34,061 bases of DNA, from contig LFSE01000083.1 in NCBI GenBank assembly GCA_001513075.1, forward strand, positions 1 to 34,061, read 5' to 3'. Position 1 is the first letter of the stretch. Each line of letters starts with the position of its first letter. The position numbers and the translations under genes are program-made. Below are positions 1 to 34,061 of this stretch, piece after piece. This DNA is from Clostridiales bacterium DTU074. GTDB lineage: Bacteria > Bacillota > Clostridia > Caldicoprobacterales > Caldicoprobacteraceae. The notes beneath the pieces are model-generated. The model saw only the letters and a program-made list of their open reading frames with translations, searched no databases and was not told where the DNA came from.

Positions 1-33
1 CTCCTTATATATAATTATGTCGTAGACTTTTGT

Positions 34-63
34 AAAACCCTAAATGATCTGTTTCAGGGTTTT
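34..63 (-). terminator. Possible terminator of the Gfo/Idh-kinase operon
   Basis: An 8-bp inverted repeat (AAAACCCT at 34-41, AGGGTTTT at 56-63) with a 14-nt spacer lies about 160 bases beyond the kinase stop. The downstream arm ends in four U on the minus-strand transcript, but no longer U-tract follows, so this is a weak intrinsic terminator candidate. Nothing else recognisable lies in positions 1-222. Confidence 0.35.
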
Positions 64-222
64 ACTCAATATTTCAAGCAGTATTCCCATAACTTTAAGT
101 TGGCATTATATAGCCACAAAAATAAAGTAAGGGAATCCTGCATGAAACCTAAATAACATTGGTTTTTTGAGTTTTATATTGGTAATTTCATTATTCCACT
201 ACTGATTTATGGCCTCCTGATA

Positions 223-1734
223 TCAATTAATATAGCATTCCGTTATTAACTTCAGCTGTTTCTTGTATTGTGTAAACAATTGCTGATATTTCTCTACATT
301 GTCTGGGTTAGCTTCATACGTATCTATATAGCTCACCAGACGACGGCTTCCTTCTATAATGGTGGGGAACCATTTTAGAGCCTTTCCTGCTATTATAGCG
401 GCGCCAAGACAAGATGTATGCTTTACCTTAGGGATATTAATAAGCACCCCCATTACATCAGCTATAATCTGAGGCCAAAGAATGCTTTGAGCTGCTCCGC
501 CCGCCATAACCAGGGTACCTTTCTTAAAGGTTTGAGGATAAAATATTTCTATTACGCTTCTGACATCAAAGGCTACCCCTTCCATCAGAGCACGGGCGAT
601 GTCATACCGATCATGGTTAAAAGCTAAGCCTAAGATGGTACCCTTATTGAGCTTTGCTTTGTCGATATAATAAACACCGCTGAAGGAAGGATAGAACATC
701 AAGCCATTTGCTCCCGGCGGCTTTTCGGCTGCTTTTCCATCTATCTGACCAAATTCCTCAACATACTTACTCCCATCATTGTTTACCACTTCTTTGCCCA
801 GATTATCTTTAAACCACTCCATAACCCTGCCGTTTGGACCCATGCTGACGAGTGTACCCCATTTTTCTTCAGCAGCATGACGACTTTGGGCTATATGGTC
901 GTGGAATTCTTCCTTGTAGCTGTCGGACACTCCCAACACTACCCACGCAGAACCCGTAGCTAATAGAATATCCTCCGTACCTACCACTCCGGCACCGGTT
1001 GCTGAACAATACTGATCATGGGCTCCGGCTACTACGATTACATTTTCTGCCAATCCCAGTTCTTCCCGGGCTGTTTCACTCAACTTTCCAATGACGTTCC
1101 CGGAATCCATCAGCAACGGCAGCTTATCCTCCCTGATCCCCACCCGGTCCATAATATCCGAATCCCACTTTTTCTGGTGAATATTCATCAGCTGGGTAAT
1201 TCCTGCACTGGAGGGATCAATTGCAAATTCGCCGGTTAACTTATATGCGATAAAATCAATGGTTGAGAGAAACTTATATGTACGTCGGAATAAATCAGGT
1301 TCGTTTTCACGAAGCCATAGAATCTGCAAAGCATTCAGCCCGCTTCCCAGTTTCCATCCGGTAGTCCTGTACACATAATCGTCCAAATTCTTCTTTCTCA
1401 ATTCTTCATATTGAGCTGAAGCCCTTTGATCCATCCAGGTAATGGATTTTCTTAAAGGTTTCCCATGGTCGTCTACAGGTACCAAGCTACCACCCTGGCT
1501 TGAAAGCCCAATACCTACTATATTCTTTCGTATTTCTTCATCACGGATACACTCTCTGATGGTAGCAACTACCGCATCCCACCAGTCCATGGCATCCTGT
1601 TCCGCCCATGTGTTATGAAGCGTATAGGTAGGATATCCTTTATAGGCGATTGCAAGGATCTCCCCTTCTGGGTTAACCACAATGGTTTTGGTCCCAGTAG
1701 TTCCTATGTCAACTCCCAGTATTAATTCGTTCAT
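223..1734 (-). CDS. FGGY-family carbohydrate kinase (xylulokinase-like)
   Basis: Predicted cytoplasmic ATP-dependent sugar kinase of about 503 residues, full length for the FGGY family. The N-terminal phosphate loop DIGTTGTKT is present, followed by SITWMDQRAS (sugar-binding region), GAHDQYC with the presumed catalytic Asp, ATGSAWVV and the C-terminal MAGGAAQS nucleotide-binding loop. The frame stays open upstream to a GTG at 1755 that would overlap the preceding stop, but the ATG at 1734 has AGGGGG placed six bases before it, so I use 1734. The gene starts 20 bases after the Gfo/Idh gene and is clearly co-transcribed with it. It should be under the LacI operators at 3151 and 3378. Substrate is unknown: FGGY kinases act on xylulose, ribulose, fuculose, glycerol, gluconate and others, and the motifs do not fix which. 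Confidence 0.9.
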   Translation of the reverse strand: MNELILGVDIGTTGTKTIVVNPEGEILAIAYKGYPTYTLHNTWAEQDAMDWWDAVVATIRECIRDEEIRKNIVGIGLSSQGGSLVPVDDHGKPLRKSITWMDQRASAQYEELRKKNLDDYVYRTTGWKLGSGLNALQILWLRENEPDLFRRTYKFLSTIDFIAYKLTGEFAIDPSSAGITQLMNIHQKKWDSDIMDRVGIREDKLPLLMDSGNVIGKLSETAREELGLAENVIVVAGAHDQYCSATGAGVVGTEDILLATGSAWVVLGVSDSYKEEFHDHIAQSRHAAEEKWGTLVSMGPNGRVMEWFKDNLGKEVVNNDGSKYVEEFGQIDGKAAEKPPGANGLMFYPSFSGVYYIDKAKLNKGTILGLAFNHDRYDIARALMEGVAFDVRSVIEIFYPQTFKKGTLVMAGGAAQSILWPQIIADVMGVLINIPKVKHTSCLGAAIIAGKALKWFPTIIEGSRRLVSYIDTYEANPDNVEKYQQLFTQYKKQLKLITECYIN

Positions 1735-1754
1735 ATCAATCCCCCTACCTGCCA

Positions 1755-3014
1755 CTATTCAGCTGTCTCTTCTTTCCAGCGCTTTCTTACCCTTTCATAC
1801 ACCTCATCAGGTATATCAGGGCTGCCAAAAGAGCATCGGGGAGCTAAATTGTCTCCGGCGACATTTGGATCGGTGCACCAGTTATCATTCCGATATTTTT
1901 CCCTCACAGCTTTATCCCTGAAATCCGGAACTTCTATTGGTATGTTGCCGTTGCATATAGAGCGGTATGCCAGGATCCCCGGAAGTGCCATATCCAGCGC
2001 CTGGTAAACATCTATAGCTTCTTCTCCATCAGGCCGACCCAATATCTTCTCGAGAAAATAGTGCATGGTATAAAAATCGCTGCCGCTATGGCCCTGTATG
2101 GTTCTGGATAGCTTCGTGCTGATTCTGGGTTTTGGCTGGTAGCTGATCTCAGTATCAGTTATCCCCTCTCCGTCCTTATATACGTAAATTCGATTTACCC
2201 CTTCATGCCATCGATCCGATTCCATCATGCCTTTATCTCCGTAAATGCAGTACCAAATCGAAGATGGCTCTCTCTTTAAATTGCCATGAAGGCTTTTTAC
2301 GGTAGCACCGTTGCTCATTTGGGCTAGTATCATTCCCGAGGTTCCGCCGCCATAGCCTAGTTCAGCCATATATCTGGCATTGGGCGTTTCAAAGCCAACT
2401 ACCTTTACCGGACGTTCACCCGTTATGGTTATGATGGGTCCCAGGCTGTGAGTGCAATAATAAGTAGAGTATAAGCGGTTTCTCCAATGGTTTTTATCTC
2501 CATATGTAATCAGATGCCAAATGGGTTCACAATTATGAACGTATTCTCCCTCTCCGTGCATGAATTCACCTATCTCACCACTGGCATACAGCCGTTTCAT
2601 CTCCTGTGTGGCTGCAAAATAACAGTAATTCTCAGCATAAGAATATACCTTGCCGCTTTGTTCTACTGCCTCTACCAACTGAACGGCCTCGGCCATGGTC
2701 TGTACCGGCAAGACCTCGCTGACCACATGCCTGCCGGAGTTGAGCAGCCTTATAGCATAGGGTGCGTGCTCGGTAGCATAATTAGCCAGCACAACAGCAT
2801 CCATATCATGATGGAAAAAGGCTTCAAAATTCGTATAGTATGTAATCTTTGAACCGGTTTCCTCCGCTACCTTTTTACACCTTTCCAATAGTGGCTGATA
2901 TTTATCGCAGATGGCCACCAATTCAGCTTCGGGATGCCTTGCCATGACGTTGATCATGGTCATTCCCCTGTAAGCGCCAAACACACCAACTTTAATTTTA
3001 TGCATTTTGCTCAT
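1755..3014 (-). CDS. Gfo/Idh/MocA-fold protein with GH109-like signatures
   Basis: Rossmann-fold NAD(P)-binding protein of 419 residues, cytoplasmic. The N-terminal dinucleotide loop reads GVFGAYRG rather than the usual GxGxxG. The classical EKP motif with its catalytic Lys is replaced by SEVLP near residue 97. It is followed by AENYCYF, HGEGEYVHNC and TYYCTHSLGPI. From memory, this set (EVPA-type motif, ENCCYG-type motif, THGLGP-type motif) resembles GH109, the NAD-dependent glycosidases that hydrolyse by transient oxidation. Function is therefore either a redox-assisted glycosidase or an atypical sugar dehydrogenase. The ATG at 3014 has AGGAAG at suitable spacing. It is the first gene of a two-gene unit with the FGGY kinase, behind two LacI operators. 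The Gfo/Idh family call is secure; the GH109 link is inference. Confidence 0.85.
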   Translation of the reverse strand: MSKMHKIKVGVFGAYRGMTMINVMARHPEAELVAICDKYQPLLERCKKVAEETGSKITYYTNFEAFFHHDMDAVVLANYATEHAPYAIRLLNSGRHVVSEVLPVQTMAEAVQLVEAVEQSGKVYSYAENYCYFAATQEMKRLYASGEIGEFMHGEGEYVHNCEPIWHLITYGDKNHWRNRLYSTYYCTHSLGPIITITGERPVKVVGFETPNARYMAELGYGGGTSGMILAQMSNGATVKSLHGNLKREPSSIWYCIYGDKGMMESDRWHEGVNRIYVYKDGEGITDTEISYQPKPRISTKLSRTIQGHSGSDFYTMHYFLEKILGRPDGEEAIDVYQALDMALPGILAYRSICNGNIPIEVPDFRDKAVREKYRNDNWCTDPNVAGDNLAPRCSFGSPDIPDEVYERVRKRWKEETAE

Positions 3015-3150
3015 TCATCATCTTCCTTTCCCGGGACTCTCAAACTTAGATGCCCCCTCAGACTTAGATCCCCCTTTTATAACAGGTAAACGAATTCTTC
3101 AAATCTTATTTGAATGGGAAAATCGGGGAGCCAATTCCCAAACCTGGTTG

Positions 3151-3164
3151 CGTTATCGGTAACG
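3151..3164. promoter_or_regulatory. LacI-family operator upstream of the Gfo/Idh-kinase operon
   Basis: CGTTATCGGTAACG is a near-perfect palindrome with a central CG step, typical for LacI-family repressors. It is identical in all 14 bases to the site at 6784-6797 and differs by one base from the site in front of the lacI gene. It lies about 137 bases before the start codon at 3014 and just downstream (minus strand) of a TATAAA box, a position suited to repression. Confidence 0.75.
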
Positions 3165-3377
3165 TAGATGACAAAATTTTATATTCTGGCATACTCGAAT
3201 CCCATATTAATTTCCATGATCAGTCATACAAATCAGAACCATGATATACAAACTGAAAGCACCATAAGATTGGCCGTTTGATTAGCTGTTAAACTATTAC
3301 TTTGTATGCATCATTTGCTGGAGAACCCAAATAAACCGGGAATCCTCTCCTTTTCTCCGTATTTTACATATCATTTT

Positions 3378-3397
3378 TGTTACCGGTATCGGTAACA
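3378..3397. promoter_or_regulatory. Second LacI-family operator, extended or overlapping
   Basis: TGTTACCGGTATCGGTAACA is a 20-bp palindrome with 8-bp arms flanking a 4-bp centre. It contains two overlapping copies of the TTAYCGGTA core seen at the other operators. A TATAAA box (plus-strand 3402-3407) lies immediately upstream in the transcription direction. The centre-to-centre distance to the 3151 operator is about 230 bp, compatible with repression looping. Confidence 0.65.
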
Positions 3398-3473
3398 TTA
3401 TTTTATATTCTACATATTCTACACTATATTCAAAAATCCTTCTTTCTTTTTAAATTTTTCTTCCCGGTTCTGC

Positions 3474-3537
3474 TCCCAAACACTTGTAGCTTCTACCCTC
3501 ATATTTCCCAAATACTTGTAGCTTCTACCCTCATATT
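3474..3537. repeat. 32-bp tandem duplication
   Basis: Two adjacent 32-bp units (3474-3505 and 3506-3537) differ at a single base (position 8 of the unit, C versus T). Each contains GTAG-CTT-CTAC, a small hairpin. It lies between the SIS gene's 3' end and the distal LacI operator. One exact duplication event or a binding-site pair would explain it. Confidence 0.85.
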
Positions 3538-3580
3538 GATGAAAAAGGCAGATTCACCTTTGATGCTTCTATAAAACCTT

Positions 3581-4180
3581 TTAAACTCCTTTGTTCAATC
3601 TTTCTCCAACCGCTCCACCGGGATGGATAAGGGCAAACTGTTCATTTTTGTAATCCAGTTCCTCGATAAGGGCGACTTGGATAGCATCAAATATAGCTGA
3701 TAATACTACAAAGCTTGACGTACCCTGACTGTTATATTTATCGCTTTCCCGTTCAACATGCATCTTTATTACAATATCCGAACCCATCGCCAGGGGTGAC
3801 TCCATATTTTCGGTTATACTGATAATGGTTACCCCCTTCTTCCTGCATATCTGTTGGATGGGCAGGAGCTCGGCAGTTTTGCCTCCACGGGAAGCCAGTA
3901 CCATAACATCACCTTTCCGGACAAAACCCATACCCCCGTGAAGCGCTTCAGCCGGCGAAATAAATCTTGCAGGTCGTTCAATACAGCACATTGAGTGAGC
4001 AAAATGCCGGCATGCTATGCCCGAATGGCCGCATCCGCTGGCAGCAATACGCTCGGCCTTAGCCAGAGCATCAATAGCCCTTTCAAAAGCGTATTTATCT
4101 ATATGATCTAAAGCCTTCCTTATGCATTCCGCTTCAATAATAAATGAGTCCCGGGCATACTTCCATGAACTTTCTTTCAT
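3581..4180 (-). CDS. SIS-domain sugar-phosphate isomerase (KpsF/GutQ-like)
   Basis: Single SIS domain of 199 residues without the C-terminal CBS pair found in full-length KpsF/GutQ/KdsD, so cytoplasmic and probably oligomeric. Recognisable motifs are ASGCGHSG near residue 48 (phosphosugar loop), ASRGGKTAEL near residue 96 (the usual second SIS loop, but with Gly where Ser is common) and the terminal HPGGAVGERL, characteristic of arabinose-5-phosphate isomerases. Likely role: aldose-ketose isomerisation of a phosphorylated sugar. A 6-phospho-3-hexuloisomerase-like role is possible because the protein is short. The ATG at 4180 has AAGGGGG eight bases upstream. It follows the YjbQ gene after a 254-bp spacer in which I see nothing, so it may be the distal gene of the isomerase operon or have its own promoter. 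Confidence 0.85.
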   Translation of the reverse strand: MKESSWKYARDSFIIEAECIRKALDHIDKYAFERAIDALAKAERIAASGCGHSGIACRHFAHSMCCIERPARFISPAEALHGGMGFVRKGDVMVLASRGGKTAELLPIQQICRKKGVTIISITENMESPLAMGSDIVIKMHVERESDKYNSQGTSSFVVLSAIFDAIQVALIEELDYKNEQFALIHPGGAVGERLNKGV

Positions 4181-4434
4181 ATGGCATTCCCCCTTCAGAA
4201 TCCAAATCCGTCATTCTCATAGAATGCAGATTAACCAGCCAAATAGCCAAAACAGTTAATGCAGCATTTCAAACGACCATTCCCATCAAAACGTAATATC
4301 CTAAATCATCTCCTATTTATGCATTTACATTTGGAATTTACGGTGGCACCTCCGCCATTGTACAAATACTTCCATCATTTACAGCATAATTTCCATATTT
4401 TATTGCAGAGATGCCGCCGTAACAAAAAACCAGA

Positions 4435-5055
4435 TTACCTCTTCTGCTGTAAATCGAATAACGGAGAATAGGCCTTCTCTTCATCCGTATATTTGCGCAG
4501 AGTATTTATAACTTCCCCGTTGTTCCACTTTCGATCTCCCACATCCTCCGTAGTCCCCATAATGGTAATGTTTACCTGCCTTCGACGTGCCCTAACATGA
4601 TCCCAGTCAACAAAATATATATGGGCAAATTCTCCCCCATCCAGTTTGCCGTCTTTAATTGTCATGCATTCGCTGCGGCCAAAAAATGCGCTGCGAAGAT
4701 GGGCATCCGTGTTCATGCTGGTATAATCACCGGGCTCATTAACATAACGAGCGAACTGTAAATGAACAGGACCGGGATGTCGATATTGTTTTTCTTCAAC
4801 ATAGTCGGGAATCAATTTACGCATGATATCCAAGAGGTCGTGCTGCAGGTATTCCAGATCAAAGGAATCAATGTCATGGGAACATTCCTGAATGATTACA
4901 CTGCAGGTAGTATGATGGGAAACAATGGAACATATACCGTTTTTAACACCCGACGCTTCTACGATCTCAATAACTTCCTTTGTGATATCATGAAATGTAG
5001 GAATCCAACCCCTGGATTGCAGTTCCAATTCTTTTTGAAAAACCTTAAATTCCAT
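4435..5055 (-). CDS. YjbQ / UPF0047 family protein
   Basis: A 206-residue protein carrying the YjbQ signature: SHHTTCSVIIQE around residue 46, DAHLRSAFFG near 117, and GGEFAHIYFVDWDHVRARR near 140, with conserved His residues that form the proposed active or metal site. Family members are usually about 130-140 residues; this one is longer, with an insertion around residues 60-105 and a C-terminal tail of about 40 residues. Family annotation is secondary thiamine-phosphate synthase activity, which is thought to be a side reaction, so true function is unknown. The GGGAGG site eight bases upstream of the ATG supports the start. It lies 109 bases after the isomerase gene and before the SIS gene, on the same strand, so a role in sugar or sugar-phosphate metabolism is suggested by context only. 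Confidence 0.88.
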   Translation of the reverse strand: MEFKVFQKELELQSRGWIPTFHDITKEVIEIVEASGVKNGICSIVSHHTTCSVIIQECSHDIDSFDLEYLQHDLLDIMRKLIPDYVEEKQYRHPGPVHLQFARYVNEPGDYTSMNTDAHLRSAFFGRSECMTIKDGKLDGGEFAHIYFVDWDHVRARRRQVNITIMGTTEDVGDRKWNNGEVINTLRKYTDEEKAYSPLFDLQQKR

Positions 5056-5164
5056 TTTGCAAACCTCCCTATATTCGTTTTTTTCTCCTGTTTACGTACT
5101 TAATTTATAGAAAGCTAAAGAATGAACATCTTACACTTCCCTGCTGTTTTTCCGCGAATTCTAT

Positions 5165-6553
5165 TTATATTATTACTATATTCCAACCCATCAATTGCCC
5201 GAATTTTTGTATGATATCAAAGTCAGAAGTATAACATAACACCGAATGATGGGTTCCTCCTGCCATCGAGAACTTTGTCAGGAATTCGGAAATATCGCAT
5301 TCCGGCTTAAACCAGGCTCGGATACTGTTTTTGAAATTGTCATAGCCGCTCATATCAATAATTTCTCCCTTAGCAATGATCAGCGTGAATTGGCCGTCTG
5401 CATCCGGTGCCAGGTTTACGATTACAGCCCGTCCCGGCTTATATAAGGCATATGCAATGGCAGGATTATCCCCATCGGTATATCGGAAATCCATCTCGAC
5501 CAATACCGGCTTAGATGCAGCTATGGCAACGTTCATCTCACCCATATGACTCAAAAAAACGGTATTGTTCTTCCAATCGGGGCAAAACATCTCGGTAAAG
5601 GTGGTCTCTTCCAATTCAGATGCAAGAGTGCCTGACAGAGCCGCCGTCAACACATCCCCCTCTCCAGCATATCCAATCCCCATCGCCATCTGTTTTTCGA
5701 TTTCCAAAAACGGCATTACATTTATTGGGGAGTTCTTTCTAATGTTTAGGAAATTTACGGTAAAAGCGTCCAGCTGTTTGTTCTTAATCCATTTGCGCAG
5801 AGCAAGGCCTACTTTAACGGATTGGTAATGGGTCTTCTCATTTATATTGGAAGCATCAAAACGCTCTCTGTCAGAAGCTATTTCATCTTCTATTTCTTGT
5901 TCCGTAATGCTTTCCATCAATGCCGCTGCCTCGTCCATATCGAATTCGATTACTTCCACGCCTATGTTCTTTTTCAATTCATCAAAAGGCACGGCAAAAT
6001 CGCCCATTCCTTTAAAGGGTGCGCCCAAGATACCTACTCTGGCCGTCTTTATGTTCGATGCCAGCTTGGAGGCCCTGGCCCATGAAACAACACGATCCAA
6101 AACATCCGAATGTTGCCAATGACCGGTTTCAATATAGTATTGTCTATTAAAACGCTTCAACAGATTGCAAAGGTCCTGGACACCATGAATTCCGTGGTTA
6201 TACATAATTTCGTCAGGAGAGGTATTATTGTCAAAGACGTATGTAGGAGTGGTATTCAGAATTATCAAGGGCAAATCGGTTTTAATCAATGCTTCATACG
6301 ATTCCAATGACGGAGAATAGGCCAAATACAATGTAACAATAGCATCTACTTGCCTGCTTTCGAAGTCTTTAACGGCCTTTTCAAATTCGGGCTTTATTCT
6401 GCATACATCGGAACATATTACTGCTAAACCTTTTTTTTCAAGCTCATTGCTGATGGTTGTAACAAAGCTGTTGATCCTGCCTCTTATCTGAGGCATTGCC
6501 TGATCGTATAATTCCAAATAAAAAGGCAAAAGTCCAATCACGGGTTTACGCAT
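5165..6553 (-). CDS. L-fucose/L-arabinose isomerase-fold protein
   Basis: A 462-residue cytoplasmic protein of the AraA/FucI fold. The four metal-binding positions known from L-arabinose isomerase can be matched: Glu298 in GYAGEGD, Glu321 in FTEMF, His336 in LSHMGEMN and His435/436 in AGGTHHSV. An intact Mn-dependent aldose-ketose isomerase is therefore likely. The N-terminal half is divergent from AraA, so I do not assign a substrate or gene symbol. The ATG at 6553 follows GAGGTG with seven-base spacing. A LacI operator lies about 230 bp upstream (6784). YjbQ and SIS genes follow on the same strand, so this heads a sugar-conversion operon that would feed the FGGY kinase unit further left. 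Confidence 0.85.
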   Translation of the reverse strand: MRKPVIGLLPFYLELYDQAMPQIRGRINSFVTTISNELEKKGLAVICSDVCRIKPEFEKAVKDFESRQVDAIVTLYLAYSPSLESYEALIKTDLPLIILNTTPTYVFDNNTSPDEIMYNHGIHGVQDLCNLLKRFNRQYYIETGHWQHSDVLDRVVSWARASKLASNIKTARVGILGAPFKGMGDFAVPFDELKKNIGVEVIEFDMDEAAALMESITEQEIEDEIASDRERFDASNINEKTHYQSVKVGLALRKWIKNKQLDAFTVNFLNIRKNSPINVMPFLEIEKQMAMGIGYAGEGDVLTAALSGTLASELEETTFTEMFCPDWKNNTVFLSHMGEMNVAIAASKPVLVEMDFRYTDGDNPAIAYALYKPGRAVIVNLAPDADGQFTLIIAKGEIIDMSGYDNFKNSIRAWFKPECDISEFLTKFSMAGGTHHSVLCYTSDFDIIQKFGQLMGWNIVII

Positions 6554-6783
6554 ATTGTTTCACCTCATTCATTTTTTTCAACATCCCTTAACTTAGCAGG
6601 TTTGGTTTATTAAGCTATTTTTGCTTTAGCCTCCACCTCCCATTATTTTTTTACTTCACATATCCCGGCCAAAAAGTGTATTATGCTATAAAACCACAGA
6701 CCGAGAAGGCTTGTCTTTAACCTTAAATTGCAGTACGGAAAATGCTCCATCAACTTCTTTATCCACAGTTACGTCGTTTTTTA

Positions 6784-6797
6784 CGTTATCGGTAACG
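6784..6797. promoter_or_regulatory. LacI-family operator upstream of the isomerase operon
   Basis: CGTTATCGGTAACG, identical to the site at 3151-3164. It lies between lacI and the isomerase gene, about 230 bp before the isomerase start codon, so either the leader is long or this is an auxiliary site. I see no convincing -35/-10 pair next to it. Confidence 0.7.
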
Positions 6798-6819
6798 CCA
6801 ACCAGTAAATACGGAGCAT

Positions 6820-6840
6820 GCTTTGTATATCTTACAAAGC
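6820..6840 (-). other. Perfect 8-bp hairpin directly after the lacI stop codon
   Basis: GCTTTGTA (6820-6827) and TACAAAGC (6833-6840) form a perfect stem with a five-base loop, starting at the base after the lacI stop. There is no U-tract behind it on the minus strand, so it is not a canonical terminator; it could protect the mRNA 3' end. Confidence 0.4.
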
Positions 6841-7944
6841 CTAACTGCCGGCCACCGGACCTGAGCTGGTACTGGAATATGAATTTATTATATTCCTTGG
6901 ACTTATCATATTTTCTTTAAAAATTACATCAAGCCTGGTGTACATCCTGTCAAAAGGAGGTTTCTTGCCTTCAACCAGGTAATCAAACAACAATTTAATC
7001 ACATAATAGCCCTGTGAAAAAGGATCTTGGCTTATGCACGCGTGAATTATACCATCCTCCATCAAACGCTTCACATTTTCGGATACCTCATGACCCACTA
7101 CAATTGCATTCCTGAGCTTTTTGCTGTTTTTTACAATGCACCCGATGTCGTATAAAGACACCCCGTCAACATCATAGATAGCATCAAACTCCCCGGTATT
7201 TTCAAGAATGCTTTTTATAACGTTTTGCCCGTTTTCTCCCAAAGCATCATAGTTAAAGGTATATTCAGCTATTAAGTTGATGCCCTTGTACTCTTCCCTC
7301 AGAATTTCTTTAAAACCTCTCAGCCTTTCTTCATATTCGAGGGATTGGATATTGGGATTCAGCGTAACTACCCTGCCCTTTAACCTTAAAAATTTAGCGA
7401 TAAGCTCTCCTGCAATTCTGCCGCTCTGCCTCATCTGGGGACCTACATAGAAAAGCCTTGAGGAGTCAGTTATATCATCATTTAAAGTGGCTACGGCAAT
7501 GGATTTTTGGCTCAATTCATTGATCTTTTTTCTCAGTCTGTCGCTGTTTACCGGAACTATAACCAGTCCGTCTATCTTCTCAACGGTCAGCTCGTCAATT
7601 TTTTCAAGGAGTTCATTTACTTCGCGGTAATTTTTCAACTCCTTCAGTATAAGCTGCATTCCAAAGTCTGCTAATTCTGCCTCTGCGGCCTTTATCCCAG
7701 CCTTCACGTTATTCCAGAAAAAAGCCGGATTGCTTTGACAGATAACACCGATATTAATCATCTTTGATTTTAAGGACAGTAAACGGGCTACCTTATTTGG
7801 TTTGTAATTATATTTTTTTACTAGGTTTAGAACTTTTTCCCTTGTGGCTGCACTGACACCCGGTCGGTTATGTATGGCACGATCCACCGTTCCTTTCGAT
7901 ATCCCAAGCTCATCAGCTATATCCTGTAGTGTAACTTTCTTCAT
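6841..7944 (-). CDS. LacI-family transcriptional repressor
   Basis: A 367-residue regulator. The N-terminal helix-turn-helix spans about residues 4-26 (VTLQDIADELG then SKGTVDRAIHNRPGVS). A hinge helix KPNKVARLLSLKSK follows near residues 52-65, then a periplasmic-binding-protein-like effector domain to about residue 350. The recognition helix reads TVDRAIHN rather than the common TVSRVLN. The last dozen residues (SSTSSGPVAGS) look like extra low-complexity tail beyond the usual family end. The ATG at 7944 is preceded by GGAAGGA with seven bases. The operator at 7958-7971 overlaps the leader, so autoregulation is likely. Identical or near-identical operators in front of two neighbouring operons mark it as the local repressor. 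The effector is unknown, presumably a sugar or sugar phosphate of the pathway it controls. Confidence 0.93.
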   Translation of the reverse strand: MKKVTLQDIADELGISKGTVDRAIHNRPGVSAATREKVLNLVKKYNYKPNKVARLLSLKSKMINIGVICQSNPAFFWNNVKAGIKAAEAELADFGMQLILKELKNYREVNELLEKIDELTVEKIDGLVIVPVNSDRLRKKINELSQKSIAVATLNDDITDSSRLFYVGPQMRQSGRIAGELIAKFLRLKGRVVTLNPNIQSLEYEERLRGFKEILREEYKGINLIAEYTFNYDALGENGQNVIKSILENTGEFDAIYDVDGVSLYDIGCIVKNSKKLRNAIVVGHEVSENVKRLMEDGIIHACISQDPFSQGYYVIKLLFDYLVEGKKPPFDRMYTRLDVIFKENMISPRNIINSYSSTSSGPVAGS

Positions 7945-7957
7945 AACTTCATCCTTC

Positions 7958-7971
7958 CGTTATCGGTACCG
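7958..7971. promoter_or_regulatory. LacI autoregulatory operator
   Basis: CGTTATCGGTACCG matches the operators at 3151 and 6784 in 13 of 14 bases. It lies 13 bases upstream of the lacI ATG, in the leader next to the ribosome site, where binding would block the gene's own transcription. Confidence 0.7.
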
Positions 7972-8070
7972 CAAGTTGTTAATTTAATAATTCAACATAT
8001 TTTCAAAAAATCCTTCTTTTTTGAAAAATTTTTTGACACTTTAAACGCACTTAAACAACAGCAAACAAAA

Positions 8071-8096
8071 TAAAAGAAGGGGAGGTTCCTCCTCCC
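8071..8096 (-). terminator. Terminator after the GH38-to-esterase operon
   Basis: GGGAGG (8080-8085) and CCTCCC (8091-8096) pair around a five-base loop. On the minus-strand RNA the stem is followed by CUUCUUUUAUUUUG. It lies about 90 bases past the esterase stop and separates that operon from lacI. Confidence 0.65.
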
Positions 8097-8188
8097 TGAA
8101 TTTCATCATTATAATCCAACCTATAAAATCCCATGTTGAATCAAATTCACAACCAGCTTATATTTTAAATCAAACTTATTAGGCTATT

Positions 8189-8986
8189 CTATTCAGCAAG
8201 CTCAGGCTTTCCGAAAGTACGATACAACCACTCAACGCTCATCTCAAACCATTTTGCAGCATGGTAATCGACAAAGTCGGTTCTTCCGTTTGCGGTAATA
8301 GGAAGAGCCAATGAAAGGCCGTGTACACCTTGCTGGAAAATGTGGCATTCAAAGGGTCTTTGATACTCGGTGTATTTGGATATGAATTTCAAAACCCCTT
8401 TAACATCCACTAACGCATCTTCAAAGGTATGCCAGCAAAACATGGGGATTGCATTTTCATCAACATAGTGGTACAGATTTAACTTTTCTGCTTCTTCCCT
8501 TGTATAGTTCCCGCCGAGTAACATCTGTATTAACCTATCGTGTATATCATCGTTAATTACCAGTTCCAGGGCAGGATATGCCAGAATCATGGCATTTGGA
8601 CGATGTTCCCCTTTTAAACTCACCCATGCTGCTAAATGGCCGCCTGCAGAAAAACCGCATACGGCAATCTTATTAGGTATAACATTCCATTCCCTGGCAT
8701 TCCTTCTTATTATTCCAATGGCATCAGAGGCTTCTTTTAACGGTTTACAACCGTTAGCATGTTTGCCAACCGAATATCTGAGCACAAATGTTTGAAACCC
8801 CTGGGCAGAATAGGCCAGAGCAATAGGTTCTGCCTCCCTATCCGAAGTAAAAACATAGGCTCCTCCCGGAAAAACCAAAACTGCCGGCCTTTCCGCAACA
8901 TTCTTTAGTTCATTGGATGGTTCCTGAATATAGCCTGTTAAACAGACCCGTCCGTCTTCGGTTAAATTATGCCTGACAATTTTCAT
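8189..8986 (-). CDS. Alpha/beta-hydrolase, BD-FAE/acetyl-xylan-esterase-like
   Basis: A cytoplasmic serine hydrolase of about 265 residues. It has the oxyanion-hole motif FPGGAY near residue 42, the nucleophile elbow GFSAGGHLA (Ser115 counted from the first ATG), a likely catalytic Asp in TFEDALVDV near 192 and His in GVHGLSLA near 224. This set is typical of carbohydrate-ester deacylases (acetyl xylan or feruloyl esterase-like), so removal of acyl groups from imported oligosaccharides is the likely role. Two ATGs compete at 8992 and 8986: AGGAAGG is three bases before the first but nine before the second, which I prefer. It is the last gene of the GH38 operon, 156 bases after the GH-A glycosidase, and is followed by a terminator. 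Confidence 0.87.
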   Translation of the reverse strand: MKIVRHNLTEDGRVCLTGYIQEPSNELKNVAERPAVLVFPGGAYVFTSDREAEPIALAYSAQGFQTFVLRYSVGKHANGCKPLKEASDAIGIIRRNAREWNVIPNKIAVCGFSAGGHLAAWVSLKGEHRPNAMILAYPALELVINDDIHDRLIQMLLGGNYTREEAEKLNLYHYVDENAIPMFCWHTFEDALVDVKGVLKFISKYTEYQRPFECHIFQQGVHGLSLALPITANGRTDFVDYHAAKWFEMSVEWLYRTFGKPELAE

Positions 8987-9148
8987 AACCATTTACCTTC
9001 CTTTCCATACCTGTAATTTTTATTGATTCTTTTGTTCAATATTTGTACTCGACTTAAGCAGCAAGCCCTGATGTACGCCTAATCGCCTTTTCACGCACTT
9101 CTTTGAATATGGAGGGACACCTTCAAAATGAATAAATCGTTTCCAACG

Positions 9149-11122
9149 TTATTCAGCCTGTATCAAATAATACATGGATGCAAACTCCTTGCCTAGTTTG
9201 AATTTAAAAACTCCGTCTTCATATGTGGAGGGGACAACTCCCGCGAAGAATCCTTCCGCATTGACCGACCACACCCTTAATGTTTTCAGTTCAGTTTTCA
9301 GTGCTATATCCACCTCTATAGCCTCTATTAATATTGGAGGTCGTCCGACGTCCAACATTCTGTTGCGCTCCTTATTGAACTTCATATCGGTGTTTTCGGA
9401 TCTTCCAACGGCCGTCAGCAATATATTATCGGAGAGGTGTAAAGGCTTATCGGTCAATGAGCTCAGGGCAATTGTGGCAAAATCGGTCTTAACCTCAAAG
9501 CTGACCCCATTCAGTTCAAGCCGTGGTACGTTGCCCACAAAGCCGTATATTGCTTTCGTCCGCTCGCTGTCAATCCAGCCGATTCCCTTCTCCCAGCTTC
9601 TATATGTTTCCCCCGTGTCGGATAACACTTCTCCCTTATCGTCTTTCACAACCTTCTCGCCCGGCAATATGATATTCTTTTCAATCTCCCCCGCTGCTTC
9701 CTCAAAACACATACCAACCTTGTGTCTTTCGGCAATCAAACTCAAAGCCGGAATTTCTCCCGGAGTGAGAGCCATATCATCCACCATTATTTCATAGCTT
9801 TCCTTTGCACACTTTATATCTCCCCTTCTGAGCAGCAGAGCGCAATGATAAAAGAGACCGAATTTGGCCGGGTCGTTCCATGTAGTAAATACCCCTTCCC
9901 TATAGGGAACGCTCCCGATGGCTCTGGAGCTTATTTCCTTGCCAGTTATATCAATATCCTTACGTGAGGTATAAGCGTAGGTGTGAATAGCAAAGCCCGA
10001 CCAGTTTTGCAACGCGCCTACAGCAGCCAGATAGATGGGGCTTTCGGCCCGCCATTCATTTGGCCAGGGCATATCCCACTCGGATACGAAAAACGGCCTA
10101 TTTAGCTTTCTTTGGAATGAAAAGGAAGGCAGCATTGCGTCGACTTCCCGAACCATGGGTTTGTTCATAAACTCTTTTACATCTTCCTGCCACTTCCAAC
10201 CATACCAATATGCATGCCCGTCATCAAAATCAGTAACGGATTGGGCCTTTCTGTTTGCTGCATTTACAGCCCAATTGGTACCCGTTATCGGGATCTTCAC
10301 CCCTATATCCCGCAAATGCTGGATCATCTCCTTATAATAGCTCTCCTGAACATGGATTAAGAATTCGATCATAACAGGATCTCCCGAAGAATAATCTATC
10401 TCTCCTTTAGGAATGTCCAAGCCCCTTTCTTCAAGCCATTCACAGTACATCTTATCAAGCTGTTTTTTGTAATAGGGAATCGTTACAGGGCGGCTGAACA
10501 TATCCCCTTCATTTATTATCTCTGCAACGGCTATCGCCGGATCATCCTTATATGCAAGGCCGGTATACGGATTGATATGGGTCCACAGATCGTAGTTGAA
10601 CTTCTTTTGCAGCTCTATCAGCCGTCTGTCAAACAGGCAATAAGGCCTGGCTGCATCCTGGAGCTGGTGGGCAGCATAAACCCCGTCTCCCGTCTTAAAT
10701 TTTCTATACGTGAGCATATCCATATATATGTATATACCCTCGTTCTTTAGACAATATATCAGATAGTCAAGCCTCTTCATGCTCTCGGGATCAAAGCTTA
10801 AAGTGTTGCCCTTCCTCTGCCCCTTTGAGAATTGAAATATATTAGGGGTTGCCCACTCTGCATCCATCTGATGAAATCTCACAATGTTGATACCTATCTT
10901 GGCCAGTCTTTTAGCGATCTTTTCGCTGAAATCGAAGGGTGGAAAATTCAGTCCGCTGTTAAAATTAGTTCCCCAAAATACGGCCTTTGTCCCATCTTCA
11001 AATACGAAATTCTCGCCATCCACCTTCAAAAAGCCGTGCTTTCCGGCCGGTTTTTCCCTGTCAAATACAAAGGAAATATCAATGGGCACATCGTCCCAAT
11101 AAAACGGATACGGTATGAACAT
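9149..11122 (-). CDS. Clan GH-A (GH5-like) glycoside hydrolase
   Basis: A 657-residue protein with no signal peptide. Residues about 50-400 look like a GH-A (beta/alpha)8 barrel: FWGTNFN near 49, GINIVRFHQMD near 77, AEIINEGD with the presumed acid/base Glu205 after Asn, and FFVSEWDMPWPNEWR with the presumed nucleophile Glu348. The last 200 residues look like beta-sandwich. The layout matches GH5-type or unclassified GH-A enzymes (mannanase, glucosidase or galactanase-like); the subfamily cannot be read by eye. The ATG at 11122 has GGGGTGA at about eight bases. It begins 17 bases after the ceramidase-fold gene and is transcribed with it and with GH38, so action on the same imported glycan is expected. 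Confidence 0.83.
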   Translation of the reverse strand: MFIPYPFYWDDVPIDISFVFDREKPAGKHGFLKVDGENFVFEDGTKAVFWGTNFNSGLNFPPFDFSEKIAKRLAKIGINIVRFHQMDAEWATPNIFQFSKGQRKGNTLSFDPESMKRLDYLIYCLKNEGIYIYMDMLTYRKFKTGDGVYAAHQLQDAARPYCLFDRRLIELQKKFNYDLWTHINPYTGLAYKDDPAIAVAEIINEGDMFSRPVTIPYYKKQLDKMYCEWLEERGLDIPKGEIDYSSGDPVMIEFLIHVQESYYKEMIQHLRDIGVKIPITGTNWAVNAANRKAQSVTDFDDGHAYWYGWKWQEDVKEFMNKPMVREVDAMLPSFSFQRKLNRPFFVSEWDMPWPNEWRAESPIYLAAVGALQNWSGFAIHTYAYTSRKDIDITGKEISSRAIGSVPYREGVFTTWNDPAKFGLFYHCALLLRRGDIKCAKESYEIMVDDMALTPGEIPALSLIAERHKVGMCFEEAAGEIEKNIILPGEKVVKDDKGEVLSDTGETYRSWEKGIGWIDSERTKAIYGFVGNVPRLELNGVSFEVKTDFATIALSSLTDKPLHLSDNILLTAVGRSENTDMKFNKERNRMLDVGRPPILIEAIEVDIALKTELKTLRVWSVNAEGFFAGVVPSTYEDGVFKFKLGKEFASMYYLIQAE

Positions 11123-11139
11123 AAGTCATTCACCCCATA

Positions 11140-12639
11140 CTATTTATCATAGATTTCCTTTAATGTCTTTACCGTCTCGTCCACCAATTGCTGGCCACCT
11201 TCCGGTGAAACCAAATTGCAGAACATACAGGCACTATAGCCCTTTCCGGCTACCCCTCTTTCAGTAGCCAAGTAGGTTCCGCCTTCCTCCCCCGACGTAC
11301 CCGCAAGCTGGATTACAAAAGTTTGTACAAAAGGAGAACGGGCTTGAATCCTGTGCATATAATCCATATACAGTTCAAAACAGTTTGTGGAAAAGGCTAT
11401 TTCCCCCAGCCTGACCACATGCAGCTCCATTGGAAATGTCGGTTCCTTATCCTGTTTTTCATAGCGATCTATAATTTCCCTGAACCTGTTTTTTTGAGCT
11501 TCAAATGAGGATATTTCAGATATCAGCTCGATGGGTGAGACGCCTTCAGTTTTTGGTGCAGCCTTCTCCAATCGTTCCAGGCTTTCCTTTGCAAACTCGA
11601 GTTCTTCATCGGTAATTCTTCGCTTTGCAAGCTGAACGGTTTTTACCTCATGTACCAAAGGCACCTCGGTCTTTATATCCTTCCTGGCCCAGCTCAACAC
11701 CTCATCAAAGGCCTCTGAAATCCGCTGTGCTATATCCTTTCTTGCCGCGTTTTCCACTCCGATTTCTCCATACTTCAGTCTAAAACGCCTGTCCTGTGCA
11801 GCCCGATAGTGCAGAATCCTTGGAGCTAAATCGCCGGCAGCGGCGCATTGCGGCAATATATGAATATCTCCGTATTTTTCACAAATTGCTTCTCGGACGT
11901 CATGCCAGTAATCGGCTGAAAGCTTGTATTCATGTTCAGAATTCTGTGAGGGACATGGCACGTTGATAACAGCTCCGGTCAGATTATTGTCTTCATCAAA
12001 TGTATACAGAAGGTTTATAAAATGATCCGCTCCGGCTTCGTAATGGCTGAAATTGTCATCGTTAGTATTGCCGTACATCTTTGCATGGCCGTCTATCATG
12101 TATCCGCTGACCGAACCACCCCGCTGCGAAATGTCGTCAAAATACACCACGCGACGGCTATGGCCCACAACTGCGTATCCATAACCGTATGCAATTCCGC
12201 CCTCGGAGCGTTTCTCGTAAGCTTCGCAGATAGCGTCCGCACATTGGGATACAAGGAAAGCACGGTATTCAAGGCTTGATGCCAACTCAATCTCTGCATC
12301 GGCTAATTGGGCTTTATCCAGTATTTTGCCGACATCATAATCATAATATGAAGCGCCGGTGTGGGTATGGGTTGCATTCATAATTATCTTTTCGGTGGGA
12401 ATATCGGGATTTTGCTTTTCAACCGCCGCTCTTACATCATCCAATAATCTGTTGCGAATTGCAACCAGATCAACCGACAGAAAGACTACAATATCCCGAC
12501 CATCATCCAGAACCAACGCATTTGCCAATAATGGAGCCCGCACACCCTGGGAAATCCTCATATAGAATTGGCCAGGTATGTTTACCGGTTTGTCGGTACT
12601 GATATCCCTTGTAGCCCACCCGATTTTTAATCTTTGCAT
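11140..12639 (-). CDS. Neutral/alkaline ceramidase N-domain-like protein
   Basis: A 499-residue protein resembling the catalytic domain of neutral/alkaline non-lysosomal ceramidase: a start like KIGWATRDIS, VFLSVDLVA near residue 52, and the zinc-site signature NATHTHTG (His91, His93) with a further QNSEHEYK segment. True ceramidases are about 650-750 residues, secreted, and carry a C-terminal Ig-like domain. This protein lacks both that domain and any signal peptide, so hydrolysis of membrane ceramide is unlikely. An amide or ester hydrolase for a sugar conjugate is an attractive alternative, but that is inference. The ATG at 12639 is preceded by GGGGAGGA at close spacing. It follows GH38 by 93 bases and precedes the GH-A gene by 17. 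Confidence 0.8.
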   Translation of the reverse strand: MQRLKIGWATRDISTDKPVNIPGQFYMRISQGVRAPLLANALVLDDGRDIVVFLSVDLVAIRNRLLDDVRAAVEKQNPDIPTEKIIMNATHTHTGASYYDYDVGKILDKAQLADAEIELASSLEYRAFLVSQCADAICEAYEKRSEGGIAYGYGYAVVGHSRRVVYFDDISQRGGSVSGYMIDGHAKMYGNTNDDNFSHYEAGADHFINLLYTFDEDNNLTGAVINVPCPSQNSEHEYKLSADYWHDVREAICEKYGDIHILPQCAAAGDLAPRILHYRAAQDRRFRLKYGEIGVENAARKDIAQRISEAFDEVLSWARKDIKTEVPLVHEVKTVQLAKRRITDEELEFAKESLERLEKAAPKTEGVSPIELISEISSFEAQKNRFREIIDRYEKQDKEPTFPMELHVVRLGEIAFSTNCFELYMDYMHRIQARSPFVQTFVIQLAGTSGEEGGTYLATERGVAGKGYSACMFCNLVSPEGGQQLVDETVKTLKEIYDK

Positions 12640-12732
12640 TTTAATCCTCCCCGCTTAATAATCGTTTAATTTTATGAAAACAACTGAAAACTCCCAACCT
12701 GTGCCATGCACGAGATTTGCATTATAATTCTC

Positions 12733-15234
12733 CTATTGTTCCAACAAATTCCTCTCCACAACCTCTTTTGAGGAATCATCCGGTATCCAGAAGGTTTTGA
12801 TTTCGCATTGACCGAATTCAGCCTCCCATTCCCTTTTGAGTATGGGTACGGAAATGCCGGCCCTTGTCTTTACCCCCGATGTTTCATAACATCTAAGGAT
12901 ATAACCGTCATCATTCTCAGCTCTCTTGAAAACGGTTGCTATGATGTTGTCAGCGGATATTCGTATTCCTTCCATAGCTTGAGGCAATGGTCCTTCATGG
13001 TAAGTCTCCATGATGCCTACCGGCTTAATGTTAAGTTCATAGGCCCTCTTCACCACCCGGACATCTCGCCAGTCTCCCGGATGTGGTACCAGGACATAGC
13101 TAAATTCCTGTACTCCTTGATCCAAAAATTCGCGCCACTCGTCCCGGGCACCAAAGTGATCAGCAATAATGGAGCTGTTAGCCACGGTCATCCGCATATC
13201 ATTATCCAGTATACTAAAGCTGTATTTGGAATCGTTAAGGATTGATAAGCCATATAATTTGTCTCCGGCTTTTCCGGTTACATCGATCCATTGCTGGCCT
13301 GGTTCCTCTTCGCCATTGGTTGGCCTCTGTATAAAGCCGTAGGGAATCTCATAAGTAGCAGTTGGCTCCTCCACATTGACCGGGAAGGAAAGCTTGAGCA
13401 TCTTATGCTTTTCCCGCCAATCCAACTTCACCCGAACCTCTACCTCCGCTTTATCCCGGTATATTATGAAGTCCTGCCTTAAGGTTGAATCATTATACCG
13501 GCTGGTTACGCGAAGGATCCATCTTAAGGGTCCGCTTTCCATTAACTTTATTTTAGCATCGGTAAAACGACCAATCTCATCGTTAAACTCAAAAATACCG
13601 TGAGCCCAGGTGTCACAGTGGTGAATGTCAATTACAACTGAAACCGCTCCCCTGCCCTTAAATACCTCAACATCGTTTATTTTATCGTACAGGCTCTTTA
13701 TATAGCCGGTGTGCTGCTCCAATTCCAGCCTTATATAGGAATTCTCAAGCACATTCGTGGGCTTCATCTGTTCAGCCTCACTGCTGTCAGAACTGCTATC
13801 AAAACTGCCGTCGAAACCGACGCCTTCGAACTCCTTATTCAGGTACACCCAATACACCCTATACCCAAATGCCGGAATCACAGCTTCAAACAGGGTATTC
13901 CATTTATCCTGACCATTGGTCTGCGGGCCTCTTACAATTTGTATGGGAATTGGATTGCCCTTCTCATCGGTAATCCCTTTTACGACGCTGTTTACCTGAA
14001 CCGTCGATTTAACCTCCCAGGATAAAGGATTAAATACAACAAAAGGCGTACCCATATCATCGTATTCCCACAGGTACCAATGGTTCTCCTTGCTCCTACG
14101 CTTTGCGCCAGCTGTCATGGTATCTATAGCCCAGGATATCTTCTGGATGGCCCCATTCAGAATCCAGGCACCTGTGTGCAGTGCCCAGCCGTGGAATTCC
14201 CTTGCATCATCAAAAGCTTCCTTTATGCAACAGCCACCCATTATATCATGAAATTGATTGAACATGACCTTTTCCCAGGCAGCCTGTAAATCCCTACCGG
14301 GGTATGGATAATTAAGCATATGACAGGCTAAAGTCGCAAACTTTTCCGCACTCATCAGCCTGTGTTCCGCCTTTCGATTGTCGGCTTTTATCTGCCAGTT
14401 GGCGGAATAACAACCGCTGGCATGGTGCTGCAAATCATCCCTTACCACGGGTAACTTGCATGCTTTCTCCTCTACGGCTTTGAAATATCTCTCGGGACAG
14501 CTGAAAATATATCTGTCACCGCCATCTTGTTTTTGTATTTCCTGGATGGCCTTTAAATTTGCAATTGTCGGCCCTCCTCCGTGATTCCCAACGCCATAAA
14601 AGCACATAAAGTCGATTCCCTGAGCCTCAGCCAGATCATTGGTACGCCGAATCTTTTCCACTACCGCATCCTTACCTCTGCTGTTATAGGCAAAGGGTAT
14701 TTTAAAGGCAAGCACTCTGCTGCCATCCGGGCTTTCCCACCAAAATACATTGCCCGGCAGTTCCTTCTCGTGATCCCCCGGCCTCATAAACACATAATAA
14801 TCCATGCCGCTTTTTTTAAGTATCTGCGGCAGCGTACCGTTATGACCAAAAGAGTCAACATTATAGCCTACTTTAGCCATTTTTCCGAACTTTTCCATAA
14901 AATACCGCTGGCTGTACAGAACATGCCGGACGAAGGATTCACCTGATGGTATGTTACAGTCGGGCTGGAGCCACATGCCTCCCACAATTGCCCAGCGTCC
15001 TTCCCGCACTCTTTCCTTAATCTCCTCAAACATGTCGGGCTCGTTTTCCTCTATCCATTTGTAGTAGGACGCACAGGCGCTGGTGAATATAAAATCGGGA
15101 AATTCCCTCAGCCTATCCAGAGCCGATCGAAAGGTAGCTTTAATCTCCGCATATCCCTCCTGCCATCGCCATAGCCATACCGGATCGATATGTGCATTAC
15201 CAATCAGATGAATTTTGTATTCTCCTTTATCCAT
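12733..15234 (-). CDS. GH38 alpha-mannosidase
   Basis: Retaining, zinc-dependent alpha-mannosidase of about 833 residues, full length for bacterial GH38 and without a signal peptide, so intracellular. The N-terminal domain shows NAHIDPVWLW (zinc ligands His18 and Asp20 counted from the first ATG) and GYNVDSFGHN with the nucleophile Asp130, also a zinc ligand. The middle helical and C-terminal beta domains are present. Two ATGs compete: at 15243 the AGAAAGG ribosome site directly abuts the codon, whereas at 15234 it is nine bases away, so 15234 is chosen. It is the first gene of a four-gene operon with the ceramidase-fold protein, GH-A enzyme and esterase. It would cleave alpha-linked mannose from imported oligosaccharides. 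Confidence 0.93.
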   Translation of the reverse strand: MDKGEYKIHLIGNAHIDPVWLWRWQEGYAEIKATFRSALDRLREFPDFIFTSACASYYKWIEENEPDMFEEIKERVREGRWAIVGGMWLQPDCNIPSGESFVRHVLYSQRYFMEKFGKMAKVGYNVDSFGHNGTLPQILKKSGMDYYVFMRPGDHEKELPGNVFWWESPDGSRVLAFKIPFAYNSRGKDAVVEKIRRTNDLAEAQGIDFMCFYGVGNHGGGPTIANLKAIQEIQKQDGGDRYIFSCPERYFKAVEEKACKLPVVRDDLQHHASGCYSANWQIKADNRKAEHRLMSAEKFATLACHMLNYPYPGRDLQAAWEKVMFNQFHDIMGGCCIKEAFDDAREFHGWALHTGAWILNGAIQKISWAIDTMTAGAKRRSKENHWYLWEYDDMGTPFVVFNPLSWEVKSTVQVNSVVKGITDEKGNPIPIQIVRGPQTNGQDKWNTLFEAVIPAFGYRVYWVYLNKEFEGVGFDGSFDSSSDSSEAEQMKPTNVLENSYIRLELEQHTGYIKSLYDKINDVEVFKGRGAVSVVIDIHHCDTWAHGIFEFNDEIGRFTDAKIKLMESGPLRWILRVTSRYNDSTLRQDFIIYRDKAEVEVRVKLDWREKHKMLKLSFPVNVEEPTATYEIPYGFIQRPTNGEEEPGQQWIDVTGKAGDKLYGLSILNDSKYSFSILDNDMRMTVANSSIIADHFGARDEWREFLDQGVQEFSYVLVPHPGDWRDVRVVKRAYELNIKPVGIMETYHEGPLPQAMEGIRISADNIIATVFKRAENDDGYILRCYETSGVKTRAGISVPILKREWEAEFGQCEIKTFWIPDDSSKEVVERNLLEQ

Positions 15235-15763
15235 GTTTTCCATCCTTTCTTATTTGAATGCATTTTTTGTTGTTATCAAAAGGTATGAGCCGAAGATAAT
15301 GAACAGAATTGACATCCCCCCAGTGAAATGTCTCTCCAATTAACATTGTGGGTATATGCCAACGTCGGCGTAGAACTGGGATTAAGAAAAGGAATTGACT
15401 CACCTCCGACGTATTATCCCTCTGAGCACTCAGCAAAAAATTAGTTTAGAATATTGCCAGGAATGGTACTATTATCATGTTACACGAATTAAAAGCAAAG
15501 GACAAGATCATTCATGCAATTTATTATGAAAAGTATAACTGGGATTTTAAAATATGCAGTGGCAAAACATATGTAAACCGACGGTAAAAAAACAATATGG
15601 GTTTAATTATCCATCATCAGATAATTAAAACCACCATTAGCACATTAGCCAAATAACATGCTAAATTCTATTAAACAAACTTTATTTATGTCCAGACCTA
15701 CATCATACTGATAAATTGGGGCACTCCCTAATATGCGAAAAAGTGGCAACGGCATATATTCCC
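15235..15763. other. 529-bp spacer before the GH38 operon
   Basis: No convincing gene. It should carry the GH38 operon promoter, but I cannot pick a clear -35/-10 pair. A 12-bp near-palindrome CTGAGCACTCAG at 15422-15433 lies next to a GATAAT element and is a possible operator. A terminator-like hairpin for the upstream sugar isomerase gene lies at 15600-15632. A 69-codon minus-strand frame at 15227-15436 overlaps the GH38 start and lacks family features. Confidence 0.5.
15585..15632 (-). terminator. Terminator after the sugar isomerase/epimerase gene
   Basis: GGTTTAATTATC (15600-15611) and GATAATTAAAACC (15620-15632) form a 12-bp stem with one bulge and an eight-base loop. On the minus-strand RNA a run of seven U (plus-strand A run near 15586-15592) follows after a seven-base spacer. 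It is AT-rich but correctly placed about 130 bases beyond the stop. Confidence 0.5.
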
Positions 15764-16657
15764 TTATACTTCACCCAGGATACGCCTTGCATTGTCCATG
15801 CCAACCCTGGAGCCATACTGGCAGTTTTCCATCCCCTCAAATTCAATTGAAATATAGCCGTCATATCCCGAATTCTTTATAAGTCTCAATATCTCCCACA
15901 TATCCATGTCGCCCTGCCCAATGATTGCACCCCGCAGGAAATTGCCGCTAAATGTTCTAAACCATTTTCCGGCACAATCAAATAGGGTTGTACCACCAGG
16001 ATCCCGATAGGAAGGACGCAAATAAAAATCCTTCAGATGAATCATGACTGCGTAGGGAAGGGTCTTCTTAACTCCCACAACCGGGTCTTCGTCCATGCAG
16101 AGAAAGTTTCCAACATCCAGAGTCATTTTAAAATTCGGCCGATTGACCTCATGTATTAACCTGATTATCCGATCGCTTCCATTCACATAAAAGCCATGGT
16201 TCTCAACGGTCGTGATAATGCCATACTGGGCTGCATAGTCTGCTATTCTTCTGCAGGCATCTACCATTCTGGGCAAATCCTTTTCAAAATGAATTATCGT
16301 ATTCTGATCAGCCGATCGCCGAAAAGCCGATACATCATGTCTCATCCGCATAACACCCAATTTGTTGGCAATATCCACTTCATTCATCAATCTTTTGATC
16401 TCGTTTTCGTAAGCTTCTTCATCCTCCTGCAACACATTTGCCAATATGGCATAATTGGATATTTCTATTCCAACTTCTTCAGCTTTTTTTCGTATAGCTT
16501 CGATCAGGGAATCATTGTCCACCAGATTATAGCCGAAGGGGACGATTTCAACATGTTCTCCTCCATTATCGGCAATCCATTGGATCACGTCCAATACGCT
16601 CATTTCACCAGATTTGATGGCAGGTAATAAACTATAAGTGCTCAAACCGATTTTCAC
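15764..16657 (-). CDS. Sugar phosphate isomerase/epimerase (TIM barrel)
   Basis: A 297-residue AP-endonuclease-2/xylose-isomerase-like barrel. The four metal ligands expected for this family are visible: Glu152 in TVENHG, Asp181 in LDVGNF, His207 in IHLKDF and Glu272 in SIEFEG. Family members include hydroxypyruvate isomerase, myo-inosose dehydratase, and tagatose or allulose 3-epimerases, and many act on keto-sugars made by Gfo/Idh oxidoreductases. The start is a GTG at 16657 with AGGGGG eight bases upstream; there is no in-frame ATG nearby. It lies 205 bases downstream of the transporter binding-protein gene, from which it is separated by a possible attenuator or terminator, and is followed by its own terminator. 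Confidence 0.87.
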   Translation of the reverse strand: MKIGLSTYSLLPAIKSGEMSVLDVIQWIADNGGEHVEIVPFGYNLVDNDSLIEAIRKKAEEVGIEISNYAILANVLQEDEEAYENEIKRLMNEVDIANKLGVMRMRHDVSAFRRSADQNTIIHFEKDLPRMVDACRRIADYAAQYGIITTVENHGFYVNGSDRIIRLIHEVNRPNFKMTLDVGNFLCMDEDPVVGVKKTLPYAVMIHLKDFYLRPSYRDPGGTTLFDCAGKWFRTFSGNFLRGAIIGQGDMDMWEILRLIKNSGYDGYISIEFEGMENCQYGSRVGMDNARRILGEV

Positions 16658-16785
16658 TTCCCATACCCCCTGAAGAATTTGTTATAATACTATTATTATA
16701 ATACCATTATAATACATAATTTTAGAATTTTATAGGTTTTAGCATATATCCTTCAAAAAACTCAGTATTTCAAAAACTCAAAAAT

Positions 16786-16834
16786 ATAGGAGGATCAGAC
16801 TGGAGATATTACCTCCTTTCCGACCCTCCCCTAT
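16786..16834 (-). terminator. Possible terminator or attenuator after the binding-protein gene
   Basis: ATAGGAGGATC (16786-16796) and GACCCTCCCCTAT (16822-16834) can pair with two bulges. On the minus-strand RNA the stem is followed by AUUUUUGAGUUUUUG. The loop is long (about 25 bases), so efficiency is uncertain; it may reduce rather than stop expression of the next gene. Confidence 0.4.
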
Positions 16835-16862
16835 TTCTTAATACCGGAACTGATTGGTCCGC

Positions 16863-18572
16863 TTACTTCTTATACTTAAAATCATATGCATCCTGATATA
16901 TCTGAATGAATCTTTCTAAGTTCATGTCTTCCAAGGTCTTCAGATAGGTTTCCCATTCTGTCTCCAAATCAGCATCTCCTGTGATAAATCTGGCATTCAT
17001 CTGTTTCACATAATCAAGAATTGTTGCTTCCAGATCAGCCAGCTCGCTGGATTGCTCTTCAGAAAATACCAATGGAGGCAGAACCTCGGTATAATCCGGC
17101 CTGTAGGGTTCGTACAGTTTGGTTGCATCAAATAATATCTTTTCCAAAGGCTACTCGGGATCGTAGACCTCACTCAGACGGAAGTGAGCTGTACGAGCCT
17201 GCGGTCCGCTCTGATACCAGCATTCATTCTGAACAGTCTCGGTCCATGGTACGAGGAGTTTATACAAGCCTGCTTCGCCGTGGAGTCCAATTTCATCATC
17301 TGTTGCCCATCGCCATTCTTGATCAAGTCTGCCGAATATGGAGCGCAGCATGGCTTCCAGTTCGTACATGCCGTCGATCCATTTGAATGCAACTACGGGC
17401 TCTGCACATTTATTTGTAATTACCGTGTCAAAACCGGTCATATAAGGATCATAAAAACATGTCGGTTTTGTGCCTTCCGGCCCTTGGAGGGGCGGAACTA
17501 TTACATATTCCAGCCAGCGACCGCTTTCGCCATAGAATTGTGCAAAAACACCGCTGTGTCCCCCTACAGCCGAGCCCAGAATCGGGATATCCGGATTCTC
17601 TCCCATCTGACGGTATTGATCTTCATCCTGGGTAAACGACTCGGGGCTTATCAGTTCTTCTGCATACAGATCTCTCAAATACTTAAGCCCTTCCTTCCAC
17701 TCGGGTTTGTTAAAGGTCACATCAATTTTTCCATCTTTTATTACCATATTTCTGTTATTATCACAATAGATAAAGGAACACATAAAGAAGCCAGGAAGCT
17801 GAGCATGCCATCCGCTGGTGGCAGCAGCAAGAGGAATTTCGTCTGCCTTCCCGTTGCCATTGGGATCCTGGGTTTTGAAAGCGCGTAAAACATCCCTATA
17901 TTCATCCAATGTTTTTGGAACCTCAAGTCCGAGAGCATCCAGGAACGGCTGGTAAATCCACAGCTTCTGTGCCATAGAGCAGTGATAACACTCGTTAATA
18001 TCCGGCATAGCATAAATGTTGCCATCAGGAAATGTCAAAACATCTTTAACATATGCCATACTTTCCTCTTCAAAAATCTTCTTAATCTCAAAACCGTGTT
18101 CTTCAATCAAATCGTTTAGTGGTATAAACATACCTTCAGAACCGAAAGACATTATCTGCGAAGCCGATAAGCCGGCACTCATAATAATGTCAGGGTAATC
18201 TCCTGAAGATAGAATCAAGTTCAGTTTTTCGTCCCCGCCTTTTACAGGCAAAACTTCAAATTCTGCGTGTACATTGGTTTTCTCCTCATACCATTTTGTA
18301 AATGAGTTGGTGTTGAAATCCTCAACTGCAGGGTTGCCACCAATTAATACGGTAAGCGTGACCTTTTCCTCTACAATAGGAAATTGGCCAGGTCCCGATA
18401 CTTTGGCACCGCCAGGAGACACCTCCTCACCCGTCTCATCACCGGTTTTGGCTTCCTCCCCCGATGATGGTTCCTGGGCAACATCTTCGGTTTCCTTGCT
18501 TCCGCCGCAGCCGGCAAAAAGCAGTGCCAGTACAAGGCATAAGGAAATGAACAGCAGTAAGCTTCTTTTCAT
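16863..18572 (-). pseudogene. Sugar ABC transporter substrate-binding lipoprotein, split by an in-frame amber codon
   Basis: A binding protein for an oligosaccharide ABC transporter (LplA-type), expected to be anchored outside the membrane. The signal peptide (MKRSLLLF then hydrophobic to residue 18) ends in the lipobox LFAGC with Cys22, followed by a Gly/Ser/Glu-rich linker. Family-like segments include VTLTVLIGGNPAVEDF, DLIEEHGFEIKK and ALGLEVPKTLDEYRDV. Reading stops at a TAG at 17151-17153 after 473 codons, but the same frame continues for 95 codons to 16863 with clearly related sequence (LYEPYRPDYTEVLPP, NLERFIQIYQDAY). The joined product would be about 569 residues, the usual family length. 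A single change from TGG or CAG would create this TAG. The AAGGAGG site supports the start. It is either a genuine nonsense mutation, a sequencing error or readthrough. TAG is used as a normal stop by several neighbours, so general recoding is unlikely. Confidence 0.85.
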
Positions 18573-18601
18573 CCTTTTTCCTCCTTTACACTATGATTAA
18601 T

Positions 18602-18651
18602 TGCTCTCATCTTAATGACTCTGTTTTCCCAGAGGTTTAAGACAGAGAGCA
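18602..18651 (-). other. 50-nt three-tier hairpin before the binding-protein gene
   Basis: Three nested stems share one axis: TGCTCTC/GAGAGCA (7 bp), TCTTAA/TTAAGA (6 bp) and CTCTG/CAGAG (5 bp), with a six-base loop at 18624-18629. No U-tract follows, so it is not a standard terminator. It lies in the 99-bp gap between the second permease and the lipoprotein gene, where such hairpins commonly raise the stability of the binding-protein message; that role here is inference. Confidence 0.65.
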
Positions 18652-18671
18652 TAAATATAATTCATTATTGT

Positions 18672-19580
18672 TCAACCTTTCAAAGACCCTATCATCACAC
18701 CTTTGACAAAGTGTTTTTGTACAAAGGGATAAATGCTGAGTACAGGTACGCTAGCGACAACAATGAGTGAATATTTTAGCCGATATTTCAATGCCTCTCG
18801 AGCCATAGCATCCCGCACATCATACATGGACAATTGTGCAGCATCAATTTCATTTCGTATCAGAATGTCACGCAGAATAATCTGAAGGGGATAAAGCTCC
18901 TGGGATTTTAAAAATATCAAAGCATCAAAATAGGAATTCCAATGGCCCACCGCATAGAACAAAGCGTTAACCGCTATAATCGAATATGACAGGGGTATGA
19001 CCACACTCCAAACAAAGCGTAAGTCGGAACAACCATCTATCTGGGCAGCTTCGCGCAACTCATCGGGAATATTTGTCTGAAAAAAGGTTCTGGTTATTAT
19101 TACATTCCATACGGCCATTGCATTAGGTATTATCATAGCCCAGCGGGTATCCAGCATTCCCAGGTTACGCACAAGCAAATAATACGGAATCAGTCCCCCG
19201 CTAAACATCATGGTAAATGCAAACAAGAACATCCAGAATCCTCTAAACAGAAAGTCCCTGCGCGATAGAGGATATGCAGCCATAATAGTAAAAGTCACAT
19301 TGATTACCGTGCCTGTTATCATATAAAACAGGGAATTGAGAAAGCCTCTGACCAGGCCTTTATGGTTAAATACCGCTTGATAGCCGGCCAAATCCCAGCC
19401 AACAGGCCATAGCCAGACTTCACCGGCTATAACGGCACGTGAAGTGCTGAAGGATGAACTAACAACAAAAATTAACGGATACAGTATTATTATCAGGATT
19501 AAAATCAACAGAATGGTATTTATGGTATCAAATATGCGGTCCGTCCATGTTTCATATATAACATTTCTTTTCCTTTTCAT
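18672..19580 (-). CDS. Sugar ABC transporter permease (YtcP/LplC type)
   Basis: A 302-residue inner-membrane permease of the carbohydrate-uptake-1 class with about six transmembrane segments; the first lies near residues 19-40 (TINTILLILILIIILYPL). The cytoplasmic EAA loop that contacts the ATPase reads REAAQIDGCSDLRFVW near residue 186. The C-terminal end HFVKGVMIGSLKG is typical of the family. The ATG at 19580 has GAGG five bases upstream. It starts 18 bases after the first permease and is followed by the hairpin and lipoprotein gene, giving the standard permease-permease-binding-protein order. No ATPase gene is present in the window, so a shared MsmK-type ATPase is expected elsewhere. Confidence 0.93.
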   Translation of the reverse strand: MKRKRNVIYETWTDRIFDTINTILLILILIIILYPLIFVVSSSFSTSRAVIAGEVWLWPVGWDLAGYQAVFNHKGLVRGFLNSLFYMITGTVINVTFTIMAAYPLSRRDFLFRGFWMFLFAFTMMFSGGLIPYYLLVRNLGMLDTRWAMIIPNAMAVWNVIITRTFFQTNIPDELREAAQIDGCSDLRFVWSVVIPLSYSIIAVNALFYAVGHWNSYFDALIFLKSQELYPLQIILRDILIRNEIDAAQLSMYDVRDAMAREALKYRLKYSLIVVASVPVLSIYPFVQKHFVKGVMIGSLKG

Positions 19581-19598
19581 AAGATCCTCACCTGCTTC

Positions 19599-20567
19599 CT
19601 ACCATAAACTGCTATCGCTTGTTTTTTTGGCGATCCTGTTCACTACTACAATTAAAAATAAGTTTACAACCGATTTAAATAATCCTACGGCTGTTGGATA
19701 GGAATAGTTTATTGTTTTGGATGCCAGACCCACCTTGTACACATAGGTATCTATTACTTCCGATGTTCTTGTATTCATCGGATTCTGCATAAGCAGTATT
19801 TTTTCAAAGCCGGTATTTAAAATCTGCCCGGTACTGAGTATCAGCAATATAACCGCAGTTGGTATAATCCCAGGCAAATCTATATACCATATTCTCTGAA
19901 ATTTGTTTGCTCCATCTACAATTGCAGCTTCATGTAATGTTGGATCTATAGACGATAAGGCTGCCAAATATATAATAGCTCCGTAACCCGTGCCCTGCCA
20001 TATACCGGACCATACATATACAGATTTGAAGTATTCCGGGACTCCCATAAAGTTTACCCTGTCCAAACCCATGATCTCTCTTATTACATTAATAATGCCT
20101 ACTCTGGGCGACAGGAATTGCAGCACCATGCTAACCATGACTACCGTTGAAATGAAATAAGGAGCATAGGTCACCATTTGGACCGTTTTTTTAAAGTACG
20201 CATTGCGCGTATAGTTCAACATGATGGCTAATATTATTGGAAAAGGAAAGCCGGCTACCAGACTATATATGCTGATTCCCAGGGTATTTTTCATCAGGTT
20301 CAGAAAATCATGGGAGTTAAAAAAGCGCTCAAAGTGTTTAATTCCCACCCACGGACTGCTTGTAATTCCATCAGTAATGCGAAAATCCCTGAAAGCAATT
20401 TGAGCTCCATACATCGGATAATATTTAAAGATAATTATATAAAGAAGAGGCAATAAAAAAAGCACATATAGCTGCCAGCATTTGAAGAATCGCATCTTCA
20501 AATCGGAGAGCCAGGTTCTCTTCCTTTGCCTATAATATAGGTCTGACTGAATTCCTTTCTTAATCAT
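19599..20567 (-). CDS. Sugar ABC transporter permease (LplB type)
   Basis: An inner-membrane permease of about 320 residues, first gene of the transporter operon. Transmembrane segments begin near residue 40 (WQLYVLFLLPLLYIIIF), followed by the family-typical YYPMYGAQIAFRDF and the EAA loop HEAAIVDGANKFQRIWY near residue 225. The end VVVNRIAKKTSDSSLW is also typical. The frame opens at a TTG at 20594 that has no ribosome site. The ATG at 20567 is my preferred start, although its AAAGGTG is further away than usual. A strong-looking promoter lies at 20658-20686. Substrate is not readable; the neighbourhood suggests mannose-containing oligosaccharides. Confidence 0.92.
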   Translation of the reverse strand: MIKKGIQSDLYYRQRKRTWLSDLKMRFFKCWQLYVLFLLPLLYIIIFKYYPMYGAQIAFRDFRITDGITSSPWVGIKHFERFFNSHDFLNLMKNTLGISIYSLVAGFPFPIILAIMLNYTRNAYFKKTVQMVTYAPYFISTVVMVSMVLQFLSPRVGIINVIREIMGLDRVNFMGVPEYFKSVYVWSGIWQGTGYGAIIYLAALSSIDPTLHEAAIVDGANKFQRIWYIDLPGIIPTAVILLILSTGQILNTGFEKILLMQNPMNTRTSEVIDTYVYKVGLASKTINYSYPTAVGLFKSVVNLFLIVVVNRIAKKTSDSSLW

Positions 20568-20657
20568 AGGTATTGTTTTCACACCTTTCTTCAATACTAC
20601 TTAATTATTAATATGCCAGTATTTGATAATTATTTGACGCTTGTTGATGTCAATTTC

Positions 20658-20686
20658 ATTATATTAGGGCTAATTTTAAAGGTAAA
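20658..20686 (-). promoter_or_regulatory. Sigma-A-type promoter of the ABC transporter operon
   Basis: Reading the minus strand, a -35 box TTTACC (20681-20686) and a perfect -10 box TATAAT (20658-20663) are separated by exactly 17 bases. A second TTGACA-like -35 lies just downstream (plus-strand around 20650) but lacks a good -10. Transcription would start near 20651, leaving a leader of about 60-85 bases before the first permease. Confidence 0.65.
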
Positions 20687-20734
20687 TATTCAATAGTTTA
20701 TTGCTATGCAAAACTTTTTGATTTACATCAACCC

Positions 20735-20783
20735 AAAAAAAAAGCACAAAATTTATCAGTGCACTTATCTTGTGCATTTTTTT
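20735..20783. terminator. Second, possibly bidirectional, terminator after the AraC gene
   Basis: GCACAA (20744-20749) and TTGTGC (20770-20775) pair across a 20-base loop. The hairpin is flanked by nine A on the left and seven T on the right, so either strand would give a U-tract. It lies about 70-110 bases beyond the AraC stop, backing up the stronger hairpin at 20836-20862. Confidence 0.45.
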
Positions 20784-20830
20784 ATATTTTTGCATTTTTT
20801 TATAAATGAACATTATTTTATCTTATACAT

Positions 20831-20862
20831 AAAAACGGGTAAGAAGACTAGCTTCCTACCCG
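20831..20862 (-). terminator. Intrinsic terminator overlapping the AraC-gene stop codon
   Basis: CGGGTAAGAAG (20836-20846) and CTTCCTACCCG (20852-20862) form an 11-bp stem with one G-U pair. The loop ACTAG contains the complement of the TAG stop. Five U (plus-strand A at 20831-20835) follow directly on the minus-strand RNA. The last codons of the gene thus encode the ascending arm of the terminator. Confidence 0.85.
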
Positions 20863-23181
20863 CCTTGTTTGAAGCCTGCGGTATTGTCCTGGGGACATTC
20901 CGTATATCCTTCTGAATGCCCGGCAAAATGTATTGGCCGAATTGTATCCTACAGCTTCGGCAATTTCAGAAACAGACATAAAAGAATTCATCAAAAGATC
21001 TTCAGCGTGATTCATGCGAACTTCTTCCAAATAATCTGAAAAATTGTTTCCCATTTGCTCTTTGAAAAAGAGGGATAAATATGCCGGCGAATAATTGAAT
21101 TTATCTGCCAATACCGATAAGGATAAATTATTATCCGCATAATTTCGTTGGATAAATTCACGGATTTCGCTCATCAACCGCATACTGCGATTCTTTTTTC
21201 CCGCTGTGATTACTCTGCATATGCGAATAAAAGAATTAACTATAAAACTAAAACTGTCATCATAAAGTCTATAAATATCATTCTGGCTGTTCAGGCTGTC
21301 TCCAAACTGATAAATCTCCTCATCTTCAATAGAGACTTCCTGCATGACTCTGAGCAAAGTTCCATACAATTGATTCAAAAAAACTTTTGACATAACCGGA
21401 GTCAATTTTCTCCTTATAAAGTTTTCTATCTGAAGATTTTTTAATGTGTCAGCCACCCTTTCCTCATTGCCATCCTTTGCATTGTTAATAATCTTGTATT
21501 CCAATTCCTTAGGATAGAAGATTCCGTGCTGTTTTTCAATTATATCCTCACACCAAATTTCACAAGTGCATTCTTCATTAATCCGAGCAAGATCTAATAT
21601 TTGTAATTCGTGTTGAATAGAATTTGTTAAATCGAAAAAGCGTGAACACAGTTCATCTAAAGCAAATTGGATTTCTATATCGGCATCCCGAATTAATTCA
21701 TCCCTTACTCTTTTGACATAGCTCTTCATCTGTTCTCTATAGAATTGGTAGTCGTCATTTTCCAGCACAAGTACTATCAATATCCGATCACTGGTAATAT
21801 CATAAAGATGGATTTTGGTAAAACCTGACCTCAATAATACCTCTTTTACCATAAAACGCCGCATATCCAGTTCTTTCATCACTTCCCTGTCTGCTTTGGC
21901 TTTAACCTGTTCATACCCCAATATCTGTACTATACTGGCTGCATAAGCAGCACCATCAATATCCAGTCCTATATAATTGGCATAATTATATAACTCTTCT
22001 TCAGAAGAAAAATCTCCGTTGATCAGCTGCTGATAAAAAGATGTGCGCAGAAACGATACCTGCTGCTCAATAATACGGCTTAAAGATTCGTTATTTCTGA
22101 TTATTTTGTGTACCGAATGCTGAATATACTCGAAAGGATCTTTATACTGGTAGTTCAGCCCGTCAAGCTGGCAAATCAGCTCAAAGGTTTTTTTAATTGG
22201 AACGCTGCTTCGGTTAGACCACAAAAATGCAAGTACCAAGCCCAGAATTATTGCACCTGCAAATATGCCAAAACTTATCTTTTTTATATTTGATACCTTC
22301 TCCATAACATTCTTATAGGGTTGTGCCACAACATAACTCCAGCCCGTATTTTGAGATATAACATAAGTTAAAAGCATATTCTCCCCATTTATATTTTTTA
22401 TGTGGTAACCTTCAGTTTTACTAATATCTATATCTGTCGGAATTATATCAATCCGAGAAGGAAACACCGTAATAACATTTCCGCTTTCATCGGCAATATA
22501 TGCATATCCCTCTTTTAGAAGCCCGAACCCGTCCAACAAGCTCCTTATAATATCTCCGTTTAACAAAAACATTACCTTGCTGCGCCTGCCTATAGGCGTT
22601 GGCCCCAAGTCTTTCATATATGTTAGCACTTTGCATGGATTACCTTTAAATAATGCCTGACGTTCCGAAATAAAAGCTCCCCGCCTGTAATCTCCTGATA
22701 TTTCCTTTATCCAATCATCATATTCAACACCTTGATAACTTAAAAAATATCCGTAAAACTTATCCAATAGATATGTCTGATCGGGGCCCATAACAATTCC
22801 GCTGTCCAGATACAGTACATAATAGTCTATTACAAAGCTGTTTATCAGGCTATAATCGTACAGCTGGTATCTGGTCTCCAAAATCTTATAAACATTCGGA
22901 CCTTTAAAAGGCTCTCTAATGAACTTAAATCTGTTAATCTTGTTGTCCCAGGCAATTTGTCTGATAAGGCTGTTAATCTCATCTATACGGCTCTCCAGCA
23001 TACTTCTGGTCTTGTCCAGTACGCTTATATTCGATTCTATGGTGTCCTGTTCTATTATTTTTAAACAATTGTAATAAATTATAGAAATGATAATTACTGG
23101 CAATAACATGACTACGATATATCGGAACATAAACATTTTTATAAATTTCCAACGAGACTGAAATTTAACCCTATTTTTCAA
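20848..23181 (-). CDS. Membrane-anchored AraC-family sensor-regulator
   Basis: A 777-residue regulator combining an extracytoplasmic sensor with DNA binding. Transmembrane segments lie near residues 18-40 (FRYIVVMLLPVIIISIIYY) and 300-322 (ISFGIFAGAIILGLVLAF). The roughly 260 residues between them resemble a Cache-type ligand domain. After the second segment there is a linker domain and then a C-terminal AraC HTH pair (about residues 665-777: NLSLSVLADKFNYSPAYLSLFF, then SVSEIAEAVGYNSANTFCRAF). The start is TTG at 23181 with GAGGGGG upstream. Such proteins usually sit next to LplB/YtcP-type transporters and activate them when a sugar is sensed outside. The adjacent transporter operon is the obvious target. 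No histidine kinase or receiver domain is seen. Confidence 0.92.
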   Translation of the reverse strand: MKNRVKFQSRWKFIKMFMFRYIVVMLLPVIIISIIYYNCLKIIEQDTIESNISVLDKTRSMLESRIDEINSLIRQIAWDNKINRFKFIREPFKGPNVYKILETRYQLYDYSLINSFVIDYYVLYLDSGIVMGPDQTYLLDKFYGYFLSYQGVEYDDWIKEISGDYRRGAFISERQALFKGNPCKVLTYMKDLGPTPIGRRSKVMFLLNGDIIRSLLDGFGLLKEGYAYIADESGNVITVFPSRIDIIPTDIDISKTEGYHIKNINGENMLLTYVISQNTGWSYVVAQPYKNVMEKVSNIKKISFGIFAGAIILGLVLAFLWSNRSSVPIKKTFELICQLDGLNYQYKDPFEYIQHSVHKIIRNNESLSRIIEQQVSFLRTSFYQQLINGDFSSEEELYNYANYIGLDIDGAAYAASIVQILGYEQVKAKADREVMKELDMRRFMVKEVLLRSGFTKIHLYDITSDRILIVLVLENDDYQFYREQMKSYVKRVRDELIRDADIEIQFALDELCSRFFDLTNSIQHELQILDLARINEECTCEIWCEDIIEKQHGIFYPKELEYKIINNAKDGNEERVADTLKNLQIENFIRRKLTPVMSKVFLNQLYGTLLRVMQEVSIEDEEIYQFGDSLNSQNDIYRLYDDSFSFIVNSFIRICRVITAGKKNRSMRLMSEIREFIQRNYADNNLSLSVLADKFNYSPAYLSLFFKEQMGNNFSDYLEEVRMNHAEDLLMNSFMSVSEIAEAVGYNSANTFCRAFRRIYGMSPGQYRRLQTRRVGS

Positions 23182-23518
23182 CCAAACACCCCCTCGCCCT
23201 TCCGAATAACTTCCAAATAAAGAGTATAGCGGTCAATACACCATCAACTCCTGCTCAACTTATCAATTGGTAAACTTTACAAGTCTCTCAATATAATATC
23301 CTTCAAACCATCGTTTTTCCTTTTATATGAAATTTAAGGTCGAATGAAGGTTTATGAATAAAAATTTTCACAACATTTTACTTAGATATGCTAAGAACGA
23401 CTTGATTATTGCTGAGTTTATAACTATAATCATGCAAAAATCTATTTATCCGTCGTGAAACATAATACCATAAGTTTACAAACACTGTCAAGAGCATGAA
23501 TATGGTGCACGCGATAGG

Positions 23519-23631
23519 GTTAAAATCCTGAATATAAACTGAAGCGGGGATTCGAAGCCCTGGTCTACATGCTCAGCATCGGCACAAGTTAAAATTCTGA
23601 GTATAAACTGAAAGCAGGATATGAAGCCGGG
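23519..23631. repeat. Two imperfect direct repeats 69 bp apart
   Basis: Units begin at 23519 and 23588. The first 25 bases (GTTAAAATYCTGARTATAAACTGAA) match at 23 positions, and similarity continues weakly to about base 44 (GAAGCC). They lie between the GH2 gene and the AraC-type regulator, upstream of the regulator's start, so they are candidate binding sites or a decayed duplication. Confidence 0.7.
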
Positions 23632-23651
23632 ATATATTTAATCCCGGCTTC
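23623..23651 (-). terminator. Strong hairpin after the GH2 gene
   Basis: GAAGCCGGGAT (23623-23633) and ATCCCGGCTTC (23641-23651) form a perfect, GC-rich 11-bp stem with a seven-base loop, 11 bases beyond the GH2 stop. The minus-strand continuation (AUAUCCUGCUUUCAG) has only a poor U-tract. It is a likely 3' end or RNA-stability element, less surely an intrinsic terminator. Confidence 0.55.
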
Positions 23652-23662
23652 GAATCAAAAGC

Positions 23663-25975
23663 TCATTGCCATGAATTTCTGCTATCAAAGGGTTGAGGAA
23701 GGGATTCAATCTTTTTCAGCCAAGATTTATACCGTTCAAATTCAAAGGGCACATAGCCGGAAATATAATGATTCCCGTATTCCGTACTGCCAATTTTCCA
23801 TTTAAGGATAAACAATTTCTTTTCACCGGGTATCAGCCTGATTGCACCAACTACCTTATTTTCATTTGCCTTTGATACGGCTTCTCCGTTAAGAAGCGGT
23901 TCCCCGGTTTCGCCATCTTCCACAATATAGGATACCTTCACCGTCTCATTGCTATCGTTGCCCATAACAATTTTGTGCTCCCAGTTTTCCTGTTCATCCA
24001 TCATGAGACACACAGGCTGCTGTACCCTTTTTATATAATGATAGGCCAGCTTTTTCACAAAGTAATAATCCACAATGGCATCAGAAAACTGGGGCCAACA
24101 ATCCAGGAGATTCCACCATATAATCCCGGTTCTCCTCCATTTTTTCAACCTTACCATTTCAATAAAGAATTTTTTAGCCTCTGCCTGGCTGATTTGGGAT
24201 GCCAACACAAACTCCTCCAGCTTATCGGGAACATAGTCAAACATGATCCTGACCTGATTAGCCATGAGCTCATTTCGATTGTATCCTCTTCTTTCGCCTT
24301 TTATATAGTCGGTATTATGGGTATCCCAATCATCGTTGTTCTCGTAAGGCCAAAGCTTATCAGGGGAAATAAACCTTTTTATCGATGACACTGCAGGACA
24401 GCCGTGATAGCCAATCTCACTTATAAAATGCGCAGTTGAATGTTTATAAAAATCACCCTTAAAATAGTCCCTCGGTCCCCAGTTGTGCTGCTCCGGAACC
24501 GAAAGGTCACCCGATATATGATCAGGGATATAGGGCGATGACGGCAAAAAAACCCTGAACGGATCATGGCTGCCCACAACCCTGGGTAGTATCTCTCTGG
24601 ATATTCTGTTGTAACGGGCAGTTGGTAGCTTGTATTTATTCCAGCAATACATGCCGTCAATTTCATTGTCCCCTGCCCACAGAATGAGGGAAGGATGGTT
24701 TCTCAATTTTTTAACTATGGCTGTTGCCTCATTTTCAATTATGGCGCAAAATTCATCATTCTGGGGATAGATGCCGCAGGCCAGGGCAAAGTCCTGCCAT
24801 ACCATAATACCCCTTTCATCACACAGTTCGAAAAAATCGTGGTCCTCATACACATTTCCACCCCAGCAGCGAACAATATTGCATCCCAAGTCATCAAGCA
24901 TGTCATGGGCTTTCTTTAATCTCTCCTTATCCCTGCTATGCAAGGCATCCAGAGGAACCCAGTTGGTTCCCTTGGCCATTATAGGAAGCCCGTTTACCCA
25001 TATCTTAAACTCGTTATTGTCCATATCGGAGTTATACTCAGTTTCGAGCTCAATAAAACGGATGCCGATCCTGTTTTTGTATGTATCCACCACCTGGCCC
25101 TTATACAGCAGTTGAAACTCCATATCATACAAATGTGGTTTTCCATATCCTTTCGGCCACCACAACTTGGGATTGGCTATCTGCAGGACCGCTTCGTCGG
25201 AGCAAAACTTGGTTTTGTACCAGCCTTCTATTATGCTGTCCTCGCATTTTCCCATAATCCTTACCGAAAAGTCATCCAGGACAGGCTTGTCAGTCTTAAA
25301 TCTATATTTGACCAGCAGCTCCGCTTTATCTTTCGATAAATCTCTGGTGGCATAGTAAACTTCCTGCAAATACGTCTTCTCCCTGGCAACAAGGTCTATA
25401 TTCCGCCATATTCCGGCCGATAAAAGCCTGGGAGCTATATCCCATCCAAAGGAGTGGGGAGGCATCCTCAGCCATACCATCTCATCTATATGGCCTGCAC
25501 TGGTAATGTTTACCGGGAATTCTTTATCCCTTACTTTGTTTATGGCAGATTCTATTCTGATGGCAATATGGTTCTGCCCACCTATTTTTACCAACCTTGT
25601 TACGTCCAATTCGTGTTCTATAAGCATATTGGACACCTGACCGGCCATTTTCCCGTTAATCCATATAGTGCCGAATGTATTTAAGCCTTTTAGCCGCAAT
25701 AATATATCCTTCCCGCGAAAAGCCTCGGGTATCGTAAATTCTCTCTCGAACCACCATTGATAGAATTCATACTTCCTGAAGTTATAAAGATTTTGGCTGT
25801 AGAAAGGATCGCCTTCAATGCCGGCCCTCTGCAGATCCAATTCAATGTTACCGGGTACGATGGCATCTATCCGGTGCCACTTTTGTGCCTTTACGTCTTC
25901 TATGGTTGAAGGCATTTTACCGGATTCCAGATTAAAATAAAGGTTCCAGGTGCCGTTTAAGCTTACGGTTTTCAA
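23663..25975 (-). CDS. GH2 beta-mannosidase-like glycoside hydrolase
   Basis: A 770-residue intracellular enzyme with GH2 architecture: N-terminal jelly-roll sugar-binding domain (about 1-190, with FGTIWINGKMAG), immunoglobulin-like domain (about 190-320), then the catalytic barrel. The acid/base is Glu438 in LWAGDNEIDG and the nucleophile Glu520 in FISEIGYHG. Motifs KGTNWVPLDAL and NIVRCWGGNVYE are those of beta-mannosidases. At 770 residues it lacks part of the C-terminal beta domains of longer members. The start is TTG at 25975 with AAGGGGG eight bases before it, and no better ATG exists. It is the last gene of the PHP/alpha-beta-hydrolase unit. It would release beta-linked mannose from the non-reducing end of imported oligosaccharides; beta-glucuronidase or other GH2 activity is less likely. 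Confidence 0.9.
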   Translation of the reverse strand: MKTVSLNGTWNLYFNLESGKMPSTIEDVKAQKWHRIDAIVPGNIELDLQRAGIEGDPFYSQNLYNFRKYEFYQWWFEREFTIPEAFRGKDILLRLKGLNTFGTIWINGKMAGQVSNMLIEHELDVTRLVKIGGQNHIAIRIESAINKVRDKEFPVNITSAGHIDEMVWLRMPPHSFGWDIAPRLLSAGIWRNIDLVAREKTYLQEVYYATRDLSKDKAELLVKYRFKTDKPVLDDFSVRIMGKCEDSIIEGWYKTKFCSDEAVLQIANPKLWWPKGYGKPHLYDMEFQLLYKGQVVDTYKNRIGIRFIELETEYNSDMDNNEFKIWVNGLPIMAKGTNWVPLDALHSRDKERLKKAHDMLDDLGCNIVRCWGGNVYEDHDFFELCDERGIMVWQDFALACGIYPQNDEFCAIIENEATAIVKKLRNHPSLILWAGDNEIDGMYCWNKYKLPTARYNRISREILPRVVGSHDPFRVFLPSSPYIPDHISGDLSVPEQHNWGPRDYFKGDFYKHSTAHFISEIGYHGCPAVSSIKRFISPDKLWPYENNDDWDTHNTDYIKGERRGYNRNELMANQVRIMFDYVPDKLEEFVLASQISQAEAKKFFIEMVRLKKWRRTGIIWWNLLDCWPQFSDAIVDYYFVKKLAYHYIKRVQQPVCLMMDEQENWEHKIVMGNDSNETVKVSYIVEDGETGEPLLNGEAVSKANENKVVGAIRLIPGEKKLFILKWKIGSTEYGNHYISGYVPFEFERYKSWLKKIESLPQPFDSRNSWQ

Positions 25976-26111
25976 TGGCGTATCCCCCTTTGCTCACAAA
26001 AGTTAACCACGGGCGTCCTTTCCCTGCTTAATGGCCTGACTAAATGGTATCTCCGCCTCTTTATGTTAATCAGTCTTGCGAAAGCCAGGTTTTTTGACCC
26101 AATGCATACAC

Positions 26112-27476
26112 TTATTCTGTTTTATCAATTACTTTGCTTGCTATTTCATCCAATGCAGCTTCCAGATCAGGCCGCCTATTCTTTAGTCTTTCACATATAC
26201 CGGTGAATTCCTCAGCGCATTCCTTAACAAACCATGATAACTCATCCAAGATTTCCCGTCTTATTGTGGACATGGAGCCATATACAGAGTCATCAACACC
26301 TTCCCTCCACGGCACCAACAGACTCTTACCCTGGTATCGTTGAGCCATAAGAGCAAGCTTGTCTTCCGTCAGCCAGTTTGTTCGCCTATATGTCCTGTTT
26401 AGCTGGGCTTCCATATACGGGATTGCATCAAATGGCCCGAGCAAGAGATTCTTTTGATGTCCTGCATGCGCCTCAACCGGCCCTTCGTCATATACAACTA
26501 TGTTAAAGCGCTTATCCAAATCAAAGGGGACCGCAATATTCTCTCCCTCGGCTGTTGGCGCAGGGATAAAATATTCGGCCAACTCACTGCAGGGAAGCGT
26601 TTCTGCCAACGATTTTTGCAGCTCTTCTGGAAGATCAAATTCTGACAGGCTAATGCGAAAATCCTTCGGCAAGGATTCTCCACGCACTGCCGGTCCAAAA
26701 CGCCTTGTTAACTGTTCAACGGGTACCAATGCATCGGAAGTAAAATGAGTGAAAAGCACAGGATTTGTAAAACAACCGGTCATGCAGGAAGGTGATAAAA
26801 CCATCCCTATTTTGGGATCGGGGTGCTGTTCTATTCTATAATAATTTGGTGTAAACATATCGGCAATGAATCCCACTATAGGAATTGGCAATATTTCCGC
26901 CAGCCGGGTGGTGTCCTTCCGTTCTTCAGGCGATAGTTTTGATAACACCTCTTGATTATAGCTGTGGGCGTGATCTAAATACTTCATGTTATATACAACG
27001 TTGGTTATTCCAACAATTGAAACGGTGCAGCAAATCCCAAGATGAAGGATTGAGAGCATCAAAGCCATATACCCGCCGGCGCTTCCGCCGGTTACCACAA
27101 TACGGGACGGATCAATATCGGGTTGTTTCCTAACTGCCGTCAGCGCCGCACTGTTGAACACCAGATCGTCGTCGATCAAATTTACATTGTATTCCGGCAA
27201 AAAGTTTATTGGAGATGCAACCGCCCAACCTTTCATAAGATACATCTTAAGCATGGCATCGCTCTCCGTTACCTCGTAGTGGGCTATGAATACAAGGGGC
27301 ATTGGCATTGGTGCATTGTCAGGCAAATAAAGGCGTACAGAGCGCCTGCATATGCTGCCGTCTTTTGTAACAAAGGGTATCTCTATATCACGCTTCTCAA
27401 CGTTAAAAGGCAATTCCAACTTTTTTGTCCTGGGTTTCGATAAAGCCGCCATAATCATTCGTATATCCCGTTTCAT
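26112..27476 (-). CDS. Alpha/beta-hydrolase (peptidase S9/esterase-like)
   Basis: A 454-residue cytoplasmic serine hydrolase. The nucleophile elbow is VVTGGSAGGYMA (Ser132). A plausible catalytic Asp is Asp248 in FTSDALVPV, the classic position after a dozen strands, and His lies in EAHAGHQ (337 or 340). The acidic residue and the motif order fit the alpha/beta fold with a sizeable lid insertion (about 160-230). Peptidase, esterase or carbohydrate deacylase functions are all possible; context with a PHP enzyme and GH2 mannosidase favours removal of a substituent from a glycan. The ATG at 27476 is preceded by GGGGGA at seven bases. It starts 27 bases after the PHP gene and is followed 136 bases later by GH2. 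Confidence 0.78.
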   Translation of the reverse strand: MKRDIRMIMAALSKPRTKKLELPFNVEKRDIEIPFVTKDGSICRRSVRLYLPDNAPMPMPLVFIAHYEVTESDAMLKMYLMKGWAVASPINFLPEYNVNLIDDDLVFNSAALTAVRKQPDIDPSRIVVTGGSAGGYMALMLSILHLGICCTVSIVGITNVVYNMKYLDHAHSYNQEVLSKLSPEERKDTTRLAEILPIPIVGFIADMFTPNYYRIEQHPDPKIGMVLSPSCMTGCFTNPVLFTHFTSDALVPVEQLTRRFGPAVRGESLPKDFRISLSEFDLPEELQKSLAETLPCSELAEYFIPAPTAEGENIAVPFDLDKRFNIVVYDEGPVEAHAGHQKNLLLGPFDAIPYMEAQLNRTYRRTNWLTEDKLALMAQRYQGKSLLVPWREGVDDSVYGSMSTIRREILDELSWFVKECAEEFTGICERLKNRRPDLEAALDEIASKVIDKTE

Positions 27477-27503
27477 GTCTTTTCCCCCATAAATATAATT
27501 TTT

Positions 27504-28832
27504 TCATTTGCTCCAATAATGATTCATAAGCCGGGCGGTCTGCCCCTTTGCCATCTTCAGCCTTTGAGCCGCGTCATCTTCTCCCCTTATATACTTAAGC
27601 ATCAGATTACCCTCTTCATAACACAGCCCATCATGTTTGGGGAAAAATTCTCTCAGAAGGAACAGAGCATATTTGACCAGCCTCCAGGGTCCAAAAACCC
27701 TCACAGGACAACCGGGCACCTTCTCCACAGCTACACTGTAGTAATTTTTTATGGCTTCCTTTATGTCTTCAACTTCCAGACCCTTAGAAAAAACCATAGT
27801 ATATACCCATCCAAATGATACATCACGTTCACAGCCATGAGCATCACTGCATCCCACAATGGCTATTTGATTGCCCTTTGCCCGCTGTTCGTTGTAATGA
27901 GCCACCTGCAGCATGTTGGAATCAACCTGAATTCCACCTATTCCCAATAGTTCATAAGCATCGAAGGGATGTTTTTCAAGCATGTAATCGGTAAATACGG
28001 GGGACACGTTGTAACGTCTTTCATATACCCAATACGGATGGCAGAAAATACCCAGCCCGCCACCTTCCCTGATCTTTTTAAAACACCATACGCAGGCGGC
28101 ATATTCATATCTGTCCACCCCGGCCGGGAGATCGTCTATGTTATTTGCAACAGCCTCAACTTCAGCCATGTATTTGTCCGGGTTTTCCTCCACATACTGA
28201 CTGATGCTATAATTCGCTCCAAAATTGACTATATGCACCTCAACTCCGGGCAAATGAATTTCTTCCCCGGGGAAAATCTTTAGATCAATATCCACGTCTT
28301 TATAAGTTTCCTTGGCTCGGATGGAAGGTTGATAGGCTTTGTGATCGGTTACCGCCATAAAATCAAATCCGATTCTTCTGCAGGCCGCTGCCACATATTC
28401 GGGAGATTCCTTGCCATCGGACAAATTGCTGTGTATATGTAGCTCGCCCTTATAAGGACGCCGCTGATACAGGTCATCCTTCAAGGAATATATGGAAAAG
28501 GCACCGATTTCCTTCTCTTCTCCATTTGAACGGACGGATATCAAAAGGACGTGCTCCTGCTCACCTTCAAAACAATGCCTAACCTCCAGTATCCCGTTTG
28601 ACGGCTTTAACACAGTTGTGTAACCACGTTCCTCACCCTTTTGTGAATGGCAGCTATCCATAGATGTAATTTTTACTTCGTACTCAGCATCTTCATCAAA
28701 TTTGCAGTGATCATACAATGGAACGATTTTTACAACACTTTCACTGTCAGCAGGAACTAGTTTGGGATAAACATCATAATACCTTCTGTAATATGTTTCC
28801 CTTAATATTTCGTATACCCTGGTGATATCCAT
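27504..28832 (-). CDS. PHP-domain metallohydrolase (CehA/McbA-like)
   Basis: A 442-residue protein. Residues 1-125 form a beta-rich N-terminal domain without a motif I recognise. The PHP domain follows: ELHIHSNLSDG (His132, His134, Asp139), VTDHKAYQ (Asp163, His164), FPGEEIHLPGVEVHIVNFG (Glu190/191, His200), GIFCHPYW and the C-terminal CSDAHG. These are the usual ligands of a di- or trinuclear metal centre, so it is very likely an active phosphoesterase, or an amide or ester hydrolase. CehA/McbA proteins with this N-terminal extension occur often in polysaccharide loci with unknown substrates. The ATG at 28832 has AAAGGGG nine bases upstream. It heads an operon with the alpha/beta-hydrolase and GH2 enzyme. 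A 19-bp tandem repeat lies about 180 bp upstream. Confidence 0.87.
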   Translation of the reverse strand: MDITRVYEILRETYYRRYYDVYPKLVPADSESVVKIVPLYDHCKFDEDAEYEVKITSMDSCHSQKGEERGYTTVLKPSNGILEVRHCFEGEQEHVLLISVRSNGEEKEIGAFSIYSLKDDLYQRRPYKGELHIHSNLSDGKESPEYVAAACRRIGFDFMAVTDHKAYQPSIRAKETYKDVDIDLKIFPGEEIHLPGVEVHIVNFGANYSISQYVEENPDKYMAEVEAVANNIDDLPAGVDRYEYAACVWCFKKIREGGGLGIFCHPYWVYERRYNVSPVFTDYMLEKHPFDAYELLGIGGIQVDSNMLQVAHYNEQRAKGNQIAIVGCSDAHGCERDVSFGWVYTMVFSKGLEVEDIKEAIKNYYSVAVEKVPGCPVRVFGPWRLVKYALFLLREFFPKHDGLCYEEGNLMLKYIRGEDDAAQRLKMAKGQTARLMNHYWSK

Positions 28833-29004
28833 AACAAAAATCCCCTTTCTTTATTTTAATTTTAATTATAATCCCGTCAGATAATCGGGATATATAAGCA
28901 ATAGAAGGTGCAACGCAAGATATCAGGCTGATTCAAAGATAAGCAACTGCTGATTTGTTAATGTCATACAGCTTTATACATATGCCACACTTCCCGAAAT
29001 TCCA

Positions 29005-29042
29005 ATTATATGATCAAGCAGAAATTATATGCTCCAACAGAA
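29005..29042. repeat. 19-bp tandem direct repeat upstream of the PHP operon
   Basis: Two adjacent 19-bp units, ATTATATGATCAAGCAGAA and ATTATATGCTCCAACAGAA, agree at 16 positions. Direct repeats with about two helical turns per unit suit AraC-family regulators, and such a regulator is encoded at 20848-23181. Placement about 170-210 bases upstream of the start codon is compatible with an activator site. Confidence 0.6.
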
Positions 29043-29122
29043 ATATTCCCTCATTTTGACTGCATAATTTGATTATATAGCATTTTTTTAAAATTTGGTA
29101 GTGGTTTCTTCTTGAATTGGAT

Positions 29123-29152
29123 GAAATAAAAAGAGCAGCTGATTTGCTGCTC
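29123..29152 (-). terminator. Intrinsic terminator of the GH63-like gene
   Basis: GAGCAGC (29133-29139) and GCTGCTC (29146-29152) pair around a six-base loop. On the minus-strand RNA the stem is followed by UUUUUAUUUC. It lies 120 bases past the gene's stop and makes this gene a single-gene transcription unit. Confidence 0.85.
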
Positions 29153-29272
29153 CTCATAAAAACTCATTATTTTATATCTTATTTTCGTACCAGATCTGTC
29201 AATGGAAAACATGCTGTATCTGTCAGTTGCTTATTGTATCTGCCAGTTGCTTAATAAGTTTACAGATTTAAT

Positions 29273-30988
29273 CTATCTCACTTCCTTTTTCAATAAATAT
29301 TCATGCATCATAATCAAAAACACGCTTGAAGTCCAGGTATATGCCCTATCACGCAACCCGTCACCTTTCAGAGCATCAAAGTTCTCGGCAAAACCGCTTT
29401 TAACACAGAGATTACCAAATTTTCGACATATATCATAGGCCAAATCTTCCTCTCCGGATTCCCTTAAACCATCCACCATTAGCATTGTTGACGGAGCCCA
29501 GATGGGACCGCGCCAGTATCCATCGGATTCATAAAACGGACTGTCAACACTTTCAGTAGCCAAACCATACTCGGTTATCAATACGCTCTGTTTCAGATCA
29601 CCGATCATAGTCATTAATACACTTTGCGGTAAACGCTTACCCAATACCAGAGATACAAAAGGCAGAAGACTACGGGATGATATTTGCTTATGCGTCCCCG
29701 ACTGCAAAGCTACCAGCCTATTGCCTTTTAATGAATGCTTGAGTAACTTATCCAGCAGATCAGATGCCCTCTGCTTCCATATACGTGACTGAGCCTTTCG
29801 GCCTAGTATAGCCGCCACATGGGACAGCGTTTCCATTTGGATCACAAGGAAAGCGGTTAAATCGGGACTTTCAACAGGAGGCCGTTCGGAAAATACCGTA
29901 CTGTTATCCCATCCGGAATCGTTTCCATGATTATATTGCGGTATACCATCGTCATCAAAGTCACGATAGTTAAACCACCAGTTAGTCCAATTGCATAGAG
30001 GTTCATACACCTCCGATAAGCTTGTTCGATCCATGAGCTCATCATTATTCTCCATCATCTTTTTCAACGCCCATCCATGAATAGGTGGTTTACAAAAATT
30101 CCATACCGGTATGCGATCGTTAATGCTATCTGGTATAGCACCATAATCATCCTGATGATCAAACATTATCATTAATTGATCCCATGCCAACTCCGGATAT
30201 TTATAGCTCAAGGCTATGGCATTGAAGCAGTGATCCCAGCTCCATACGTTGATCATCCAATTCTTGGACATAAGCATAGCCGGTCTGCCTATCAAACCGT
30301 TTGGTTCTACAATGCTTGACCAATTGATGTAAGAGGCCAGTTCTCGCGCTTTAGTATATTTCTCCGGTACAACAGGCATTTTGTCCAAAAATGCTTCAAA
30401 CTCATCCTTAACCTTTCGGACACACTCGTCAAATTCACTATATGTATTTGGAACATATGAACTGGAGAATTCCTCAATGGAACATTCAAAATAACCTGTT
30501 TCATCGGGCAGTAAATCAAACTTGATAAAACTGCATTTAAGCCCGTTCCATTGAGCCTCCACATTCAGCTTTCCTGTCAATGAAGTTAGCATCAGATTAA
30601 CTCCACTGCTGAATATATTAATTATCCACATACGTTCGTTAAACGGTATGGCATTATTAAAAGCAGATTCGGCATCAGAAAATAACCTCAGGCTTATACC
30701 TTGTCCTCTTACTCTTATGACCTTCGGTTCAGGAATACTGATCTCAACATATCCTTCAACAGCCTCCAACCGAAGCAACTCGGGCTTTGCCTTTATCTCA
30801 AACGGTACCGGTACATTTCCATCGGTAACTTCAACCAACATAATCTGTCTTGATTGTGCATCACCATGGATTGTACGTAAATATAGCCCAGGTTTTGCTT
30901 TAGTACCTCTAAAACTCTCTGATATTAGTGAAAAAGCAAAATATGACCCACAGCGACTAAAAGGAACTTCTTTTAAGTTAAGATTCAT
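29273..30988 (-). CDS. GH63-like / MGH1-type glycoside hydrolase
   Basis: A 571-residue intracellular glycosidase of the (alpha/alpha)6-barrel type. An N-terminal beta-sandwich (about 1-180) precedes the barrel, whose landmarks are SKNWMINVWSWDHCF near 241, GAIPDSIN, SGWDNS (presumed general acid Asp361), SDGYWRGPIWAP near 488 and SGFAENFDAL (presumed base Glu535). These correspond to the acid and base motifs of GH63, GH37 and the mannosylglycerate-hydrolase clan. Activity would be inverting hydrolysis of an alpha-linked glucose, mannose or similar residue; exact specificity cannot be read. The ATG at 30988 has GGGAGG at eight bases. It stands alone between a transposase remnant and a strong terminator but fits the glycan-trimming theme of the window. 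Confidence 0.85.
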   Translation of the reverse strand: MNLNLKEVPFSRCGSYFAFSLISESFRGTKAKPGLYLRTIHGDAQSRQIMLVEVTDGNVPVPFEIKAKPELLRLEAVEGYVEISIPEPKVIRVRGQGISLRLFSDAESAFNNAIPFNERMWIINIFSSGVNLMLTSLTGKLNVEAQWNGLKCSFIKFDLLPDETGYFECSIEEFSSSYVPNTYSEFDECVRKVKDEFEAFLDKMPVVPEKYTKARELASYINWSSIVEPNGLIGRPAMLMSKNWMINVWSWDHCFNAIALSYKYPELAWDQLMIMFDHQDDYGAIPDSINDRIPVWNFCKPPIHGWALKKMMENNDELMDRTSLSEVYEPLCNWTNWWFNYRDFDDDGIPQYNHGNDSGWDNSTVFSERPPVESPDLTAFLVIQMETLSHVAAILGRKAQSRIWKQRASDLLDKLLKHSLKGNRLVALQSGTHKQISSRSLLPFVSLVLGKRLPQSVLMTMIGDLKQSVLITEYGLATESVDSPFYESDGYWRGPIWAPSTMLMVDGLRESGEEDLAYDICRKFGNLCVKSGFAENFDALKGDGLRDRAYTWTSSVFLIMMHEYLLKKEVR

Positions 30989-31057
30989 AATTTATACCTC
31001 CCTAATATATTATTTGAAAAAAGTGAAAAATTCTAGTAATGTTTTACTGCCAAAATA

Positions 31058-31148
31058 AATTCCCGATTGGATGTCGAATTAGTAATAAAGATAAAAACCT
31101 AAATCGACGCCCAACGGGAACAAATAAAATATTCGACTTCCCGTTGGG
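31058..31148. repeat. Set of inverted repeats flanking the transposase remnant
   Basis: CCCAACGGGAA (31110-31120) and TTCCCGTTGGG (31138-31148) are perfect 11-bp inverted repeats. A related copy TTCCCGATTGGATGTCGAA at 31060-31078 pairs imperfectly with 31101-31120. The repeated TTCCCG-TTGG unit just before the transposase start resembles an IS end or its left-hand hairpin. Confidence 0.65.
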
Positions 31149-31173
31149 ATAATCCTTCCGGAAGGTTAGAAAA

Positions 31174-31450
31174 ATGTTAGTAATTGATAATCGACAAATT
31201 TCCTTTGCCGATTACCTCATTCCACAGGAATTAACAGAGCATGGTGATGAACTATCGATGCTCGATGGGTATCTTAATGATATATTCCTTAAGTTATGAA
31301 GAATTACAGGAGCGAGTTTCAGATAGCATCAAATGGAGAAGATTCTGCCAAATATCGTTGGACTTCTTGGACTTCAATGTTCCGGATGGGTCAACTCTTT
31401 GCAAACTAAGCAAACTATTTGGCAATGATACTTTTGACGAACTCAATTAG
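31174..31450 (+). pseudogene. Degenerate transposase N-terminal fragment (DUF772-like)
   Basis: The only plus-strand coding trace. An ATG at 31174 with GGAAGG upstream starts a 41-codon frame (RQISFADYLIPQELTEHGD) that ends at 31299. The following similarity is in the next frame (SYEELQERVSDSIKWRRFC, VPDGSTLCKLSKLFG) and ends at 31450. These segments resemble the N-terminal domain of IS5/IS1182-type transposases. A frameshift, a probable internal deletion and the loss of the whole catalytic domain mark it as a dead remnant. It interrupts the otherwise one-directional locus between two units. Confidence 0.7.
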
Positions 31451-31483
31451 TTAAAAGAGTATCACAGTCGAACAATAAAAGCA

Positions 31484-31515
31484 AAGCCATCCTGTTTTCT
31501 TTTTCAGGATGGCTT
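31484..31515 (-). terminator. Terminator after the Gfo/Idh gene
   Basis: AAGCCATCCTG (31484-31494) and CAGGATGGCTT (31505-31515) form a perfect 11-bp stem with a ten-base loop. The minus-strand RNA continues UGCUUUUAUUG. It begins 15 bases past the Gfo/Idh stop. Confidence 0.8.
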
Positions 31516-31529
31516 ATGATGTTATATCG

Positions 31530-32513
31530 CTATCCTATTTTAACAGGCATACCGGTCTCGATGGATTGATTGGCTGCCAATGCAATTTCCATGCTTTTCA
31601 TGGAATCCTTATAGGGTGAAAGAACCATGGAGGGATCCTTTGCCTTGACAGAATCAATGAATGTCCGATCAGCTTTCATACCCGCATCTTCAATTGTTTT
31701 GTATTCTTTCATGGAGTGCTTTTTGATAAAACGGACGTGTTTCCTCAGTTCATATTCAATCCGAACATCACGGCATACAAAGGTAATACCGTTGCCTATA
31801 CCGGGCGCCTGTCCGCTTACGTAGCATCCGGTAAAAAGAGTGGCTACAACATTGTTTTTGAAGGAAATAACCGTTGCAGAATAATCTTCAATATCATAGT
31901 CCGGTATACCCTTTACAATACCGGCTTTGCCCACGCTGTATACTGTCTCAGCTTCCCCCAGAAAATATCTCATTATGTCGATAAGATGGATGCTCTGTTC
32001 TACAATCTGCCCGCCTGACTGAGCCTTCCTTTTCCACCATGGTACGCCGGGTATCCCGCCAATCCAGGCACCGTATACAATGCCGATTTCATGCCCCTTT
32101 ATGTATTCCTTTGCTCTGGCAATAATATCAAGATATCTGTCCTGAAAACCCACAGCGGAGACAATTCCGGCCTCCTCAATGCTCTGATTTACCCTCTTGA
32201 CGGTCTCCATGTCGGTCGCAACCGGTTTTTCGACGTACATGTTTATTCCGCGCTTTGCCGCTTCCACCTCAATATCTCCGTGCAAGTAGGGAGGTATACA
32301 GACATATACCGCATCCAGTTTCGCATTGTCATACATATCAAGATAACCGGAATATTTGCGGCCACCCGGTGCCATAGCCAGCATCCGATCCATCTGCTCC
32401 TCAACAGGATCGTAAACCGCCACTATTTCCACATCGTCCATCTTTAAAAGATGGTCGGCATGATAACGGGCAATTCCGCCGCAACCCACAAAACCCACCC
32501 TGACCTTTGACAT
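31530..32513 (-). CDS. Gfo/Idh/MocA-family NAD(P)-dependent sugar dehydrogenase
   Basis: A cytoplasmic oxidoreductase of about 327 residues with classical motifs: the dinucleotide loop GFVGCGGIARYH at the N-terminus, VEKPVATDM near residue 97 (catalytic Lys of the EKP motif) and EQSIHLIDIMRYF near 178 with the catalytic His. It should oxidise or reduce a sugar or cyclitol hydroxyl. It differs clearly from the atypical Gfo/Idh protein at 1755-3014, which lacks the EKP Lys. ATGs compete at 32522 and 32513: AAGGAG abuts the first but is nine bases from the second, so 32513 is chosen. It follows an FGGY kinase after about 280 bases and is closed by a terminator, so the two may form a unit. Confidence 0.92.
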   Translation of the reverse strand: MSKVRVGFVGCGGIARYHADHLLKMDDVEIVAVYDPVEEQMDRMLAMAPGGRKYSGYLDMYDNAKLDAVYVCIPPYLHGDIEVEAAKRGINMYVEKPVATDMETVKRVNQSIEEAGIVSAVGFQDRYLDIIARAKEYIKGHEIGIVYGAWIGGIPGVPWWKRKAQSGGQIVEQSIHLIDIMRYFLGEAETVYSVGKAGIVKGIPDYDIEDYSATVISFKNNVVATLFTGCYVSGQAPGIGNGITFVCRDVRIEYELRKHVRFIKKHSMKEYKTIEDAGMKADRTFIDSVKAKDPSMVLSPYKDSMKSMEIALAANQSIETGMPVKIG

Positions 32514-32572
32514 AAAAATCATCTCCTTCCCTTTATTTATTGAAAGATAATGATTTTACAATCCAGCCAACT

Positions 32573-32803
32573 TTAGCGCCAGTACTGCTCCCAATAAAAG
32601 CTCTCAACATTTGCCCTAAGAAACAATTGGATAAAAAGACATTTGAACACATATTCAAGAATTGAATTGCTTAATATTTTATTCTCTATTATTCGGCAAA
32701 TTCCTTTTTTATGTATTAAGCTATATTTTTCAGCTATATCGATAAATATTTGCTGCTTACACTCTGTTAAACAGAAGATATTCAATTCTCCAATTAACAG
32801 CAA
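32573..32803 (-). CDS. Doubtful small hypothetical ORF
   Basis: A 76-codon frame starting at a TTG that overlaps the kinase 3' end by ten bases. It has no family motif I recognise, an AT-driven composition rich in Ile, Lys and Phe, and only GGAGAG two bases before the TTG. It may be spurious or the remnant of a lost gene between the kinase and the Gfo/Idh gene. Listed because the spacer is otherwise empty. Confidence 0.15.
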   Translation of the reverse strand: MLLIGELNIFCLTECKQQIFIDIAEKYSLIHKKGICRIIENKILSNSILEYVFKCLFIQLFLRANVESFYWEQYWR

Positions 32804-34061
32804 TACTCTCCAATTCTTTTAAATAAATCCTTGTTTCTTGGATATATTTCCTTATATATTCCATAATAATAATTGTATATTTCCATATTTTTCGAATTTG
32901 GAAGTACCGGCTCCTGATGATATTTAACAATATGTTCGCATGCCTCCTGTACCGAAGCGTAAACGCCCGTTCCTACACCTGCCATAATCGCTGCCCCCAT
33001 GCATGCATGCTCAGTAGCCTTGCTTCTATATACCTCCACTCCAAAGACATCGGCCTGAATCTGGAGCCATAATGAACTCCTTGCTCCACCACCTGAAGCC
33101 ACCAGCCTATCCATTTTTATACCCATCTGTTTAAAAATTTCAAGAGAATCCCTCAACGAGAAGGTAACGCCTTCCAATACTGCTCTAATCATATGTGCAT
33201 TTGTATGTTTAAGGCTTAACCCAAAAAATATGCCCTTGGCATACGGATCCATATGCGGCGTCCTTTCTCCTGTAAGATAGGGAAGAAATATTAAGCCCTC
33301 GCTTCCCGGAAGAATATTTGACGCCATTTCGTCTATAATATGGTAATCCAATCCGTTTAATATATTATCCCTCAACCATCGAAGGGATAAACCTGAGCAC
33401 AGGCTTGCTCCCATTATATTCCAGGTACCCGGGATTGCGTTGCAAAATGTATGGGTACGAAGCTCATCATCATATAAAGGCTTATCAATAACAGTAAAAA
33501 CTTGTCCACCCGTGCCAATAGTAGAAGAAACTATTCCCGGATAAATGACTCCGTTGCCTACCGCCTGCATGGGCTGATCCCCGCCACCAAACACCACGGG
33601 CGTCCCACAGGCAAGACCGGTTTCCTGGCTGGCTTCACGGGTTACCACCCCGGCCAAATCAAACGGATTGTAACACCCAGGATACTTGTCAATATCCAAT
33701 TCCAGAGCTTTAATAATATATTCAGACCATTTCCTGTTGGATGTATCAAAGGCCAAGGTGCTGGATGCGTCGGTTATATCAGTACCAATCTCATTCGTTA
33801 GCCTGAGACGTATATAATCTTTGGGCAGCAGCACTTTATATGTGTTATTATAGTTTTGATATTCGTTGTATTTTACCCATAATAATGAAGAAATCTGAAA
33901 ACCGGTAGCCACCGGATTCAGTGTCAGCCTTCCCAGTTTATCTCTGCCAATTTTTTTATATATCGCATCGACTTCAGATTTTGAGCGCTGATCACACCAT
34001 ATTATTGCCGGCCGTATGACCTTTAGGTTTTTATCAATAAGCACCATACCGTGCATTTGTC
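32794..34061 (-). CDS. FGGY-family carbohydrate kinase, xylulokinase-like (5' end outside window)
   Basis: The reading frame runs off the right edge, so the N-terminal 75-80 residues including the first phosphate loop are missing. The visible part starts in the motif QMHGMV (typical GQMHG of xylulokinases). It continues with PAIIWCDQRS, VFGGGDQPMQAVG (catalytic Asp), STIGTGGQVF, LTGERTPHMDP and SGGGARSSLWLQIQADVFG, all in the order expected of XylB-like kinases. Sequence is clearly different from the kinase at 223-1734, so the two are not a recent duplication. The presence of TGERTPHMDP and the QMHG motif makes it closer to true xylulokinase or gluconate-kinase-like members, but substrate is unassigned. 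It is followed by the Gfo/Idh dehydrogenase on the same strand. Confidence 0.9.
   Translation of the reverse strand, partial: QMHGMVLIDKNLKVIRPAIIWCDQRSKSEVDAIYKKIGRDKLGRLTLNPVATGFQISSLLWVKYNEYQNYNNTYKVLLPKDYIRLRLTNEIGTDITDASSTLAFDTSNRKWSEYIIKALELDIDKYPGCYNPFDLAGVVTREASQETGLACGTPVVFGGGDQPMQAVGNGVIYPGIVSSTIGTGGQVFTVIDKPLYDDELRTHTFCNAIPGTWNIMGASLCSGLSLRWLRDNILNGLDYHIIDEMASNILPGSEGLIFLPYLTGERTPHMDPYAKGIFFGLSLKHTNAHMIRAVLEGVTFSLRDSLEIFKQMGIKMDRLVASGGGARSSLWLQIQADVFGVEVYRSKATEHACMGAAIMAGVGTGVYASVQEACEHIVKYHQEPVLPNSKNMEIYNYYYGIYKEIYPRNKDLFKRIGEYCC

Follow-up and report, generated by a model that had tools for sequence, protein, structure and literature searches.

An in-frame TAG, most likely a recent nonsense mutation, in the binding-protein gene of a carbohydrate ABC importer of Clostridiales bacterium DTU074

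A published survey describes in-frame stop codons as widespread in bacterial genes and, for the most part, as young as population polymorphisms; carbohydrate transport and metabolism is one of the categories richest in them, and the survey's worked example is a TAG/CAG site from Paenibacillus (Belinky et al. 2021, PMC7918605). The solute-binding lipoprotein gene described here resembles those cases in that a single stop interrupts an otherwise conserved carbohydrate-transport gene, and it has the same probable CAG/TAG pair as the Paenibacillus example; it differs in that its stop is known from one genome only. The closest described proteins are FusA (5g5y), Blon_2347 (6fth), AlgQ2 (1kwh) and the LplA-like lipoproteins of Bacillota, with which the protein shares family, length, lipobox, fold and C-terminal helices, and LplA-like systems of the SBP_bac_1 family (PF01547) have two adjoining permease genes, as does this locus. 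Compared to these relatives, the present gene alone carries an in-frame TAG at codon 474. An in-frame TAG followed by a continuing frame is also found in pyrrolysine and suppressor-tRNA systems; however, this genome has neither a pyrrolysyl-tRNA synthetase (PylS) nor a CTA-anticodon tRNA, TAG is widely used as a stop and, unlike in pyrrolysine systems, the codon occupies a variable, non-catalytic loop position. The gene is a case of a known kind, and nothing about it is categorically new.

The window, i.e. the whole stretch of DNA that was analysed, comprises 34,061 nucleotides (contig LFSE01000083.1), and the features of the locus are as follows.

16863..18572, minus strand: lipoprotein gene (SBP_bac_1; LplA/FusA/AlgQ2-like) for the solute-binding component of a carbohydrate ABC transporter, with one in-frame TAG
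17151..17153, minus strand: codon 474, a premature in-frame TAG that was probably once CAG (Gln); it lies in a variable loop that precedes helix 476-490
16863..17150, minus strand: distal 95 codons and TAA, undecayed; encodes the final four helices of the fold and keeps every family-invariant residue
18672..19580, minus strand: intact permease gene (BPD_transp_1), YtcP/LplC-like by position and size
19599..20594, minus strand: intact permease gene (BPD_transp_1), LplB-like by position and size, ending in TAG

The binding-protein gene starts at ATG 18572, with a Shine-Dalgarno sequence (AGGAGG) just 5' of it, and runs for 473 codons to TAG 17153-17151, after which the same frame continues for 95 further codons to TAA 16865-16863, giving 569 amino acids when the TAG is read as a residue; the original prediction had these coordinates and lengths right. 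The ordinary product loses residues 474-569, the C-terminal helical region, and is in this respect not a complete solute-binding protein. It has the profile match of an SBP_bac_1, LplA-type lipoprotein (PF01547, 3.5e-15), a lipoprotein signal with a lipobox (..FAGC) whose C22 is invariant across homologues, and a type I solute-binding fold. The single stop is the only lesion in the gene, which contains zero frameshifts. The tail is coding sequence: the probability of 95 stop-free codons in its frame was 0.0012 by shuffling of the tail's bases, and the coding score per codon was 0.26 in the tail versus 0.14 in the part upstream of the TAG, while the tail region scored negative in the other five frames.

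To place the stop in its family, the protein was compared with its 13 closest Bacillota homologues, from Paenibacillus, Cohnella and Ammoniphilus (45-52% identical), and with one Oscillospiraceae relative (31%); no close orthologue was found in genomes of the same genus. None of these 14 sequences has a stop at the position of codon 474, so that the stop is premature relative to intact homologues, and the possibility, raised in the original prediction, that related proteins normally end here was rejected, since the homologues run through. Nearly all of them close with a C-terminal motif like ..MNLERFIQIYQDAYDFKYKK of the DTU074 protein, one (L039) adding a short extension. The tail is 50-65% identical to the 13 homologues, against 47-55% for residues 60-473, and it retains the family-invariant residues F529, W540, Y543, L547, Q560, A562 and Y563. 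Since tail identity is not below that of the rest of the protein, the lesion appears young, and no decay or further lesions of the kind that mark an old pseudogene were found in the tail beyond the TAG. Such an undecayed tail fits a recent event, a sequence error or read-through; an old pseudogene does not fit. The column of codon 474 is variable in the homologues (Q, N, D, K, E, P, M, T and A). Of the two one-base origins that had been proposed, CAG is supported, because Gln occupies this column in two homologues and Trp, which TGG would require, in none; a change from CAG to TAG is thus the likeliest single substitution.

In the structure predicted for the read-through protein (pLDDT 85, pTM 0.80), the TAG codon falls within a loop directly before four C-terminal helices (476-490, 505-531, 536-549 and 552-567; pLDDT about 85-98). 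A Foldseek comparison matched this model to 5g5y with an E value of 2.3e-34 and a TM score of 0.72 by query length, and the match to FusA of S. pneumoniae, Blon_2347 and AlgQ2 extends nearly end to end, so these solved relatives contain the tail. Because the tail is conserved, keeps its invariant residues and is predicted to supply the final four helices of the FusA/AlgQ2 fold, we infer that loss of these helices should inactivate the binding protein. It is therefore very improbable that the 473-residue product works as a shortened binding protein, even though the SBP_bac_1 match ends at residue 403, ahead of the TAG codon, since the tail belongs to the structured fold and is present with its invariant residues in all homologues. 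Separate re-initiation of the tail, for which a TTG (17147) lies 3 bases past the stop, belongs to the same very improbable reading, as no Shine-Dalgarno-like sequence precedes this TTG and a separate tail would be without a signal peptide.

Whether TAG could be decoded in this organism was addressed at the level of the genome. None of the 48 tRNA genes found by covariance search had a CTA anticodon (anticodons read by ARAGORN), which rejects a suppressor tRNA, nor did any of 17 tRNA matches in the same-genus genome G001. The pyrrolysyl-tRNA synthetase profile TIGR02367 gave only weak background below the cut-off in the organism's own genome and exceeded the cut-off in one control genome; with neither PylS nor a CTA-anticodon tRNA, pyrrolysine decoding was rejected. 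Release factor RF1 was found (555 bits), so loss of RF1 was rejected as well. The claim of the original prediction that TAG is a genuine stop here, based on a kinase-linked Gfo/Idh gene, a lacI gene and an esterase gene ending in it (gene ends at 1755, 6841 and 8189), holds beyond these three: of the 20 other genes listed for the window, 9 terminate in TAG, as do 51 of the 221 long genes (23%) in a 421 kb sample. This sample, about 16% of the genome, was also screened for neighbouring coding segments in the same frame, which yielded 30 pairs. Nine of these were checked by Pfam and proved to be ordinary adjacent genes, such as GatC/GatA and DAHP synthase/prephenate dehydrogenase, and the remainder were judged on start-codon position alone; in this screen no other gene was seen in which a single family spans a stop, the binding-protein gene being the sole case. 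Genome-wide reassignment of TAG was therefore rejected, RF1 being present, TAG a common terminator and no other family-split gene apparent in the 421 kb.

Low or regulated read-through by near-cognate decoding, yielding little full-length protein, would account for an undecayed tail under apparent constraint and suits a site that tolerates many residues. The TAG is followed by C, which is a leaky context in E. coli. Read-through of this sort has been proposed for some in-frame stops of bacteria, and Belinky et al. (PMC7918605) argue that it is frequent. Even so, this explanation is unlikely: the genome has RF1 and no suppressor tRNA or PylS, the stop is common to no homologue, RNA structure downstream of it is not unusual (z -0.65 and -0.84), and a young mutation accounts for the intact tail without read-through. 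Programmed read-through, in which the stop is kept among orthologues and accompanied by RNA structure, was rejected on the same grounds, no orthologue having the stop and no stimulatory structure standing out; there were also no Rfam elements in the window. The gene is a useful control case: an in-frame TAG and a conserved tail behind it are not in themselves evidence of recoding.

Read-through by a dedicated system is not supported, and the main contenders among the three options originally proposed are a disabled (or polymorphic) gene and a base-calling error. The stop is most likely a recent nonsense mutation or a polymorphism within the population, with a base-calling or consensus error as the main rival. 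The assembly is a draft (138 contigs, contamination estimated at 2%), in which an error of sequencing or consensus calling would be indistinguishable from a real mutation. If the TAG were an error of sequencing, assembly or consensus, cells would have a sense codon at this position (probably CAG) and an intact transporter; the otherwise perfect gene, its undecayed tail and its intact operon partners are all consistent with this. The commonest assembly errors, however, are indels in homopolymers and not single-base substitutions, and TAG 17151-17153 does not lie within a homopolymer. Moreover, no other gene was split in this way in 421 kb, which argues that errors of this kind are not rife in the assembly, and we regard an error as possible but rather unlikely. 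Either way, the in-frame TAG looks like an ordinary one-letter mutation or a draft error, not a new reading of the code.

We consider it probable that a recent nonsense mutation, real in the cells and most probably CAG to TAG, disrupts the binding protein of a carbohydrate ABC importer that is intact in its other parts. A C to T change at the first codon position would turn CAG into TAG, translation would halt at codon 474, and the product, without the four C-terminal helices, would probably misfold or be degraded. The importer would then be inactive, or work at a much lower level, throughout the lineage or in those members of the population with the altered base. The importance of this is modest: one importer in the genome is marked as probably inactive or polymorphic. 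At least 10 other related binding-protein genes are present in the genome, so loss of one would be tolerable, with the class kept; one of these others, on contig C105, is likewise broken.

A same-genus genome contains another solute-binding protein gene with one in-frame TAG (L010 on G001:C188, positions 2074-2076 of L010), in the context ..NLRLW*DAGSPKLETFEDLY.. and with a long conserved frame beyond it; both gene and TAG position differ from those in the window. Because each of these two genes has one in-frame TAG and an undecayed downstream frame, it is conceivable that the genus keeps in-frame TAGs in some sugar-binding protein genes as a leaky expression valve, a reading to which we give very little credence. 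A stop inside the PF01547 match was found in one of about 95 matches (7 genomes), a count that overlooks stops outside the profile match, such as the window's own TAG, and systematic TAG interruption of binding-protein genes across the genus was rejected on this count.

The surroundings of the locus form a carbohydrate-use cluster with a GH38 alpha-mannosidase, a GH2 enzyme, a xylose-isomerase-like barrel protein, an AraC regulator, FGGY kinases, an arabinose-isomerase-like protein and an MGH1-like hydrolase. The open reading frame of the 19599..20594 permease begins with TTG, which may not be the true start. Also in this cluster, a 657-amino-acid protein (window 9149-11122) had no Pfam or NCBIfam match, and a 499-amino-acid protein adjoining the GH38 alpha-mannosidase gene (window 11140-12639) had no NCBIfam match and only a sub-threshold match to a neutral ceramidase N-terminus. 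Elsewhere in the same genome, a second broken solute-binding protein gene (L059 on G000:C105, about 875-2403) is split by a frameshift and seems to have lost some of its 5' region.
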